NCBI RefSeq assembly: GCF_024228675.1
Contig: NZ_CP100461.1
Span: 3,221,398-3,285,397 of the forward strand
From: Salinigranum marinum
GTDB lineage: Archaea > Halobacteriota > Halobacteria > Halobacteriales > Haloferacaceae
DNA: 64,000 bases
Direction of reading: 5' to 3'
A program made the position numbers and the translations under genes. Shown here piece by piece: positions 1-64,000 of the stretch. Numbering within the stretch: position 1 is the stretch's first letter; each line of letters opens with the position of its first letter. The notes under the pieces were generated by a model, which made no database searches, was not told the origin of the DNA, and saw only the letters and a list, made by a program, of their open reading frames with translations.

Positions 1-1605
1 GCCTGCTTGATGATCGCCGTCTTCATCGCCCTCACTCTGTTTTTCAGGCCGCAGGCCGAGGCCGCCTTCGGGGCGATACAGACGACCATCTCCACGACCG
101 CGGGCTGGTTCTACGTCCTCTCGGTGAACGTCTTCATCGTCGTCATCCTCTACTTCGCGTTCAGCAAGTACGGGAACATCCGCATCGGCGGCGTCCACGC
201 CGAGGAGGAGTTCAGCGACTTCTCGTGGATGGCCATGCTGTTCAGCGCCGGCATGGGGATCGGGCTCATGTTCTTCAGCGTGGCGGAGCCGGTCTTACAC
301 TTCGGCTCCGTGCCGCCGTTTTTCGGCGGCGTCGAGAGCGGCACGGCCGCGGCCAGCAGTGCCGCGATGGCGACCACCTTCTTCCACTGGGGGATCCACC
401 CCTGGGCGATCTACGCACTCGTCGGCCTCGGGTTGGCTTTCTTCTCGTTCAACCGCGGGCTGCCGCTGACCTTCCGGTCGATCTTCTGGCCGCTGCTCGG
501 CGAACGGATCTACGGGTGGCCGGGCCACGTCATCGACGTCCTCTCGGTCATGGCCACGCTGTTCGGCCTCTCGACCTCGCTGGGCATCGGCGTCCAGCAG
601 GTCAACGCCGGCTTCACCGTCCTGTCGAGTCAGTTCCTTCCGGTCACGATCCCGCAGGCCGTCTGGGTGCAGGTCGCACTGATCGGACTCATCACGGCCA
701 TCGCGACGCTGTCGGTCGCCGCCGGACTCGACGGCGGCGTCCGCCGTCTCAGCGAACTCAACCTCTATCTCATGCTCGGCGTGCTGGGCCTGATGCTGGC
801 CGTCGGCCCCACGCTGTATCTCCTCGGGACCTTCGTGTCGAGTCTCGGCACCTACATCGGCGTGCTCCCCGAACTGGCGTTCTGGACGGAGACCCCCGGC
901 GACGCCGGGTGGCAGAGCGGCTGGACGATCTTCTACTGGGGGTGGTGGATCTCGTGGTCGCCGTTCGTCGGCATGTTCATCGCCCGCATCTCGAAGGGTC
1001 GGACCGTCCGCGAGTTCGTGCTCGGCGTCCTCCTCCTGCCCTCACTCTTCTCGTTCTTCTGGATGTCCACCTTCGGGGGATCGGCGCTCTTCGTCGAACT
1101 GGAGACGGCCGGGACGCTGGTCGCAGCGGTCGACGCGGACGTGGCGACGGCGATGTTCGAACTGTTCTCCTTTTTCCCGCTGACGGTGTTGCTGTCGGTG
1201 CTCGGCGTCACGCTGGTGATCACGTTCTTCGTCACGTCCTCGGACTCCGGGTCGCTCGTGGTCGACCACCTGACCTCCGGCGGGAAACACGACGTCCCGG
1301 TCGTCCAGCGGGTCTTCTGGGCCGTGACCGAGGGTGCCGTCGCGGCCGTACTGTTGCTCGGTGGTGGACTGAGCGCGCTCCAGACCGCGTCGATCACCAC
1401 GGGGCTCCCCTTCGCGATCGTCCTGCTGTTGATGTGTTACACGGTCTACCTTGGGCTGAACACCGAGCACGAGATCCTAGAGTCCGACGAGTTCGCCGAG
1501 TGGATCGAACGCATCGAGGCGCAAGAGGTGGTCGTCGTCGCCGCGGACGACGACGCCGTGTCGGAGATTCAAGAGAGCGGGAGCTCGACGGTCGTCGACG
1601 ACTGA
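1..1605 (+). CDS. BCCT-family betaine/choline/carnitine transporter, 5' end outside window
   Basis: A secondary transporter for quaternary-ammonium osmolytes such as glycine betaine in the cytoplasmic membrane. The frame is open to base 1 and the first visible codons already lie in a hydrophobic segment, so the N-terminus is missing. Counting from the TTG at 7, the Gly-rich AGMGIGLMFF element lies at 81-90 and the family-defining tryptophan-rich segment WTIFYWGWWISWSP at about 306-319, followed by FVGMFIARISKGRTVREF. A TSSDSGS element near 415 fits the second sodium site. The C-terminal tail is cytoplasmic and acidic, usual for a haloarchaeon, where betaine uptake is part of salt adaptation. 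The exact substrate cannot be read. It converges on rfcS. Confidence 0.93.
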   Translation, partial: ACLMIAVFIALTLFFRPQAEAAFGAIQTTISTTAGWFYVLSVNVFIVVILYFAFSKYGNIRIGGVHAEEEFSDFSWMAMLFSAGMGIGLMFFSVAEPVLHFGSVPPFFGGVESGTAAASSAAMATTFFHWGIHPWAIYALVGLGLAFFSFNRGLPLTFRSIFWPLLGERIYGWPGHVIDVLSVMATLFGLSTSLGIGVQQVNAGFTVLSSQFLPVTIPQAVWVQVALIGLITAIATLSVAAGLDGGVRRLSELNLYLMLGVLGLMLAVGPTLYLLGTFVSSLGTYIGVLPELAFWTETPGDAGWQSGWTIFYWGWWISWSPFVGMFIARISKGRTVREFVLGVLLLPSLFSFFWMSTFGGSALFVELETAGTLVAAVDADVATAMFELFSFFPLTVLLSVLGVTLVITFFVTSSDSGSLVVDHLTSGGKHDVPVVQRVFWAVTEGAVAAVLLLGGGLSALQTASITTGLPFAIVLLLMCYTVYLGLNTEHEILESDEFAEWIERIEAQEVVVVAADDDAVSEIQESGSSTVVDD

Positions 1606-1717
1606 CCGCGAGGCCGTTTGGATGTGACGTGGACGGTGACGGATCGACACGGACCCGTGGCGCTCGCCGGGCGACCGTTCACGACGGGTCACCCCGCTTC
1701 GCCGTCGCGCGGCTCGA

Positions 1718-2701
1718 TCAGTCGTTGAGCGCGAGCGACGCGAGCAGCGCCTCTAGCTGGACCTGTTCGTTCGCCCCTTCGGCGATGCGGTAGTCGGCCT
1801 CGCCGATCCGGTCCATCAGCCGGGCGGCCTCTCTCTCCCCGAGGTCGAACTCCCACACCGACCGGTGGAGCTGGTCGATCACGTCGCCGCCGGCCATGCC
1901 GACGTCGTCGAGGAGCGTGGCGAGCCTCGCCCGCGCGGCGGGGAAGTCGCCGTCGACCGCGGCCTCGACCATCTCGCGGATCTCCTCGGGGCGCGCCGTC
2001 GAGGTGACGGTGTAGACGTTCTCCTCGTCGACCACCTCGCCCGTCGTGGCCGCGGCCTGCAGCGAGTTGATCGCGCGGCGCATGTCGCCGTCAGCGTAGT
2101 AGACGAGCGCGTCGACCCCGTCGTCGGTCGTCTCGATCCCCTCCGCCGCGGCGATGTCTTCGATCTGCTGGCGGACAGCGTGATCCGAAAGGGGGGCGAA
2201 CCGGAAGACGGCACACCGAGACTGGATCGGGTCGATGATCTTCGAGGAGTAGTTACACGAGAGGACGAACCGAGTGTTGTCGGAGAACTGCTCCATCGTG
2301 CGGCGGAGCGCGGACTGGGCATCGCTGGTGAGCGAGTCGGCCTCGTCGAGGAAGATGAGCCGGTAGTCGTACTTCCGGGTCATCTGCGAGCGCGCGAAGT
2401 TCTTGATCCGGTCGCGGACGACGTCGATCCCGCGCTCGTCCGAGGCGTTGAGTTCGAGGAAGTTGCCGCGCCAGTCGTCGCCGTACAGTTCGCGGGCGAT
2501 GGCGGTCGCCGAGGTCGTCTTGCCCACCCCGGCCGGCCCCGCGAAGAGGAGATGCGGGAGGTCGTCGCGGTCGACGTAGGACTGCAGGCGTCGGATCGTG
2601 TCCTCCTGCCCGTAGATGTCGCCGAGTGTCTGGGGTCGGTACTTCTCGATCCAGATCTCGCGGCCCGTCGACGACCCGGACCCCTGGGCGCTCTCGCTCA
2701 T
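1718..2701 (-). CDS. rfcS: Replication factor C small subunit
   Basis: ATPase of the clamp loader that opens PCNA rings and places them on primed DNA. The 327-aa protein has the usual family length. Walker A GPAGVGKT is at 55-62, Walker B with the DEAD box (LIFLDEAD) at about 115-122, and the arginine-finger SRC motif at 161-163, so all catalytic parts are present. The start is placed at the ATG giving MSESAQG; longer upstream reading would run through the promoter and the divergent samp2 gene. An AT-rich box (2726-2733, reverse strand) is 25-32 nt before the start, which fits a leaderless transcript. A second, degenerate RFC subunit (rfcC) is encoded at 52161-53168. Confidence 0.96.
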
Positions 2702-2725
2702 GAGTGAGCGAGGGGCGCGTCGCCT

Positions 2726-2733
2726 CATAAACT
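2726..2733 (-). promoter_or_regulatory. TATA-like box of rfcS
   Basis: On the reverse strand it reads AGTTTATG, 25-32 nt before the rfcS start codon. The spacing fits a haloarchaeal promoter with transcription starting at or next to the ATG. Confidence 0.55.
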
Positions 2734-2788
2734 CCCCGAGACGGCCGGCGGTCGAAGCCGCTTTGCGGCCGCACACCCACGGACGGGT

Positions 2789-2995
2789 ATGTACGTCACC
2801 GTCGACGTCGTCGGCGAGGACTCCCGACGGGTCGAACTCGCCTCGGAGGCGACGTACGCCGACCTCGTCCGCGCGGTCGGCTACAGCGTCCACGAGGTGA
2901 CGGTCCTCGTCGACGGACGCCCCGTCCCCGAGGACCAACCCGTCGACCCCGACCGCGAGGACGTTCGGGTGCTCCGGCTGGTCAAGGGCGGGTGA
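2789..2995 (+). CDS. samp2: Ubiquitin-like small archaeal modifier protein, SAMP2 type
   Basis: A 68-aa beta-grasp protein ending in the diglycine motif (RLVKGG) that is needed for activation by the E1-like UbaA. The segment [15 protein letters not shown] and the C-terminal lysine just before GG match my memory of Haloferax SAMP2 closely. SAMP2 is known for lysine modification of other proteins and as sulfur carrier in tRNA thiolation. The gene is divergent from rfcS with an 87-bp shared intergenic region, an arrangement I also recall from Haloferax. A weak TTT-containing box about 27 nt upstream is compatible with leaderless transcription. Two hairpins follow the stop codon (3027-3066). Confidence 0.9.
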
Positions 2996-3304
2996 GCGGA
3001 GCCGCGCACACCGAGAACGGACGGCTCGGAGCGACTGCGTCGCTCCGGCGGTGTGGTCACACCGCCCCGGCGACCGCCCCCGCTCCGTGGTTCCCTCAGT
3101 GACCGTCGTCTCCTCACGATCCCTCAGTGACCGCTTCCGTTCCGTGACTCGCCCAGCCCGTCCGTGTGGTCTTGGCGCCTCCGGCTTCCCCGACGCGGAC
3201 CACGCTGACGCCGATCAGGTCGCCGCGTACCCGACACGACTGCCCGGGAGATGAGAAAAGAAACAGACGAAAAGGACAATACCGGCGGGCCACGTCGGGC
3301 CGGT
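2996..3304. other. Intergenic region with two hairpins and a 14-bp direct repeat
   Basis: About 310 bp without a convincing gene. It holds two adjacent GC-rich hairpins (3027-3066) and a 14-bp direct repeat, TCCCTCAGTGACCG, at 3092-3105 and 3120-3133. The in-frame extension of the CBS gene to 3251 reads into lysine/aspartate-rich, non-conserved sequence and is not counted as coding. Confidence 0.6.
3027..3066. repeat. Two adjacent inverted repeats downstream of samp2
   Basis: The first has 9-bp arms CGGAGCGAC/GTCGCTCCG around a 3-nt loop (3027-3047). The second has 9-bp arms GGCGGTGTG/CACACCGCC around 2 nt (3047-3066). They share one base. They begin about 30 nt after the samp2 stop, so a role in 3'-end formation or transcript stability is possible but is inference. 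No U-tract follows. Confidence 0.6.
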
Positions 3305-3682
3305 ATGAACCGCGACAGCCGCACGCCCGTCGCCGATGTCATGTCGACCCCGCTGGAGACCATCTCGCCGTCGGCGACGGTCGCCGACGCCGCCCGGACG
3401 ATGCGCGACCACGACATCAGCGCGCTCGTCGTCACGACGAGTCCGCCGTCGATCGTCACCAGCACCGACGTCTTAGACGCCGTCGCAGACGGCCGAGCGC
3501 CCGCCGACACGCGCGTCGACGAGGTGATGACCGCCTCGGTCGAGTCCGTCCCGCCGGACCTGCTCATCGAGGAAGTCGCCGCGATGATGACCAGCCTCGG
3601 CATCAAACACCTCCCGGTCGTCGAGGGCGACGACTACGTCGGGATGGTCTCGTCGACCGACGTTACCGCCCAACTCGCCTGA
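3305..3682 (+). CDS. CBS-domain pair protein
   Basis: A small soluble protein of 125 aa made of two CBS motifs and nothing else. The first covers about residues 8-60 (VADVMSTPLETISPSATVADAARTM...), the second about 70-125 (VDEVMTASVESVPPDLLIEEVA...KHLPVVEGD). Such Bateman modules bind adenosine nucleotides or SAM and usually regulate a partner; no partner is encoded next to it. The start is set at MNRDSRTP because the preceding 18 codons of open frame are low-complexity and precede no recognisable domain. Confidence 0.85.
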   Translation: MNRDSRTPVADVMSTPLETISPSATVADAARTMRDHDISALVVTTSPPSIVTSTDVLDAVADGRAPADTRVDEVMTASVESVPPDLLIEEVAAMMTSLGIKHLPVVEGDDYVGMVSSTDVTAQLA

Positions 3683-3695
3683 GCGGCCCCTCCCG

Positions 3696-4871
3696 CTACG
3701 CCGACCCGCGTGTCGGCTGGACGGAGACGGAGACGCCGTCGTCGCTCACGGCGACCGTGATGGGACCGTTCGGCGCACACCAGACCCAGTTGTACCGCTC
3801 CGTCGTCCCGTCCGTCTCGACCACGAACCGGAACGGGCCGGCGGGGTCGACGGCCGCCGGGACCGTCTCGACCGCGTTCGCGTCGACGTCGAACGTCCCC
3901 TCGAACAGCGTCTCCGCGCCGGTCGACACCCGGACGGTGACCGTCCGCGGCGCGTCGGTCTCGTTGCGCACGTGGACGTCGTGGTCGGCGTAGCCACACC
4001 GGAACGACGGCCCGTCGGTCAGCGAGGCGTACAGCGTGTTCCGGACGCTCGGCTGCCAGTCGTAGATGGCCTCGCCCTCTGCCGTCCGGAGCACGACGTT
4101 GTACCGGCGGCTGGCGGGGAACACGGGGACGACCAGCCGGACGTCGGCCGGCAGGTGGTACCCCGACGCGAACCGGAGTCGTCCCTGGTTCCAGACGTGG
4201 AGCCTCGCCCGACTCCGCCCCCCGGTGTCGTTGTCGACCGCGAGGGCGGGGGTCGCACCCAGCGCGTCGCTTACCGCGAGATCCGGGGGAATCTCGTACG
4301 CGACGGTCCGCTCGCCGCCGGCCGTCGCGAACGGACAGTCGGGACCACAGAGCACCGGGCGGCTGAACGAGACGTCGGGCGTCAGATCGACCCAGAGGTC
4401 GCCGAACGCCCGCCCGAGCTCCCAGTCGTAGCGCCGTCGCGCGCCGTCGGCCGGCTCGACGAGCACGCCGTACCGCCCCTCGGTGGCGATCAGGCCGCGG
4501 AACGACACCGTCTCGCCCGACGGCACGGCGACGCTGTCGACGAGTATCTCCGTTCCGTCGCCGCCCGCTCCGGCGGTCACGACGGCGGTCAAGAACTGAT
4601 CCGTGGAACCGAGGTTGCGGACGTGCAGGCCGCGCGGTCGGTCGAGGGGAGGTCCGTCCGAGGCCCGGTACGGCCCCGGGGACGACGTCCGTGGCGACCC
4701 GCTCGCTTCCGCTCTGTCTGTCCCGCTCGACCCTGTCCCCCTGGCGGACCCGCCCCTTCCCGACGGGGACGCCGTCGAGTCGGCGTCCCCGCCGGACAGC
4801 GCGTTACACCCGGCGAGCGCACTCGTGCCGGTGGTGCCGACCAGCGCACGGAGGACCGAGCGACGACGCAT
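3696..4871 (-). CDS. Tat-exported lipoprotein of unknown function
   Basis: A 391-aa secreted protein. The N-terminus MRRRSVLRALVGTTG...LAGC combines a twin-arginine motif with a lipobox, the usual haloarchaeal signal for Tat export followed by lipid anchoring at Cys. The next 50 residues are a Ser/Gly/Asp/Thr-rich linker typical of haloarchaeal lipoproteins. The mature part is beta-rich, with repeated short segments ending in Y-[ND]-W (RRYDWEL, IYDWQPS, RYNWVW), suggesting three related beta-sandwich-like units. No enzyme motif was recognised. The ATG chosen places the twin arginine right at the start; the longer open frame upstream lacks a signal peptide at its N-terminus. Confidence 0.8.
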   Translation of the reverse strand: MRRRSVLRALVGTTGTSALAGCNALSGGDADSTASPSGRGGSARGTGSSGTDRAEASGSPRTSSPGPYRASDGPPLDRPRGLHVRNLGSTDQFLTAVVTAGAGGDGTEILVDSVAVPSGETVSFRGLIATEGRYGVLVEPADGARRRYDWELGRAFGDLWVDLTPDVSFSRPVLCGPDCPFATAGGERTVAYEIPPDLAVSDALGATPALAVDNDTGGRSRARLHVWNQGRLRFASGYHLPADVRLVVPVFPASRRYNVVLRTAEGEAIYDWQPSVRNTLYASLTDGPSFRCGYADHDVHVRNETDAPRTVTVRVSTGAETLFEGTFDVDANAVETVPAAVDPAGPFRFVVETDGTTERYNWVWCAPNGPITVAVSDDGVSVSVQPTRGSA

Positions 4872-5008
4872 CGTGTTCGTCCCGATGTTCGAGTCGACCG
4901 GGATGTAGGTATCGGCGCATGCGAACGGATGGCTCGGTCGCGCTCGGGACGACACCGTTTCTCGTCGAACGAACCCGTTTTGTCTCCGGCGTCCGAGAGA
5001 CGATACGT

Positions 5009-6025
5009 ATGTCCGACACCATGCGGGCGGCCGTCGTACCCGAACCGGGTGGCGAGTTCGAGGTCGTCGAGCGGGAGATCCCCGACCCGGGCCCCAACGA
5101 GGTCCGCGTCGCGGTCGACGCCTGCGGCATCTGTCACAGCGACGCGTTCGTCAAGACGGGCGGCTACCCCGGCGTCGAGTACCCACGGGTCCCGGGTCAC
5201 GAGATCGCCGGCACCGTCGACGCCGTCGGCGCGGACGTCACCGCGTGGGCCGAGGGTGACCGCGTCGGCGCGGGGTGGCACGGCGGGCACTGTTTCACCT
5301 GCGACCCCTGTCGTCGCGGGGACTTCCTCCAGTGTGAGGAGGCCGCGGTGACGGGTATCTCCTTCGACGGCGGCTACGCGGAGTACGCCACGGTTCCCGC
5401 CGAGGCACTGGCGGCGATGCCCGAGTCGCTCGCGCCCGTCGACGCCGCGCCCCTGCTCTGTGCGGGCGTCACGACGTTCAACGCCCTGCGGAACAGCGGG
5501 GCTCGCCCCGGCGACCTCGTCGCCGTCCAGGGTATCGGCGGCCTCGGCCACCTCGGCGTCCAGTACGCCCACGAGGCGGGGTTCGAGACGGTCGCCCTGT
5601 CCCGCAGTTCCGACAAACGCGACCTCGCGGCCGACCTCGGGGCGGACCACTTCGTCGACGCCTCCGATGAGGACCCCGCCGAGGCGCTCCAGTCGCTCGG
5701 CGGCGCGCGCGTCGTCCTCTGTACCGCGCCGTCGGCGGCCGCCATCGAGTCGGTCGTTGGCGGCCTCGGCGTCGACGGCGAAGCCGTGGTCGTCGGCGTC
5801 CCGGGCGAGGAAGTCGGCGTCGACGTCCAGCACCTCATCGGGACGCGCGGGGCCGTCACGGGGTGGCCGTCGGGCCACGCCCGCGACTCCCAGGACACCC
5901 TGGAGTTCAGCGCCCTCCGCGACGTCACCCCCGAGGTCGAGACGTTCCCGCTCGACGACGTCGCCGTCGCCTACGAGCGCATGATGAACAACGAGGCGCG
6001 GTTCCGTGCGGTCTTAAAGCCGTAA
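5009..6025 (+). CDS. Zinc-dependent alcohol dehydrogenase (MDR superfamily)
   Basis: A 338-aa NAD(P)-dependent dehydrogenase. The GroES-like domain carries the catalytic-zinc residues C42 (GICHSD) and H64/E65 (GHE), and four cysteines for the structural zinc at 95, 98, 101 and 109 (HCFTCDPC..GDFLQC). The Rossmann domain has the dinucleotide motif GIGGLGHLG near 173-181. The third catalytic ligand probably corresponds to the Cys in LLCAGVT. The closest general class is the AdhA/AdhP-like alcohol dehydrogenases; the substrate cannot be derived. The ATG chosen starts directly before MRAAVV, the usual family start, and lies about 50 nt after the end of the lipoprotein promoter region. Confidence 0.9.
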   Translation: MSDTMRAAVVPEPGGEFEVVEREIPDPGPNEVRVAVDACGICHSDAFVKTGGYPGVEYPRVPGHEIAGTVDAVGADVTAWAEGDRVGAGWHGGHCFTCDPCRRGDFLQCEEAAVTGISFDGGYAEYATVPAEALAAMPESLAPVDAAPLLCAGVTTFNALRNSGARPGDLVAVQGIGGLGHLGVQYAHEAGFETVALSRSSDKRDLAADLGADHFVDASDEDPAEALQSLGGARVVLCTAPSAAAIESVVGGLGVDGEAVVVGVPGEEVGVDVQHLIGTRGAVTGWPSGHARDSQDTLEFSALRDVTPEVETFPLDDVAVAYERMMNNEARFRAVLKP

Positions 6026-6089
6026 CCCGCGACGACGCCGCGCCGCCGCGCACAACGGGTATATCCGTCGCCCGGTCGAACGCGCAGGC

Positions 6090-6749
6090 GTGACCGACGA
6101 CGCGAACGGCGACGGGGGCGGTGGCGTCTACGACTGGTGGAGTCGCCATCCCCGGCTGCTGCGTGCGTTCTACGACGCCGTCTTCCTCGGCAGGGAGGCG
6201 CGACTCCGCCGGCAGGCCGCCGACGCGCTCTCGCTGTCGCCCGACGATCGGGTCCTCGAACTCGGGTCGGGAACGGGCAACGGCCTCGGTCCGCTCCGCG
6301 AGCGCGTCGGCCCCGATGGCCTCGTGGTCGGTGTCGACGCCAGCACGGGCATGACGCGGCGGGCGACCGGTCGCGTCCGGGAGACGGGGTGGGAGAACGT
6401 CCACGTCGTCCGCGGGGACGTGACCCGGCTTCCGACCGTCGACGAGGGGTTCGACGCGGTGTACGCCGCGATGTCGCTCACCGCGACGGCCGATCCCGTG
6501 GCCGCGGTCGACGCGGCCCACGACGCGCTCCGCCCGGGCGGCCGACTCGCCGTGCTCGACGCCCGGCCGTTCCAGCACTGGCCGCTTCGTCTCCTGAATC
6601 TCGCCCTCGTGCCGCTATTCAGGGCGACGACGGACTGGGTCCCCGACGCGGACGTTCCGGCGGCGATCGAACGCCGGTTCGAGGACGTGACCGTGACGAA
6701 CTACACCGACGGGACGCTGTTCGTCGCCGCGGGGCGGAGGCCAGCGTGA
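6090..6749 (+). CDS. Class I SAM-dependent methyltransferase
   Basis: A 219-aa soluble methyltransferase with GTG start. Motif I is VLELGSGTGNGLG (about residues 54-66), motif II ends in VVGVDAS, and motif IV appears as DAVYAAMSLTATADP. The arrangement resembles the UbiE/phosphatidylethanolamine N-methyltransferase-like group, but the substrate is not determinable. The stop codon overlaps the GTG of the following acetyltransferase (GTGA), so the two are likely translated from one mRNA. Confidence 0.82.
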   Translation: MTDDANGDGGGGVYDWWSRHPRLLRAFYDAVFLGREARLRRQAADALSLSPDDRVLELGSGTGNGLGPLRERVGPDGLVVGVDASTGMTRRATGRVRETGWENVHVVRGDVTRLPTVDEGFDAVYAAMSLTATADPVAAVDAAHDALRPGGRLAVLDARPFQHWPLRLLNLALVPLFRATTDWVPDADVPAAIERRFEDVTVTNYTDGTLFVAAGRRPA

Positions 6750-7126
6750 CCGATCCCGACACGGTGACGGTCCGCCCCGGCCGCGAGAGCGACCTGCTCG
6801 CCGTCCTCCGGGTGCTCGAAGGGGCCATGCTCGAGGTCGGGGCGACGCAGGTCCGCACCCGGACGGAGGCGGGGGCGGTGCTCGTCGCGGAGATCGACGG
6901 GCGGGTGGTGGGGGCGCTCGTCCGCGACGGCGACCACGTCGAGGCGCTCGCGGTCCATCCGGACCGGCGCGGGTCGGGCGTCGGACGGGTGCTCGTCGAG
7001 CGTGCGCTGGCCGACACCGGGCGACTCACCGCCGCGTTCCGCGCCGAGGTCCGGCCGTTCTACGAGTCGCTCGGCTTCGAGATCGAAGCACGCGACGGAC
7101 GGCTCTGGGGCGAACGGCTCCGCTGA
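6746..7126 (+). CDS. GNAT-family N-acetyltransferase
   Basis: A compact 126-aa acetyltransferase. The acetyl-CoA loop is visible as LAVHPDRRGSGVGRVLVERAL, followed by a short C-terminal half with FYESLGFE, the usual beta6/alpha4 signature. The GTG start overlaps the stop of the preceding methyltransferase by four bases, so translational coupling is likely. A GTG start in the same frame at the very beginning of the domain (VTDPDTVTVRPG) is the only start that does not add shadow sequence from the methyltransferase frame. Substrate unknown. Confidence 0.82.
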   Translation: MTDPDTVTVRPGRESDLLAVLRVLEGAMLEVGATQVRTRTEAGAVLVAEIDGRVVGALVRDGDHVEALAVHPDRRGSGVGRVLVERALADTGRLTAAFRAEVRPFYESLGFEIEARDGRLWGERLR

Positions 7127-7213
7127 CCTGCCGCGTGCGGCTACCGACGGCGGAGCCGAGGCCGAAGCCGGGGCCGGCGGAGACGATATCCGTGAGCCCG
7201 CCCCGCGACCGCG

Positions 7214-8731
7214 TTACTCGTCTACCTCTTCGTACATCCAGAGGTGGCCCTCTCCGCCGGGCAGACTGATCGACTCGTGGCTCCGCGCGAGGGTTCCCCC
7301 GTCCCGAAGCGCCCACTCTTCGTCGTGCACCGTCTCGTCGGTCGCCACCACCTCGTTGGTCCGTCGGACGAACCCCTCGGGGTCGACGAACGTCCCGCTG
7401 ACCTCCTCTGCCATCCGTTCGCAGTCCGCGCCGACGACCTCCTCGGGCGTCCCGGGGAGATCGAACAGCTCGAACAGCCGGCCGTTGACCGCCAGGACGC
7501 TCCGGGACTCGTCTTCGGCGAGGATGCCGACGGGGAGCGTCTCGAACAGCGTCGACAACAGCGTGTTCGTCCGCTCGAGTTCGGTCTCCCGCACCACGCG
7601 CTCGGAGACGTCCCGGCTGATCACGACGAACCGATCCTCGCCGTCGAGGTTGAGCCGCCTGACGTGGATCTCGACCGGGAACGTCGAGCCGTCACGGCGG
7701 TGGTAGACGCCCCCCAGCCGGTGTCTGTCGCCGACGTCCATCTCGTTCCACAGCCGCTTTGCCTCCGCCGGGTCCATCGACCGGTCCAGCTCCCACACGC
7801 TCATCTCCGCGAGCTCCGCCTGGCTGTAGCCGGTGGCCGTCGCGAGCCGCGAGTTCGGGTCGATGATCCGTCCCTCGGCGTCGTGAACGTTGATCATGTC
7901 GGGCGAGTTCTCGAACAGCGCCTCGAGGCGGGCCGTGGTCCGTTCGAGACGCTCCTTTCGCCGCTCGCGCTCGGTGACGTCCTGGAACTGCGAGAAGACG
8001 GCGACGACCTCCCCGTCGTCGTCGGTCACGATCCGGTTGTGCCACTCGCAGACGATGTGCGACCCGTCCTTCCGCACGTTCTCGTCGATGCTGTGGTAGC
8101 CGCCCTCGGCCGCCGCCAGGGCGGACGTGACCTCGTCGACGTTCTCGTAACTGGTGTCGGAGACGATCTCCTCCCACGTCTCTCCCCGCAACTCCGCTTC
8201 GGTGTACCCCAGGATCTCCTCGCCGGCGTCGTTCAGTCCGACGATCTCGAACTCGTCGTCGTACTCCAACACGCCGAGCGGCGACTGCTCGATGAACAGC
8301 GACAGCCGTTTCTGGCTCTCTTCGAGTTCACGCTGGGAGCGGTACTGCTTGACCGCGTTCTTGATGCGGTTCGCGAGCACGGCGTACTGTCCGGTCCCGC
8401 GTTCCTTCTGGAGGTACTCGGTGACGCCGGCGGTGATGGCGTCGCCCGCGATCTCCTCCGACCCTTTCCCGGTGTAGAGGACGAACGGGAGCTCCGGATG
8501 TCGCTCGCGGACGGCTTCGAGCAACTCGATCCCGTTCCGCCCGGGCATGTCGTAGTCGCTTACGAGACAGTCGACGCAATCGACGAGCCGGTCGACGTCC
8601 GCCAGCGGGTCTGTCGTCGTCTCGACGTCAAAACAGTCGTTTTCGCGTTCGAGGTAGATCGCGGCCAGGTCTGCGAGCTCGGGGTCGTCGTCGACGTGGA
8701 GGACACGGATCCGATCTAACGTCACGCCCAT
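7214..8731 (-). CDS. Response-regulator receiver protein with three PAS domains
   Basis: A 505-aa cytoplasmic signalling protein. Residues 1-125 form a receiver domain: acidic pocket DDD at 14-16, phosphoacceptor Asp59 in VSDYDMPG, conserved Thr in LYTGKG and Lys109. Three PAS domains follow at about 142-258, 266-380 and 390-500, each ending with a PAC-like segment (FQDVTERE, ISRDVSER and the C-terminus). No HisKA or HATPase domain is present, and the stop comes directly after the third PAS, so it either lacks an output domain or signals through protein contact. Haloarchaea have many receiver-PAS proteins. An AT-rich box at 8768-8776 on this strand may be its promoter, leaving a short leader. 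Confidence 0.88.
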   Translation of the reverse strand: MGVTLDRIRVLHVDDDPELADLAAIYLERENDCFDVETTTDPLADVDRLVDCVDCLVSDYDMPGRNGIELLEAVRERHPELPFVLYTGKGSEEIAGDAITAGVTEYLQKERGTGQYAVLANRIKNAVKQYRSQRELEESQKRLSLFIEQSPLGVLEYDDEFEIVGLNDAGEEILGYTEAELRGETWEEIVSDTSYENVDEVTSALAAAEGGYHSIDENVRKDGSHIVCEWHNRIVTDDDGEVVAVFSQFQDVTERERRKERLERTTARLEALFENSPDMINVHDAEGRIIDPNSRLATATGYSQAELAEMSVWELDRSMDPAEAKRLWNEMDVGDRHRLGGVYHRRDGSTFPVEIHVRRLNLDGEDRFVVISRDVSERVVRETELERTNTLLSTLFETLPVGILAEDESRSVLAVNGRLFELFDLPGTPEEVVGADCERMAEEVSGTFVDPEGFVRRTNEVVATDETVHDEEWALRDGGTLARSHESISLPGGEGHLWMYEEVDE

Positions 8732-8926
8732 GATGTAGCTGACTCTCTATCTGTAGGGCAAGGTGAGTAATAAATCAATGAGACAGTCTCGCTCGGAGTA
8801 CCGAGCCGGATCGCAGTCCACGCCCGCGGCACCCGACCGCGGGGTCGACCGCGACCCCGTCCCGTGCCCGCTCCGCCATCGGCACGACCCGGGGCGGACG
8901 GCGGCGTCCGGTGATCCCGTACCGCC

Positions 8927-10300
8927 TCAGACGAGCGGTTCGACCAGGTCCCGGCCCGCGTCCAGGAGCGCCTCGATCCCCTCTTTACTGCTGGCCTCGG
9001 CGTACACTCGCAGGACGGGCTCTGTACCCGACGGGCGGACGAGGAGCCACGACCCGTCCTCTAGGAGGAGCTTGAAGCCGTCGAGCGTGACGACCTTCGC
9101 GATCTCGCGTCCGGCGACGGTCTCGGGCAGTTCCTCTTCGAGATCCGAGAGGACGCGCCCCTTCTCGGAGTCCGGACACTCGACCGAAATCTTGTCCGCG
9201 ACGATGTCGCCGTGCGCCTCGAGAAGGCGGTCGACGCGGGCGTCGAACGGCTCCTCGCTGGCGATCGCCGCTCCCAAGAGCCCCATCAGGACGCCGTCCT
9301 TCTCGCGGATGTGCCCGCGGATGGAGAACCCCCCTGACTCCTCCCCACCCACGAGCGCGTCGTGTTCTTTCATCCCCTGGGCGACCCACTTGAAACCGAC
9401 CGGCGTCTCGAACACTTCTTCCCCGTGGGCCTCGGCGATGCGGTCGATGAGGAACGTCGTCGAGACGGTCCTGACGGCGGGCCCGGCGTCCGACTGGAGC
9501 AGGTAGTCGTACAGCGCGGCGAAAAAGAGGTTCTCGTCGAGTTTGCCGCGCTCGGGCGTGACGAACGCGACCCGGTCGGCGTCGCCGTCGTTCGCCACGC
9601 CGAGGTCGGCGTCGTGTTCTGCGACCGCCGCTTCGAGGTCGGCGAGGTTCTCGGCGCTCGGTTCGGGGTGCGCGCCGCCGAACGTGGGGTCGTCCTCGCA
9701 TCTGAGTCGAATCACCTCCGCGCCGGCCGATTCGAGGAGGGCGTCGGTGACGCCGCGGCCGGAGCCGTGGATGGCGTCGTAGACGACGGTCACGCCCGAG
9801 AGGTCGGCGTCGACGAGCGAGCGGGCGTGCTCGGCGTGGACGGCGACCAGGTCCTCACGGCGGACCGCGCCGCGCTCGTCCTCGGGGAGGAACTCCGGTT
9901 CGCGGAGGTTCGCCTCGATCCGCTCCGTGACCTCGGGGAGGGCGGGCGCGCCGTCGGACGGAATGAACTTCACGCCGTTGTACTCCGGCGGGTTGTGCGA
10001 CGCGGTCAGCATGAGCGCGCCCGAACAGCCGCGGTCGACGATGTTGTACGCCGCGACGGGTGTCGGACAGTCCCGTTCGGGGAGGACGACGTCGAAGCCG
10101 TTCCCCGAGAGGACCTCCGCGAGCGACTCGGCGAAGCCCGGCGACGACTCGCGGGCGTCGTACCCGACGACGACCGGGTCGTCGAACCCCTCCTCGGAGA
10201 GGTAGTCAGCGACGGCCTGCCCGACGATCCGTACGCGGTCGTCGGTGAAGGTGTCGAGCGTGGCGCGCCAGCCGTCCGTACCGAAGGAGATCGCGTCCAT
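8927..10300 (-). CDS. Phosphohexomutase (phosphoglucomutase/phosphomannomutase family)
   Basis: A 457-aa alpha-D-phosphohexomutase that moves the phosphate between C1 and C6 of glucose or mannose phosphate. All family motifs are seen: active-site phosphoserine S101 in TASHNPPEYNG, the magnesium loop DGDADR at 238-243, the sugar-binding GEESGG near 335 and the phosphate-binding RPSGTEP near the C-terminus. The start at MDAISFGTDGWRA is the family's normal N-terminus; the longer open frame would cross the promoter. A TATA-like box lies at 10324-10333, 24-33 nt upstream. Whether it acts mainly on glucose or mannose or glucosamine phosphate cannot be decided here. Confidence 0.92.
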   Translation of the reverse strand: MDAISFGTDGWRATLDTFTDDRVRIVGQAVADYLSEEGFDDPVVVGYDARESSPGFAESLAEVLSGNGFDVVLPERDCPTPVAAYNIVDRGCSGALMLTASHNPPEYNGVKFIPSDGAPALPEVTERIEANLREPEFLPEDERGAVRREDLVAVHAEHARSLVDADLSGVTVVYDAIHGSGRGVTDALLESAGAEVIRLRCEDDPTFGGAHPEPSAENLADLEAAVAEHDADLGVANDGDADRVAFVTPERGKLDENLFFAALYDYLLQSDAGPAVRTVSTTFLIDRIAEAHGEEVFETPVGFKWVAQGMKEHDALVGGEESGGFSIRGHIREKDGVLMGLLGAAIASEEPFDARVDRLLEAHGDIVADKISVECPDSEKGRVLSDLEEELPETVAGREIAKVVTLDGFKLLLEDGSWLLVRPSGTEPVLRVYAEASSKEGIEALLDAGRDLVEPLV

Positions 10301-10323
10301 ACCGCTCCATGTGTGGGACTGCG

Positions 10324-10333
10324 CTAAAAAGTA
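10324..10333 (-). promoter_or_regulatory. TATA-like box of the phosphohexomutase gene
   Basis: On the reverse strand it reads TACTTTTTAG, 24-33 nt before the ATG at 10300, implying a leaderless mRNA. Confidence 0.5.
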
Positions 10334-10400
10334 TGCCAGTCGATAGATCGTGTGGTCGACGGGGCCACGCGAGCGGGTCGGCTGGTCGTATCCCACCCGA

Positions 10401-10565
10401 TCAGGGGTCGTCTCCGGTCGGCGGCGCGAAGTAGCTGTCGGCCTGCAGCTTCCGCGTGATCTCACGCAACGGACCGTCGTGACACCGGTGACACTGTTCC
10501 GGGACCGTGAGGTCGGCGTGGACGGTCCCACACCGGTCACAGGCGTAGAATCGCAACCCGAGCAT
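10401..10565 (-). CDS. Small zinc-binding protein (54 aa)
   Basis: A 54-aa protein with two CXXC pairs (C9/C12 in YACDRCG and C25/C28 in QCHRCH), a treble-clef or rubredoxin-like zinc site. Haloarchaea encode many such small zinc proteins of mostly unknown role. The start is set at MLGLRFYACD because the upstream part of the open frame is Arg-rich and reads through the neighbouring gene's shadow. A methionine 10 codons upstream (MRRRHEERV) is the alternative. Function unknown. Confidence 0.65.
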   Translation of the reverse strand: MLGLRFYACDRCGTVHADLTVPEQCHRCHDGPLREITRKLQADSYFAPPTGDDP

Positions 10566-10659
10566 TACCCTCTCTTCGTGCCGCCGTCGCATGAGTCGTT
10601 CCATCGTCCCGACGGCACTCCACACACCGCGTCGCTGGCTCGGTCGGCCTCCCGTGTGG

Positions 10660-10941
10660 CTACTCCGCGTCCGCACTCCGGTCAAGCACGCGTTCGACGT
10701 CCGTCTCGGCCGCGAGGCGGGCCTTCTCTCCGTGTGAGAGCTCCTTGAGTTCGTACTCGCGGGACATCGCGGCCGACCGCGACTCGAACCGCTCGACGTG
10801 GACCAGTTCCACGGGCGTCCGTCCGCGGGTGTACTTCGCTCCCTCGCCCGCGTCGTGTTCTGCTTCCCGGCGTCGCGGCTCGGTCGTGTAGCCGGCGTAG
10901 TACGTTCCGTCCGCACAGGCCAGGAGGTACGCGTAGTGCAC
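10660..10941 (-). CDS. GIY-YIG family endonuclease-like protein
   Basis: A 93-aa single-domain protein of the UPF0213/YhbQ type. The signature halves are AYLLACADG (GIY) and TYYAGYT (YIG), followed by the conserved Arg of EPRRREAEHD and the Glu/Lys region REYELKEL. Stand-alone GIY-YIG proteins of this length have been linked to DNA repair in bacteria; in archaea their role is not settled. It precedes two small zinc-protein genes on the same strand. Confidence 0.85.
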   Translation of the reverse strand: MHYAYLLACADGTYYAGYTTEPRRREAEHDAGEGAKYTRGRTPVELVHVERFESRSAAMSREYELKELSHGEKARLAAETDVERVLDRSADAE

Positions 10942-11023
10942 GGTCGGACGACAGCGCGCGAGGGCGTTAACCCTCCGCTTCAGACAGGTTGGCTTCGCGT
11001 GGTGGTCGTCCGCGACTCAGCGG

Positions 11024-11173
11024 TCATGCATTGCGGGTCCGGTTCCGCGCGACTTCCGCGATACCCGCGTTCGCCGAACAGTTTGGACAGGCGAGGACTC
11101 GCCCGACTTCGTCGGCGAACACGCGCGCGAAGCGCTCGGAGACGTGCGACCCGCAGTGGTCGCAACTTGGCAT
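11024..11173 (-). CDS. Small zinc-ribbon protein (49 aa), DUF7563-like
   Basis: Reading the reverse strand gives a 49-aa protein starting MPSCDHCGSHVSERFARVF and containing CPNC in its centre. The cysteines C4/C7 and C29/C32 form one zinc ribbon. The combination of a CXXCG at the very N-terminus and the sequence VSERFARVFAD matches a widespread family of tiny haloarchaeal proteins that I know under the label DUF7563; that label is from memory. A longer open frame lies on the same DNA in another frame but shows no pattern. No clear function. Confidence 0.78.
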   Translation of the reverse strand: MPSCDHCGSHVSERFARVFADEVGRVLACPNCSANAGIAEVARNRTRNA

Positions 11174-11350
11174 TGATCGCGCCCGGCAACCACCTGTGCC
11201 GGTGCTCCTCGTTAGAACTCTACACTCTTAGGCCTTCGCGCGCACGCGCGGGAGGCTAACAAACGTTCACCGAACGCGATTCTCACACGACGTTCGATCA
11301 GAATCGATCTCGGCCGAGAAACGACGACCGACCGAACGCCGGTCCGGCGC

Positions 11351-12106
11351 TCACGACCGTCCGTCGTCGACCGCGCGGGCGACGAGGCCGGCCTGTGCGC
11401 CCGCGACGAACCCGGCGTCGACGTTCACGGTCGAGAGGACGGTACAGGACTGGAGCATGCCGGCGAGGGCCGCCTCGCCGTCGCCGCCGAAGCCGTAGCC
11501 CGTCGAGACGGGGACCCCGATCACGGGCGTGTCGACGAGTCCCGCCACCACGGTCGGGAGCGCCCCCTCGCGGCCGGCGGCGACGACGACCACGTCGGCG
11601 GCCCGGAGCACGTCGAGGACGTCGACGACCCGTCCCAGGTGGGCGACGCCGACGTCCTCGATCCACTCGACGGTCGCGCCCATCTCGCGGGCGATGACGC
11701 TCGCCTCGCCGGCGACCGGCGCGTCGGAGGTCCCCCCCGTGGCGACCGCGACGGTCGCGTCGAGCGTCGGCGGCTCGAAGTCGGGAGCGTGGGCGACGAC
11801 CGTCCGGGCGCGGGCGTCGTGGTCGACGTCGACCGCGCTCGGCAGCCCCGCCGCGACGGTCGTCGCCGTCTCGCTGTCGGCGCGCGTGACGACGGCCCGC
11901 CCCGTCGTCTCGACGCTCGTCGCGGCCAGATCCGCGGTCTCATCGGCCGATTTCCCGTCGGCGAGGATCGCCTCGGGCACGCCGCGTCGCGTCTCGCGGG
12001 CGGCGTCGAACCGCCCCGCCTCCGTGGTCGCGTAACCGCGCAGTCGCGCCTCGGCCGCCGCCGGCGAGAGGTCGCCCGCCGCGACCGCGTCGAGGATGTC
12101 TCGCAT
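11351..12106 (-). CDS. larB: Nickel pincer cofactor biosynthesis protein LarB
   Basis: A 251-aa protein homologous to PurE. LarB carboxylates and hydrolyses nicotinic acid adenine dinucleotide to give pyridinium-3,5-dicarboxylate mononucleotide, the first step towards the nickel-pincer nucleotide used by lactate racemase-type enzymes. The N-terminal 75 residues hold the LarB-specific region (LRGYATTEAGRFDAARETR). The PurE-like core is seen in VAVATGGTSDAPVAGEA and in the C-terminal GYGFGGDGEAALAGMLQSC. The start is at MRDILDAV. A sacrificial sulfur transferase LarE is encoded at 21029-21913; LarC and LarA are not in this window. Confidence 0.9.
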   Translation of the reverse strand: MRDILDAVAAGDLSPAAAEARLRGYATTEAGRFDAARETRRGVPEAILADGKSADETADLAATSVETTGRAVVTRADSETATTVAAGLPSAVDVDHDARARTVVAHAPDFEPPTLDATVAVATGGTSDAPVAGEASVIAREMGATVEWIEDVGVAHLGRVVDVLDVLRAADVVVVAAGREGALPTVVAGLVDTPVIGVPVSTGYGFGGDGEAALAGMLQSCTVLSTVNVDAGFVAGAQAGLVARAVDDGRS

Positions 12107-12409
12107 ACGCCGCTCTCGACGCTCGGACGGCACATAGCTGTCGTTCGACGGTCGCTCGCGGGTGACCGCCCGGTCGCGCCCGGTCGCGTCCGGGGGCGTC
12201 GGTGCCCTCGTTGTAACACATCCCTGTCACGCGTCTGACGGAGAGCTGTCGACTCGCCCTCGATATCGGTGCCGAATCGGGACTGAAGATGGCGTTCTCC
12301 GGCATCATATATAAATACGGCCCCTGGAACAGCCATATTCGACGGACACACCGGCAGAGACCGTCGTTTGGGGAAATCTTATTAATAAGGGGCTAGTACG
12401 GTAATCCGT
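12107..12409. other. Intergenic region with two strong TATA-like boxes
   Basis: Between larB and the small histone-fold-like gene there are 303 bp without a recognisable gene. Two AT-rich boxes stand out: TATATAAATA at about 12309-12318 and TTATTAATAA at 12379-12388. The second serves the downstream gene by position. The first has no open reading frame at the expected distance and could be a second, upstream promoter or the promoter of a small RNA. Confidence 0.5.
12379..12388 (+). promoter_or_regulatory. TATA box of the DUF1931-like gene
   Basis: TTATTAATAA centred about 26 nt before the ATG at 12410. This is one of the clearest archaeal promoters in the window and implies a leaderless, probably strongly expressed mRNA. 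Confidence 0.7.
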
Positions 12410-12577
12410 ATGGCAGACCTCATTGTCAAGGCCGCTGTCAAGGAAGCGCTCAGCGACAAGAACGTAGCCTCGGACTTCTACGACGCGCTGGACGCCGAAG
12501 TGAAAGAACTGCTCGACGACGCCGCTCGCCGGGCCGAAGAGAACGACCGCAAGACGGTCCAGCCTCGCGACCTGTAA
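12410..12577 (+). CDS. Small histone-fold-like protein (DUF1931 family), 55 aa
   Basis: Translation gives a 55-aa protein beginning MADLIVKAAVKEALSDKNVA and ending RKTVQPRDL. It is alpha-helical and highly charged, and its C-terminal half (ELLDDAARRAEENDRKTVQPRDL in pieces) resembles helix 2-loop-helix 3 of an archaeal histone, where RKTV and a terminal D-L/I are hallmarks. I recall near-identical haloarchaeal proteins annotated as DUF1931, a family with a histone-like fold. It is much shorter than the roughly 150-aa tandem histone of haloarchaea, so it is not that protein. The strong TATA box suggests high expression. DNA binding is inference. Confidence 0.8.
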   Translation: MADLIVKAAVKEALSDKNVASDFYDALDAEVKELLDDAARRAEENDRKTVQPRDL

Positions 12578-12634
12578 CTCCCCGGACGATCACCGTTCTC
12601 GATTTATTACGCCGTCGAGCCGCGGCCACCCCGA

Positions 12635-13318
12635 TCAGTCGTACACCGTCACGCCCGTGTCGGTGCCAACGTGTACCTCGTCGGCCAGTCCGACGAACAG
12701 GCCGTGTTCGACGACGCCCGGCACCGTCGCGAGCGTCCCCGAGAGTGCACCCGGATCCGGAATCTCCCCGAAGTCGCAGTCGAGGACGAGGTTGCCGTTG
12801 TCCGTGACCACCGGCCCGTCCTTCCCTTCGGCGCGGCGCAGCGTGGGGTCGCCGCCCGCGTCGCGGACCGTGCGCGCGACGACGGTGTGTGTGTCCGGCA
12901 ACACCTCGACCGGCACCGGGTGTGAGAGGACGTCGACCCGCTTCGAGGGATCGGCGACGGCGACGAACCGCTCGGCCATCGCGTCGACCACCTTCTCGCG
13001 GGCGTGGGCCGCCCCGCCGCCTTTCACGAGGTCGAACCCCGACACCTGATCCGCGCCGTCGATCGCGAGGTCGATCCCGTCGACCTCGTCCAGCGCCCGG
13101 AGCGGGACGCCGACCTCACGGGCGAGTTCTCGCGACTGGAACGACGTCGGGACGCCGACGACGTCGAGCCCTTCTGCGACCGCCTCGCCGAGGCGGCGGA
13201 TCGCGTGCGCCGCTGTACTGCCCGTTCCGAGGCCGACGACGGTCCCCGGTTCGACGAGCGCGGCGGCGGACTCGCCCGCGCGTCGCTTCGCCTCCTCGTC
13301 TCCGCCGGTCGTCTTCAT
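12635..13318 (-). CDS. rpiA: Ribose-5-phosphate isomerase A
   Basis: A 227-aa enzyme interconverting ribose 5-phosphate and ribulose 5-phosphate. Family motifs are complete: GLGTGSTAAHAI (phosphate binding) near 30-41, TSFQSRELA, DLAIDGADQV with the catalytic Asp near 83-92, and KGGGAAHAREKVV with catalytic Lys/Glu. Length is normal. In haloarchaea, which generally lack the oxidative pentose-phosphate route, RpiA supplies ribose for nucleotides. A box of GTAAAAAAA (13342-13350; TTTTTTTAC on this strand) lies 24-32 nt before the start. Confidence 0.95.
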   Translation of the reverse strand: MKTTGGDEEAKRRAGESAAALVEPGTVVGLGTGSTAAHAIRRLGEAVAEGLDVVGVPTSFQSRELAREVGVPLRALDEVDGIDLAIDGADQVSGFDLVKGGGAAHAREKVVDAMAERFVAVADPSKRVDVLSHPVPVEVLPDTHTVVARTVRDAGGDPTLRRAEGKDGPVVTDNGNLVLDCDFGEIPDPGALSGTLATVPGVVEHGLFVGLADEVHVGTDTGVTVYD

Positions 13319-13384
13319 ACTCGATCGCCCGCGCCGAACGCGTAAAAAAAGCGTCGTCCGCCGGCGAGGTCGTCCCCGACACTC

Positions 13385-13927
13385 ATGACGTTCGGCCGAC
13401 TACCGCCGTCCATGGTCCCTCCGCTCCCCTCCCCACCGCCTGCCGCCGCGTTCGCGCTCGGAACGGCTCCTCACCCATCGGTCTCGTCGACGCCCCTGCT
13501 CGCCTCTCCGACGCTCCTCGTCCGCTGGCTCCACGTCCTCGCCGCGACGGTCGCCGTCGGCGGGAGCGTCCTGACGTGGGCGCTCCTCCGCGCCGGCCGG
13601 CTCGATCTCGACGTCGCCCTCTTCGCCGCCCGCGGCTACGAGTGGCTCTTCTGGGCCGCCGTCGGCACGCTCGTGGCGACCGGCGTCGGCAACGTCGGCG
13701 CGTTCGCCCCGACCCTCCCCGGCGGTCGGTGGCGGACGGTGCTCGACCTGAAACTCGGGCTGATCGCCGTCGTGCTCGTCGGCTCCGCTCTCCGGGCGAC
13801 CCTCCTGGCTCGCCTTCGGACCCGCCCCCACCCGACTGCCGGACGGCTGCTCCGTGTCTCGTACGGCGCGACCGCGGCCGGCCTCGTCGTACTGCTCTCC
13901 CTGGCGGCGGTACTCGCCCATGGCTGA
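13385..13927 (+). CDS. CopD-like integral membrane protein
   Basis: A 180-aa protein with about four transmembrane segments (approximate residues 43-65, 83-108, 120-140, 155-178). The arrangement WLHVLAATVAVGGSVLTWALL with an early His, then a second conserved GTLVATGVGNVGAF segment, resembles the CopD/DUF2269 group of copper- or heme-associated membrane proteins. The exact role is unknown. A second ATG at 13412 (MVPPLP) is a possible start. Its last 8 bp overlap the next gene, so the two are probably an operon. Confidence 0.65.
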   Translation: MTFGRLPPSMVPPLPSPPPAAAFALGTAPHPSVSSTPLLASPTLLVRWLHVLAATVAVGGSVLTWALLRAGRLDLDVALFAARGYEWLFWAAVGTLVATGVGNVGAFAPTLPGGRWRTVLDLKLGLIAVVLVGSALRATLLARLRTRPHPTAGRLLRVSYGATAAGLVVLLSLAAVLAHG

Positions 13928-14432
13928 GGCGCCCGCGCCTGCGCCGACGCGGACACGGACGACCGACCGGCCGGATTCGCCCGACGGATACGGTGACGAC
14001 CCGCTGCTCGCGTGGGCGCTCGCGTCGTTCCACGCCACACTCCTCCTCGTCGTTCCGCTGACGCTCGTTCACGCCGTCGCCCCGGTCGTCCTCGGCGACA
14101 TCCTCGCGAATCTCGACACCCTCGTCGGGGTCGCGCTCTTCGTCGTCCTCTGGGGGTCGACGTGGTGGTCGAACCGGCGGTACCTCGCGGCGTCCGACGC
14201 CGACGACGTGGTCGCGACGCTCCTGACGGCTGCGAAGTGGGGGACGGTGACCGGCCTTCCTCTGTTCGGCTGTCTCGTTCTCGCGGTCCTGGTCGCCACG
14301 AACCCGACGTTCGCCGGCCTTCTGGCCGTCGTCGGCGCGGTCGTCGCCCCGATCGTCGGCGCGGTCGTGGGGGCGACCCTCGCCGGCGTCGACCTCGCGC
14401 TCGCCCGGGTCGCGCGCCGGCTGCTCCCGTGA
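13920..14432 (+). CDS. Integral membrane protein of unknown function
   Basis: A 170-aa protein with an N-terminal Pro/Thr-rich cytoplasmic stretch (about 1-28) and four hydrophobic segments (about 30-55, 65-82, 103-125, 130-155). No conserved functional motif was recognised. The ATG overlaps the end of the CopD-like gene by 8 bp, which suggests translational coupling and a joint role. Confidence 0.6.
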   Translation: MAEAPAPAPTRTRTTDRPDSPDGYGDDPLLAWALASFHATLLLVVPLTLVHAVAPVVLGDILANLDTLVGVALFVVLWGSTWWSNRRYLAASDADDVVATLLTAAKWGTVTGLPLFGCLVLAVLVATNPTFAGLLAVVGAVVAPIVGAVVGATLAGVDLALARVARRLLP

Positions 14433-14486
14433 GCGCACGAGTGGGGGCTGGCGAACGGTTTTGCCACTCGCGCCCGAGGACCGACC

Positions 14487-15191
14487 ATGACACGCACTGC
14501 CGTCGTCGCCGGCGTCGGTCCGGGCCTGGGTGAGTCGATCGCACGCCGCTTCGTCGCCGAGGGCTGTCGCGTCGCACTCCTGGCCCGCACCGCGTCGTAC
14601 GTCGAGGGGCTCGCGGCCGACCTCGGCGAGGCGGCGCTGGCGGTGCCGACGGATCTCACCGACCCCGACGCTGTCGACGACGCCTTCGCGACGGTCCGAC
14701 GCGAGTTCGGTCCCGTCGACGTCCTCGTCAACCACGCCAGCGGCGGCTCGTGGAAGGGCGTTCGTGACGTCTCGCTCGCGGAGTTCGAACACGCCTGGCA
14801 GGTCGGCGCACGCGCGGGCCTGCAGTGCTCGCAGGCGGCGCTCGACGACATGGTCGGGGACGACGAGGAGGCAGCGACGGGAGGCACGATCATCTTCACC
14901 GGCGCGACGTCGTCGGTCCGTGGGCGGGGTGGGGCCGCCGCCTTCTCGAGCGCGAAGTTCGCGGTGCGCGGGCTAGCCGAGTCGATGGCCCGGGAGTTCG
15001 GCCCCGCCGGCGTCCACGTCGCACACGTCGTCATCGACGGCGGGATCCGCCCGCCGGGTCGCGACGTCTCGAACCCCGAGGAGTATCTCGACCCCGACGC
15101 CATCGCCGACTCGTACTGGCACCTCGTCGAACAGGACGAGAGCGCGTGGACGCTCGAACTCGACCTCAGGCCCCACGTCGAGGCGTTCTGA
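14487..15191 (+). CDS. Short-chain dehydrogenase/reductase-like protein with altered active site
   Basis: A 234-aa Rossmann protein. The cofactor motif is GVGPGLGESIARRF (about residues 9-22) and the NAG-like motif is NHASGG. The catalytic serine region is FTGATSSVRG, but the usual YxxxK appears as FSSAK, with Phe in place of the catalytic Tyr. The sequence around it (AAAFSSAKFAVRGLAESMARE) resembles a bacterial and archaeal subfamily in which this change is conserved, so it may be a real subtype. The C-terminus ends early with LDLRPHVEAF, typical of that group. Substrate unknown. Confidence 0.85.
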   Translation: MTRTAVVAGVGPGLGESIARRFVAEGCRVALLARTASYVEGLAADLGEAALAVPTDLTDPDAVDDAFATVRREFGPVDVLVNHASGGSWKGVRDVSLAEFEHAWQVGARAGLQCSQAALDDMVGDDEEAATGGTIIFTGATSSVRGRGGAAAFSSAKFAVRGLAESMAREFGPAGVHVAHVVIDGGIRPPGRDVSNPEEYLDPDAIADSYWHLVEQDESAWTLELDLRPHVEAF

Positions 15192-15461
15192 ACGGGCACC
15201 AGAGAGGAGATGTTACCCGGCACGACGCGAGAGCGGCGACTGACACGATAGAAGCAGCCGCAGCCGCCAGGGCAGTGAATCCACGGGCCTCCCCAGCCGA
15301 CTGCGGTACTCGGGTCTCGGTTCGTCTGCGGGCGACGTACGAGCCGCCCGCCCGGCCAGCGGGACGCGGAGCGGCCCGCGCTGCTCGCCCCGCGTTCCTC
15401 GTCCATCGGCGGGGCCGCGAACGGAGCCGCGACCGCCGCGCCACCGTCCGCAATGCTGTCG

Positions 15462-16586
15462 TCACAGCCGCTCTCTGACCGCGTCGGCGTCGTACTCCAG
15501 CGTGAGCGACCGCGACCGCCCCCGGCCGTCGACGTCGGCGTACTCGGCGTCGATGAGCCCCAGCTGGTCGAGTTTGTTGACGATCTCGGAGTAGCGCGTG
15601 TAGCCGAGGTCGGTCTCTTCGTGAAAGGCGTCGTACACCGGGCCGGCCTGCTCGCCCGAGTGGTCGGCGATGACGCGCACGAGCGCCCGCTCGGACTCCG
15701 AGAGCCCGCGGAGCGACCGCGAGAGGTGGACGTACTTCGACTTGTCGTACGCGGCTTCGACGTCCCCGGCGTCGATGGTCCGGGAGGCGCGCATCTCGGC
15801 GTGGAGGCCAGCGCGGCGGAGCAGGTCGATTCCGACCCTGAGATCGCCGCTTTCGGCCGTCAGCTCGGCCACGCGGTCCAGCCCCGGTGCGTCGAGGACG
15901 CCGTCGTGGAACCCGCGTTTCGCCCGTTCGCCGAGGATGTCGGCGATCTCCGACTGGTCGTACCGGGGGAAGAACACCTCCTCGGGGCGGAACACCGACT
16001 GGACGCGGCCGTCGAGCTCCTCGATCACGTCCAGCGAGAGGTCCGACGAGATGACGATCACGCCGATCCGCGCGCCGGCGTGGGTCTCGTGCGCCCGCAA
16101 CAGGGAGTAGAGCACGTCCGACGCCTCGTTCTCGTAGAAGAGGTAGTTCACGTCGTCGAGCGCGACCACGAGCACCTCGTCCGCTTCGACCAGGCGGTCG
16201 GTGATCTGCGAGAAGAGCTTCTTGAACGAGATTCCGGAGGAGGGCGGCTCGTACTCGAAGATGTCCTCGAACACTCTGGAGAAGACGGCGTATCTCGTGG
16301 AGTTCATCTGACAGTTCACGTGCACGACGCGCACGCTGGACTGCCCGCGGAGTTCGCCGAACAGCTTCTGGACCGCGGTCGTCTTCCCCGTTCCGGGGGG
16401 GCCACGGACGATCGTGTTCAGCGGGCGCGACCCTCGGACCGCGGGACGGAGCGCGTACTTCAGGCTCTCCAGTTGCGTCTCGCGGTGATCGAACGTCTCC
16501 GGGACGTAGTCGATCTCGAAGACGTGCTCGTCGCGGAACACCGTCTCGTCCCACGACAGCATCCCCTCCTCGGGGTCGTCCCTCAT
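15462..16586 (-). CDS. Orc1/Cdc6-family replication initiator protein
   Basis: A 374-aa AAA+ protein of the archaeal origin-recognition family. Walker A GPPGTGKT is at 62-69. Walker B is LDDVN (143-147) rather than the common LDEID, as in one archaeal Cdc6 subgroup with YLFYENEASDVLYSLLRAHE behind it. Sensor 1 is ISSDL. A winged-helix domain fills about 290-374. Haloarchaea carry many Orc paralogues, only some next to an origin. I see no origin-recognition-box-like repeats on either side, so this copy is probably not at an active origin. The start (MRDDPEEGM) is preceded by a TATA-like box at 16609-16616. Confidence 0.9.
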   Translation of the reverse strand: MRDDPEEGMLSWDETVFRDEHVFEIDYVPETFDHRETQLESLKYALRPAVRGSRPLNTIVRGPPGTGKTTAVQKLFGELRGQSSVRVVHVNCQMNSTRYAVFSRVFEDIFEYEPPSSGISFKKLFSQITDRLVEADEVLVVALDDVNYLFYENEASDVLYSLLRAHETHAGARIGVIVISSDLSLDVIEELDGRVQSVFRPEEVFFPRYDQSEIADILGERAKRGFHDGVLDAPGLDRVAELTAESGDLRVGIDLLRRAGLHAEMRASRTIDAGDVEAAYDKSKYVHLSRSLRGLSESERALVRVIADHSGEQAGPVYDAFHEETDLGYTRYSEIVNKLDQLGLIDAEYADVDGRGRSRSLTLEYDADAVRERL

Positions 16587-16608
16587 CACTTTCACCACGC
16601 TTCGGTGA

Positions 16609-16616
16609 GTACTTAA
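16609..16616 (-). promoter_or_regulatory. TATA-like box of the orc1/cdc6 gene
   Basis: Reverse-strand sequence TTAAGTAC lies 23-30 nt before the ATG at 16586 and suggests leaderless transcription. Confidence 0.5.
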
Positions 16617-16779
16617 TCGTTTGCCACAGGGTGCCGTAGTCGCCGTCGTGGTCGTCGTCGTCGCCCGGCGGACGGGGTCCGTGGTGCCGCGCCGGGGGAG
16701 GGTAGATGTACAAGAAGCTTTCGTCGGGTTGCGCCGGCGCGTGAGTCGTCGCCCCCACTGATACCGGACGGGATCGTAG

Positions 16780-18105
16780 ATGATCGTAGCGATGGTTCCC
16801 GACGACACTCCCTCGACACGCGACCGAACACGCCGGGCCTTCCTCCGCACCGGGACCGGGATGCTGACGGCCGGCCTGGCCACGCTCACGGCCGGTTGTA
16901 CCTCCGCGTTGCCGCCGCTCGGTGCCAGACAGCACTTCGGCCGCGTGAACGTCCCGCCCGCGGCCGATCCGACCTACCGGCGCTGGCTTCCCGCTCCGGG
17001 CTCGATCGACGGCTTCGACGCACCCGAGTACCGGTTCCTCCTCCGCCAGCCGACCGAACTCGACTATCCGGCCCCGGTGCGGTTCACCACCCCGCGGAAA
17101 CGGCTCGTCGCCGATCTCGACTACCTCGGCGTCGGCTACGCGGATTACGACCGCCTCCTGCGGACGCCGTTCGGAACCGTCCTCGACGGCGGGTTCGATC
17201 CGGCGGCCGTCAGGGCAACCCTCGACGAGACCGGCTACCGACGCGACGGGAGTTACGCCGGGTACGACGTGTTCGCCCGGGCCGACGCCCCGCGGCGAGC
17301 GGTGCTGGTCGACGGGGCGGTCGTCTGGGCGAGCAACCGCGTCCACGACCACCCGACCGTCGCCGCGCTCGTCGACGCCCACGAGGGGAACCTCCCGCGG
17401 TACCACGAGGAACGCGAGGCGTTCGAGCGAGTGACCGACGCGATCGGCGAGAGCCGGATGGTCGAGCACATCCCTCCGAACGACGTGCGGACGTGGACGA
17501 GCGCCGAGGGCTTTCGCTTCGACGGCGACACCGCCTACCACGTGCGGACGTTCTGCTACCCCGAGGGGGAGACACCGCCCGAGGACGAACTCCGACGACG
17601 GAGCAAGACGGGCACTGTCCTCACCCGGGAGGTCGAGGACACCGACTTCCGGATCGACGGGCGCCTGGTCACCGTCGAGGGCCGGATCCCGCCGGGCGAG
17701 GGGGTCCAGCCCTCGGCGGTCGACCCCTCGTATCCGCCCCACGTCACGTGGGGCTCCCGTCGTGGTTCGGAGACGGTGCGCATCCGCCACGAGGCAGGCG
17801 AGTCGGTCGCCGCCACCGACCTCGCCCTCTCGTTCGACGTGGCCCGCGCCGACGGCCGGTGGTCGGACCCGGTCCGGCGACTACTCTCGACGGACCTCGA
17901 CCGGGTCACCCCAGGCGACGCGGTGACGGTCGACGTCAGCGACGTCCCCGAGGTCACCGTGATTCGGCCGGCGGACGTCGACCCCGAGGTCGACGACCCG
18001 TACGCGAACGGCGACTCCCGTCCGGCGACGCGGCTGGAGCTCAGGTTCGCGCCCGACACCGTGGGGCGGACCCTGTTCAGCGTCGAGCTGGGGGCGGGAC
18101 GGTGA
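16780..18105 (+). CDS. Tat-exported lipoprotein of unknown function
   Basis: A 441-aa secreted protein. The N-terminus has RTRRAFLRTGTGML followed by LTAGC, i.e. a twin-arginine motif with lipobox (Cys about residue 40). The mature domain is soluble and mixed alpha/beta. It contains two similar halves in its first part (LVADLDYLGVGYADYDRLL and VRATLDETGYRRDGSYAGYDVF) and then GAVVWASNRVHDHPTVAALVDAHEG, which looks like a substrate-level self-comparison module seen in haloarchaeal lipoproteins, but I cannot name the family. A second ATG at 16792 is equally possible. It is divergent from orc1/cdc6. Confidence 0.78.
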   Translation: MIVAMVPDDTPSTRDRTRRAFLRTGTGMLTAGLATLTAGCTSALPPLGARQHFGRVNVPPAADPTYRRWLPAPGSIDGFDAPEYRFLLRQPTELDYPAPVRFTTPRKRLVADLDYLGVGYADYDRLLRTPFGTVLDGGFDPAAVRATLDETGYRRDGSYAGYDVFARADAPRRAVLVDGAVVWASNRVHDHPTVAALVDAHEGNLPRYHEEREAFERVTDAIGESRMVEHIPPNDVRTWTSAEGFRFDGDTAYHVRTFCYPEGETPPEDELRRRSKTGTVLTREVEDTDFRIDGRLVTVEGRIPPGEGVQPSAVDPSYPPHVTWGSRRGSETVRIRHEAGESVAATDLALSFDVARADGRWSDPVRRLLSTDLDRVTPGDAVTVDVSDVPEVTVIRPADVDPEVDDPYANGDSRPATRLELRFAPDTVGRTLFSVELGAGR

Positions 18106-18197
18106 CCGTCGCGGTCGGCGGGGTTCACGGCGTGCGCCGGCGGCCGACGGACCGGGAGGTGTGGGAGCCGTCGGCGGGCGATTTATTTCGCCGTGTC

Positions 18198-18557
18198 ATG
18201 AGTGACGAACCCGTGGCGGAGCAGCCGGATCTCTCGACCGTCGTCGGCCTACTCGACGACGAGCACGTCCGGTCGATACTGACCGAGACGAGCGCCGAAC
18301 CGCTGTCGGCGGCCGAGCTCGCGGAGCGGTGTGGCGTGTCCGACTCCGCGATCTACCGCCGGGTGGAGCGCCTCGTCGCCGCCGACCTGCTCTCCGAGCA
18401 GACGCGGCCGCGGAGCGACGGCCACCACGACACGGTGTACGTGGCGGCGCTCGAACGGTTCGAGCTCTCGGTCCGCAACGGCGACCTCGACTGGACGGTC
18501 GAGCGGGGAGAGACCGACGTCGCAGACGAACTGACGCGCCTCTGGGGGAAGTTCTGA
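18198..18557 (+). CDS. Winged helix-turn-helix transcription regulator
   Basis: A 119-aa ArsR-like DNA-binding protein. The helix-turn-helix is LSAAELAERCGVSDSAIYRRVERLVAADLL (about residues 36-66, in two pieces), followed by a beta wing with DGHHDTVYVAAL. The C-terminal extension FELSVRNGDLDWTVERGETDVADELTRLWGKF is typical of haloarchaeal regulators encoded just before a small membrane protein. The stop is one base from the ATG of that membrane protein, so the pair is co-transcribed. Ligand unknown. Confidence 0.82.
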   Translation: MSDEPVAEQPDLSTVVGLLDDEHVRSILTETSAEPLSAAELAERCGVSDSAIYRRVERLVAADLLSEQTRPRSDGHHDTVYVAALERFELSVRNGDLDWTVERGETDVADELTRLWGKF

Positions 18558-18558
18558 G

Positions 18559-18891
18559 ATGCTCGGGAACGGGTCGTTCGTGGGTCTGCTCGCGGGTGCG
18601 GCGGCGACCGGATCGGCGGCCGTCGGCCTCTACATCGGCTACCAGGCGTACCGCGGCCTCCGCCGCAACGACGAGCCGGCGATGCGATATCTCTCCGTCG
18701 GGATGGTCCTCCTGTTCGGCGTCACCTATCTGCTGGCGATCGTCGGCCAGGGGATGATCGCGTTCCACGTCGCCCCGCTGTCGTTCCAGGACGTCTTCCG
18801 GCTCCTCGTCCGCCTGCTCCAGCTCGCGGGGCTCGTGCTCATCGCCTACTCGCTCCGCGTGGCCGCGCGTGGCCGCGCGACCGGCAACTGA
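18559..18891 (+). CDS. Small membrane protein paired with a winged-helix regulator (DUF7521-like)
   Basis: A 110-aa protein with three predicted transmembrane helices (about 8-28, 46-66, 83-103) and an arginine-rich loop YQAYRGLRRNDEPAMRYLSVG after the first. This pattern is shared by a haloarchaeal family I recall as DUF7521, nearly always encoded next to a winged-helix regulator as here. It may sense membrane state and control its partner, or be controlled by it; that is inference. The single-base spacing to the regulator supports co-translation. Confidence 0.72.
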   Translation: MLGNGSFVGLLAGAAATGSAAVGLYIGYQAYRGLRRNDEPAMRYLSVGMVLLFGVTYLLAIVGQGMIAFHVAPLSFQDVFRLLVRLLQLAGLVLIAYSLRVAARGRATGN

Positions 18892-18927
18892 GGCCGGACA
18901 TCCGAATTCGAGCCCAGAAACGCTCCG

Positions 18928-20898
18928 TCAGAACTTCTCCAGCAGTCGCGCGTAGAAGCCGGTGTCGTCCTCGCCGGCGAGTTTCTCGACGATCAACTCG
19001 GGCGTCGACCGGGCGAGACGGTCTTTCACCGGCGAGCGGTTCACCACCAGTTCGCCGTCTTCGAGGCCGACCGCCTCGATCCCGTCGACCGCCACCGCAA
19101 AGCCCGCGGCGTCGCGGATCTCGCCGGCGAGGTGCGAGACGAACACCCCCGTCGCGTCCTGCGCGTCGAGGGCTTCGAGGATGCCGGCGATGATCTTCGC
19201 GGAGGCACCCGGCTCGGTGATTGATTCGAGTTCGTCGACCAGGACGAGGCGATCGGACGCGCCGTCGACGACACCCGCGAAGTCGCGGAGCGTCGACTCG
19301 AACGCGCCCGCGTCGAGCGTCCCTTGGGACTTGGCGTAGTAGTGGAGCTCGGAGACGCGGTCCAGTCGGACCCGCTCGGCGGGGACGGGAAACCCCATGT
19401 GGGCGAGGACGACGACGAGTGCGACCAGATCCAGCGTCGATGTCTTCCCACCGGAGTTCACCCCCGACAGGAGCGTCACGCCCTCGACGGCGTAGTCGAC
19501 GGGGTCGACCGACTCGAAGGGCACGTCCAGGAGGAGAGAACGGCCGCCCTCGATCTCGAACCCCTCGCCCCCGAACTCGGGAACGACGCAGTCGAAGTCG
19601 TCGGCGAACCGAGCGACCGCGAGTTCGACGTCGAGTTCGAGCGCGTCTCTCACCAGGGTCTCGACCGGCGCGCGGAGGTCGGACAGCTCCGCGGCGAGGT
19701 CGCGCTTCAGCCGTTCGGCCCGCTGGTCACGGGCGGCGGTCAGTTCGGTCCTGAGTCGGGAGACCGCCTCGTCCCGACGGCCGACCGGGAAGGTCGGGTC
19801 GCCGCCGAAGACGCGCCGCCCGAGTTCGGTCTCTCCCGCGTCGAGGTCGAGTGCGTCGACGAGGTGGTCGCGGGCGGCGTCGACGGCGTCGTCGTACTCG
19901 TCGGCCAACTCCCTCGACAGGAGCGAGTCGATGCGGGCACCCTGTTCGACCAGCGAGAGGAAGTCCGTCCCCTCGATGGTGACGTCGCGCTCGCGGATCG
20001 CCTCCCGGAGGCGGTCGTTGGCGACGGACTCGGCCGTCGACACCGCGGCGTCGAGGTCGTCGACAGCGCGGACGAGGCGGTCGAGGTCGGCGTCGCCGAC
20101 GGGGGTACCGTCGTCGTCTAGCCGTGAAAGCGCCTCACGGAGGCGGCCGAGGTCACACGGCGGGTCGACGCCCGCGACCTCGTGGACGTCGGCCGCCGCG
20201 AGGATCGGACCGCGGTTGGCCGCGAAGAAGGCGAGCACGCGTTCGGGGACGATCTCGTCGGCCTGCTCGATCGCGTCCGGGCGGACGCGCACGTCGCCCG
20301 TGACGTCGACGCCTGCAAACGTCTCGTCCAGAGCGACGACGGTCGAGTACGACCGGGCGAGTTCGGCGAGGCCGCGCGCGTCGTCAACGACCTCGACGGA
20401 GAGTTCGGGGAAGGCCTCTTTCGCCTCGGTGTACCGCTCCGCGTCGACGGTCGCGAGACAGCGCTCGCGGACCCGGACGGCCGGCGGTGACCGGAGGGGT
20501 CGAACTCCGCCGAGCGCGGCGCGGACCGTCTCGTCTGCGGATTGTTCGACCGCGCGGTCGACGAACGCTCGGACCTCGTCGATCCGGGAGGCCGACGCAG
20601 TGGGGAAGAACGTCTCGACGCGCTTGCCGGCGTACGCCGTGACCGTCCGCTCCTTGAGGAGACCGAGGACGCCCCGATACACCTCGGTCGCGCGGTCGGT
20701 CGCCAGAAAGCCGCCGTCGTCGCCGTGGTCGTGACGGATGGCCGCCCGCGCGATGCTGGCGGCGCGACCCTCGGAGATGCCGGGGGCCTCGGCGAGCGTG
20801 GCGACATCGCCGGCGCGGAGCGCCCCCTCGGGGTCGTCGAGTTCCGTCAGCGCCGCCGCCGTCTTCTCGCCGATCCCCGAGATAGCCGTCAGGTCCAT
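18928..20898 (-). CDS. MutS-like ATPase with N-terminal helix-hairpin-helix
   Basis: A 656-aa protein. Residues 1-55 form a helix-hairpin-helix pair (ISGIGEKTAAAL and APGISEGRAASIA) that binds DNA without sequence preference. The middle is a long alpha-helical clamp/core region. The C-terminal ATPase matches the MutS family: Walker A GVNSGGKT at 479-486, Walker B LVLVDELES at 551-559, and the HL of SHLAGE at 589. The mismatch-recognition domain with its Phe-x-Glu motif is absent, so this is one of the archaeal MutS-related ATPases, not MutS1. A role in recombination or repair is likely. The start at MDLTAISGIG is supported by the domain boundary. It is divergent from larE. Confidence 0.88.
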   Translation of the reverse strand: MDLTAISGIGEKTAAALTELDDPEGALRAGDVATLAEAPGISEGRAASIARAAIRHDHGDDGGFLATDRATEVYRGVLGLLKERTVTAYAGKRVETFFPTASASRIDEVRAFVDRAVEQSADETVRAALGGVRPLRSPPAVRVRERCLATVDAERYTEAKEAFPELSVEVVDDARGLAELARSYSTVVALDETFAGVDVTGDVRVRPDAIEQADEIVPERVLAFFAANRGPILAAADVHEVAGVDPPCDLGRLREALSRLDDDGTPVGDADLDRLVRAVDDLDAAVSTAESVANDRLREAIRERDVTIEGTDFLSLVEQGARIDSLLSRELADEYDDAVDAARDHLVDALDLDAGETELGRRVFGGDPTFPVGRRDEAVSRLRTELTAARDQRAERLKRDLAAELSDLRAPVETLVRDALELDVELAVARFADDFDCVVPEFGGEGFEIEGGRSLLLDVPFESVDPVDYAVEGVTLLSGVNSGGKTSTLDLVALVVVLAHMGFPVPAERVRLDRVSELHYYAKSQGTLDAGAFESTLRDFAGVVDGASDRLVLVDELESITEPGASAKIIAGILEALDAQDATGVFVSHLAGEIRDAAGFAVAVDGIEAVGLEDGELVVNRSPVKDRLARSTPELIVEKLAGEDDTGFYARLLEKF

Positions 20899-21028
20899 TC
20901 GGGTGTGGCTATCGCGCCGGCCGACAAAACCTTGCGGGTCGGTTCGGTGCCGTCCGCTCCGCCGCGCTACGGAGGCGACGGACTGCCGAGTCGCGCCGCT
21001 TTTGCCCCTCGACCAGGTACGGGGTGGC

Positions 21029-21913
21029 ATGACGACGGCCACGACGACAGCGAAGGCCGACGGGGTCCGGGACGCGCTCGCGGAGCGGTCGGGCGTCCTG
21101 GTCGCCTTCTCGGGCGGTGTCGACTCCAGTGTCGTCGCCGCGCTCGCGCACGACGCCCTCGGCGACGACGCCGTCGCGTGCACCGCCAAGAGCGAGACGC
21201 TCCCGGACGCGGAACTGGACGAGGCGCGCCGAGTCGCAAGCGAGATCGGCATCCGCCACGAGGTCGTCGAGTTCTCCGAACTCGACAACCCCGACTTCGT
21301 GCAGAACGACGGCGACCGCTGTTACCACTGCCGGACGATGCGGCTCGGGCGGATGTACGACGTCGCCCGCGACCTCGGCATCGAGACGGTCTGCGACGGG
21401 ACGAACGCCTCCGACCCCGGTGAGGGACACCGGCCCGGACTCCGGGCGGTCGAGGAACTGGAGGTGTTCTCCCCGCTTCTCACCCACGACATCACCAAAG
21501 CAGAGGTGCGCGACCTCGCCGAGTCGTACGGGCTCTCGGTGGCCGACAAGCCCGCGATGGCCTGTCTCTCCTCGCGGATTCCCACGGGGATCGAGGTCAC
21601 GGAGGAGCGACTCACCCGCGTCGAGCGCGCGGAGTCGCTCCTGCGCGAGTGGGGCTTTTCCCAGTTCCGCGTCCGCGACCACGACGGCCTCGCCCGGGTC
21701 GAGGTCGGGGTCGACGAGCTGGAGCGAGCGCTCGACCCCGAGTTCGCCCGTGCGGCACACGAACACCTCTCGGAGATCGGGTTCGATCACGTGACGCTCG
21801 ACCTCGCCGGCTACCGGACGGGGAGCGTGAGCCCCGGCGGCGACGAGGCCGACGACCCCGACGAACCGCTCGTCGAGGACGTCTTCGAACGGGGCTATCC
21901 GCTCGACGAGTGA
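21029..21913 (+). CDS. larE: ATP-dependent sacrificial sulfur transferase LarE
   Basis: A 294-aa PP-loop pyrophosphatase-type enzyme that activates the pincer precursor with AMP and inserts sulfur, giving pyridinium-3,5-bisthiocarboxylate mononucleotide. The PP-loop SGGVDSS is at 28-34. Three cysteines are placed as C98 and C101 (DRCYHCRTM) and C179 (AMACLSSRIPTG). The single-Cys enzymes sacrifice the cysteine at the last position, whereas three-Cys enzymes are reported to hold a [4Fe-4S] cluster that delivers sulfide catalytically, so this protein is probably the cluster type. LarB is 9 kb away in this window. The start is the ATG giving MTTATTTAKADG. Confidence 0.93.
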   Translation: MTTATTTAKADGVRDALAERSGVLVAFSGGVDSSVVAALAHDALGDDAVACTAKSETLPDAELDEARRVASEIGIRHEVVEFSELDNPDFVQNDGDRCYHCRTMRLGRMYDVARDLGIETVCDGTNASDPGEGHRPGLRAVEELEVFSPLLTHDITKAEVRDLAESYGLSVADKPAMACLSSRIPTGIEVTEERLTRVERAESLLREWGFSQFRVRDHDGLARVEVGVDELERALDPEFARAAHEHLSEIGFDHVTLDLAGYRTGSVSPGGDEADDPDEPLVEDVFERGYPLDE

Positions 21914-21942
21914 CTCTTTAGCCGTCGGTCGAACCGACTCGA

Positions 21943-22587
21943 CTACGCGACCGTCTCCGAGTCGACCGTGAGCGACTCGGGGAGGTGGCTGGTGTCGTTC
22001 TGGCGCACGACGCGTGGCTCGGACGCGACGATCTCGTTGATCGCGCAGTTGTCCTGATCGATCTCGAGGATCGAGTCGACGACGTCGTACCCTCGTATCG
22101 AGCCGACGAGCAGCCGGATCGGCCCGCCGTGTGCGACGACGACGACCGTCTCGTCCGGCGTCAGGTCGGCGTGGAGCCGTTCCCACGCGGCGAGGACGCG
22201 GTCGCGTGACTCGATCACCGTCTCGCCGCTGTCAGGCCGGGCGGTCGCCGCCGCGACACCCGACTGCCCGAGCGCGTACTCGGGGTGGTCGCCGAACAGG
22301 TCGGTCACGGAGAGCCCCTGCATGCATCCGAAGTCGCGTTCGCGCCACCCCTCGTCCGTCTCCAGGTCGACGCCGGTCGCCCGTGCGACGTGCCGCGCGG
22401 TCTCTACGGCCCGCCTGAGGTCCGACGAAACGAGTCGGCCGACGTCGGCCGTCGACGCGAGCGCGGCACCGAGCGCCGCCGCCTGGTCGTGTCCTCGGTC
22501 CGTGAGCGGCGTTGGCGCCCACCCCTGAACGCGCCCGCTCCGGTTCCACGTCGTCTCTCCGTGTCGAGCGAGAAGTACCGTCGCCAT
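21943..22587 (-). CDS. Histidine phosphatase family protein
   Basis: A 214-aa member of the phosphoglycerate-mutase-like superfamily. The phosphohistidine motif is LARHGETTWN (His9 region), the second active-site histidine is in VVAHGGPIR, and an acid is provided by WRERDFG. Length and motif layout fit the broad-specificity phosphatase (GpmB/PhoE-like) group. The substrate is not evident. The start at MATVLLARHGET is the standard family start. Confidence 0.88.
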   Translation of the reverse strand: MATVLLARHGETTWNRSGRVQGWAPTPLTDRGHDQAAALGAALASTADVGRLVSSDLRRAVETARHVARATGVDLETDEGWRERDFGCMQGLSVTDLFGDHPEYALGQSGVAAATARPDSGETVIESRDRVLAAWERLHADLTPDETVVVVAHGGPIRLLVGSIRGYDVVDSILEIDQDNCAINEIVASEPRVVRQNDTSHLPESLTVDSETVA

Positions 22588-22690
22588 GGACGGTCTACAT
22601 CGCGTGGATGAATGAGCATTGCCGTGGTCGCGCGCATCGACTCGCCGACCAGACGGCACGTTCACGTCCTGAGACGGCGTTCGTTCCGGT

Positions 22691-23173
22691 ATGGAACTCA
22701 CGACGCACGTCGAGATCGACGCGCCACCCGAACGAGTCTGGACCGTCCTCACCGACTTCGACCGCTACCACGAGTGGAACCCGTTCATGCGAGTCGGCGG
22801 GCGTGCGAACGAGGACGCGCGGCTCCACGTGGAACTGTTCCCGCCGGGGTCCCGCGCGACCCGCTTCCGCCCGACGGTGACGCGGGCAGAGCCGAACCGG
22901 GAACTCCGCTGGCTCGGTCATCTCTGGACGACCGGCCTCTTCGACGGCGAACACCGGTTCGTGCTCGACCCGCTCGACGGCGGGACCAGAACCTCTCTGA
23001 CCCACGCGGAGTCGGTGTCAGGAGTTCTCACGCCGCTCGCCTGGCGGCTCGTGGGGGATGCGACCGGTCGCGGCTTCGAGGCGATGAACGCGGCGCTGAA
23101 GGGTCGCGTCGAGTCGATGGTCGGCGACGTGGACGAGGGGGTCGACGAACGACGAACCGAGTCTACTCACTGA
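22691..23173 (+). CDS. SRPBCC-domain protein
   Basis: A 160-aa protein with the START/SRPBCC helix-grip fold, recognised by the N-terminus MELTTHVEIDAPPERVWTVL, the D-x-x-x-Y-x-x-W-N-P element (DFDRYHEWNPF) and the C-terminal helix with GFEAMNAALKGRVE. Such proteins bind small hydrophobic ligands. The closest impression is the polyketide-cyclase-like group often seen in haloarchaea. It diverges from the phosphatase gene; no ligand can be proposed. Confidence 0.82.
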   Translation: MELTTHVEIDAPPERVWTVLTDFDRYHEWNPFMRVGGRANEDARLHVELFPPGSRATRFRPTVTRAEPNRELRWLGHLWTTGLFDGEHRFVLDPLDGGTRTSLTHAESVSGVLTPLAWRLVGDATGRGFEAMNAALKGRVESMVGDVDEGVDERRTESTH

Positions 23174-23355
23174 CCGGCCTACCGATCGGCGTCGGGGCGA
23201 ACAGGCGACACGGGTCGTGCCGCAGAGCGGTGTGTCGCACGACCGCTGACGCTCCACGGTGACGGTCAGTTCACGCGACGGGGTGGCCGCGGGATCGAAT
23301 ATAAAGCCTCGCCCGTTCCGGCCGGTCGCGGTGTCGCCCGAACGGTGCCGTAGCG

Positions 23356-24765
23356 TCACCGGTTGACCCACCGCAACAACAGGAGCGTCCCCTCGAACAG
23401 CACGATCATGGTCGCGGCGATGATGATCGGTGCCATCCCCGTCGGATCCGGCGAGACGAGGAAGGAGACACCGAGGAAGCCACCCCAGAACAGCAGGCGC
23501 TTCTCGGTGAGCCACCGTCGCGTGACGAGGTTCATCATGATCGCGAGCATGATGAAAAGCGGGATCTGGAAGACGAGCGCCATGTAACCCATCAGGACGA
23601 GGATGAGGCCGAACGTCTCCTTGAGTCCGAACGCGATGACGGCGGTGCCGATGGTGTAGGAGGTGAAGTACGCGAAGATGGCGGGGAGGACGACGAAGTG
23701 GGCGAACGCGACGCCGACGAACGCGAGGATCAGACTCGTCGGAACGGCGGCGAGGTAGTACTTCCGCTCTTTGGGGTAGAGTCCGGGACGCATGAACCGA
23801 TACGTCTGGTAGACGAAGACGGGGAGGCCGACGACGAACCCGGCGAGGCCGGCGACTTTGAACTCGGTGAGGATGAGTTCGAGCGGGCCGTACAGCCGCG
23901 GCCTCCGGGACTCGATCGTCGTCGCCCCGGGGATGTGCGAGTTCCACAGGAAGTTGACGAGGTCGTCGGCGATGGGGAAGACGACGACGGCGACGACGCC
24001 GGCGAGGATGAAGACGATCCCCAACCGGCGAACCATCTCCTCGATGTGGTCCGCCAGCGGCATCTCAACGTCGGAGTCCGGACCGTCGAAGACGCCGTCG
24101 TCGTCGAACGACTGCCCAGAGGCTGACACCGAGTCAGCGAAGTCGCCGCTCACGGTCGGACTCCCGTCGACGTCCGGCGACTCCATGACGGCCGCCCCGG
24201 AGTCGGACGACGTCGTGGTGGCCGCCGTGTCGCTGTTCGCCGCTTCGTCGCCCTGGCCGACAGTGCCGTCGACGCGAGCGGCGTCGGTGTCGACGAACCC
24301 TCCGGACGGATCGGGATCCTGCTCGGCTGGCTCGGCCGGCTCGCTCTCGACAGTCGTCTCGGCCCCGTCGTCCGTGTCGGCGTCGGCCGCGGTTCCATCG
24401 CTCACTGACGATCCGAACTCGAACTCCGAGGTGGCGGCCTCCGTGCCGTCGATGTCGACGTCGCCGCTCCCGTCCGCCGGTGTTCCGTCTTCGACTCGAT
24501 CGCCGACCGCGGCCTCGAACCGGTCGGCTCCCGTTGCGTCGGGGTCGGTTCCGGTGTCCCCGTCGGCGCTCTCGCTCGCCGGCTCATCGGCTTCGCTCTC
24601 GTCCCCCGATTCGACACCGCCGGTTTCGACTACGGCGTCGGAGTCGGGGTCGTCACCGCGTGTAACGTCCGGCGACGAGTCGGCTGTCGCCTCGGACTCG
24701 GCGTCCGCTGCGACGTCCGTGTTGTCACCGGATCGAGACCCGCGCGGCTCCGGATCGTCAGCCAT
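23356..24765 (-). CDS. tatC: Twin-arginine translocase subunit TatC with long acidic N-terminal extension
   Basis: A 469-aa protein. Residues from about 235 to the end form a complete six-helix TatC (PLADHIEEMVRRL at the N-terminus of the core, FVYQTYRFMRPGL in the first cytoplasmic loop, and PDPTGM before the last helices). The roughly 235 preceding residues are nearly free of hydrophobic residues, very rich in Asp, Glu, Ser, Thr and Gly, and would be cytoplasmic. This is the haloarchaeal TatCo type. TatC recognises twin-arginine signal peptides and is important in haloarchaea, where most secretion uses Tat. It is divergent from the double-length tatC (tatCt) and both are preceded by AT-rich boxes. 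Confidence 0.93.
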   Translation of the reverse strand: MADDPEPRGSRSGDNTDVAADAESEATADSSPDVTRGDDPDSDAVVETGGVESGDESEADEPASESADGDTGTDPDATGADRFEAAVGDRVEDGTPADGSGDVDIDGTEAATSEFEFGSSVSDGTAADADTDDGAETTVESEPAEPAEQDPDPSGGFVDTDAARVDGTVGQGDEAANSDTAATTTSSDSGAAVMESPDVDGSPTVSGDFADSVSASGQSFDDDGVFDGPDSDVEMPLADHIEEMVRRLGIVFILAGVVAVVVFPIADDLVNFLWNSHIPGATTIESRRPRLYGPLELILTEFKVAGLAGFVVGLPVFVYQTYRFMRPGLYPKERKYYLAAVPTSLILAFVGVAFAHFVVLPAIFAYFTSYTIGTAVIAFGLKETFGLILVLMGYMALVFQIPLFIMLAIMMNLVTRRWLTEKRLLFWGGFLGVSFLVSPDPTGMAPIIIAATMIVLFEGTLLLLRWVNR

Positions 24766-24789
24766 TCGTTCGGAATAGGCCACCCGGCC

Positions 24790-24797
24790 ATTATAGG
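24790..24797 (-). promoter_or_regulatory. TATA-like box of tatC
   Basis: Reverse-strand CCTATAAT lies 25-32 nt before the tatC start at 24765, within the 106-bp region shared with the divergent tatCt gene. Confidence 0.5.
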
Positions 24798-24871
24798 CCT
24801 TTTTCCATCGGCTCACCGAGAACGAGTCACGATGAAAAAGGTTGATAACGACTAACCGACTCCCATCACGT

Positions 24872-27043
24872 ATGTCTAGCGCGCTCGACGAGGACACCCG
24901 CCGGACCATCGCACAGGGCCGGGAGACGGCGGGTGCGATGCTGCGAGCGGCGCAGAAGGACATGCAGAAGGTGTTCATCGTCTTCCTCGTCGGCTTCCTG
25001 GGGACGTTCTACGCGCTCCGGCTGTACGTCTGGGACTTCTTCAAGGGCATCACCGAGGCGAAGATGAACTCGCTCACGGCCGAGAGCGTCGAGATCATCG
25101 CCCAGACGCCGTTCGACGTCATCCTCCTCCAGGCGAAGATCGGCCTCGTCGTCGGGATCATCTTCGCCGTGCCCCCGTTCCTCTACTTCTCTCGTGACGC
25201 GCTGCGGGCCCGCGACCTCTGGCCGCAGTCGCCGGTCCCGGTGTGGAAACTCGTCGTCCTCCTCCTCGGGATGGTCGTGCTGTTCGCCCTCGGGGTCGCG
25301 TACGGCTACCTCGTCTTCTTCCCCTTCACGTTCGCCTTCCTCGCGAACAACGCCATCGCGGCGGGGTTCGCCCCGACGTACTCAATCGTCAAGTGGGCGC
25401 AGTTCATCTTCCTCCTCACCGTCTCGTTCGGTTTCGCCACCCAGCTCCCGCTGGTGATGACCGGGCTGTCGTACGCCGAGATCGTCCCCTACGAGACGTT
25501 CCGGGACAAATGGCGGCACGCCATCGCCGGCATCTTCCTCGCCGGCGCGCTGTTCACTCCGCCGGACCCATTCACGCAGGTGCTGTGGGCGATGCCCGTC
25601 ATCGTGTTGTACGGGTTCTCGCTGTACCTCGCACGAGTCGTCGTGACCGCCCGCCGCGGGTCGGACCGACTCGACCTCCGCCGGACGCTCACGACCCGCT
25701 GGAACCTCCTTGCCGGGGCGGCCGTCGTCGGCGGACTCGCACTCTACGCCTTCTTCTCGTACGGGGGCGTCGCGGTGGCGAACGACCTCCTCGTCGCCCT
25801 CGGCTCCGACTACCGGGCCGTCGCCCCGGGACCGACGCTCCTGTACGGCTACGCCGCCGTCGCGGGGGTGCTCGGTGGCGTGCTCGCCGCGATGTACTTC
25901 GTCTACGTCGACATCATCGCGCTCGCGGGGAGCGCCACCCCCGGCACGATCGGCGACCCGGCGGACATCGACGTCGGCGCACTCGACGCGACGGGCGTAC
26001 GGGCGGCCCCACCGGAAGCGTTCGCCGCGATGGAGGAGAACGAGGCGCTCCGCCTGTCGAGCGAGGCGATGCAGGAGGGTGACAAGCAGAAAGCCCGCGC
26101 CATCCTCGATCGGTTCGACGCCGCCGAGGCCGACCGGGAGGGCGGTGAGGCCGCGGAAGCCGAGGGCCCCCAGGACCCGGTCGAGGACGTCACGGACCGG
26201 ACCGAGCGGGCGACCGGCACGTTCCTCTCGGAACTCACGGAGGGCGAGAAAGACGAGGACGACGTCGGCGGCTACTACGACGAGATCGTGTTCGTCTTCG
26301 ACTCCATCACCTCCAAGTCGTTCCGCATCGCCGCCGTTTTCGGGATCACGCTCGCGGCGGTGTTCGGCTGGCTCTACACGGGCGGCATGGGCGACGTCTT
26401 CGACCAGTTCCTCTCGCAACTCCCCGCGCAGGTGACGCCCGACGAGAACGTCACCGTCGTCGCGCTCCACCCGATGGAGGCGCTGATCTTCGAGGTGAAG
26501 TTCTCGACCCTGATCGCCGCGCTCGTGACGCTCCCGGTGATCGCGTACTACGCGTGGCCCGCACTGCGCGAGCGCAACATCGTCCGTCACCGCCGCCGGG
26601 CGGTGTTCGGCTGGGCCGGCGCGCTCACCGCCGGGCTCCTCGGCGGGTTCGCCCTCGGCTACGGCTACGTCGCCCCCACGATCATCTCCTTCCTCGTCGC
26701 CGACGCGGTCCAGTCGAACATGATCATCGCCTACCGCATCACCAACTTCTTCTGGCTCATCTTCTTCACGACGGCTGGAATCGGCCTCCTCGCCGACGTC
26801 CCCGTCCTGATGGTGCTTCTGAACACCGCCGGCGTGAGCTACCGGACGATGCGCGACCGCTGGCGGGAGGTCACGGTCGGGATCCTCACGATCGCCGCGC
26901 TGTTTACCCCCGCGGACGTCATCACGATGTTCCTCGTCACGGTCCCGCTGATGGCCGCCTACGGCGCCGGCCTCGGGATCCTGTTCGTCATCACGCTGGG
27001 CGGCCGGCGCAACCTCGCCAAGCCACGGACGGCGGACGTGTGA
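24872..27043 (+). CDS. tatCt: Double-length TatC (two fused TatC units, TatCt)
   Basis: A 723-aa membrane protein made of two TatC units in tandem. The first covers about residues 30-260, the second about 475-715. They are joined by two extra hydrophobic segments (about 270-350) and an acidic loop that is rich in Asp, Glu and Ala. Both units have six-helix TatC-like patterns, with TPPDPF in the first and TPADV in the second at the same place. This fused protein is known only from haloarchaea, where I recall it being essential. The start MSSALDEDTRR follows the promoter region shared with tatC. It would work with the single TatC encoded next to it. Confidence 0.93.
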   Translation: MSSALDEDTRRTIAQGRETAGAMLRAAQKDMQKVFIVFLVGFLGTFYALRLYVWDFFKGITEAKMNSLTAESVEIIAQTPFDVILLQAKIGLVVGIIFAVPPFLYFSRDALRARDLWPQSPVPVWKLVVLLLGMVVLFALGVAYGYLVFFPFTFAFLANNAIAAGFAPTYSIVKWAQFIFLLTVSFGFATQLPLVMTGLSYAEIVPYETFRDKWRHAIAGIFLAGALFTPPDPFTQVLWAMPVIVLYGFSLYLARVVVTARRGSDRLDLRRTLTTRWNLLAGAAVVGGLALYAFFSYGGVAVANDLLVALGSDYRAVAPGPTLLYGYAAVAGVLGGVLAAMYFVYVDIIALAGSATPGTIGDPADIDVGALDATGVRAAPPEAFAAMEENEALRLSSEAMQEGDKQKARAILDRFDAAEADREGGEAAEAEGPQDPVEDVTDRTERATGTFLSELTEGEKDEDDVGGYYDEIVFVFDSITSKSFRIAAVFGITLAAVFGWLYTGGMGDVFDQFLSQLPAQVTPDENVTVVALHPMEALIFEVKFSTLIAALVTLPVIAYYAWPALRERNIVRHRRRAVFGWAGALTAGLLGGFALGYGYVAPTIISFLVADAVQSNMIIAYRITNFFWLIFFTTAGIGLLADVPVLMVLLNTAGVSYRTMRDRWREVTVGILTIAALFTPADVITMFLVTVPLMAAYGAGLGILFVITLGGRRNLAKPRTADV

Positions 27044-27151
27044 GCCGTCGTGATCGCCAGAGCGCGCGACCCGCTGTTACGACCCCGACACGCCGCCCGA
27101 CCCGTTCCCCGGTCTGAAAAGGCGTAAGTATTCGCGTGAGAACCCCCGAGT

Positions 27152-27325
27152 ATGACCAAGATAAGCGTGGAGATCCCCGACGAACTCCTCGCGGACCTCG
27201 ACGAACACGTCGGCGACGACAAGAAGTTCGTCAACCGCTCGGACGCGATCCGCGCGTCGATCAGGAAGACGCTCGACACCCTCGACGAGATCGACAGACG
27301 CCACGGCCGACTCGACGATGAGTAG
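27152..27325 (+). CDS. Ribbon-helix-helix (CopG-type) regulator, 57 aa
   Basis: A 57-aa protein beginning MTKISVEIPDELLADLDEHV and continuing with FVNRSDAIRASIRKTLDTL. The short N-terminal beta strand followed by two helices with N-R-S-D-A-I-R is the ribbon-helix-helix pattern; it would dimerise and contact DNA through the strand. The end overlaps the following transporter gene by 8 bp, so it may autoregulate the pair, possibly in response to a base or nucleoside ligand (inference). A GTAAGTATT stretch upstream of the start may contain the promoter. Confidence 0.85.
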   Translation: MTKISVEIPDELLADLDEHVGDDKKFVNRSDAIRASIRKTLDTLDEIDRRHGRLDDE

Positions 27326-28028
27326 GCGCGAGATCGGTCGGATCGCGCTGGTCGCGCTGTTCGTCACCGCGCTCGTCACCGCCCAGCTGACGGCGTCGAA
27401 GGTGCTCGCGATCCCGCTCCCGACCGGGCTTCCGGTCGTCGGTGCGACCGTGTTCCTCCCCGGGGCGGCGCTGGCGTACGCGCTCACGTTCTTCGCCTCG
27501 GACTGTTACGCGGAACTGTACGGGCGACGCGAGACGCAGGTGCTCGTCAACGTCGGCCTCGCGATGAACTTCGTCCTCCTCGCGTTGGTGTGGAGCACCA
27601 TCCTCGCGCCCGCGGCCCCGACCAGCGTCGACCCCGACCAGTTCGCCACGGTGCTCGGGTCGAGCACGAACATCGTCGTCGGGAGCCTCCTGGCGTACGT
27701 CGTCAGCCAGAACTGGGACGTCCTCGTCTTCCACGCGCTCCGCGAGCGTACGAACGGGCGATATCTGTGGCTCCGCAACATCGGCTCGACGGCGACCTCC
27801 CAGGCGCTCGACACGGTCATCTTCGTCTCCGTCGCCTTCCTCGTCGCGCCGACGCTCCTCGGCACGGGCCAACCACTCGACGTGGCGGTCGTCCTCGCGC
27901 TGATCGTCGGGCAGTACCTCCTAAAACTGCTCATCGCGCTCATCGACACCCCGTTCGTCTACGCGGTGGTGCGGTTCGTGGACGACGACAGGGTGGCGGG
28001 GTCGACTAACCCCTGGGCGGTCGAGTGA
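27318..28028 (+). CDS. Queuosine precursor transporter (YhhQ/VUT family)
   Basis: A 236-aa membrane protein with about six transmembrane helices. Family signatures are QLTASKVLAIPLP at the first helix, FFASDCYAELYGRRE after the second, and NIGSTATSQALDTVIF in the second half. YhhQ-type proteins import preQ0 or preQ1; in archaea preQ0 is the precursor of archaeosine, which fits the phylogeny of this host. Queuine or preQ0 as actual substrate is inferred from family only. The ATG lies inside the last codons of the ribbon-helix-helix gene, so the two are coupled. Confidence 0.9.
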   Translation: MSRREIGRIALVALFVTALVTAQLTASKVLAIPLPTGLPVVGATVFLPGAALAYALTFFASDCYAELYGRRETQVLVNVGLAMNFVLLALVWSTILAPAAPTSVDPDQFATVLGSSTNIVVGSLLAYVVSQNWDVLVFHALRERTNGRYLWLRNIGSTATSQALDTVIFVSVAFLVAPTLLGTGQPLDVAVVLALIVGQYLLKLLIALIDTPFVYAVVRFVDDDRVAGSTNPWAVE

Positions 28029-28105
28029 CTCCCGTCGCGTCGCCCTGTGGCCCCGTCAGGTGATCGAATCGGGTCTCGGCCGTCGTGTCGCCACACAGTC
28101 GTCCT

Positions 28106-28115
28106 AGTTTATGAA
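28106..28115 (+). promoter_or_regulatory. TATA-like box of the 70-aa zinc protein gene
   Basis: AGTTTATGAA, 22-31 nt before the ATG at 28137. Confidence 0.5.
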
Positions 28116-28136
28116 CAGTGCTACCGTAGGCCACGT

Positions 28137-28349
28137 ATGACCGACCGCCATCGGATCCGTCTCTCCGAACGCGACGCGATGGAAGGCGGGGTACGGTGTC
28201 CGAACTGCGGGAGCTACACCTCCTTCGTCGACATCCTCGCGACCGAACGGTGTCGGGGGGCGTGGACGGCCGCCTGCGGGACGCGGCTGTCGCTCGATCT
28301 CGTCGTCGAACACGGCACCGGGACGGTCGACGTGGACGTCGACGGGTAG
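28137..28349 (+). CDS. Small zinc-finger-like protein (70 aa)
   Basis: A 70-aa acidic protein with CPNC at 21-24 and further cysteines at 39 and 47, enough for one zinc site though with unusual spacing in the second half. The rest is a short beta-rich tail (LSLDLVVEHGTGTVDVDVDG). The function is unknown. The start is supported by the TATA-like box at the correct distance. Not part of an obvious operon. Confidence 0.65.
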   Translation: MTDRHRIRLSERDAMEGGVRCPNCGSYTSFVDILATERCRGAWTAACGTRLSLDLVVEHGTGTVDVDVDG

Positions 28350-28431
28350 CCGGTTCTCGATACCGACTCCGGATGCGTCTCTGTAACTCCTGGCAGTCCC
28401 GGGAGCGTCGGGAGCGTGGACGGCGTTCCGA

Positions 28432-29211
28432 TCAGTCGATCCGTTCGGCGAAGCCGAACCGTGGTTTCACGTCCGTCACGCGCACTCGAAGCGTCTCGCC
28501 CGCCGTCGCCCCGTCGACGAACAGGGTAAAGCCCTCAACCTTGGCGACGCCGTCGCCCTCGCTCCCGACGTCCTCGATGTCGACCTCGAGTTCGTCGCCG
28601 GCGCGGACGGGTGCGGTGATGCGGTGCTTGCCGACGAGGTACTGCTCGGAGGAGGCGTCCCGGGAGGCGTCGGGACGGATCGAGCGGACGTACTGGAACT
28701 CGGCGTCCATCTCGTCTCTGAGCGCGGCCACGTCGGGGCCGTCGAACACCTTCACCGCGAGGTCGCCGCCGGTCGCGAGCAGTTCCAGGGCGGTCTCGAA
28801 CGCCTGTCGTGCGAGGTAGACCGAGCGGGCGTGGTCCAGCGAGTACTCGCCGGTCATGTTCGGTGCCATGTCCGAGACGACGGCGTCGGCGCCCTCCTCG
28901 CCGACGAGTTCGGTGATCCGCGTGCGCGTCTCTTCGTCGGTCATGTCGCCGCGGATCGTCTCGACGACGTGGTCGTGGTCGACGTCCAGCGGCTCGATCC
29001 GCTGGAGGTCGACGCCGACGACCCGGCCCTGGGGGCCGACGGCCTCGGCGGCGACCTGCAGCCACCCACCCGGGGCGGCCCCGAGGTCGACGACCGTGTT
29101 GCCGGGGCCGAACAGCCCCGCGTCGGCGTCGAGCTGTTTGAGCTTGTACGCCGACCGGGCGCGGTAGCCCTCCTGTTTCGCCTTGTTGTAGTACTTGTCT
29201 TTACTCGTCAT
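28432..29211 (-). CDS. rlmE: 23S rRNA (uridine-2'-O-)methyltransferase RlmE/FtsJ with C-terminal TRAM domain
   Basis: A 259-aa enzyme methylating the 2'-O of a uridine in the 23S rRNA A-loop. The N-terminus KDKYYNKAKQEGYRARSAYKL is the FtsJ hallmark, the SAM site is DLGAAPGGW (about 42-50), and the K-D-K-E catalytic set is present: Lys in SAYKL, Asp in VVSDMAPN, Lys in AVKVFDG, and the final acidic residue near SSEQYLVG. Residues about 200-255 form a TRAM domain (VRAGDELEVDIEDVGSEG), an RNA-binding addition usual in haloarchaeal RlmE but absent in E. coli. The length is consistent with the haloarchaeal form. Confidence 0.93.
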   Translation of the reverse strand: MTSKDKYYNKAKQEGYRARSAYKLKQLDADAGLFGPGNTVVDLGAAPGGWLQVAAEAVGPQGRVVGVDLQRIEPLDVDHDHVVETIRGDMTDEETRTRITELVGEEGADAVVSDMAPNMTGEYSLDHARSVYLARQAFETALELLATGGDLAVKVFDGPDVAALRDEMDAEFQYVRSIRPDASRDASSEQYLVGKHRITAPVRAGDELEVDIEDVGSEGDGVAKVEGFTLFVDGATAGETLRVRVTDVKPRFGFAERID

Positions 29212-29399
29212 ACGGACTCCCTCGACTTTTCGACGTCTCCCGCGGGGAAACTGCGGACGAATCTGCGTTCATATCCCATCGGACGCCGTCGACCCGGAAA
29301 GGCACATCGGATAGCGCCGGTCGACCCGTCACGTGCGTCGCCCTGGCACCGTCTCACACCGTCGTCCTCGCTTCCGACGCGCGGACGGCGACGCGTAAA

Positions 29400-29413
29400 C
29401 CCAACATGTTGGG
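29400..29413. promoter_or_regulatory. 14-bp perfect palindrome upstream of a membrane-protein gene
   Basis: CCCAACATGTTGGG is an exact palindrome 36 nt before the start codon of the next gene. It could be an operator, but no regulator is tied to it and a few palindromes of this length are expected by chance in 64 kb. Confidence 0.35.
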
Positions 29414-29448
29414 CAAACGCTGACGGACACGGCCACCGACCGCCACGT

Positions 29449-29907
29449 ATGGAACTCGGAGACCACCTGCCGGTCGAATTGTCGACGACCGATACGAACC
29501 TGACACCCGCGTTCTACCTGTTCGTCGCCGTTCCGACTGTTCTCGGTGCGGCCCACCACGTCGATCACATCATCCGCGGCAACCACGTCGGGTGGCCGAT
29601 CACCCCCGAGGTCAACCCGTTTACGTACAGCCTCGCGATCTATCCGCTGCTCGCGCTCAGCCTCCTCCTGTCGCTGACGAAGCGCGTCGACGCCCGGTAC
29701 TGGGCTGGTTTCTTCGCGTTCAGCGCCGCGATGCTCGCGTACTTCCACATCAGCCCGTGGGCCGTCGAACCGCCACGGGACGTGATGGTCCCGTACGAGA
29801 ACCCGCTCGTCGGCTATCTCGCCTTTGCGATCGTCCTCGCGCTCATCGGCTCGGTCGTCGTCGGATCGGCGTACGGGGTCGCCCTGTGGTACCGGAGCGA
29901 CTCGTGA
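29449..29907 (+). CDS. Membrane protein with histidine cluster, function unknown
   Basis: A 152-aa protein with four predicted transmembrane helices (about 18-35, 57-77, 83-102, 122-146). In the first loop there are four histidines close together (H36, H37, H40 in AAHHVDHIIRGNH, and H46), which could bind a metal or heme. The helix pattern with PFTYSLAIYPLLALSLLLSL is otherwise plain. I recall similar haloarchaeal hypothetical proteins but no name. It is in a small accessory cluster with a HTH-10 regulator and a DUF4188 gene. Confidence 0.65.
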   Translation: MELGDHLPVELSTTDTNLTPAFYLFVAVPTVLGAAHHVDHIIRGNHVGWPITPEVNPFTYSLAIYPLLALSLLLSLTKRVDARYWAGFFAFSAAMLAYFHISPWAVEPPRDVMVPYENPLVGYLAFAIVLALIGSVVVGSAYGVALWYRSDS

Positions 29908-30048
29908 ACCCGGACCCCCGCCCAGCATGGCCACACGCCACCCCGCATGACACCGTTCGACTGGCTCGATGCTTTTGGCCGCTCGGCTCTAACGCTGGGG
30001 TACGATGGCGATGCAGCGACACCACCCTTCGTCACGGGACCCCCGGCC

Positions 30049-30687
30049 GTGATCCGCGCCCGCTTCCGCATGGAGATCGACGACGACGTCTGGGTCACTG
30101 CGGTCTCGACGTCCTTTCCGGAGGCGACGCTGCGGCTGTTGACCGGGGTTCCCCGGGGCGACCGCGCGCTGGAACTGGGAGAGATCAGAGCCGACGACCC
30201 CGAGCGGGTCGCCGCCGCGGTTCGGCGTCACCCGGACGTCTCGAACCACGAGACGGTCTACGTCGACGACCGGCGACTCATCGCTCACTACGAAGCCGCC
30301 GAGCAGGGGCTGTACGAGTTCCTCTGGGAGTCGACGCTCCCGCCGGAGTTTCCCGTCGTCGTCCGGAACGGAACGATGGAGTTCGGTCTGACGGCCACCC
30401 GGGAACAGTTCGACGCGTTCGGGACGGCCCTCGACGACAGCGGCCGCCAGTACGAACTCCTGACGCTCGTCCACACCGACGACACCGACGACACCGACCG
30501 GCTGCTCACCGAGCGCCAACGCGAGGGCGTGGCCGCGGCTCAGCGACACGGCTACTTCGAGGTCCCGCGGGAGTGTACGCTCGCCGAACTGGCCGACGAA
30601 CTCGCTGTCGACACGTCGACGGCGAGCGAGACGATCCGCCGCGCAACCGCCCGCATCGTCGGTCAGTACCTGCTGAACCGGGGCTGA
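30049..30687 (+). CDS. HTH-10 (bacterio-opsin activator-like) transcription regulator
   Basis: A 212-aa regulator from a GTG start. The N-terminal part (VIRARFRMEIDDDVWVTAVSTSFPEATLRLLTG) matches the usual start of haloarchaeal HTH-10 proteins. The C-terminal HTH is recognised by LTERQREGVAAAQRHGYFEVPRECTLAELADELAVDTSTASETIRRA in pieces, the Bat-type DNA-binding domain with the Y-F/Y-x-x-P signature. The open frame extends to an ATG at 29947, but the extra residues do not match the family and contain promoter-like DNA, so GTG is preferred. The target genes are probably in this cluster. Confidence 0.85.
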   Translation: MIRARFRMEIDDDVWVTAVSTSFPEATLRLLTGVPRGDRALELGEIRADDPERVAAAVRRHPDVSNHETVYVDDRRLIAHYEAAEQGLYEFLWESTLPPEFPVVVRNGTMEFGLTATREQFDAFGTALDDSGRQYELLTLVHTDDTDDTDRLLTERQREGVAAAQRHGYFEVPRECTLAELADELAVDTSTASETIRRATARIVGQYLLNRG

Positions 30688-30784
30688 GTGCCGGCCGAAC
30701 GGCAGGTTCGCCGCGAGGCCCTGCCCGTCACGGCCCTCGCCGCTCGGCTACCGGCTGTCCAGTCGCGTCGGGAGGTGACGCCGC

Positions 30785-30994
30785 GTGAACTCGAGCCCCC
30801 TGTGGCGACGGGGGACGCAGCGGTTCGCCCATCTCGCCCTCGCAGTCGCGATCGGGGCCTTCGTCTACTCCCCGCTGCGGACGGTGCCCGAGGCGGTCCT
30901 CGTCGTCCAGGTACTGGTGTTTCCCCTCCTGGTCGTGTCCGGCCTCCTCATGTGGCGGGGCGCACGGCTCCGGCGGTGGCGTCGCGCTCGCTGA
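30785..30994 (+). CDS. Small two-helix membrane protein (69 aa)
   Basis: A 69-aa protein with GTG start, two predicted membrane helices (about 15-30 and 37-56) and a strongly basic C-terminal tail (RGARLRRWRRAR) that would be cytoplasmic. No motif known. It follows the HTH-10 regulator on the same strand and converges on the DUF4188 gene. Confidence is moderate because of its size. Confidence 0.5.
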   Translation: MNSSPLWRRGTQRFAHLALAVAIGAFVYSPLRTVPEAVLVVQVLVFPLLVVSGLLMWRGARLRRWRRAR

Positions 30995-30998
30995 GCCG

Positions 30999-31529
30999 TC
31001 ACTCGTCGGTCACGACCGTCCCCGACTCGGTGACGGCCGCATCCTCCCCGCTGCTCCGCCCGAGTCGTCCCGCGGCCGTCTCCTCGCGACCGGACGCCGG
31101 AATCAACTCCGCGACGTCCCCGAGGCCGTACGGCGGCATGTTGTTGTAGACCGCCTCGTACTCGTCCTCGCGGACGAGAAACGTCTCGTGCCAGATGCCG
31201 ACGTCGTCGGTGCTCCCGAACTCCTGGTTGTACCGCTGCCACGCCGGGAGATGTTCGCCGTCCGGATCGCGGGCGTACTCGCGCAGGTCCTCGAACGACC
31301 GCCAGTACTGCGTCATCGTCACGTGACGAACGCCGAAGTCCGTCTGATACCCGAGCAAGCCGCTTTCGGGGTCGGCTTCCAACTCGGACAGCATGCGGGG
31401 CATCGCGAGGAACACCGGAAGCCACCTGTGGACCTTCCAGAGCGCGTTGGCCCGCATCCCGATCCGAAAGACCACGAAATCGCCGTCGACATCGGCAGTG
31501 ACCCGTTCGGGAATCACCTCTGACATCAT
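30999..31529 (-). CDS. DUF4188 family protein
   Basis: A 176-aa protein of a family seen in haloarchaea and Bacilli. The signature [20 protein letters not shown] is followed by a [23 protein letters not shown] segment and [18 protein letters not shown], in the order of the alpha-beta barrel fold related to heme-dependent aldoxime dehydratases and monooxygenases. His in [10 protein letters not shown] could be a heme or active-site ligand, but no activity is established. The final 30 residues ([14 protein letters not shown]...) are a non-conserved tail. Two neighbouring starts (31529 and 31526) are equally possible. A 14-bp palindrome lies just upstream. Confidence 0.8.
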
Positions 31530-31567
31530 ACGTCACTGCCAATCCGTGTCTCCAGCGCAATACCTCT

Positions 31568-31581
31568 TTGCACGCGTGCAA
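31568..31581. promoter_or_regulatory. 14-bp perfect palindrome between DUF4188 and pcn
   Basis: TTGCACGCGTGCAA, an exact palindrome, 39 nt upstream of the DUF4188 start and directly upstream of a GGTATT-type box on that strand (about 31557-31563). The position is that of an activator site next to a promoter. The neighbouring HTH-10 regulator is a candidate binder, which is inference. Confidence 0.45.
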
Positions 31582-31644
31582 CTTTGACGGACGTCCCGCC
31601 GACGGACGGCCAACCCTGGCGCTCCGGAAACACGGAATCAGGAG

Positions 31645-31653
31645 TATTTTTAA
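31645..31653 (+). promoter_or_regulatory. TATA box of pcn
   Basis: TATTTTTAA, 25-33 nt before the pcn ATG at 31678. One of the clearest promoters in the window, giving a leaderless mRNA. Confidence 0.7.
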
Positions 31654-31677
31654 GACCGCTGTCGTACCTCAGCGTAT

Positions 31678-32433
31678 ATGTTCAACGCCATCGTGAGCGC
31701 CGCGACGCTCCGGGACGCGCTCGACGCCGTGAGCGTTCTCGTCGAGGAGTGCAAGATCCGCTTGAACGACGACGGGCTCGCTATCCGCGCGGTCGATCCG
31801 GCTAACGTCGGGATGGTCGATCTCCACCTGGAGGCCGCCGCGTTCGAGTCGTACGAGGCCGACGGCGGCGTCATCGGCGTCAACCTCAAACGGCTCGAAG
31901 AGATCGCGAAGATGGCGAACGCCGACGACCTCGTTCATCTCGAACTCAACGAGGAGACGCGGAAGCTCCACATCCAGATCGACACCGCCGACTCGCAGCT
32001 CTCGTACACCCTGGCGCTCATCGATCCCGACTCCATCCGGAAGGAGCCGGACATCCCCGACCTCGACCTGCCCGCCGGCATCGTCCTCGAAGGCGCACAG
32101 CTCGACCGCGGGATCAAGGCCGCGGACATGGTGTCGGACCACATCTCCCTCCGGGTCGACGAGGACGACGAGACGTTCCACATCGAGGCCGAAGGCGACA
32201 CCGACGACGTCGACCTCACGCTCACGAAGGCCGACCTCATCTCCCTCTCCCCGGGCCCCGCCAGTTCGCTGTTCTCGCTGGACTACCTCAAGGACATGAA
32301 CAAGGCCATCCCGAAGGACGCCGAGGTGACGGTCGAACTCGGTGAGGAGTTCCCGGTCAAACTCCACTACGGGATCGCCGAGGGGCAGGGCCAGATCACC
32401 TACATGCTCGCCCCGCGCATCCAGAGCGACTGA
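31678..32433 (+). CDS. pcn: DNA polymerase sliding clamp (PCNA)
   Basis: A 251-aa ring-forming clamp subunit. The N-terminus [19 protein letters not shown] and the inter-domain sequence [19 protein letters not shown] are diagnostic; the C-terminus ends with the conserved [12 protein letters not shown]. Length is close to that of other haloarchaeal PCNAs. The clamp is loaded by RFC, whose small subunits are encoded at 1718-2701 and 52161-53168, and binds Hjc, FEN1, polymerases and ligase by PIP boxes. A strong TATA box supports the start. It is divergent from the DUF4188 gene. Confidence 0.97.
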
Positions 32434-32526
32434 ACCGAACCGGGCCGAACTGGTCTTCTCCCGAGCGTCGCCGTCGCCAGCGCCCCCGTCGGGCGGACGC
32501 CTCCGATCCGAACCGTACTTTCATGC

Positions 32527-32548
32527 CCGGGGGGTGAGTACCCCCCGG
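32527..32548. promoter_or_regulatory. 9-bp hairpin with GAGT loop just before the antitoxin start
   Basis: Arms CCGGGGGGT (32527-32535) and ACCCCCCGG (32540-32548) around the loop GAGT, ending three bases before the ATG at 32552. It lies where the transcription start and 5' end are expected (TACTTTCA-type box about 32515-32522), so it could be the operator bound by the antitoxin or a structure hindering translation. Confidence 0.5.
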
Positions 32549-32551
32549 AGA

Positions 32552-32773
32552 ATGTCAGACTCGGTGTCGACGGAGACGGACGAGCGACTCGCCGCGGCCG
32601 TCGGTCAGTACGCGCTCGGCGAGCTGACGATGGGGCAGGCGGCCGAGCGCGCGGGGCTGTCGCGGTTCGAGCTGCGGTCGACGCTCCGCGCGTCGAGTGT
32701 CGAACTCCGTGTGGGAAGCGACGACCACGAAACCGCGGTCGGCGAACTCGACGTCGTTCGGGCAGTCGGATGA
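32552..32773 (+). CDS. UPF0175-type antitoxin
   Basis: A 73-aa protein. The middle segment YALGELTMGQAAERAGLSRFELRSTLR matches the UPF0175 family, a helix-turn-helix-like DNA-binding fold typical of VapB-type antitoxins in archaea and cyanobacteria. The C-terminal part SVELRVGSDDHETAVGELDVVR would bind and neutralise the toxin. The stop overlaps the ATG of the PIN-domain gene by four bases (ATGA), the normal arrangement for a toxin-antitoxin operon. A hairpin immediately before the start may be its own operator. It follows pcn on the same strand at 118 bp. Confidence 0.85.
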   Translation: MSDSVSTETDERLAAAVGQYALGELTMGQAAERAGLSRFELRSTLRASSVELRVGSDDHETAVGELDVVRAVG

Positions 32774-33330
32774 GCCCCGAGCCCGAGCCGACGAACGGGT
32801 CGGCGGCGACGTACGACCGACTCTACCTCGATACGACCGTGCTCGCCAGCCTCGCGAGCGTCGACCTCGTCGGGATCGTCCCGGCGACGATCGCCAACCC
32901 GCGGACCTCGTACGCGGTCAGGGGTGAACTCGACGCGGGCGTCGCCGCCGGCGACGACTCGCTCACGCGGGCGCTCGCGCGGTTGCGGGATCCGCTTGAC
33001 GTCGGGGGCGAGCCCGGGATCGCCGTCGCGGGGTCGCTCGTCCGCCAGCGAAAGCCCGAACTGCTCGACCGGCTCGCGACGAGCGACGCCTCGGTCCTGT
33101 ATCAGGCGTGGGCCGCCGACACGCCGCTTGCGACCGACGACCGCGACGTCCGCGCGGTCGCCGCCAGCTACGGCGTCCCCGTCACCGGATCGCTCGGGAT
33201 CGTGGCACACGCGGTCGAACGAGGAGAGCTGTCGGCGGAGGCGGCCGACGACGCACTGGCGACGTGGCGCACCGATGGGCAGACCGTCCCCGTCGACAGC
33301 GTCGCCGACCTCCTCCCGGCCGACGGCTGA
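32770..33330 (+). CDS. PIN-domain toxin (DUF3368-like ribonuclease)
   Basis: A 186-aa predicted RNase of the VapC-like class. The first catalytic Asp is D21 in LYLDTTVLASLA, a Glu follows in RGELDAG (E53), and the second acid cluster is ATDDRDVRAVAASYGVPVTGSLGIVAHA, the DUF3368 signature in which a glycine-rich strand replaces the usual VapC end. All catalytic acids are present, so the protein is likely active. It is longer than classical VapC because of the DUF3368-type insert. It is translated together with the UPF0175 antitoxin; its RNA target is not visible. Confidence 0.87.
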   Translation: MSPEPEPTNGSAATYDRLYLDTTVLASLASVDLVGIVPATIANPRTSYAVRGELDAGVAAGDDSLTRALARLRDPLDVGGEPGIAVAGSLVRQRKPELLDRLATSDASVLYQAWAADTPLATDDRDVRAVAASYGVPVTGSLGIVAHAVERGELSAEAADDALATWRTDGQTVPVDSVADLLPADG

Positions 33331-33342
33331 GCGCGCACGGCC

Positions 33343-34896
33343 TCAGAATCGGAACCGAACGGTCGTCCCACTGTCTCTTTCCGTCTCGAAGCTGACATCC
33401 GCACCGAGCCACCGGCTCCCCCACTGAACGATCCACAGGCCGAGCCCGCTGCCGTGGCTCAGCGGCGTCTCCTCCCCGTCGTCGACGACGGCGAGTTCGT
33501 GGTCCGGGATCCCGGGGCCGTCGTCGCGCACCTCGACGACGACCCCCTCACTCGCCACGTCGCCGCCGTCGGCGGTCGCGGCACGCGCCGACACGCGGAC
33601 CCACGGCGAGGGATCGTCGTTGTGCTCGACGGCGTTCTCGACGACCGTCCCGAGCACCGTTTTGAGCACCCGCACGTTCGTTTCGAGCGTCAGGTGCGGG
33701 GGGATGTCGATCTCGACTTCGACCTCGCTGTCGACGTCAGGGGACACGACGTCTGCGACTATCTCGTCGACGACGTCGCCGAGCGAGACCGTCGTCGCCG
33801 CGTCGGACGCCGACTGCATCATTGATTCGAGCGCGCGCGCCTTCTCGCCGAGGTCGGCGAGCGCCTCGGAGCGCGATTCGATCTTCCGTGCCAGCCGGGC
33901 CTCCTCGTCCGGCAACGACTCCGCGAGCACGTCGGCATAACCCATGACGACCGTCATCTCGTTGCGGAGGTTGTGCCGGAGGACGCGGTTGAGCACTTCG
34001 AGGCGCTGCCGGCGGGCCTCGCGGTCGGTCACGTCGTGGAACGCGACGGTCCGCCCGACGGCGCGGCCGCGCGGGTCGTCGGCGCCGGACGAGACGACCT
34101 CCAGCATCCGCCGACGGTCGTCGGTGGTGACGATGGCGACGCCGACGCCGAGGTCCTTGATGGCCGTCCGTCGCCCCCCGGTAGCTCGTCGCCGGGACGA
34201 GGTCGAACAGGTCGAATCGGAACAGGGCGTAGCCGAACGTCAGCCCCGTCACTGCGAGCGCCATCGGGGTGAAGTCGACGGGGGCTAGCGGGCCGAGGGC
34301 GAACGTTCGCTTGACGTGGGCGACGGTCGGCACCGTCGAACCCACGACGAGCGCGACCGTCTGATCGCGGTACAGCGACCCCTGGGAGACGAGCGTCCCG
34401 ATCAACAGTGCCATCCCGGCACCGACGAGCACGTAGCCGTAGGCGGCGTGTACGAAGTGCTAGGGTCCGGGGTCGTACATCACGGTGGCCGCACCGAGCG
34501 TCGGAACGACCCGGTAGGTTGTCCACATGAGCGGCCGAAGCGTCGGTAGCGCGACCACGAGAAGCGTGGCGGTCGGGAACAGCATGATGACGGCGACGTT
34601 TCGGCGGGAGAGATACCCCGACCGGCCGGTGTAGCCGAGCGCGAACGCCAGCCACGCCGGGGCGATGAGCGCCTTCCCGACTTCGATCGGCACCTCGAAC
34701 GCGAGCCGCCACCCCGGATCGAATACCCCGACCGCGACCGCGTACGAGAGCGACCAAACGGTCGCCCCGATCATCAACACCGCGAACGCTACCGCTCCGG
34801 GTTCATCTCGCCCGTACCAGGCCTACGTAGCGAGCGCGAGCGACGTGCCGCGGCCAGCAGGGAGCCGAAGACCAGCGGCGACGCGCCCGGAAACAT
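33343..34896 (-). pseudogene. Decayed 7TM-PAS sensor histidine kinase
   Basis: Homology continues over three reading frames. N-terminal pieces of a seven-helix sensor domain are FPGASPLVFGSLLAAA, then after a frameshift near 34840 SLALAT, then a TAG (about 34825) and AWYGRDEPGAVAFAV. A second TAG at 34460-34462 stands where Trp is expected (GP-stop-HFVHAAYGYVLV). A further frameshift falls in a six-C run at 34174-34179, after FRFDLFDLVPA. Most of the PAS domain is missing between VAIVTTDDRRR and MLEVVSS. The kinase core is intact: phosphoacceptor His in LNRVLRHNLRNE, N-box VVENAVEHNDD, G-boxes DDGPGIPDHE and GSGLGLWIV. The original start was probably 34896, with a GTATTTTTG-type box upstream. 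Part of the intact frame (33343-34107) may still be translated. Confidence 0.88.
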
Positions 34897-35005
34897 ACGC
34901 CGGCGGTCGTCCTCCATACGCAAAAATACACGTTGAAGTGACAGTCCGTTTCAAATTACTGTCTCCCGGCCCGGCCGCCGCAGGCGAGCGAGGCGCGCGG
35001 TCGTC

Positions 35006-36340
35006 TCAGACGGACACCGCGGGTGTCGTGTCGGCGGCCGCTCGCGCGAGGATGAGGACGATGGGGACGAGGATGACCGCGCCGATCACGAACGGCCACC
35101 AGAACCCGACGACGTAGAGCGCGGCCATCGCGGGCGGGCCGACCGTACGGCCCAGGCTCCCGGCACCCTGTGTGACGCCGAACGCGTTGCCCTGCCGGTC
35201 GGCGCTCGCCGCCGTTGAGACCAGCGTCGAGAGCGAGACGTTCAGCAGACTGTTGCCGAACGAGAGGAGCGCGCCGTCGACGAGGAGGACGAGCAGTTCC
35301 CGCGTGAACCACGTGGGTCCCCCGAGCGGCGGGAGCAGTCGCCCCACGTCGGGCGAGAACGGCAACAGTGCCAGTGCGACGAGGAGCGCGAGCGCACCGA
35401 CGACGGCGAGTCGGGACTCGGCGTAGCGCGTCGAGAGCCGACCGACGAGGACGCCCTGATTGATCGCCCCGAGGAACCCGATGTACGTGAGGAAGAAGGC
35501 CGTCTGGGTCGCATCGTAGCCGTAGACGTCGGCCGCGAAGGGGATGAACATCACCTGCACGCCGGAGAACGCGAGCGAGAGCAAAAAGAAGGCCACGACG
35601 AAGCCGCGGAGCCGGAGATCGGCGAGCGCCTCGACGAACCCGCCGACGAGCGTCACGCGCTGTGCGGTCCCGCGGGTGCGCGCCGGCTCGGGGAGAAAGA
35701 ACGCCGCCGAGAGGAGGGCGAGAAGGCTGAGCACCGCGGCACCGAACGACGGCAACGAGAACCGGGTGGCCGGGATCGCCGCGGGAACCAGGCCGCGCAC
35801 ACCGGAAACGACGGCGTCGCTCGCGAGGAGCCCCCCGATCGCGGGGCCGAAGATGAAGCCGAGGCTGAAGGCGGCACCGATGAGCCCCAGCGAGGCGGCA
35901 CGTCTGTCGACCGGCGTCACGTCCGCGACGTACGCTTGTGCCGTCGCGATGTTGCCGCCCATCGCTCCGGCGAGCATCCGCGAGGCGAACAGCGTCGCGA
36001 CGCCCGCGACGAGTCCGAAGCCGGCGAGCACCTCGCCGGCGAGCCCGAAGACGGTCCAGGCGACGACGCTCCCCGCGAGCGACAGCATCAGGACGGGACG
36101 GCGTCCCCGAGAGTCGGAGAGTCGGCCGAGAAGCGGGGCGAAGACGAACTGCATGAGCGAGTACGACGCCGCGAGCAACCCGATGAACACGTCGCTGACG
36201 CCGAAGCTCCGGACGTAAAACGGGAGGATCGGAATGACGACGCCGAACCCCACGAGGTCTAAGAAGACGACGAAGACGACGGTGGCGAGCGCGCGGCGCG
36301 GCGTCGTGAGCCTCGCCGTCGCCGACTCGGGGGATGCCAT
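35006..36340 (-). CDS. Major facilitator superfamily drug/metabolite exporter
   Basis: A 444-aa permease with twelve predicted helices. Motif A appears as GRLSDSRGRRPVLML between helices 2 and 3 and again in degenerate form in the second half (GRLSTRYAESRL). The N-terminus VVFLDLVGFGVVIPILPFYVRSFG is the TetA-type DHA1 signature and helix 5 carries GAAFSLGFIFGPAIGG, the antiporter motif. Such proteins export drugs or small molecules using protons. The substrate is unknown. It starts next to the promoter region of the decayed kinase without obvious link. Confidence 0.9.
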   Translation of the reverse strand: MASPESATARLTTPRRALATVVFVVFLDLVGFGVVIPILPFYVRSFGVSDVFIGLLAASYSLMQFVFAPLLGRLSDSRGRRPVLMLSLAGSVVAWTVFGLAGEVLAGFGLVAGVATLFASRMLAGAMGGNIATAQAYVADVTPVDRRAASLGLIGAAFSLGFIFGPAIGGLLASDAVVSGVRGLVPAAIPATRFSLPSFGAAVLSLLALLSAAFFLPEPARTRGTAQRVTLVGGFVEALADLRLRGFVVAFFLLSLAFSGVQVMFIPFAADVYGYDATQTAFFLTYIGFLGAINQGVLVGRLSTRYAESRLAVVGALALLVALALLPFSPDVGRLLPPLGGPTWFTRELLVLLVDGALLSFGNSLLNVSLSTLVSTAASADRQGNAFGVTQGAGSLGRTVGPPAMAALYVVGFWWPFVIGAVILVPIVLILARAAADTTPAVSV

Positions 36341-36392
36341 ATCGGTTCGGAGCAGCGGTGGCCGCTTCGGCCTGTCGGTCCGTGATCAGTAG

Positions 36393-36977
36393 TCAGCCCC
36401 GGTGGCGGTCGATGACGCGTTTCGCCGACTGCGCCTTCTCCTTCCAGCCGTAGCCGGCCTCATAAACGTGGCGTTTCTCCTCGACGAGGGCCGCGGGCGA
36501 GGCCTCCTCGAAGCCGCCGCGGTCCCACGTTCCGCTCTCGCGGAGCCAGGTCACGACGCTCTCTTTCGTCTCCGGCCACGAGAGCCCGACCATCTCGTAC
36601 CAGGCGATCATCGCGAACACCGCGTTGTCGTGACAGCCCGGGACCGACCCGTACTGGTAGATCGTCCGCAAGGGTTCGACCGTCGGCTCGGAGACCTCTT
36701 CGCGGTACTCGGTGGCCGTCCGGAGGCGGAGCACGCCGTTGCGTTGCGTCACGCGCTCTTCGTGTTTGAGCTGTCGGAGGCCGGCCTCGTGAAGCGCCGA
36801 CCAGTCGATCGCTGCACGGAGGTCGTCCTCTCTGACCGGCGACGCCGACAGCCGCGAGAGGACGTCGATGTAGGCGCGTTCCACCTCGGCCCACGACCTC
36901 CCCTCGAACCGGCAGTCGGTCCCGTGGAGGCTGTTCGTGCTTCGACAGCCCGGACACGGGTAGCTGAAACGCGGCAC
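36393..36977 (-). CDS. Conserved haloarchaeal protein with N-terminal zinc site
   Basis: A 194-aa soluble protein. With a GTG start it begins VPRFSYPCPGCRSTNSLH and has C8, C11, H18 and C22 as likely zinc ligands. The rest is alpha-helical with an internal GCHDNAVFAMIAWYEMVGLSWPETKESVVTWL that includes an isolated Cys-His. An ATATTA-containing box at 37001-37010 lies 24-33 nt before the GTG and supports this start over the longer open frame, which passes through a tandem repeat. I recall similar proteins next to priL in other haloarchaea but cannot assign a function. Confidence 0.72.
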   Translation of the reverse strand: MPRFSYPCPGCRSTNSLHGTDCRFEGRSWAEVERAYIDVLSRLSASPVREDDLRAAIDWSALHEAGLRQLKHEERVTQRNGVLRLRTATEYREEVSEPTVEPLRTIYQYGSVPGCHDNAVFAMIAWYEMVGLSWPETKESVVTWLRESGTWDRGGFEEASPAALVEEKRHVYEAGYGWKEKAQSAKRVIDRHRG

Positions 36978-37020
36978 GGACGCCGGTTGGCGTCGCGCCG
37001 TAATATGTCCCGTGGTCGGC

Positions 37021-37100
37021 GGTGTCGGCAGCCCGTGACAGCTGGTCGACGGTGTCGGCAGCCCGTGACAGCTGGTCGATAGTGTCGGTGGCACGTGAGG
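37021..37100. repeat. 30-bp tandem direct repeat
   Basis: Two copies of 30 bp, starting GGTGTCGGCAGCCCGTGACA at 37021 and at 37051, differ at one position only (the last base). A third, partial copy from 37081 shares about 15 of its first 20 bases. The unit contains no dyad symmetry of note. It sits between two divergent promoters. Confidence 0.85.
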
Positions 37101-37309
37101 ACCGTCCCGATGGCGAACAGGCGGTACCCGGCGGCTCGGTTCCGGCGGGCGGCGTACCGCACGACTGCGACCCACCCGCCGGCGACGTTCACAGCACGCC
37201 ACGGGCTGGGCGCGGCACCGTACTTGAACGTTCGTGACGGCATCCCGGGAGGACGCCGGTGGGGTCCGTTTACCCCGCCGAGACGACGCAGGGACCGCCG
37301 GACCGCCGT

Positions 37310-37317
37310 GTTTATTC
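37310..37317 (+). promoter_or_regulatory. TATA-like box of priL
   Basis: GTTTATTC, 25-32 nt before the priL ATG, consistent with leaderless transcription. Confidence 0.6.
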
Positions 37318-37341
37318 GGCACGCCACGCAACCCGTAGCCG

Positions 37342-38400
37342 ATGGCAACGGAGGTCCGTCACGCCCGGTATCCGTTCTTCACCGCGGCCAGAGAGGCCGT
37401 CCGAGAGGCGGACCTGTCGCTCCCGGCGCTCGTCGCCCGCGACGCGCCGGCGGTCGACAGGGCGCGCGAACGGGTCGAGCGCGCGCTCACGAGCGGGACG
37501 ACCGCACCCGAAGACCCCGAGCAGTGGGATCCCCACGACGACCTGCTCTCGTACCCGATCGCCCGCATCCTGGTGTCGCTTCTGGACGACGGCGCGGCCG
37601 TCGAGAAGTACGCGGCGGCGGAGGCGTCGACGGCGGCCGAGCGGTTCGAGACGGACTACGAGGCCGACGACGACGGCCTGCGGAGCGTCGAGCGCGTCCA
37701 GGTGTCACGGCGGGAGGTGTTCGACGAGTTCGAGGTCGACGCCGATCCCGAGCGCGGCGCGGGACGGCGCGGCAACGACTGGTACCGGCTCCCGGTCGTG
37801 ACGTATCTCTCCCTCGCCGACCCCGACTGGGGCGACGAGTGGCGGCTCGTCAACCGCGAACTGATCGACGGCCGCGTCCGCGTCCGCCAGTCCGAACTCG
37901 ACCGCCTCGTCGAGGAGGCGGTCCACAGGCGGGTCGCCGACGGCCTCCCGTTCGACGTCCGCGAGCGCAACCCCGCGCTGGCCGAGGCGCTCGAACCGGC
38001 GGTCGCGTCCGTCCGGCAGCTCCTCTCTGCGGGACACGCCCCCGCGTCGGGACCCGACGTCGTCGAGCCGTCGCTGTTCCCGCCGTGTGTGACTGCTCTC
38101 CTCGACCGTGCTCGAAACGGCGAAGAGCTCTCGCCGGAGTCGCGTTTCGCGCTCACGGCCTTCCTGGTTGCGCTCGACCTCGACGTCGAGACGATCGCGT
38201 CGATCGCGGGGCTCGACGTCGAGACGACGACGGCGCAGGTGGAGTACCTCCGCGACCGCGAGGGAACGCAGTACCCGTCGCCGTCGTGTGCGACGATGCA
38301 GGCGTACGGCGACTGCGTGAACCGCGACGAGCGCTGCGAACGCATCACACACCCGCTGTCGTACTACAGCGACGCGGTCGAATCGGTCGGGACCGAGTGA
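37342..38400 (+). CDS. priL: DNA primase large subunit PriL
   Basis: A 352-aa regulatory subunit of the archaeal/eukaryotic-type primase. The C-terminal iron-sulfur domain is complete: C249 (LFPPCV), C316 (SPSCATM), C325 (GDCVN) and C332 (ERCERI) would hold a [4Fe-4S] cluster needed for primer initiation, with HPLSYY as the family's final motif. The N-terminal half has the helical domain contacting PriS (DPHDDLLSYPIARILVSLL). Length is normal for haloarchaea. PriS is not encoded in this window. The start is supported by the TATA-like box. Confidence 0.96.
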   Translation: MATEVRHARYPFFTAAREAVREADLSLPALVARDAPAVDRARERVERALTSGTTAPEDPEQWDPHDDLLSYPIARILVSLLDDGAAVEKYAAAEASTAAERFETDYEADDDGLRSVERVQVSRREVFDEFEVDADPERGAGRRGNDWYRLPVVTYLSLADPDWGDEWRLVNRELIDGRVRVRQSELDRLVEEAVHRRVADGLPFDVRERNPALAEALEPAVASVRQLLSAGHAPASGPDVVEPSLFPPCVTALLDRARNGEELSPESRFALTAFLVALDLDVETIASIAGLDVETTTAQVEYLRDREGTQYPSPSCATMQAYGDCVNRDERCERITHPLSYYSDAVESVGTE

Positions 38401-38504
38401 TCGGTCGATCGGTCCGACCACTCGAACGGGTCTTCGTCACCTGAACGGTGCTGGAAAACGGAACCGCGAGGACGACGCGGTAGGACGATCGAGACGGTCG
38501 ACGC

Positions 38505-38702
38505 CTACTGGGAGAGGAAGACGCCGATACCGGCCATCAGGAGGACGAACAGCACGATGCTTCCGACGAGCGCGAGACCGCCGGTGCTCCCGAGGCCGCC
38601 GTCGTCGAACGTCACGCCGATGCCGACGATGACGCCGATGAAGACGGCGACGGCGGCGATGGAGACCAGGATTTTCCGACGCATCTCCGCTTCGATGGCC
38701 AT
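38505..38702 (-). CDS. Small two-helix membrane protein (65 aa)
   Basis: A 65-aa protein with two hydrophobic helices (about 10-30 and 42-62) separated by a Gly/Asp loop (FDDGGLGSTGG). The protein begins MAIEAEMRRKILVSI. I recall similar short proteins beside priL in haloarchaea, so it seems conserved, but it has no known role. It converges on priL. Confidence 0.72.
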   Translation of the reverse strand: MAIEAEMRRKILVSIAAVAVFIGVIVGIGVTFDDGGLGSTGGLALVGSIVLFVLLMAGIGVFLSQ

Positions 38703-38869
38703 TGTCTGCTGTCGCTTCCCCCGACGGTCTGAAAAGTGCTTCGAAGCGGGTGCGAACGCCCGATATCGCCGTCCGGATCCGCCGCTTCGCCACCCCGAGA
38801 CGAAGCTTTAGGTCCGTTCGGCACCTTCTAGCGAACGAAGACGCGGTCGACCGACCGCCCCTACCAATC

Positions 38870-39559
38870 ATGACGCACCCTGCACACACACCCGCGTCAC
38901 AGCACCAGCGACTTCCACCCGACGCGGCCACGGGACGCGCCCTCCGGGCCCGTACCGAGCCGATGACCGTTCGCCCGCTGCGCGACCGCCGGTACGTCGT
39001 CGAGACCGACGGCGGGACGTACGTCGTCGACGTCGAGCGGCGCACCTGTACCTGCCCGGACCACGCCATCCGCGGCGTTCGCTGCAAACACCTCCGTCGC
39101 GTCGCCATCGAGATCACCGAGGGCTGCGTCCCCGCACCGCACGAACGGCCGGCCGTCTGTGCCGTCTGTGGGCGCGAGACGTTTGTCCCGCTCGACGCGG
39201 CCGGCCCACAGCTGTGCGACCGGCACGCGTTCATCCCCGGTGACGTGGTCACCGACCGTGAAACCGGTTCCACGCTCGTCGTCGTCGCCACCACCGGCCG
39301 CCGCGCGGACGCGGTCGAGACCCGCGAGGGTCGACTCGTCGCCGATTACGAGACCAACCGACGGTACGGCCGACACGAACCGGTCGTCGACGCCGTCTAC
39401 CTCGACGACCGTCCGCCGCGGCGTCGGTACCGCTTCCCCGCCTCGCGCCTGCGGCCGATTCCGGGTGCGCCCCGCCTGCCGATGGCCGACCTCCCGGGCG
39501 AGGACAGCGCCGGTACGGGCACGGACACCGCCCTCGCCCGATCCGAGTCGGTCGCCTGA
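38870..39559 (+). CDS. SWIM zinc-finger protein
   Basis: A 229-aa protein with two zinc sites. Residues C60, C62, C72 and H74 (CTCPDHAIRGVRCKH) form a SWIM finger, a DNA- or protein-binding module. A second set follows at C97, C100, C116 and H119 (VCAVCGRE and LCDRH). The C-terminal 100 residues are basic and Pro/Arg-rich with no known domain. The start at MTHPAHT lies after the AT-rich segment at 38804-38811. Haloarchaeal SWIM proteins are common; their partners are mostly unknown. Confidence 0.85.
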   Translation: MTHPAHTPASQHQRLPPDAATGRALRARTEPMTVRPLRDRRYVVETDGGTYVVDVERRTCTCPDHAIRGVRCKHLRRVAIEITEGCVPAPHERPAVCAVCGRETFVPLDAAGPQLCDRHAFIPGDVVTDRETGSTLVVVATTGRRADAVETREGRLVADYETNRRYGRHEPVVDAVYLDDRPPRRRYRFPASRLRPIPGAPRLPMADLPGEDSAGTGTDTALARSESVA

Positions 39560-39683
39560 GTCCGACCACGATCCGGGTGTGGCCCACCGCGCTCGCGGGC
39601 CCATCAGCGGTAGCCCGCGGCTTCGTCGCTCGCGCGACTGGCCATCCCGGTTTAATCCGCTTCGGAGCCTCTCTCTCTTCCCG

Positions 39684-40582
39684 ATGAGCCCCACCGCCGC
39701 GCAATCGACCGCCCCGGTCGCCGACCCGCCGTGGCTCGACCGCACGCAGTTCCCGTTCGACTCGCGGTTCCTCGCGCTCCCCGAGGGACGCGTCCACTAC
39801 GTCGACGAGGGTCCCACGGGGCCGACGCTCCTCTGTCTGCACGGCAACCCGACGTGGTCGTTCCTCTACCGCGAGGTGATCGCGTCGCTCTCGGAGCAGG
39901 TGCGGGTCGTCGCGCCCGACTTCATCGGCTTCGGGCTCTCGGAGAAACCGGCCGCATTCTCGTATCTGCCGCGCGATCACGCGCGCGTCCTCGACCGACT
40001 CGTCGACGAACTCGGACTCGACGACGTCGTTTTTCTCGTCCACGACTGGGGGGCCCGATCGGGATCGACTGGGCGACGCGCCACCCCGACCAGGTTCGGG
40101 TCGTCGTCGTGACGAACTCGTGGCTGTGGCCGAACGACTCGGCACGGATCCGCCGGTTCAGCCGACTCCTCGGGGGGGCGGCCGGCCGCGAAGCCGTCCT
40201 CCGGTTCAACGCGTTCGCCCGCGCGGTCGTCCCGCTCGCATTCGCCGACCGCTCGCGGCTCTCTCGCCCGGTCCACCGGCACTACGTCGCGCCGCTCTCG
40301 ACGCCCGACGAACGCAAGGCGTCGTGGGTGTTCCCCCGCGAACTCGTCGGGTCGAGCGCGTGGCTCGGCGACCTGTGGGAACGACGGGATGCGCTCGCCG
40401 ACACGCCGATGCTCCTGGTCTGGGGTCCCGACGACCCCGCGTTCGGTGACGAACTGGACCGGTGGCGGCGGACGTTCCCCCGCGCCCGAACGGTCACGTT
40501 CGCCGACTGCGGGCACTACGTGGCCGAGGAGCGTGGCCGCGCACTCGCCGCCGCGGTCGAGGGCTTCCTCGCGACGCTCTGA
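39684..40582 (+). pseudogene. Haloalkane-dehalogenase-like alpha/beta hydrolase, frameshifted
   Basis: Two overlapping frames together give a full alpha/beta hydrolase of about 299 aa. The first (39684 to about 40050) has the oxyanion motif HGNPTWSF and ends at VHDWG, the nucleophile elbow with Asp. The second continues with PIGIDWATRHPDQVRVVVV, then supplies the acid in VWGPDDPAF and the base in CGHYVAEE, ending at 40582. The frames switch in a run of six G at 40048-40053; seven G would restore HDWGGPIG, the haloalkane-dehalogenase-like nucleophile motif. All other parts are intact, so a recent mutation or a sequencing error in the homopolymer is the explanation. Start MSPTAAQST at 39684. 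Confidence 0.86.
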
Positions 40583-40589
40583 TCCTCGC

Positions 40590-41012
40590 TCAGAGGTCGT
40601 CGAGCGTCGTCTTCTGTGAGCGACCGACGAACTCGTCGAAGTCCTCGCCGTCGGCGAGGGCCGTCTCTTTCTTCACCCGGTAGTTGCCGCCGTCGGTCGT
40701 GTAGAGGTCGCCCGGGTGGAAGAAGTACCAGTCCTCGCGGTCGAACCGGACGGCGATCCGCGCCTTGGCACCGAAGTTCTGTGCGAAGTAGACCAGCGCC
40801 TCGACCTCCTCGCCGGTGAGGTAGATGGGGTCGCCGGCGCTCGCTTTCGCCTCGATGGCGTAGAAGACCTCGCCGTTGCCGGCAAGCACGTCGGGGAGTT
40901 CGCGGGTCGTCGCGCTGCCGGAAGCGGGGGCGCGCATCACGGCGAAGCCGGCCTCGTCGAGCGCGTTGACGAGTTCGCGCTCCCTGCGGTCGCCTTTCCG
41001 GTTCGAGGACAT
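40590..41012 (-). CDS. hjc: Archaeal Holliday junction resolvase Hjc
   Basis: A 140-aa structure-specific endonuclease that cuts four-way junctions symmetrically. Catalytic residues of the nuclease fold are in place: E11 (GDRRERELV), D41 (ELPDVLAG), E54 and K56 (YAIEAKAS). The conserved Arg/Lys-rich start [10 protein letters not shown] contacts DNA. Hjc is stimulated by PCNA, which is also encoded here. A TTAAAT box at 41038-41043 lies 26-31 nt before the start. Confidence 0.95.
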
Positions 41013-41036
41013 CGTCCGAGTTCGTCGTCGGGCAGA

Positions 41037-41043
41037 CTTAAAT
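41037..41043 (-). promoter_or_regulatory. TATA-like box of hjc
   Basis: Reverse-strand ATTTAAG lies 25-31 nt before the hjc ATG at 41012, implying a leaderless mRNA. Confidence 0.55.
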
Positions 41044-41141
41044 GAGGCGACCCGTGGCGGTCTCGGTCCGTTCTCGCCGTCTTCGAGGCCACTCCTGACG
41101 CGATCCCCGCAGCCACCGGTTCACGGTGAAACGCCTCGTCG

Positions 41142-41321
41142 CTCCCCAGCCGTCTCGTTCGCTCGGTCGCCCCTCGCGCGCCGCCCGCCTTCGGATCGGT
41201 TCGGTTCGGATCGAATCGCGGTGCGGTGGCGCGTGGCGTCGCGGATGCCGGTTCGCGACCGCGCGCGAGGGATGACTGAGCGAGCGACCAACGGGAGCGA
41301 GTGAAGGAATTGGCTGGGGAG
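41142..41321. repeat. Imperfect inverted repeat, possible haloarchaeal intergenic element
   Basis: CTCCCCAGCC at 41142-41151 is the exact complement of GGCTGGGGAG at 41312-41321, and the inner ends CCCTCGCGCG (41171-41180) and CGCGCGAGGG (41262-41271) also pair exactly. Between these pairs the arms are alike (CTCGTTCGCTCGGTCGC against CTCGCTCCCGTTGGTCGCTCGCTCAG) with one arm about 20 bp longer. GCTGGGGAGG-containing segments are, as I recall, common between genes in haloarchaea. Confidence 0.55.
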
Positions 41322-41438
41322 GACGTGGCCACATCGCTCGAGTGACCGCGCGGTCCTCGCGCTCTCCGGCAACGGTTCCGTACGGTTCCGTTCCGTTCGT
41401 TCCACTTCGTCGGAGACCGAACGACGTATCTAACCGGT

Positions 41439-42719
41439 TTACGTCCCGTGGTCCCAGGAGCCCATGTACTCTTCCTGTGCGTCCGAGAGCGAGTCGAACT
41501 CCACGCCCTCCGCGGCGAGTTTGATCTCCGCGACCTCCCGATCGAGGTCGTCGGGCACGTCGTGGACGCCGGCGTCGTACTCCTCTCCCCGCTCGGCGAG
41601 TTCCCGGACGCAGACGGCCTGGACGCCGAACGACTGGTCCATCACCTCGACCGGGTGGCCCAGCGCAATGGGGGCGGCGAGGTTCACGAGCCGCCCCTCC
41701 GCGAGGACGTTCAGCCGTCTCCCGTCCTGGAGTTCGTAGGCCTCGACGCCGTCGCGCGCCTCGTACTGGTCGACCGCCATCTCCGAGAGCTGGTCGAGGT
41801 TGACCTCCACGTCGAAGTGGCCGGCGTTGGCGAGGAGGACGCCGTCGTTCATCCGCTCGAAATGCTCGCGGGTGATCACGTCGCGGTTGCCCGTCGTCGT
41901 GATGAACACGTCGCCGACCTCGGCGGCCTCCGTCATCGGCATTACGTCGTACCCTTCCATGTGCGCCTCGAGCGCCCGCCGGGGTTCGACTTCGGTGACG
42001 ACGACGTTCGCGTTCTGTCCCGCGGCCTTCTTCGCGACGCCCTTCCCGCAGTAGCCGTAGCCGGCGACGACGACCGTCTTCGACGCCCACGAGAGGTTCG
42101 TCGTCATGGCGATGGTCGCCAGCGACGACTCGCCCGTGCCGTGGACGTTGTCGAACAGCGTCTTCATCGGCGTGTCGTTGACGGCGAACACCGGGTAGTT
42201 CAGTTCGCCGTCGGCGTCCATCGCCCGCAGGCGGTGGACGCCCGTCGTGGTCTCCTCGCAGCCGCCGACGATGGTGTCGATCAGGTCGGGGTACGACTCG
42301 TGGATCGCCGCGACCATGTCCATTCCGTCGTCGACCGTGATGGTGGGCTCGTGTTCGATCACGGCCTCGATGTCGGCGTAGTACGCCTCGTCGTCGACGC
42401 CGCGTTCGGCGTACGACGTGATTCGGGGGTGAGCGTCGAGCGCCGCGCTCACGTCGTCGTGCGTCGAGAGCGGGTTACAGCCCGTGATGGCGACCTCGGC
42501 TCCCCCTTCGGCGAGGAGTTCGACGAGGTTCGCGGTCTTCGCTTCGACGTGCATCGCCATCCCCACGACGTGACCCTCGAGGGGGGTTTCCGTCGAGAAC
42601 TCCTCCGAGAGCGCCTGGAGGATCGGCATGTGCTGCATCGCCCAGTCCATCTTGCGGCGGCCCTCCTCGCGCGCCGTCTCGGGGTCCGCGAGACGGTCGG
42701 TGATCGACGTCTGACTCAT
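41439..42719 (-). CDS. ahcY: Adenosylhomocysteinase (S-adenosylhomocysteine hydrolase)
   Basis: A 426-aa NAD-dependent enzyme splitting S-adenosylhomocysteine into adenosine and homocysteine and so relieving product inhibition of methyltransferases. Motifs: GCNPLSTHDDV, NYPVFAVNDTPMKTLFDN with the catalytic Lys and Asp, NAD-binding GYGYCGKGVA, and HFDVEVN. Compared with bacterial and eukaryotic enzymes, it lacks the roughly 40-residue insertion, the usual archaeal form. The start is MSQTSITDR. The deaminase at 45769-47067 may take the enzyme's adenosine-type products onward. It is divergent from a pilin-like gene. Confidence 0.95.
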   Translation of the reverse strand: MSQTSITDRLADPETAREEGRRKMDWAMQHMPILQALSEEFSTETPLEGHVVGMAMHVEAKTANLVELLAEGGAEVAITGCNPLSTHDDVSAALDAHPRITSYAERGVDDEAYYADIEAVIEHEPTITVDDGMDMVAAIHESYPDLIDTIVGGCEETTTGVHRLRAMDADGELNYPVFAVNDTPMKTLFDNVHGTGESSLATIAMTTNLSWASKTVVVAGYGYCGKGVAKKAAGQNANVVVTEVEPRRALEAHMEGYDVMPMTEAAEVGDVFITTTGNRDVITREHFERMNDGVLLANAGHFDVEVNLDQLSEMAVDQYEARDGVEAYELQDGRRLNVLAEGRLVNLAAPIALGHPVEVMDQSFGVQAVCVRELAERGEEYDAGVHDVPDDLDREVAEIKLAAEGVEFDSLSDAQEEYMGSWDHGT

Positions 42720-42793
42720 ACCGAGCGATTGTGAGAGGGGTGGCAAAACCCTACCGAAGCGTCCAGCTATCAGCTGTGATCATCGAGGCGGCG

Positions 42794-42804
42794 GATTAAT
42801 TTTT
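42794..42804 (+). promoter_or_regulatory. TATA box of the pilin-like gene
   Basis: GATTAATTTTT, 22-32 nt before the ATG at 42826; the richest AT stretch nearby, predicting strong leaderless transcription. Confidence 0.7.
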
Positions 42805-42825
42805 TTTCACGTGGCAGCGTTCCCA

Positions 42826-43692
42826 ATGGCGCGCGCACAGTCGACGATCGCGAACGTGCTCCTGGTCGGGGTGGTGCTCGTCGTGGCCGGGGGCGTCGCG
42901 TTCACGGGGAGCGGCGTGCTCGAGGACACACGGCGGGAGCCCGTCTCGGCGGCGCTCGCGACCGATATCGACGGCGAGAACGTCACCGTGACGCACGAGT
43001 CCGGGGACGCGTTGGCCGCCGCCGAAGTCGACCTCGTCCTGCAGGGCGCGGACGGCGGGACGCGCGTTCCGCTGGAGGCGTTCACCCGGCGCGGCGACGG
43101 CGACGGCACGCTCGATGCCGGCGAGACGTACGCCGTCGGCCACGGGCTGAGCGACGAGACCGCCGTTGTCCGTGTCGTCCACCGACCGAGTGAGACCGTC
43201 CTCGCCCGCGACGAGTACGACGTCCCGCTCGTCGGCAACGTCCCCGACCCGTCCGCCTCGCCCACCAGCTACGCCACCGGCGGGCAGGACGGCAGCGGCT
43301 CCCTGACGACCACCGGCGGGATCTACCGTCTCGACGGGAACGCGTGGAAGGAACTCGACTTCGACTACACGGTCACGGCCGACACCGTGCTCGTCTTCGA
43401 GTTCCGGAGCGACGACGAGGGCGAACTCCACGCGATCGGGCTCGGGACCGACAACACCGGCTCGCAGCCACTGTACAAGGTGTACGGGAGTCAGAGCGTC
43501 GGGAACACGGGGTCGTTCAACTTCAACGGGACGTACGACACGTACACCGACGGTGACGGTTGGGTGCGGTACGAGATCCCCGTCGGCGAGGCGTTCCAAG
43601 GCGACGTCTCCGACCTCGTGTTCGTCAACGACGAGGACGGTGGCGGCGGGGTCGTCTCCGAGTTCAGGAACGTTCGCGTGTACGAGCGCTGA
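42826..43692 (+). CDS. Type IV pilin-like surface protein with beta-sandwich C-terminal domain
   Basis: A 288-aa protein. The N-terminus MARAQSTIANVLLVGVVLVVAGG is a prepilin-like signal: short basic stretch, then a hydrophobic helix that would be cleaved by prepilin peptidase and embedded in the pilus core. Residues about 35-140 form the haloarchaeal pilin N-terminal beta domain (VTVTHESGDAL, VLQGADGG, and LDAGETYAVGHG). Residues about 150-288 (YRLDGNAWKELDFDYTVT, LHAIGLGTDN, and VRYEIPVGEAFQGDVSDLVFVND) resemble a carbohydrate-binding jelly-roll module. Ligand binding on the cell surface is inference. The start is supported by a strong TATA box. Confidence 0.8.
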   Translation: MARAQSTIANVLLVGVVLVVAGGVAFTGSGVLEDTRREPVSAALATDIDGENVTVTHESGDALAAAEVDLVLQGADGGTRVPLEAFTRRGDGDGTLDAGETYAVGHGLSDETAVVRVVHRPSETVLARDEYDVPLVGNVPDPSASPTSYATGGQDGSGSLTTTGGIYRLDGNAWKELDFDYTVTADTVLVFEFRSDDEGELHAIGLGTDNTGSQPLYKVYGSQSVGNTGSFNFNGTYDTYTDGDGWVRYEIPVGEAFQGDVSDLVFVNDEDGGGGVVSEFRNVRVYER

Positions 43693-43756
43693 CGGCTCGA
43701 ACGGGGGACGGACCGACACGAAAACGACTACGGTCCAGCCGCGTGAGACGGCGAGC

Positions 43757-45094
43757 ATGGACCTCGACGCGGACCTCGACGCCCTCGCGGCGTATCCGGT
43801 CCTCTGTGCGTACAACGCGAACGTCGACGCGATCCGCCGCGTCGATTCGAGCCTCGAATCGGCGCTCGAGGCGCCGACCGACGCCCCCGAGGAGAGACTG
43901 GAGTCACCCGGCGAACTCGCGGCGGCCATCGCCGGGACGATGCGCCGCGGGAGCGGCGACGAGCGCGCGCTGACCGACGCGTTCGCCGCGACGCTCGAAA
44001 CGACGCTCTCGACGGACGAACAGCGGCTCGGCGGCCAGGCCGGTATCATGGCCGACGTCCTCTCGGTGCTCGGTGCCGCGCCCGTTCTCTACACGTATCT
44101 CCTCTCGGACCGCCAGCGCGCGCAGTTCTCCCGTCCCGAGCGGATCCGGTTCCCGGTGGCGACGGCCGACGGGATCGCGCTCCGACCGCTCGACGCGGCT
44201 CCCACGGCCGAGAAGACGAAGCTCAACTGGATCTTCGAGTTCGACGCCGGCGACGCGTTCTTCGGCACGACGGCGACCGACGCTTCCCGGTTCATCGCCG
44301 CCTCGCGCCCCGACGAGTTCGATCTGCACACCCCCGTCGACTCCTTGGCCGGGGCGCTCGGGGAGCGGGTCGGCTGTGCGGTCCTCTCGGGGTTTCACAG
44401 CGTCAAGCGGCGCTACGATGACGGCGAGACGTTCGAGACGTGTCTCGACAGCGCGGCGTCGGTCCTCCGGCAGGTCGGGGAGAGCGCGCGCGTGCAGGTC
44501 GAACTCGGCGTGACGCACGACCCCGACGTCCGTCGGGCCGTCCGCGAACGAATCGTCCCGGAGGCGGACGTCGTGAGCCTCGACAGCCACGAACTGAACC
44601 AGCTCCGTGCGGACCTCTCCGCCCCGGATCCGTCGGCGGGGGCGGCGGTCGTCCGTCGGTACGAGACGCTCGATCGCGTCCGCGGGGCGCTCGGCATCCC
44701 GGCCGTCTCGTTCCACGCGAAGGAGTACTTCCTCGCGACCTTCGACGACCGGTACCTCCCGCCCGCGGCGGTCCGGCGCGGGTTCGACTTCGCGGCGTGC
44801 GTCGCCGCCGCGAAAGCCGAGGACGGACTGGTGACGGGCCCCGCGGATCTCGGCGAGGCGACGGCGTACGAACGAGCGCCGGCGGGCGACCGCGCCGTCG
44901 AGACGCTCGCCCGACACCTCGGCGTCGCGGTCGACGACGGCGGCGTCGAGACGTCGGGCGTCGTGGCGGTGCCGAACCGCGTCGTCGACGTCCCCGCGAG
45001 CACGGTCGGCATCGGCGACGCGGTCTCCGTCACGAGCTTCGCGCTGGCGAACGCCGCGGCGGACGACGAGCCGCGGCCGGGCGACGGTTCGTGA
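43757..45094 (+). CDS. ADP-dependent sugar kinase (glucokinase/phosphofructokinase family)
   Basis: A 445-aa kinase of the ribokinase superfamily that uses ADP, as in archaeal modified glycolysis. Signatures are the N-terminal AYNANVDAI, LGGQAGIMADVL, VLSGFH and the catalytic GIGDAVS (Asp near residue 425) near the C-terminus, with a preceding large-domain ELGVTHDPD. Family members phosphorylate glucose or fructose 6-phosphate; which one is used here cannot be told from the sequence, and sugar breakdown in haloarchaea mostly uses Entner-Doudoroff routes. The start MDLDADLDAL follows 64 bp after the pilin-like gene, so co-transcription is possible. Confidence 0.88.
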   Translation: MDLDADLDALAAYPVLCAYNANVDAIRRVDSSLESALEAPTDAPEERLESPGELAAAIAGTMRRGSGDERALTDAFAATLETTLSTDEQRLGGQAGIMADVLSVLGAAPVLYTYLLSDRQRAQFSRPERIRFPVATADGIALRPLDAAPTAEKTKLNWIFEFDAGDAFFGTTATDASRFIAASRPDEFDLHTPVDSLAGALGERVGCAVLSGFHSVKRRYDDGETFETCLDSAASVLRQVGESARVQVELGVTHDPDVRRAVRERIVPEADVVSLDSHELNQLRADLSAPDPSAGAAVVRRYETLDRVRGALGIPAVSFHAKEYFLATFDDRYLPPAAVRRGFDFAACVAAAKAEDGLVTGPADLGEATAYERAPAGDRAVETLARHLGVAVDDGGVETSGVVAVPNRVVDVPASTVGIGDAVSVTSFALANAAADDEPRPGDGS

Positions 45095-45303
45095 CCGAGC
45101 GGGAGGGCGCAGCCGTGCTGTACCGACGCGGCGAGGGCTCGTCGGAGCCACGGCGACGCCGTGATTCGAGGTGACGCGTCCGGCGACCGACGAAACCACC
45201 GTCACGCGCGGGTGAACTTCAGCCGAACGGCCAGAACCGTATATCTCGTTCGGCCTCGAACGGCCCCTCGCTCCGAGAAGAGTTTCTCGGAGAAGGTGGA
45301 CGT
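45095..45303. other. Region with two hairpins before a Tat-secreted protein
   Basis: 209 bp with a TATA-like GTATATCTC at 45238-45246. Downstream are the stem CGTTCG/CGAACG (45247-45262) and a 9-bp stem with GAGT loop (45271-45292). No gene visible. Confidence 0.5.
45271..45292. promoter_or_regulatory. 9-bp hairpin with GAGT loop upstream of the Tat-secreted protein
   Basis: Arms CTCCGAGAA (45271-45279) and TTCTCGGAG (45284-45292) enclose GAGT, ending 11 nt before the ATG at 45304. With the box at 45238-45246 transcription would start near 45265, so the hairpin would form the 5' untranslated region. The same arm length and loop is found before the antitoxin gene (32527-32548). Confidence 0.5.
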
Positions 45304-45717
45304 ATGCAAACAGATAGATTCGGCCGAACCGTATCGAGACGCGACCTGCTGAAAGCCGGGGCGGTCGCGTCGATCGGTCTCGCGGCCGTCAGCGGATCGA
45401 CAACCGCAAAGAAACCCGACGAGTTCGACCCCGCACTGGTCGACGGGACCATCGTGGCCGACGCCCCGGAGCCGACGTTCAGGATCGACAATCGCAACGC
45501 CACGGCGGCGAAGGTCATGCTCGTGACGAACGGACCCAGCGACGGCGACGAGTACACGGTCGGGGCGAATCAGGCCAGCTTCGATCCGCCGGAAGGCAAG
45601 TACGTCTCGGTCGCGTGTGGCGAGGTCGTCACGGGCCTGCTGACCAAGCGCCCGCAGGACGACGACTGGGCCTCAAGCGGCTTCACCGGAACGGCGACCG
45701 CCCCCGGCTGCGCCTGA
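45304..45717 (+). CDS. Tat-secreted protein of unknown function
   Basis: A 137-aa protein. The N-terminus has SRRDLLKAGAVASIGLAAV, a strong twin-arginine signal peptide, with a probable cleavage site near SGSTTA. No lipobox Cys is present, so the protein is secreted or loosely held. The mature part is about 105 aa with two cysteines (CGEVV and the penultimate Cys), which could form a disulfide bond. It is beta-rich with PTFRIDNRNATAAKVMLVTNGPSDG. No family recognised. Confidence 0.75.
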   Translation: MQTDRFGRTVSRRDLLKAGAVASIGLAAVSGSTTAKKPDEFDPALVDGTIVADAPEPTFRIDNRNATAAKVMLVTNGPSDGDEYTVGANQASFDPPEGKYVSVACGEVVTGLLTKRPQDDDWASSGFTGTATAPGCA

Positions 45718-45768
45718 CGGACGAGTCCCACTTTTTTGATCGGCGGCGTCACGGCACCCCGGGTGGTG

Positions 45769-47067
45769 TCACTCCGCTTCGACCCGGTCGCGGAGCGCCG
45801 CGGCCCGCTCTCGGGCGGCGGCCATCACGCCGTCGGCGTCCATCGTCAGCACCTCGCGGTCGCGCATGAGCACCCGTCCGTCGCAGACGGTGTGGCGGAC
45901 GTCCGAGCCGCGGGCGGCGTAGACGAGGTGGCTCACCACGTCGTGTACGGGGGTGAGGTGCGGCGCGTCGAGCGAGACGACCGCGAGGTCCGCGGCCGCC
46001 CCCGGCGCGACCTGTCCTCCGGGCAGGCCGAGCGCGTCGGCCCCTCCCTGTGTCGCGATCTCGATCACGTCCGGCGCGGCGACGGCGTCCGCGCGGTCGG
46101 CGGCGATCTTCCCGACCATCGCGGCGTCGCGCATCTCGTCGAAGAGGTCGAGGTCGTTGTTCGAGGCGGCTCCGTCGGTCCCCAGCGCGACTGTGACACC
46201 CGCGTCGAGGTACGACTGGACCGGAGCTATCCCCGACGCGAGCTTCATGTTCGACGCCGGGCAGTGGACGACGCTCGTTCCCCGCTCCGCGAGGAGGTCG
46301 ATCTCGTCGTCGGAGACGTGGACGCCGTGAGCGAGGAACGTCTCCGGTCCGAGGATGCCGAGGTCGTCGGCGTACGCGAGCGGCTCCTCGCCGCGCTCGT
46401 CGACGATCGGCGCAACCTCGTCGCGCGTCTCGTTCGCGTGGAGGTGGAGCGGGACGTCGTTCTCGGTGGCCAGGGCGACGCACTCCTCGAAGGCCTGGGC
46501 GGAAACGGTCGTCAGCGAGTGCGGCATCACGGCCGTCCGGACCCGCCCGTCGGCGGCCCCGTCGTACTCGAGTGCCACGTCGAGGCTCTTCTGGACGTCG
46601 TCGTGGGCCGTCTCGGTCTCCTTGCCGACCGTGACGACGCCGTGGCCGACCCGGGCGCGGAGTCCGGCCTCGGCCACCGCGTCGACCACCTCGTCGACGT
46701 GGAAGTACATGTCGCCGAAGGCGGTCGTCCCCGAGCGGATCATCTCCAGCAGCGCGAGGTCGGTGCCGACGCGGACGTCGGCGGGTTCGAGCGCCGCCTC
46801 GGCGGGCCAGATGTCCTCGCGGAGCCACGCGTCGAGCGGTTTGTCGTCGGCGTAGCCGCGGAGGAGCGTCATCGCCGCGTGGGTGTGGGCGTTGACGAGG
46901 CCGGGGATCACGACCGACCCGGTCGCGTCGAGGATCTCGTCGGCCTCGCTGGTGAGGTCTGCGGCGACGTCGACGATCTCTCCGGCGTCCTGGTCGACGA
47001 GGACGTCACGTTCGACGACGGAGCCGTCCCGGAGGACGAACCCGCCGGCGACACAGAGCGTGGTCAT
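45769..47067 (-). CDS. dadD: 5'-deoxyadenosine / S-adenosylhomocysteine-type deaminase (amidohydrolase)
   Basis: A 432-aa metal-dependent hydrolase of the amidohydrolase superfamily. The metal site is seen as VNAHTHAAMTLLRG (HxH), HLHANET, HGVHVSDDE and GTDGAASNND (final Asp). The order and spacing match the MtaD/SsnA-like deaminases that act on 5'-methylthioadenosine, SAH or 5'-deoxyadenosine; I prefer the DadD type because the AhcY enzyme is encoded nearby and archaea use it to recycle 5'-deoxyadenosine from radical SAM reactions. The precise substrate is uncertain. It is divergent from hisG. Confidence 0.88.
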   Translation of the reverse strand: MTTLCVAGGFVLRDGSVVERDVLVDQDAGEIVDVAADLTSEADEILDATGSVVIPGLVNAHTHAAMTLLRGYADDKPLDAWLREDIWPAEAALEPADVRVGTDLALLEMIRSGTTAFGDMYFHVDEVVDAVAEAGLRARVGHGVVTVGKETETAHDDVQKSLDVALEYDGAADGRVRTAVMPHSLTTVSAQAFEECVALATENDVPLHLHANETRDEVAPIVDERGEEPLAYADDLGILGPETFLAHGVHVSDDEIDLLAERGTSVVHCPASNMKLASGIAPVQSYLDAGVTVALGTDGAASNNDLDLFDEMRDAAMVGKIAADRADAVAAPDVIEIATQGGADALGLPGGQVAPGAAADLAVVSLDAPHLTPVHDVVSHLVYAARGSDVRHTVCDGRVLMRDREVLTMDADGVMAAARERAAALRDRVEAE

Positions 47068-47368
47068 GTGGTCCGGTGTGGGGTGGCAGGCGAAAACGGC
47101 GTCGATTCTCTCGATTTCCCGCTCGTAATCGAATCGTCGATACGTCGTTGTCTGGCTCTCTGCGGTGAGCGGAACGAACGGACGGAACGAGGACAGTACC
47201 CGGTGCGGCGTCGCCCAACCGACCGCTCGACCCTCGTTTCACGCCTGCGGTCCTCTTCACACGGCTCCCGTCTCTCTCGCCACCCGTCGCTCCCCGTCTG
47301 GATCCGGCAACCGAGGTGTGCGAGCCCTCGGTCGAAAGGCAGTTCACCCGACGCGATGAGAAGGAGGT
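47068..47368. other. Intergenic region between dadD and hisG
   Basis: 301 bp between divergent start codons. No conserved open frame, repeat or RNA was recognised. The hisG ATG is directly preceded by AAGGAGGT (47361-47368), which would be too close to the start codon for a normal Shine-Dalgarno pairing. Confidence 0.5.
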
Positions 47369-48214
47369 ATGCGAATCGCCGTTCCCAACAAGGGACGTCT
47401 CCACGACCCCACGCTGACACTGCTCGAACGCGCCGGGCTCCACCTCGACAACGGTGCCGACCGGAAGCTGTACGCCGGGACGGTCGATCCCGACGTGACC
47501 GTCCTCTTCGCGCGCGCGGCGGACATCCCGGAGTACGTGTGGGACGGGGCCGCGGCGGTGGGGATCACTGGCTACGACCAGGTGCGCGAGTCGGGCCACG
47601 AACTCACGGAACTGCTCGATCTGGAGTTCGGGACGTGCCGGCTCGTCCTCGCCGCCCCCGAGGACGGCGAGATCACGGCGCCAGAAGACGTCTCCGGGAA
47701 GACGGTCGCCACGGAGTTCCCCACGATCGCCCGCCGGTACTTCGCCGAGGAGGGGATCGACGCCGACGTGGTTGAGGTGACCGGGGCGACCGAACTCACC
47801 CCGCACGTCGAGATGGCCGACGCCATCATCGACATCACCTCGACGGGGACGACGCTGGCGGTGAACCGCCTCGCGGTCGTCGACGAGGTGCTCGCCTCCT
47901 CGGCCCGGCTGTTCGCCCACCCCGACCACGCCGACGACGAGGGGGTCCAGCAGCTGGTGATGGCGCTTCGCTCCGTGCTCTCGGCGGAGGGTAAGCGCTA
48001 CCTCATGATGAACGCGCCCAGAGACCGCCTCGACGAGGTGCGCGAGGTAATCCCCGGGATGGGCGGTCCCACGGTCATGGACGTCGCCGGCGGCGAGCAC
48101 GTGGCGGTCCACGTCGTGGTCGACGAGCGCGACGTCTACGAGGTCGTCACCGAGCTGAAGCACGTCGGCGCGAGCGACATCCTCGTTACCGAGATCGAAC
48201 GGCTCGTCGAGTGA
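47369..48214 (+). CDS. hisG: ATP phosphoribosyltransferase, long form
   Basis: A 281-aa enzyme catalysing the first step of histidine biosynthesis, coupling ATP with PRPP. The N-terminus [23 protein letters not shown] is diagnostic. The PRPP-binding strand is [18 protein letters not shown], and the C-terminal 75 residues form the ACT-like regulatory domain that binds histidine ([12 protein letters not shown].. to [21 protein letters not shown]). Because it has this domain it is the long, hexameric form that does not need HisZ. No other his gene is nearby, as usual for haloarchaea. Confidence 0.95.
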
Positions 48215-48225
48215 GTCGGTACGAG

Positions 48226-49200
48226 TCAGTCACGCCACCGCAGGTCGGGAACGGTGAGCGAGGGGTGGATCGCGAGAAACCGGTACCGGACGCGGACGTA
48301 GCCGACGGTCGCGAGCGTCCCGAGCAGGATCGCGGCGACCCCCAGCAGGCCGGCCTCGGGACCGAACGAACCGCCGGTCCAGCGCTCGGGCCCGCCCTGT
48401 GAGACGGCGATCACCGCGGCGTCGATGCCCAGTCCCGAGACGGGGAAGCCGTAGACGCCGCCCTGAAAGAGGTTCCACGAGATGTGGAGCCCGATCGGGA
48501 TCGCCAGTTCGTCCGTGAGGACGTAGCCCGCGGCGAGCATCACGCCGGCCAGCGAGATAGAGAGCGTCGAGACGAGCGTCGCGTTCGGGTTGCCGAGGTG
48601 GAGGCCGCCGAACACGGCCGAGGAGACGACGACGGCGACGGCGGTCGCGCCGCGGCTTCCCAGCGTCCCGTCCAGCCCCTCGCAGAGGTTCGTCAACAGG
48701 TACCCGCGCGCGAGGAGTTCTTCCTGGACGCCGACGACGACGAAGAGAGTGACGACGGCGAGAAAGGCGGAGACGAACGAGCCCTGCGGGGCGAACGTCC
48801 CGGTGACGACGAGCCAGCCGAGGGCGAGTTCGACGCCGAAGACGAGCGTCATGAGGGCGGCACCGAGCGCGAACCCGAAGCCGAGGTCGAGCCACCAGTC
48901 GCGGTCGAGGCCGAAGCCGAAGTCGGCGAAGTGACGGCGGTCGACGACCCGACCGACCACCGCGCATGCGACGACGCTCACGCCGCCGGTGACCACGGTC
49001 AGACCGGCGACGAGCGCGACGCCCTCGACGGCGACGTTGGGGACGAACGCGGGGAGCAACAGCAACTGGACCAAGAGCCCCGTGCCGGCGATGGCGACCG
49101 CGATGACGACGATCCCGACGACGAGTCGCACGGGGGCTCGCGGGCGTCGTTCGTCGTCGTTCCAGACGAGTCGTCGGAGGCTGCCGAGGACGGAGACCAT
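48226..49200 (-). CDS. CPBP-family intramembrane protease
   Basis: A 324-aa membrane protein with about eight helices. The three conserved motifs of the CAAX-protease/bacteriocin-processing family are complete: E160-E161-x3-R165 (QEELLARG), F197-x3-H201 (FGGLH) and H239-x3-N243 (HISWN). Activity as glutamate/metal-type endopeptidase in the membrane is inferred from these. Substrate not known. It converges on hisG by 12 bp. Confidence 0.9.
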   Translation of the reverse strand: MVSVLGSLRRLVWNDDERRPRAPVRLVVGIVVIAVAIAGTGLLVQLLLLPAFVPNVAVEGVALVAGLTVVTGGVSVVACAVVGRVVDRRHFADFGFGLDRDWWLDLGFGFALGAALMTLVFGVELALGWLVVTGTFAPQGSFVSAFLAVVTLFVVVGVQEELLARGYLLTNLCEGLDGTLGSRGATAVAVVVSSAVFGGLHLGNPNATLVSTLSISLAGVMLAAGYVLTDELAIPIGLHISWNLFQGGVYGFPVSGLGIDAAVIAVSQGGPERWTGGSFGPEAGLLGVAAILLGTLATVGYVRVRYRFLAIHPSLTVPDLRWRD

Positions 49201-49293
49201 TGCGTGACGGTACCGGCAGTGCGTCCGAGGCGTACTTCAGCCCACCGCCTCGGATCCGGCCGCCCGCGGGTGATCAACGCGCCGCTCGTGTGG

Positions 49294-50334
49294 TCAGGAC
49301 GGGTCGCGTCGCGTGGCCCGTCGGTCAGTCCCCGGTGCGACCGACGACCCGCCGCCGTCGACGGCCGACCGACGCAACACGTGGACGTGTCTGGTCAGCG
49401 AGCCGTGAACCCGGCGCTCGAACCGTTCCGTGACCGTCCAGCCCGCCTCGTCGGCCGCGGCCGCCCACGACCGGTCGGCGACCACGACGGCACGCGGGGC
49501 GATCCGGGCCGCCTCCGCGAGCGCCCCCGACACCAGCTCCGAAAGCGAGTGCGTCTCGATCTTCGACTGCCGCCCGTAGGGGACGTCGACGACGACGCCG
49601 TCGGCGACCCCGTCGCGGAGCGGGAGGGCGGTCGCGTCCCCCCGGAGGACGTCGAAGCCACCGTCCAGATACGCCCGGAGGTTCTCTCTCGTCCCACGGG
49701 TCATCTTCCACTGCGCGTCGATTCCGACGACGTCGCTCCCCACGAGCCCCGCCTCGATGAGGAACCCGCCGGTGCCGCACATCGGATCGACGATAGTCCT
49801 GTCCGTACCCGCCCCGGCGACGTTGACCGCCCAGCGGGCGTCGAGCGGGTCCATGCTCCCCGGCTGGAAGAAGGGACGGTCGGTCGGTCGCCTGGTCGAA
49901 AACCCTCGGCGGCTCTCGGCGGCGAGCCAGCCGAGCAGGCAGACGTCGGCGGAGAACCACGCACAGAGGACGTGGTCGGGGTCGTCGAGGTCGACGTCGA
50001 AGTCACGCGCCGTGAGCACGCTCCCGAGTTCAATCTCGGCCGCCCGGGTGGAGACGCCGGCCGACGAACGGACGTCGCGTGCCCGGACCGCGACGGTTCC
50101 CGCGCGGTCGATCCCCGCCGCGACGAGGAGCGCGCGGGCGTTCTCGACGGTCGCGTCGGTCCGGCCGAGGAGTTCGGCCGCGCGATGGGTGTACGCGAGG
50201 CCTTCGAGCCGTCCGGCGTCGATGCCGCGGGCTGTCGCCAGCCCCGGCGCGACCACGGTGACGTCGGTCGCGGCCGTGCGGGCCTCACAGGCGGCGTAGG
50301 CGTCGTCGTTCCCGGCGAGTGCCAGCCCGTACAC
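49294..50334 (-). CDS. trmG10: tRNA (guanine10-N2)-dimethyltransferase TrmG10
   Basis: A 346-aa enzyme dimethylating G10 of tRNA in archaea. The N-terminal half resembles the NFLD plus THUMP RNA-binding region (VRARDVRSSAGVSTRAAEIELG). The SAM site is VDPMCGTGGFLIEAG and the catalytic motif IV is DVPYGRQSK, an N/DPPY-type element with Val replacing the first Pro. I set the GTG at 50334 because family members begin with a short strand such as VYGLALAGNDDAYAACEA; the open frame reaches 50406 into promoter DNA. It is divergent from tbp. Confidence 0.87.
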   Translation of the reverse strand: MYGLALAGNDDAYAACEARTAATDVTVVAPGLATARGIDAGRLEGLAYTHRAAELLGRTDATVENARALLVAAGIDRAGTVAVRARDVRSSAGVSTRAAEIELGSVLTARDFDVDLDDPDHVLCAWFSADVCLLGWLAAESRRGFSTRRPTDRPFFQPGSMDPLDARWAVNVAGAGTDRTIVDPMCGTGGFLIEAGLVGSDVVGIDAQWKMTRGTRENLRAYLDGGFDVLRGDATALPLRDGVADGVVVDVPYGRQSKIETHSLSELVSGALAEAARIAPRAVVVADRSWAAAADEAGWTVTERFERRVHGSLTRHVHVLRRSAVDGGGSSVAPGTDRRATRRDPS

Positions 50335-50408
50335 GCTCGCGACTCGACGCCGGCGGCGAAAGAGCGTGTCGATCCCTTCGTTTCGTCGTGTCAACCCCTG
50401 CACCAACC

Positions 50409-50418
50409 TTTATAAATC
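50409..50418 (+). promoter_or_regulatory. TATA box of tbp
   Basis: TTTATAAATC, 26-35 nt before the tbp ATG at 50444. A second AT-rich stretch (TTAAATAC) directly follows. Confidence 0.65.
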
Positions 50419-50443
50419 TTAAATACGAGTCTCAACTCGATAT

Positions 50444-51007
50444 ATGACGGACCCCAAGGAAACGATAAACATCGAGAACGTGGTCGCGTCGACGGGGATC
50501 GGGCAGGAACTCGACCTCCAGAGCGTCGCGATGGACCTCGAAGGCGCCGACTACGACCCCGAGCAGTTTCCCGGCCTCGTCTATCGGACCCAGAACCCGA
50601 AGTCCGCCGCGCTCATCTTCCGCTCGGGCAAGATCGTCTGCACCGGGGCCAAGAGCACCGACGCCGTCCACGAGAGCCTCCACATCGTCTTCGAGAAGCT
50701 CCGCGAACTCGAGATCAAGGTCGACGAGGACCCCGAGATCACCGTCCAGAACATCGTCACCTCCGCCGACCTCGGCGTGAACCTCAACCTCAACGCCATC
50801 GCCATCGGCCTCGGGTTGGAGAACATCGAGTACGAACCCGAACAGTTCCCCGGGCTCGTCTACCGCATCTCCGATCCGAGCGTCGTCGCGCTGCTGTTCG
50901 GCTCCGGCAAACTCGTCATCACCGGCGGGAAACACCCCTCCGACGCCGAGGAGGCGGTCGACAACATCGTCTCGCGGCTCGACGAACTCGGGCTCCTCGA
51001 CGGCTGA
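50444..51007 (+). CDS. tbp: TATA-box-binding protein
   Basis: A 187-aa general transcription factor made of two direct repeats, each with the stirrup sequence PEQFPGLVYR and a following strand (AALIFRSGKIVCTGAKS in the first, VALLFGSGKLVITGGK in the second). TBP bends the TATA box and recruits TFB and RNA polymerase. Haloarchaea often have several TBP paralogues; this one has full length and both saddle halves and looks like the housekeeping form, which is inference. Confidence 0.97.
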   Translation: MTDPKETINIENVVASTGIGQELDLQSVAMDLEGADYDPEQFPGLVYRTQNPKSAALIFRSGKIVCTGAKSTDAVHESLHIVFEKLRELEIKVDEDPEITVQNIVTSADLGVNLNLNAIAIGLGLENIEYEPEQFPGLVYRISDPSVVALLFGSGKLVITGGKHPSDAEEAVDNIVSRLDELGLLDG

Positions 51008-51136
51008 CCTCGGCGCTCGCTCCGCCGCGTCCCCTCAGCGCTCTCCGCGGCCCATCCTCTCCGGTCTCTCCTCTCGTCTCCCCGGTCGACGACCGAAGAT
51101 AGTCGGACATAAGGCCTCCACGTCCGTCGCTCCGGT

Positions 51137-51505
51137 ATGGTCGTCCTCCAGAACGTGCCGTCGGGGAGCGCGGCGCAGGTGGCCGGCACCTTCGCGCTCT
51201 TCGCACTCTTCTTCACCGTGACGGCGCACATCGCCGCGCGTAACGTCCTCGGCGACGTTGAGGTGAAGAAAGCCCTCGCCGTCGGACCGGTCGTCCCGGC
51301 GATCAGCTTCGTCTTCGTCGCCCTCCAGTGGCCCGCCGCGCTCGCGGTCCCGCTCGCGCTCGCGGCCGACTTCGGCGTCTTCCGCTACCTCTACCGCGCG
51401 TCGACCCGGGTCACGGCGTACCTCACGCTCATCCACGTCGTCGTGAGCATCATCCTCGGCGTCGTCGTCTTCGGCCTGCTCGCTCTCATCCAGAGCGCGC
51501 CGTGA
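51137..51505 (+). CDS. Small integral membrane protein (122 aa)
   Basis: A 122-aa protein with four predicted helices (about 14-34, 45-63, 66-82, 94-118) and charged positions GDVEVKK and RYLYRAS in the loops. No motif is known to me; it appears to be a conserved haloarchaeal protein of the DUF7473-like kind, a label from memory. It converges on the asd-rfcC operon. Confidence 0.65.
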   Translation: MVVLQNVPSGSAAQVAGTFALFALFFTVTAHIAARNVLGDVEVKKALAVGPVVPAISFVFVALQWPAALAVPLALAADFGVFRYLYRASTRVTAYLTLIHVVVSIILGVVVFGLLALIQSAP

Positions 51506-51558
51506 TAGCGCGGCGGATCCGCGTCCGGGGCCGTTCCACGCTCGGCGCGGCCGGCCGG

Positions 51559-52164
51559 TCAGACGTCGTCGTCGTCCGGCACCTCGGCGATCACGGTCTC
51601 GCCGGCACGGACGGTGTCGCCCTCCCTGGCGAGGAGGTGCTCGCGGTCGATCGACGGGGGCAGGAGGACGTCCACGCGGGAGCCGAAGGCGATGTGGCCG
51701 AGGCGGTCGCCCTTGGCGACCGAGTCGCCGTCGTGGACGTACGGGACGATCCGGCGGGCGAACCAGCCCGCGATGAGCGAGATCTCGAAGAGGCCGAAGT
51801 CGACGTCGACCCGTTCGTTGTTCTCCGACTCCTTCGAGAACGCCGGCCTGTTCGCGCCCGGCGAGTGTTCGACGCCGTCGACGTAGCCCTTCTTCGGCGC
51901 GCGGACGACGTGGACGTCGAGGGGGTTCATGTAGACGCCGACGCGGAACTGGTCGCCCTCCTCGCGGACGACGGAGACCTCGCCGTCTGCGGGGGCGACG
52001 ATCCCCTCCATCGGGGGGTGCCGCTCGGGGTCGCGGAAGTTCCAGAGGGCGAACAGTCCCAGCCCCAGGAGGACGACCGCGAGCGGCGGGACGACGAAGA
52101 CGGCGACGACCGCCCCGACCAGGAGGGGAAGCGCCCACTTGCGGACGCCGGGTGCGAAGTTCAC
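51559..52164 (-). CDS. asd: Archaeal phosphatidylserine decarboxylase
   Basis: A 201-aa protein with two hydrophobic helices at the N-terminus (about 10-40), then a pyruvoyl-type decarboxylase domain. APADGEV, MNPLDVHVVRAP with the catalytic His, and the self-cleavage site G161-S162 (IAFGSRVDV) are present; Ser162 would become the pyruvoyl cofactor. It makes archaetidylethanolamine from archaetidylserine. It starts with GTG that overlaps the rfcC stop by four bases (GTGA), so lipid and replication genes share an operon here. Confidence 0.9.
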   Translation of the reverse strand: MNFAPGVRKWALPLLVGAVVAVFVVPPLAVVLLGLGLFALWNFRDPERHPPMEGIVAPADGEVSVVREEGDQFRVGVYMNPLDVHVVRAPKKGYVDGVEHSPGANRPAFSKESENNERVDVDFGLFEISLIAGWFARRIVPYVHDGDSVAKGDRLGHIAFGSRVDVLLPPSIDREHLLAREGDTVRAGETVIAEVPDDDDV

Positions 52165-53168
52165 GCGTGGGCCTCCTCTCCCCACGCGGTGAGGAGATGC
52201 GTCAGGTGGAGTCGGTCGTCGGTGCCGGTGGCGATGTCGAGGTCGACCGCGCCGGCGACGCGGTGGAGGCGCGCGAGGTCGTCGTTCCCGAGGTCGCTCC
52301 GGCGGGCCACCCGCAACAGGGCCCGCAGGAGGTCGCCGCCCTCGTACCCCTCGTCGTCGAGAAGCGTCCCCAGCGTCTTCCGGGCGTCGCGGTAGTCGCC
52401 GGCGCGCGCGTCGGCGAGCACCGACTTGAGCTGGTCGTCGTGGCCGACGTCCTTGATCGTCCGGTGGGCGGCGTCCATCGTGACCTCGCCCTCCGCGGTC
52501 GCCGTCGCCTGCGCGCTCAGGATCGCGCGGCGGACGTTCCCGTCGGCGTAGCCGGCGACGAACTCGACGCCGGCGTCGTCGTAGTCGACGCCCTCGCGCT
52601 TGACGATCTCCACCAGGACGTCGCGGAGTTCGTCGGTCGTCGGCTTCCGGACCGGCACGACGAAACACCGCGACCGGATCGGCGGGATCAACCGGGAGGG
52701 CTGGCGGGTGGCGATGACGAACTGCGTGGTCCGGTGGTGCCGTTCCATCACCCGCCGGAGGGCCTGCTGGAAGTCCTTGCGGACGGTCTCGGCGTTGTCG
52801 AAGAGGATCGTCTTGTAGTCGCCTGCGATGGGCGCGTAGCTCGCGGCCTCGCTGAAGACGTGTTTGACCATCTCCCGCTTCGACATGCTCCGGTCGACCA
52901 GATGCGCGAATCGTGGGTCGTCGGCGATCTGCTTCTTCGACCGGCCGAAGAAGTCCGCGACGTTGATCTCGACGAGATCCGCGTCGGGGTCGTCGTGGGC
53001 TTCCCGCGCGAGGGCCCTGACGGCGGCGGTCTTGCCGACCCCCACGGGACCCTGGAGGACGAGGTTCATCGGTTCGTCGACCGTCCGCCGGAGTCGGTCG
53101 CGGACCTCCGGCTGTGGGAGGTCCGACAGCGCCGGCGCGTGCGTCTCCGTCCAGAGCGGCGCGTCCAT
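52161..53168 (-). CDS. rfcC: Second RFC small subunit (RfcC type) with degenerate Walker B
   Basis: A 335-aa AAA+ protein of the clamp-loader small-subunit family. Walker A GPVGVGKT is intact at 40-47 and the SRC finger is at 166-168. The Walker B motif is ILFDNAE (121-127) where RFC has FLDEAD, so the catalytic Glu is replaced by Asn. The middle insertion FFGRSKKQIADDPRFAHL is typical of the haloarchaeal RfcC. It probably binds ATP but may not hydrolyse it, acting as a structural subunit next to RfcS. The start is MDAPLWTETHAP. The asd gene overlaps its stop. Confidence 0.92.
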   Translation of the reverse strand: MDAPLWTETHAPALSDLPQPEVRDRLRRTVDEPMNLVLQGPVGVGKTAAVRALAREAHDDPDADLVEINVADFFGRSKKQIADDPRFAHLVDRSMSKREMVKHVFSEAASYAPIAGDYKTILFDNAETVRKDFQQALRRVMERHHRTTQFVIATRQPSRLIPPIRSRCFVVPVRKPTTDELRDVLVEIVKREGVDYDDAGVEFVAGYADGNVRRAILSAQATATAEGEVTMDAAHRTIKDVGHDDQLKSVLADARAGDYRDARKTLGTLLDDEGYEGGDLLRALLRVARRSDLGNDDLARLHRVAGAVDLDIATGTDDRLHLTHLLTAWGEEAHA

Positions 53169-53220
53169 AGCCTGTGTGTGTCGGCCAGGGAGTAAGAATG
53201 GGTCGGTCGCCAGCCCGTCG

Positions 53221-53622
53221 TTATTCGATCTCGTACTCCGTGTCGGACTCACGATCGCGGTCGGCGTCGCGACGCCGGGCGCGGTCCTCGGCGGCCTCCA
53301 GCGTCTCGGTCTCCAGCAGCGCCTCCAGCTTCCGCTCGAACTGCTCCTCGGTGAGTTCACCGCGGGCGTACCGTCCCCTGAGCGTCGCGAGCGGATCGTC
53401 GGGATCGGCCGCCGTCGACGCCGAACGGGACTCGCCCGACGGCTCCGCATGGCGTTCGTCCGCACCGACGAGCGCGCTCACGAGCGGGACGACGACGGCG
53501 AAGCCGACGACGAACACCACCCAGAACCAGTCCATACCGAGAAACAGCGCGGTGAGAGCCACGCCGAGGACGAGCAACGAGGCGACACCAGTCGCGCGGC
53601 TGCGGGCGGGGAGTCGGCGCAT
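53221..53622 (-). CDS. SHOCT-domain membrane protein
   Basis: A 133-aa protein with two hydrophobic helices (about 15-30 and 33-52), a Ser/Asp-rich linker and a C-terminal SHOCT motif (PLATLRGRYARGELTEEQFERKLEALLE), the short amphipathic helix pair found in many prokaryotic membrane proteins. Its function is unknown, and oligomerisation is the usual suggestion. The family is common in haloarchaea. Confidence 0.8.
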   Translation of the reverse strand: MRRLPARSRATGVASLLVLGVALTALFLGMDWFWVVFVVGFAVVVPLVSALVGADERHAEPSGESRSASTAADPDDPLATLRGRYARGELTEEQFERKLEALLETETLEAAEDRARRRDADRDRESDTEYEIE

Positions 53623-53772
53623 ACGAGACCGTGGTGGCCGGCGCGAAAAGCGTTGGCGCTCGGTGTGGGCGGGCCGAACGCGTCGAACGGTGGGCGACGG
53701 GATGAGGCCGAGCGAGAAACGGGGCGTCGTCGATTCGACAACCGTTTACGGCCACCCGGACGACGACCACGC

Positions 53773-54699
53773 ATGTCGATGAGCGTGACGTTCCTCGGGA
53801 CCAGCGCGGCCATGCCGACGGCCGAGCGCGCGCCCTCCGCGCTGATGTGTCACCGCGAGGGCGAGCGGTATCTCTTCGACTGCGGCGAGGGCACACAGCG
53901 GCAGATGATGCGGTTCGGCACCGGGTTCTCGGTCTCGCACCTGTTCGTCACGCACCTCCACGGCGACCACGTCCTCGGGATCCCCGGGCTGGTCCAGACG
54001 TGGGACTTCAACGACCGGAGCGACCCGCTCGCGATCCACGCCCCGCCCGGCTCACGCCGGCACATCGAGTCGCTCCTCCACGCGGGCGGCCACCAGCCGG
54101 GCTTTCCCATCCGGGTCAACGAGGTGTCGCCCGGCAGCGTCGCGCTTGACGGCGACGAGTTCGAGGTCCGCGCGTTCGAGACCGAACACCGTACGCGGTC
54201 GGTGGGGTGGGCCCTGGTGGAAGACGACCGCCGGGGCCGGTTCGACCGCGCCCGCGCCGAGGAACTCGGCGTGCCCGTCGGGCCGAAGTTCGGCCGACTG
54301 CACGACGGCGAACCGGTGGAACTCGACGACGGCCGGGTCGTCCACCCCGAGCAGGTCGTCGGCGAGCCACGACCGGGCCGGCGTCTGGTGTACACGGGCG
54401 ACACGCGGCCGGTGTGGGCAACCGAGGAGATCGCCCGGGACGCGGACCTGCTGATCCACGAGGCGACGTTCGCGAGCGACGAGGCCGACCGCGCGCAGTC
54501 GACCGGACACACGACCGCACGGGAGGCGGGGAACCTCGCCAGGCGAGCAGGGGTAAAACGGCTCGCGCTGACGCACGTCTCCTCGCGCTACGCGGGCGAC
54601 GCCTCCGCCATCGCGAGCGAGGCCGCCGCAGCGTTCGACGGCGAGTCGGTCGTCGCCCACGACGGCCTCGAACTCGATGTGCCGTTCCCCGAGGAGTGA
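53773..54699 (+). CDS. rnz: Ribonuclease Z (tRNA 3' endonuclease)
   Basis: A 308-aa metallo-beta-lactamase-type enzyme removing 3' trailers from tRNA precursors. The metal motif is HLHGDHVLGIPGL at 61-73, the substrate-binding arm is present in the middle (GPKFGRLHDGEPVELDDG), and the further ligands are in YTGDTRP and HTTAREAG. Length fits the short-form tRNase Z. The start MSMSVTFLGTSAAMPT is the normal family start. Confidence 0.95.
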   Translation: MSMSVTFLGTSAAMPTAERAPSALMCHREGERYLFDCGEGTQRQMMRFGTGFSVSHLFVTHLHGDHVLGIPGLVQTWDFNDRSDPLAIHAPPGSRRHIESLLHAGGHQPGFPIRVNEVSPGSVALDGDEFEVRAFETEHRTRSVGWALVEDDRRGRFDRARAEELGVPVGPKFGRLHDGEPVELDDGRVVHPEQVVGEPRPGRRLVYTGDTRPVWATEEIARDADLLIHEATFASDEADRAQSTGHTTAREAGNLARRAGVKRLALTHVSSRYAGDASAIASEAAAAFDGESVVAHDGLELDVPFPEE

Positions 54700-54748
54700 G
54701 CCCACGGCTCAGCAACGTTTTTGTCCCGGTCGACCCTCCGTCGGAGTC

Positions 54749-55636
54749 GTGCCCTCCAACCGATTCCACCTGGTCGACGTGTTCGCCACCGAACGATACG
54801 CCGGCAATCAGCTCGCCGTCGTCGAAACCCCTCACTCCCTGACCGACGACCGGATGGGAGCGCTCGCCGCCGAGTTCGACTTCTCCGAGACGACGTTCGT
54901 CTCCCTGGACGGGGAGCCGTACCACACGCGGATCTTCACGCCGCGGGAGGAGATCCCGTTCGCGGGCCATCCGACACTCGGGACGGCGTGGGTCGTCCGC
55001 GAGCGCGCTGGGGACGACCTCAACGGGGCCGTCGACGAGGTGGTACTCGAGCTTCCCGTCGGCGAGGTCCCAGTCGACGTCCGGACGACCGACGGGACGG
55101 AGACGCTCTGGATGCGACAGCCGACTCCGACGTTCGGCGAGCGACGGAGTCACGAGCGCGCGGCCGCGGTGCTCGGACTCCCGGTCGACGCACTGGACCG
55201 CGCTCTTCCGGTGCAGGCCGTCTCGACGGGCCTGCCGACGGTCGTCGTCCCCGTCCGCGACCGCGAGGCGCTGACCGGGATCGAGGTCGACCCCGCGGCG
55301 TACGACGCGTTCGTCGCCGATCGCGAGGCGAAGAACGTCCTCGCGTTCTGTTTCGACCCGCGCGAGACGCGAAACGACCTCGCTGTTCGGGTGTTCGCGC
55401 CGTACTACGGGGTGCCCGAGGATCCCGCCACGGGGAGCTCGAACGGTTGTCTGGCGGCTTACCTCGCGCGACACCACGCCGACGCGACCGTCTCGGCTCG
55501 CGTCGAACAGGGGTACGAACTGGGGCGGCCGTCGCTGCTGTTTCTCGACGCGCACACCACCACCGACGCGGACGACGGGATCGACGTCGAGGTCGGCGGC
55601 CGCGTCGTCCCCGTCGGGTCGGGGACGCTCCGCTGA
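54749..55636 (+). CDS. PhzF-family isomerase/epimerase-like protein
   Basis: A 295-aa protein with the diaminopimelate-epimerase-like fold in two halves. The catalytic Glu is in FSETTFV, and the motifs IPFAGHPTLGTAWV and YGVPEDPATGSSNGCLAAYL are diagnostic for PhzF. The phosphate/substrate pocket is complete, so an active isomerase is likely, but the substrate of archaeal members is unknown. It starts with a GTG that is preceded by an ACGTTTTTG box at the proper distance. Confidence 0.9.
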   Translation: MPSNRFHLVDVFATERYAGNQLAVVETPHSLTDDRMGALAAEFDFSETTFVSLDGEPYHTRIFTPREEIPFAGHPTLGTAWVVRERAGDDLNGAVDEVVLELPVGEVPVDVRTTDGTETLWMRQPTPTFGERRSHERAAAVLGLPVDALDRALPVQAVSTGLPTVVVPVRDREALTGIEVDPAAYDAFVADREAKNVLAFCFDPRETRNDLAVRVFAPYYGVPEDPATGSSNGCLAAYLARHHADATVSARVEQGYELGRPSLLFLDAHTTTDADDGIDVEVGGRVVPVGSGTLR

Positions 55637-55651
55637 GCGGACGAACTGCAC

Positions 55652-55972
55652 TCAGCCGTTGCGGTCGACCCACGAGAGCAACGAGCGGGCGCGGCGTGCG
55701 AGGCCGCGGCCGTCGCGGGTGAGTTCGTACTCCACACGGGGTGGAACCTCGTCGTACTGCGTCCGTTCGAGCATGCCCGCGTCGACGAGCGCTCCCAGCC
55801 GGGTCGACAGCGTCGACGTGCTCGCCTCGGGGAGGTGTGCCTCGAACTCCGAAAACCGGGCCGTGCCGTGGGCGTCGACGATACAGAGCAACTGCATCGT
55901 GTACTTGCTCGCTAGGGTGTCCATCAGGTCGGTGTCGGGACAGACACACCGCGCGCGGGAACAGGTTTTCAT
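55652..55972 (-). CDS. HxlR-type winged-helix regulator with cysteine-rich N-terminus
   Basis: A 106-aa regulator. The N-terminus MKTCSRARCVCPDTDLMDTL has three cysteines (C4, C9, C11), which suggests a redox or metal sensor. The HTH core LASKYTMQLLCIVDAHGTARFSEFEAHLPEASTSTLSTRLGALVDAGML (in pieces) is the HxlR arrangement, with a wing PPRVEYELTRDG. HxlR proteins control genes for thiol or aldehyde stress in bacteria. The next gene, on the opposite strand, is the PhzF protein gene. Confidence 0.87.
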   Translation of the reverse strand: MKTCSRARCVCPDTDLMDTLASKYTMQLLCIVDAHGTARFSEFEAHLPEASTSTLSTRLGALVDAGMLERTQYDEVPPRVEYELTRDGRGLARRARSLLSWVDRNG

Positions 55973-56070
55973 ACGAACGGTCACCGTGGTTGCCCAAAGC
56001 TTCGAATTCCACACGTGAATAACTTTGGTCCGGGGACGGTCACGGTCCGACGGACGCTCTCGGCGTGGAG

Positions 56071-56077
56071 TATATAT
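56071..56077 (+). promoter_or_regulatory. TATA box of the DUF460 gene
   Basis: TATATAT, 23-29 nt before the GTG at 56100. Clear promoter for a leaderless mRNA. Confidence 0.65.
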
Positions 56078-56099
56078 CCGCACCGCTCTTACCGAGCGT

Positions 56100-58079
56100 G
56101 TGAACGACCGGACGAGCGCGCTCGACTCGCTCGTGTTCGGCGTCGACATCCAGAGCGGCGACGTCCGCGGGGACGCGCCGTCGTACGCTGTCGTCGCCTT
56201 CGACGGCGAACGGGTCGACCGCGATGTCGTGTCGCACCGCAAGCTCCGGCGGCTCATCGACCGGGAGAACCCGGCAATCGTCGCCACCGACAACATGTAC
56301 GAGCTCGCGGCCGACAAGGACGAACTGGTGGGGTTTCTGCGATCGCTCCCCGCCGAGACCACGCTGGTGCAGGTGACGGGCGACGAACGGCCCGAACCCC
56401 TGTCGCGGGTGGCGTCGCGACACGGCGTCCCCTACGGCAAGAAGCCGATGAAGGAGGCCGAAGCCGCCGCCAGGCTCGCCGCCGCGAACGTCGGCTACGA
56501 GGTATCGGCGTTCGAGAACACCACGACGGTGAAGGTGTCGCGGGGTCGGTCGACGGGCAAGGGTGGCTGGAGCGCCGACCGCTACACGCGGCGCATCCAC
56601 GGCTCGGTGAAACGGACGGCCAGGCAGGTCGAGTCCAAGCTGAAGGAGGCCGGACTGGCGTACGAACGCGACGTCACGGAGAAGTACGGCGGCTACGCCA
56701 ACGCCGTCTTCACCGTCGAGGCCCCGCCCGAGTCGATCCCCGTCTCCGCGCGACGGTCGGGCGACACGCGGGTCGAGATCGAGCGACAGCGTCGCGACGG
56801 CATCGAGTTCGAGCCCCTGGTCAAACGCCGCGACCACGTCATCGTCGGCATCGACCCCGGGACGACCACGGCGGCGGCGGTCGTGGGGCTTGACGGCTCC
56901 GTCTTCGACGTCTTCTCCACTCGGACCGAAGACACCGCGGGCGTCATCGAGTGGCTGATCGAACGCGGCCGGCCCCTCGTGGTGGCCGCGGACGTGACGC
57001 CGATGCCCGAAACGGTAGAAAAGTTCAGGCGGAGCTTCGACGCCGCGGGGTGGACCCCCGCGAAGGACCTGCCGGTCGACGAGAAACTCCACCGCACGAG
57101 AGCGGTCGAGTACGACAACGACCACGAGCGCGACGCGCTGGCGGCGGCGCTGTTCGCGTTCGACGCCCACACGGAGCAGTTCGAGCGGATCTCCCGGAAG
57201 GTGCCGCCGAACGTCGACCGCGGGACGGTCATCTCGCGGGTGTTGACGAACGAGGAGTCGGTCGAGAGCGTCCTGCGGGACCTCTCCGACGACGAGGGTG
57301 AGGAGGAAGAACAGCACCAACACGAGGAGCGCGAACTCACGGAGGAGGAAAAAGAGATCCGCCGACTGCGCGACCGGGCCCAGCGGTTAGCGTCGGTCGT
57401 CGACGACCTCGAATCGACGGTCGCCGAGAAGGAGGAGACGATCGAGGAGTACCGCGAGGAACTGTCCGAGGCGCGGCGGGAAGAGCGACGGAAGGCGCGG
57501 GAGCGCCAGGAGGTCTCCCGGCTGGAGCGCGAGAAGAGCCGGCTCGAACGCGAACTGTCGAAGGAGCGCGAGCGGAGCGAGGAACTCGACAGCAAGCTCG
57601 AACGGCTGAAGGCGCTGTGGAAGCTCGACCACTCGAACTTCGCGGACGTCAACACCGAGAAGAACCTCGTCCCGGTGAAGGTGGTCGAACAGTTCACCCG
57701 CGACGCCATCGACCGCACCGTCGAGGCGTACGGCATCGCCGCGGGCGACGTGGTCTACCTGAGAGACGCCTCCGGTGCGGGGCGGTCGACGGCCGAGCGA
57801 CTCGCCGAACTCGACCCGCGCGTCGTCCTCCGCCGCGGCGGGCTCTCGGACGTGGCCGACCGGGTGCTGTTCGACCACGGGATCCCCGTCGCGCCCGTCG
57901 ACGGCGTCACCGTCCAGGAGGTGGACGAACTCGCCGTCGCCCGCGAGTCGGAGGTGCAGGCGGCCATCGAGGACTGGGAACGGCGGGCGGAACAACGGCG
58001 TAAACAGCAGAAAGAGAGCATGGTCGACCAGATCATCTCCGAGCACAGAGCGGAGTCACGCGCCGACAGCCGGGAGTGA
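56100..58079 (+). CDS. DUF460 protein: RNase H-like domain with coiled coil
   Basis: A 659-aa protein. Residues 1-220 form an N-terminal domain with a GVDIQSGDVRG start. From 247 to 360 there is a RuvC/RNase H-like unit (GIDPGTTTAAAVVGLDG and EYDNDHERDALAAALFAF), with Asp252 and the acid pair near 340-345 as possible metal ligands. Residues about 405-508 are a charged coiled coil, and 515-659 a C-terminal globular domain (YLRDASGAGRSTAERLAEL). It belongs to the COG2433 predicted nucleases, of unknown function. The GTG start gives VNDRTSALDSLVFGVD; a clear TATA box supports it. Confidence 0.87.
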   Translation: MNDRTSALDSLVFGVDIQSGDVRGDAPSYAVVAFDGERVDRDVVSHRKLRRLIDRENPAIVATDNMYELAADKDELVGFLRSLPAETTLVQVTGDERPEPLSRVASRHGVPYGKKPMKEAEAAARLAAANVGYEVSAFENTTTVKVSRGRSTGKGGWSADRYTRRIHGSVKRTARQVESKLKEAGLAYERDVTEKYGGYANAVFTVEAPPESIPVSARRSGDTRVEIERQRRDGIEFEPLVKRRDHVIVGIDPGTTTAAAVVGLDGSVFDVFSTRTEDTAGVIEWLIERGRPLVVAADVTPMPETVEKFRRSFDAAGWTPAKDLPVDEKLHRTRAVEYDNDHERDALAAALFAFDAHTEQFERISRKVPPNVDRGTVISRVLTNEESVESVLRDLSDDEGEEEEQHQHEERELTEEEKEIRRLRDRAQRLASVVDDLESTVAEKEETIEEYREELSEARREERRKARERQEVSRLEREKSRLERELSKERERSEELDSKLERLKALWKLDHSNFADVNTEKNLVPVKVVEQFTRDAIDRTVEAYGIAAGDVVYLRDASGAGRSTAERLAELDPRVVLRRGGLSDVADRVLFDHGIPVAPVDGVTVQEVDELAVARESEVQAAIEDWERRAEQRRKQQKESMVDQIISEHRAESRADSRE

Positions 58080-58138
58080 TGTGATCGCCGGGGGCGTCGC
58101 CCGCAGCGACCTCGCCGTGGCACCGGCGAGCGCGGGAG

Positions 58139-58441
58139 TCATCCGCTCGAGGTCGCGTCGCGCCGCCCACGGACCAAGAGCAGATACACCAGCGCGCCGA
58201 CGAGCGGGACGAGGAAGCTGACGACGGTCCAGGCGACCGCGTAGTCGTCGCCGGCCGACCGGGCGTCGAGGTAGACCCAGGCGGGGAGGACGACGTGCGC
58301 GACGAGGAAGTACAGCACGAAGCCGGCGAGCCGTGCGAGGAGCGCGAGGTCGCCGACCGCCACCCACATCGCGACGAGCGGCACCGTGACGAAGACGAGG
58401 AAGCCGACGAACAGGACGACCGGGGAGCGGAGGGAAGCCAT
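58139..58441 (-). CDS. Small membrane protein (100 aa)
   Basis: A 100-aa protein with about three hydrophobic helices (about 8-29, 36-56, 69-90). The last part VAWTVVSFLVPLVGALVYLLLVRGRRD resembles the phospholipase D-nuclease N-terminal type, a small domain with conserved W-x-x-x-x-x-x-P-x-x-G, and VYLDARSAGDDYA lies between helices. No activity is expected from this domain alone. It converges on the DUF460 gene. Confidence 0.7.
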   Translation of the reverse strand: MASLRSPVVLFVGFLVFVTVPLVAMWVAVGDLALLARLAGFVLYFLVAHVVLPAWVYLDARSAGDDYAVAWTVVSFLVPLVGALVYLLLVRGRRDATSSG

Positions 58442-58566
58442 CGTCTCGTCCGGAGGTATCGAGCCAGTGCGAATCAGGCTGTCGGTCGGAGCCGGGGCTC
58501 GCCGGTTCGGCGTCGGCCGAAACGGCTTCCAGAAGTCATATGCCGCATCGTCGATTCCCCACGCGT

Positions 58567-59547
58567 ATGGACGCCTACGAGCGGATCACCCGGAACACGT
58601 CCGAGGTGGTCACCGAGGAGGAGGTACGCGCGCTGAGCGAGGATCCCGAGGGCAGGCGGGCGTACGTCGGGTACGAGCCGTCCGGCGTCCTTCACATCGG
58701 GCACATGCTCACGGCGAACAAGCTGATCGACCTCCAGGAGGCCGGGTTCGAGGTCGTGATCCTGCTCGCCGACGTCCACGCGTACCTCAACGACAAGGGC
58801 ACGTTCGACGAGATCCGCGAGACCGCCGAGCGGATGAAAGCGCAGTTCGTCGCCTACGGCCTCGACGAGTCGCGGACGGAGTTCGTCCTCGGCTCGGAGT
58901 ACCAGCTCGACGAGGAGTACGTCCTCGATCTGCACGCGCTGGAACTCGAAACCACGGTCGCGCGCGCCCAGCGGGCGATGGCCGAGATCCAGCGCGGCGA
59001 GCACGCGAAGGTGTCGCAGATGGTCTACCCGCTGATGCAGGCGCTCGACATCGAGTACCTCGACTTGGACCTCGCCGTCGGCGGCCTCGATCAGCGGAAG
59101 GTGCACATGCTCGCCCGCGAGGAGCTCCCCTCCGTGGGGTACGAGGCCCGGCCGGCGCTCCACACGCCGATCCTCGCCGACCTCACGACGGGCGTCGGCA
59201 AGATGTCCTCCTCGGAAGGAGTGACCATCTCGATGGAGGACGCCGCCGAGGAACTGGTCGAAAAAGTCAACAGCGCGTTCTGCCCGCCGAATGCCGACCC
59301 AGACCCCGATTCCGACGGCAACGAGCGCGAGAACCCCGTCCTGCAGATCTTCCAGTACCACGTCTTCCCCCGATTCGACGAGGTGGTCGTCGAGCGGCCC
59401 GAGAAGTACGGCGGCGACCTCGAGTACGCGAGTTACGCCGACCTGGAGGCGGACCTCGAATCGGGCGAACTCCACCCGGCGGACGCGAAGGGCGCGTTGG
59501 CGACGTACCTCGACGAGCTGATCGCGCCCGGGCGCGAGCTGCTCTGA
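58567..59547 (+). CDS. tyrS: Tyrosyl-tRNA synthetase
   Basis: A 326-aa class I aminoacyl-tRNA synthetase in the short archaeal form. HIGH is at 43-46 (GVLHIGHM) and KMSSS at 212-216 (GVGKMSSSEG). The tyrosine-binding motifs DVHAYLND and the C-terminal EKVNSAFCPP are as in archaeal TyrRS. There is no separate anticodon-binding S4 domain, in agreement with archaeal enzymes. The start MDAYERITRN is family-typical. Confidence 0.95.
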   Translation: MDAYERITRNTSEVVTEEEVRALSEDPEGRRAYVGYEPSGVLHIGHMLTANKLIDLQEAGFEVVILLADVHAYLNDKGTFDEIRETAERMKAQFVAYGLDESRTEFVLGSEYQLDEEYVLDLHALELETTVARAQRAMAEIQRGEHAKVSQMVYPLMQALDIEYLDLDLAVGGLDQRKVHMLAREELPSVGYEARPALHTPILADLTTGVGKMSSSEGVTISMEDAAEELVEKVNSAFCPPNADPDPDSDGNERENPVLQIFQYHVFPRFDEVVVERPEKYGGDLEYASYADLEADLESGELHPADAKGALATYLDELIAPGRELL

Positions 59548-59605
59548 CGAGCCGCGACGACACGGACCCGGCGTACCGAACGGGTCGGCGATCGTGGCGC
59601 GCAAA

Positions 59606-59659
59606 AAAGAGCCCTCGAGCGCGGTCGAGCGGCCGTGTGCGCAGCGGAGGCGGCTCTTT
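59606..59659. repeat. Spaced inverted repeat between tyrS and eif1A
   Basis: AAAGAGCC (59606-59613) and GGCTCTTT (59652-59659) are exact complements 38 nt apart, in the 158-bp gap. The inner part contains a shorter CTCGAGCG/GGTCGAG pair. Could help end the tyrS transcript. Confidence 0.4.
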
Positions 59660-59674
59660 CCGGACGAACGGCGG

Positions 59675-59681
59675 TTTTAAA
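59675..59681 (+). promoter_or_regulatory. TATA box of eif1A
   Basis: TTTTAAA, 25-31 nt before the ATG at 59706, embedded in CGGTTTTAAACCG, which is symmetric about its centre. Confidence 0.6.
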
Positions 59682-59705
59682 CCGGATGCTGACTAACGCT
59701 CGAAT

Positions 59706-59996
59706 ATGGCGAAAGACGGAGAGGAGACGCGACGCGATCTCCGCATGCCCGACGACGACGAGGTGTTCGCCGTCGTGACCGACATGCTCGGTGCTAACCG
59801 GGTGACGGTCCGCTGTGCGGACGGCGTCGAGCGCACGGCCCGGATCCCGGGACGGATGCAAAAGCGCATCTGGATCCGCGAGGACGACGTCGTGCTCGTC
59901 GAGCCGTGGGACTGGCAGGACGAGAAGGGGGACATCACCTGGCGCTACGAGAAGAGCGAGGCCGACCAGTTGCGCGAAGAAGGCCACATCGCCTGA
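59706..59996 (+). CDS. eif1A: Translation initiation factor aIF1A
   Basis: A 96-aa OB-fold protein that helps place initiator tRNA and scan for start codons. [38 protein letters not shown] (in pieces) is the S1-like core and the trailing [15 protein letters not shown] is the usual C-terminal helix. Its position just before rio1 and the KH protein is the conserved archaeal order. The start is supported by a TATA box 25-31 nt upstream. Confidence 0.95.
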
Positions 59997-60393
59997 ACGA
60001 CGGAATTTTCGACGGCGTCCACACGGAGTGCCGAGCCGCGGCTGGACTCGTTCCGAGGCCCCTCCAGTCGTGACGCTCACGTCTGTGTTCGCGGTTGTGA
60101 CGATGGTGGCGGTCGCGTTCGTGTTCGCTGTCCGGGGTCGTCAGGCCGTGCACCGGTGACCGCACGGTCGTCTCGGTTCCGGTCCACCGAGTACATGTCC
60201 GAATCGGCTAAGGAGCGGGTGACAGACCGCGAACCGGGCACTGCTCGTCGTCCCGTTCGTCACGTCCTCGCACCCATCGTCTCTCGCCACCCTCTCCGGC
60301 TGCCACGGAACCAGTTCGGCAGCCCGACCGACTCATCGCTCCCTGACACGGATACCCACCCTTTTGACCCACCACTACGTACCCCAAGGCTAG
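59997..60393. other. Intergenic region between eif1A and rio1
   Basis: 397 bp without a firm gene. It contains a CTTTTGA-type box at 60361-60367 (27-33 nt before rio1) and one possible very short membrane-peptide frame (60070-60159). No repeat or RNA structure stood out. Confidence 0.5.
60070..60159 (+). CDS. Possible 29-aa membrane peptide
   Basis: A GTG-started frame encoding VTLTSVFAVVTMVAVAFVFA followed by VRGRQAVHR: a single hydrophobic helix with a basic end. It could be a real microprotein or simply a GC-rich open frame. No ribosome-binding sequence or TATA box was found at the correct place. Given only as a candidate. Confidence 0.22.
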   Translation: MTLTSVFAVVTMVAVAFVFAVRGRQAVHR

Positions 60394-61248
60394 ATGACAG
60401 AGGAGTTCGGCCTGATCGAACCCGAGGAGGGCGAGGGAGAGGGATTCGGCGACGAGTGGGAGGAGATCGACGTCTCCGACACGGACGCCGACCGCATCGC
60501 CCGCAAACGGGATCGGAAGTTCGACGAGTTCCGCAAACGGCTGAAGGACGCCGACCAGTTCAAGGTCGAACAGTCGGTGTTCGACGACGCGACCTTCGCG
60601 GCCATCTACAAGCTCGTCCAGGACGGACACGTCGAGGCGTTCGGCGGGCCCATCTCTACAGGAAAGGAAGCGAACGTCTACGAAGCACTGGGAGCAGACG
60701 GCGACATCGCCGTGAAGATCTACCGGATCAACGCCTCGGACTTCCAGCACATGCGCGAGTACCTCGACGGGGACCCGCGCTTCGAGGGGATCGGAAACGA
60801 CAAGGGCAAGATCGTGCTGGCGTGGACGCGCAAGGAGTTCGCGAACCTCGAACGCGCACGCGCGGCGGGCGTCCGCGTGCCAGAGCCGATCGCCGTCGAG
60901 CGGAACGTCCTCGTGATGGAGCTCGTCGGGCTCGTCGAAGAGCGGGCCCGGCGGCTCGCGGAGGTCACGGTCGAGAACCCCGAGACGGCGTACGAGGTGG
61001 TCCGCGAGTACATGCGACGACTACACGGCGCGGGGCTCGTCCACGGCGACCTCTCGGAGTACAACCTCATCGTCCACGACGGCGAACTCGTGGTGATCGA
61101 CCTCGGCCAGGCGGTGACGGTCCACCACCGCAACGCCGACGAGTTCCTCAGGCGCGACTGCCGGAACGTGGCGAGTTTCTTCACCCGGCAAGGGCTCGAC
61201 ACCGACCCCGACGACCTCTACGACTACGTGACGAGCACCGAGACGTAA
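60394..61248 (+). CDS. rio1: Rio1-family serine kinase
   Basis: A 284-aa atypical kinase for late 30S ribosome maturation. The nucleotide loop is STGKEANVY at 88-96, the ATP Lys K108 in IAVKIYR, the catalytic loop HGDLSEYN at 217-224 and the metal loop IDLGQ at 235-239. The first 55 residues are very acidic and vary between species. The gene lies between eif1A and the patatin fusion. Confidence 0.95.
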   Translation: MTEEFGLIEPEEGEGEGFGDEWEEIDVSDTDADRIARKRDRKFDEFRKRLKDADQFKVEQSVFDDATFAAIYKLVQDGHVEAFGGPISTGKEANVYEALGADGDIAVKIYRINASDFQHMREYLDGDPRFEGIGNDKGKIVLAWTRKEFANLERARAAGVRVPEPIAVERNVLVMELVGLVEERARRLAEVTVENPETAYEVVREYMRRLHGAGLVHGDLSEYNLIVHDGELVVIDLGQAVTVHHRNADEFLRRDCRNVASFFTRQGLDTDPDDLYDYVTSTET

Positions 61249-61278
61249 CCTGTCGCCGGCTCCGTCTTGGACCGGTCG

Positions 61279-61317
61279 CAGTCAGCGACGACCCCGACAG
61301 TCCAGCACCGCTGACTG
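61279..61317. repeat. 9-bp inverted repeat downstream of rio1
   Basis: CAGTCAGCG (61279-61287) and CGCTGACTG (61309-61317) are exact complements around a 21-nt loop, 31 nt after the rio1 stop and before the patatin gene promoter. It may end the rio1 transcript or act as a regulator site. Confidence 0.45.
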
Positions 61318-61339
61318 TCGGACCGACGCGCAACTAGGG

Positions 61340-61346
61340 CTATTTC
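61340..61346 (+). promoter_or_regulatory. TATA-like box of the patatin fusion gene
   Basis: CTATTTC, 24-30 nt before the ATG at 61370. It indicates that the gene is transcribed separately from rio1. Confidence 0.5.
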
Positions 61347-61369
61347 GCTGACCGTCTTAGACGATCGAC

Positions 61370-63325
61370 ATGAGCGAGGACACACGCAGACGCGTCGCGA
61401 TCGCCTGTCAGGGCGGCGGGAGCCACACGGCCTTTACCGCGGGCGTCCTCGACCGTCTGCTCGCCGACCCGGACCCGTCCCACGAGATCGTCGCGCTGAC
61501 CGGCACGTCCGGCGGCGGCATCTGTGCGTTTCTCGCGTGGTACGGGCTCGCAGGCGCCGCCGGCGAGGCGGCGGGACGTGAACGGGCACGGGAGCTCATC
61601 GACCAGGTGTGGCGGGACATCGAGGCGAGCGATCCGGCGGTCGCCGCGGCGAACCGGATGGGCGTCTGGCTGACGCGCGCCCAGGACAACGGCGCGCCGG
61701 TCCCCCAACACAGCCCGTACGCCTCCGGCGTGTCGACGTGGACCGAGCGGTACCTCCGGGAGGCGCTCGAACGGGCGGTGCCGCCGGAGGCGCTCGAACG
61801 GGTCGTCGACGCACAGCGGGAGTCGTGGACGGGTCCGGCGCTCCACATCGGTGCCGTCGACGTCACCCGGGGGACGTTCCGGACGTTCACCGAGCGCGAC
61901 GTGACGATCGACGCGGTGCTCGCGTCGGCGGCGATCCCGACGCTGTTCAGGGCCGTAACGGTCGACCAGGAGGGCGAGCCCAGGCAGTACTGGGACGGAC
62001 TGTTCTCGCAGAACCCGCCCGTGCACGACCTGCTGGCGGGCGTTCCGACGGAGCGAAAGCCCGAGGAGATCTGGCTCGTCCGGATCAACCCACAGCGGCG
62101 CGACGATGTCCCGACCACGCTCGAGTCGATCGACAACCGGCGGAACGAACTCGGCGGCAACCTCTCGGTCAACCAGGAGCTCTCGTTCATCCGGCAGGTG
62201 AACGAGTGGGTCGCGGACGGCTCCCTGTCGAGGCGGTACCGCCGGGTGGCGGTGCGGACGGTCGGGCTCGACGAAGCGCGTCTGGACCCGCCGCGGGCGC
62301 TGAGCACGGCCTCGAAGCTCGACTGTCGACCCGGGTTCGTCGCCGAACTGGAACGGGCGGGACGGGACGCCGCCGACCGGTTCCTCGACGTGGAACGGAA
62401 CCGTCGACTCGTCCGCGGCACCGTCGACGCGGTCTGGAACACCGACAGTCCCGTGGCCGGCGTCTACCTCGCCGACGACTTCGAGTTGCACGCGGCCGGC
62501 CCCGACGGTGGCCAGGGGCCGCGGGCGTACGAGGCGTACGTCGCGCGGTTCCGCGCGGCGCTCGACGGTCTCTCGGTGCAGATCCTCGCGGACGTCGCCG
62601 AGCGCGACCGGGTCGCGCTCGTATGGAAGGGCCACGGCCGGCACGTCGGGCGACTGTTCGGCGTCGACCCGACGGACGAGGTGGTCTCGGTTCTGGGGGT
62701 CCAGATCGCCCGCGTGACGACGGATGAGGGGGGTTCGCCCGCTATCGCCGAGGCCTGGATGGACGTCGACGACGCCGGCTTCGAGATGGCGCTCGAGACG
62801 GTCGAGGGGACCGACGACGTCCCGGTGCCGCGGACGCCGGCGACGCCGGTCGTGACCGACCTGCGAAGCGCCGACGAGGGGCGTTCGATCGGCGTCGACC
62901 ACGCGGAACTGCTCTGGGGCGAGGGACTGACCGACCTGGCACGCCGGCTCGTCGCCCCCGATCACGTCTTCCGGCGGGCGCGCCGCGACGTTGAGGGGCG
63001 CGGGGCGTACCTGGCGCTCGTCGAGTCGTACCGGACGGCGTTTCCCGACCTCCGGGTCACGGTCCGCGATGTCGTCGCCGAGGGTGACCGCGTCGTCGTC
63101 CGTGCGGCGATGACCGGCACGCACGAGGAGCCGTTCGACGGCATCGACCCGACCGGACGACGCGTGGAGGCGCACTGGACGTTCGTCCACGAGGTGGCCG
63201 ACGGCCGGGTCGTCTCGACGGGGATGATCGACGACCACCGGTGGCTGCTCGACCAACTGTCCGCGCGGCCGATCCGGACAGGTCGGACGATCGAACAGTC
63301 CACGTCCACCGGTCCGCCGGAGTGA
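61370..63325 (+). CDS. Patatin-like phospholipase fused to two SnoaL-like domains
   Basis: A 651-aa protein. Residues 7-345 form a patatin-like esterase: glycine-rich oxyanion loop GGGSHT at 15-20, nucleophile S47 in GTSGG (45-49), catalytic D209 in YWDGLF. Residues about 345-475 (VWNTDSPVAGVYLADDFELHAAG) and about 505-630 (LWGEGLTDLARRLVAPDHVF, DLRVTVRDVVAEGDRVVVR, FVHEVADGRVVSTGMIDDH) resemble two NTF2/SnoaL-like (predicted ester-cyclase) cone folds. The second is typical of the SnoaL group. The catalytic set is complete, so it probably hydrolyses acyl esters, but the combination is unusual. It interrupts the eif1A-rio1-KH cluster with its own promoter. Confidence 0.87.
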   Translation: MSEDTRRRVAIACQGGGSHTAFTAGVLDRLLADPDPSHEIVALTGTSGGGICAFLAWYGLAGAAGEAAGRERARELIDQVWRDIEASDPAVAAANRMGVWLTRAQDNGAPVPQHSPYASGVSTWTERYLREALERAVPPEALERVVDAQRESWTGPALHIGAVDVTRGTFRTFTERDVTIDAVLASAAIPTLFRAVTVDQEGEPRQYWDGLFSQNPPVHDLLAGVPTERKPEEIWLVRINPQRRDDVPTTLESIDNRRNELGGNLSVNQELSFIRQVNEWVADGSLSRRYRRVAVRTVGLDEARLDPPRALSTASKLDCRPGFVAELERAGRDAADRFLDVERNRRLVRGTVDAVWNTDSPVAGVYLADDFELHAAGPDGGQGPRAYEAYVARFRAALDGLSVQILADVAERDRVALVWKGHGRHVGRLFGVDPTDEVVSVLGVQIARVTTDEGGSPAIAEAWMDVDDAGFEMALETVEGTDDVPVPRTPATPVVTDLRSADEGRSIGVDHAELLWGEGLTDLARRLVAPDHVFRRARRDVEGRGAYLALVESYRTAFPDLRVTVRDVVAEGDRVVVRAAMTGTHEEPFDGIDPTGRRVEAHWTFVHEVADGRVVSTGMIDDHRWLLDQLSARPIRTGRTIEQSTSTGPPE

Positions 63326-63387
63326 ACTCACGACGCCGCCGGCGTCCGCGACACCGTCGCCGGCGGCACCGGTCGCACGAAGGAACG

Positions 63388-63395
63388 CTTAAACC
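63388..63395 (+). promoter_or_regulatory. TATA-like box of the KH-domain gene
   Basis: CTTAAACC, 23-30 nt before the ATG at 63418. Implies a leaderless mRNA. Confidence 0.55.
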
Positions 63396-63417
63396 ACTCC
63401 GTCGGATACTCGCAGGT

Positions 63418-63954
63418 ATGCAGCACGTGAAGGTGCCGCAGGACCGCATCGGAGTTCTCATCGGTGAAGGCGGTGAGACCATGCGCGAGATCGAGCGTCG
63501 CGCGGAGGTCCGCCTCGACATCGACTCCGAGAGCGGGAGCGTCGCCGTCGACACCGTCGGCGACCCCGTCGCGGGGATGGTGGCACCCGATATCGTCCGT
63601 GCCGTCGGTCGCGGGTTCAAGCCCGAGGCGGCGCTGTCGCTCCTCGACGACGACCTGCGCATGTTCGAACTCATCGACCTCGCGGACCAGACCCGGAACA
63701 AGAACGACCTCCAGCGGCAGAAGGGGCGGCTCATCGGCGAGAACGGTCGCACCCGCGAACTCATGGAAGAACTCACCGGTGCGGAGGTCGTCATCTACGG
63801 TTCGACACTCGGCATCATCGGTCAACCCGAGGAGGTCGAGGCCGTCCGCCGGGCGACGAAGATGATCCTTGACGGCGCACCCCACGGCGCGGTCTACTCC
63901 TTCCTCGAACGCAAGCACAACGAACTCACCCGCGGCTTCGACGTTCGGTCGTAA
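63418..63954 (+). CDS. KH-domain RNA-binding protein (archaeal Pno1/Krr1-like)
   Basis: A 178-aa protein with two KH domains, each with a GxxG loop: IGEGGETM in the first (residues 13-20) and IGENGRTR in the second (about 103-110). This family is the archaeal counterpart of eukaryotic Dim2/Pno1 and Krr1, involved in 16S rRNA processing and binding near its 3' end, and the gene is conserved next to rio1 in archaea. Its end is followed by 46 bp to the window edge. Confidence 0.93.
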   Translation: MQHVKVPQDRIGVLIGEGGETMREIERRAEVRLDIDSESGSVAVDTVGDPVAGMVAPDIVRAVGRGFKPEAALSLLDDDLRMFELIDLADQTRNKNDLQRQKGRLIGENGRTRELMEELTGAEVVIYGSTLGIIGQPEEVEAVRRATKMILDGAPHGAVYSFLERKHNELTRGFDVRS

Positions 63955-64000
63955 CCGCCGCCGGGCGGTTCTGCGGCGGGAGTCCGACGCCGACGCCCGA

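Follow-up and report, generated by a model that had tools for sequence, protein, structure and literature searches.

A PhaZh1-family patatin fused to two SnoaL-like domains in Salinigranum marinum: a candidate second hydrolase of PHA

A gene that joins a patatin-like hydrolase to two SnoaL-like domains, between rio1 and a KH-domain gene, raises the question of what the fused protein does and whether its position tells anything about its role. The gene lies in a stretch of 64,000 nucleotides from Salinigranum marinum, here called the window, and coordinates without further label refer to this stretch. The first-pass annotation, made from the sequence by eye, had placed a patatin and two NTF2/SnoaL-like folds on one chain of 651 aa and had considered a two-step lipid or polyketide-ester enzyme. 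The architecture was borne out by the ORF, Pfam and profile comparisons, whereas the two-step function was not. Instead, we consider it somewhat better than even (roughly 55%) that the protein is a second, diverged PhaZh1-family hydrolase of polyhydroxyalkanoate (PHA) or its oligomers, carrying a tandem tail that lacks SnoaL catalysis.

The gene and the rio1-KH interval

The features of the locus are:

58540, tyrS
59706, eIF1A
60394..61248, + strand, rio1 kinase gene, upstream neighbour (NCBIfam NF041310)
61335..61345, + strand, TATA-like element tagggctattt, about 30 bases 5' of the ATG
61370..63325, + strand, patatin-SnoaL-SnoaL fusion gene, ATG start, 651 aa (ORF, Pfam and orthologues)
61370..62389, + strand, PhaZh1-family patatin domain, residues 1-340 (Pfam Patatin; 42% identity to PhaZh1), with GGGSHT at 15-20, the nucleophile Ser47 in GTSGG and Asp209 in DG
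62402..62797, + strand, D1, first SnoaL/NTF2-like domain, residues 345-476
62861..63277, + strand, D2, second SnoaL/NTF2-like domain, residues 498-636
63418..63954, + strand, KH-domain gene arCOG04150, downstream neighbour (NCBIfam NF010329)

The open frame at 61370-63325 is a genuine gene, since each of the three further species sampled from the genus has a fusion orthologue with 68-73% identity, and all three domains are under purifying selection, with dN well below dS. In the 651-aa protein, Pfam matched Patatin at residues 12-221 (5.5e-18) and SnoaL (PF07366) in two stretches (whole-protein E = 6e-42), and the patatin active site was found intact, as claimed from the motifs GGGSHT, GTSGG and DG. 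A 663-aa open frame on the - strand (61340-63331) runs antisense across the entire fusion gene and is a usual by-product of codon use in a GC-rich halophile; the orthologues and the low dN favour the + strand frame.

The fusion gene does sit between rio1 and the KH gene, and the order tyrS-eIF1A-rio1-fusion-KH was found in all four sampled genomes of the genus. The accompanying premise that rio1 and KH are normally adjacent does not apply to Halobacteria: among 69 haloarchaeal genomes, the two genes were within 400 bp of each other in just 17. The distance was 0.4-3 kb in 24 genomes and 3-12 kb in 11; in 16 the genes were far from each other or did not share a strand or contig, and one genome yielded only one of the two. 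Comparison of the eIF1A-rio1-KH neighbourhood across the class further revealed that the insertion of the fusion gene is not ancestral to the class; within the genus it is fixed in all four species sampled. Because the gap is broken in most haloarchaea examined and insertions between rio1 and KH are frequent, there is nothing special about the location, and the site tells little about function. A functional tie to translation was considered and dropped, since the gap is interrupted in most genomes and four of the fusions are located elsewhere, and the position would reflect an insertion in this genus that has no functional link to translation. In another species of the genus (G167), a further 1.8 kb is present between eIF1A and rio1 (L069 12313-14145), and so the core cluster accepts inserts at more than one point.

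The separate promoter suggested by the TATA-like box gained support from comparison: the core GGGCTAT is identical upstream of the fusion in all four sampled species, and the KH gene has its own conserved promoter box (cgcttaaacc), so that the two genes are probably promoted separately. About 17 bases 5' of GGGCTAT, a GACTGTC block (61313-61319) is likewise kept in all four species and could be the site of a regulator.

Patatin family, distribution and PHA synthase

The patatin part is 42% identical, end to end over 339 columns, to WP_004060664.1 of Haloferax mediterranei (pHME505), and GGGSHT, GTSGG with Ser47 and WDGLFSQNPP are aligned in both proteins. We infer that WP_004060664.1 is PhaZh1, because it matches the family best among the proteins of H. 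mediterranei and an SDR gene lies directly upstream of it. In published accounts, PhaZh1 is described as a granule-associated depolymerase with the lipase box Gly-Thr-Ser-Gly-Gly and with bdhA upstream (PMC7137286, PMC11205408, PMC4823750). No solved structure of this patatin family was found by sequence search. The genome of S. marinum has two PHA synthases and, on contig C3 (L080 9516-11331), a stand-alone PhaZh1 orthologue with 78% identity to the H. mediterranei protein, which adjoins an SDR (bdhA-like) gene and is about 46 kb away from a PHA synthase on the same contig. The fusion is not located beside bdhA or any pha gene. In the tree, the fusions form a clade (100/99) beside a second group, whereas PhaZh1 and the C3 copy fall into another clade, which places the fusion patatin in the PhaZh1 family but not among the PhaZh1 orthologues.

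Two arrangements among other relatives may be mentioned here. In genus g18 (L088 8120-9696; L110, L111, L112), a sister-clade patatin lies between the genes for seryl-tRNA synthetase and a Tsr3-like protein, and in four species a small, divergent SnoaL_2 gene adjoins it, so that a patatin and an NTF2-like protein are encoded side by side without being fused. Distant bacterial relatives from Skermanella and Roseomonas (L107 1492-4179, L109 1402-3954) directly precede a gene for a GntP-family permease, possibly an importer of hydroxyacids.

The same domain order was sought in other archaea and was found in eight genomes in total, four of the window's genus and four of other genera. Among 170 genomes of the family Haloferacaceae, full-length fusions turned up in the three further species of this genus and in one genome of another genus (G045); the class-wide search added G349 and G367, and searching the family of these two brought in G428, in which the fusion has the same coordinates as in a plasmid record of Haloarcula pelagica. 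None of tyrS, eIF1A, rio1 or KH is near the fusions of the four other-genus genomes, one of which is on the Haloarcula plasmid. As the patatin halves of all eight fusions constitute one clade (100/99), the fusion most likely arose once. The grouping of G045 with members of another family in the tree suggests transfer. A scan of genome contigs returned a stand-alone patatin as the sole match, a search with D2 gave no relative on viral contigs, and a PHROGs search gave no match. The open-access literature searched gave no account of a fusion between patatin and SnoaL domains.

The distribution of the whole patatin family follows that of PHA synthase. Among 391 haloarchaeal genomes, 122 contained a PhaZh1-family patatin and 222 a PHA synthase, and all of the 122 were within the 222; the synthase occurred without the patatin family in 100 genomes, neither was present in 169, and the patatin family without synthase in none. 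Fisher tests gave p = 1e-39 for genomes and 8e-10 at the genus level, values that correct for phylogeny incompletely, and within Haloferacaceae the comparison was 11/11 versus 27/~136. In the same 391 genomes, the presence of SnoaL, used as control, was unlinked to PHA synthase (102/170 versus 120/221, p = 0.30). All eight fusion genomes have a PHA synthase above the curated cut-off. In two of them (G165 and G166), each with two PHA synthases, the fusion is the sole PhaZh1-family gene. The strict co-occurrence supports a role in PHA metabolism for the whole PhaZh1 patatin family.

The tandem SnoaL-like tail

The SnoaL part, marked as the less certain one in the first-pass annotation, turned out to be correctly recognised. 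Scored separately in the genome search, the two copies reached 60.9 and 90.9 bits at a cut-off of 28.4, and among solved SnoaL-type structures the domain profiles made from the eight orthologues matched IdmH (6hnn) best, with 2.4e-20 for D2 and 1.7e-14 for D1. On the strength of these profile matches, D1 and D2 are assigned to the SnoaL (NTF2-like) fold; the AlphaFold pLDDT of 41 for the tail alone and 40 for the whole protein with one relative was too low for fold use. The two domains are homologous to each other (hhalign probability 99.8, 23% identity) and probably stem from a tandem duplication, with all D2 copies in one clade (99/98) and a weakly supported common origin of D1 and D2 in the tree. 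D1 evolves faster, with dN still below dS.

In SnoaL, Asp121 acts as acid/base, and Asn33, Gln105, His107 and His119 are essential (PMC6830212). IdmH has Thr131 at the position of Asp121 and Asn117 at that of His107, with His129 at that of His119; without the Asp121 and His107 of SnoaL, it is nevertheless proposed to be an enzyme (PMC6830212). Mapping of the SnoaL catalytic positions through IdmH onto the fusions showed that none of the 16 domains (8 D1 and 8 D2) retains an equivalent of Asp121, His119 or His107. The Asp121 position is occupied by Met, Val, Leu or Thr in D1 and by Met, Val or Ile in D2, the His119 position by Ala, Ser, Met or Thr in D1 and by Thr or Ile in D2, and the window protein has Gln, Ala and Met at positions 107, 119 and 121 in D1 and Phe, Thr and Met in D2. 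With His119 and Asp121 absent from all 16 copies, a second, cyclase-type step is unlikely, and we infer that the SnoaL domains are non-catalytic modules for binding or dimerisation. Loss of the SnoaL residues is no proof of inert domains, and IdmH may be taken as a warning that other chemistry is possible.

Possible functions and comparison with known systems

The two-step enzyme, in which hydrolysis of a lipid or polyketide ester by the patatin would be followed by cyclisation or another transformation of the product in the SnoaL domains, draws on the presence of two SnoaL folds under purifying selection and on the example of IdmH, which lacks Asp121 and may still be an enzyme. It is improbable, given that the patatin is of the PhaZh1 type and its family tracks PHA synthase, that the acid/base residues and His107 are replaced in 16/16 domains, and that no polyketide gene was present in the fusion neighbourhoods examined. 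A general phospholipase or esterase acting on membrane or neutral lipids, with a tail that binds fatty acids and an indirect link to PHA synthase through large, metabolically versatile genomes, is a more serious competitor, to which we assign a limited likelihood: relatives are annotated as patatin-like phospholipases by Pfam and NCBI, and the genome already has another PhaZh1. Such indirect linkage would not readily account for co-occurrence with PHA synthase in 122/122 genomes, when SnoaL, another common accessory family, has none. Moreover, the membrane lipids of archaea have ether linkages, and few ester phospholipids would therefore be available as substrates.

An anti-phage effector similar to the CBASS phospholipases is highly improbable. 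The region of the catalytic Asp weakly matched CBASS phospholipase models, including those of PADLOC, and there were weak matches to CBASS patatin structures, but the score of 18.4 bits compares with a family cut-off of 200, no nucleotidyltransferase gene lies beside the fusion, and fixation at one site in all four species sampled from the genus is unlike the behaviour of mobile defence genes.

The preferred reading, a second PhaZh1-family hydrolase of PHA or oligomers, builds on the domain order, the Ser-Asp dyad, the homology to PhaZh1, the co-occurrence with the synthase, the single origin of the fusion and the loss of the SnoaL acid/base residues. By analogy with PhaZh1, Ser47 and Asp209 would act in the cytoplasm and cleave the ester bonds in PHA or in its oligomers. 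The two NTF2-like domains might hold the polymer, the product or a second subunit, as a module that binds hydrophobic ligands, targets granules or dimerises. This claim is stronger for the PHA-related patatin than for the role of the tail. Since contig C3 already encodes an orthologue closer to PhaZh1 (78%), next to an SDR gene, the fusion may act on a different substrate than PhaZh1. That the tail constitutes a new PHA-depolymerase module, for conversion of the released 3-hydroxyacids or oligomers by a chemistry unlike that of SnoaL, as in the case of IdmH and its own substrate, for polymer binding or as a granule anchor, is a speculative option that we judge rather unlikely; NTF2-like PHA granule proteins were not found described in the open-access literature searched. 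In all, the fusion represents a known enzyme family in an uncommon form and not a new pathway.

PHA is a storage polyester and the cell's bioplastic reserve, and a depolymerase that carries its own NTF2-like module may be of interest for work on bioplastics. Deletion of phaZh1 in H. mediterranei did not significantly affect PHA mobilisation (PMC4823750). The two species that have no family member besides the fusion provide test cases.

Compared with known systems, the fusion resembles PhaZh1 in homology over the whole length of the patatin, in having no leader sequence by eye and in belonging to a family confined to genomes with PHA synthase. PhaZh1 itself has no SnoaL tail and directly follows bdhA, whereas the window protein has the tail and is encoded downstream of rio1. 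CapV-type CBASS patatin phospholipases have the patatin fold in common with the fusion, which has no cyclase partner and scores far below their family cut-off. SnoaL, AknH, IdmH and SnoL belong by profile to the same fold family as D1 and D2; they are single-domain proteins of polyketide clusters, whereas the fusion has two copies per chain with the catalytic His and Asp replaced. A counterpart in architecture is WP_284011472.1 of Haloarcula pelagica, which has the same order of three domains, aligns over 97% of the length at 43% identity, and is plasmid-borne among unrelated neighbours. Its annotation as 'ester cyclase' names the SnoaL part alone, a label that is misleading for fusion proteins of this kind.
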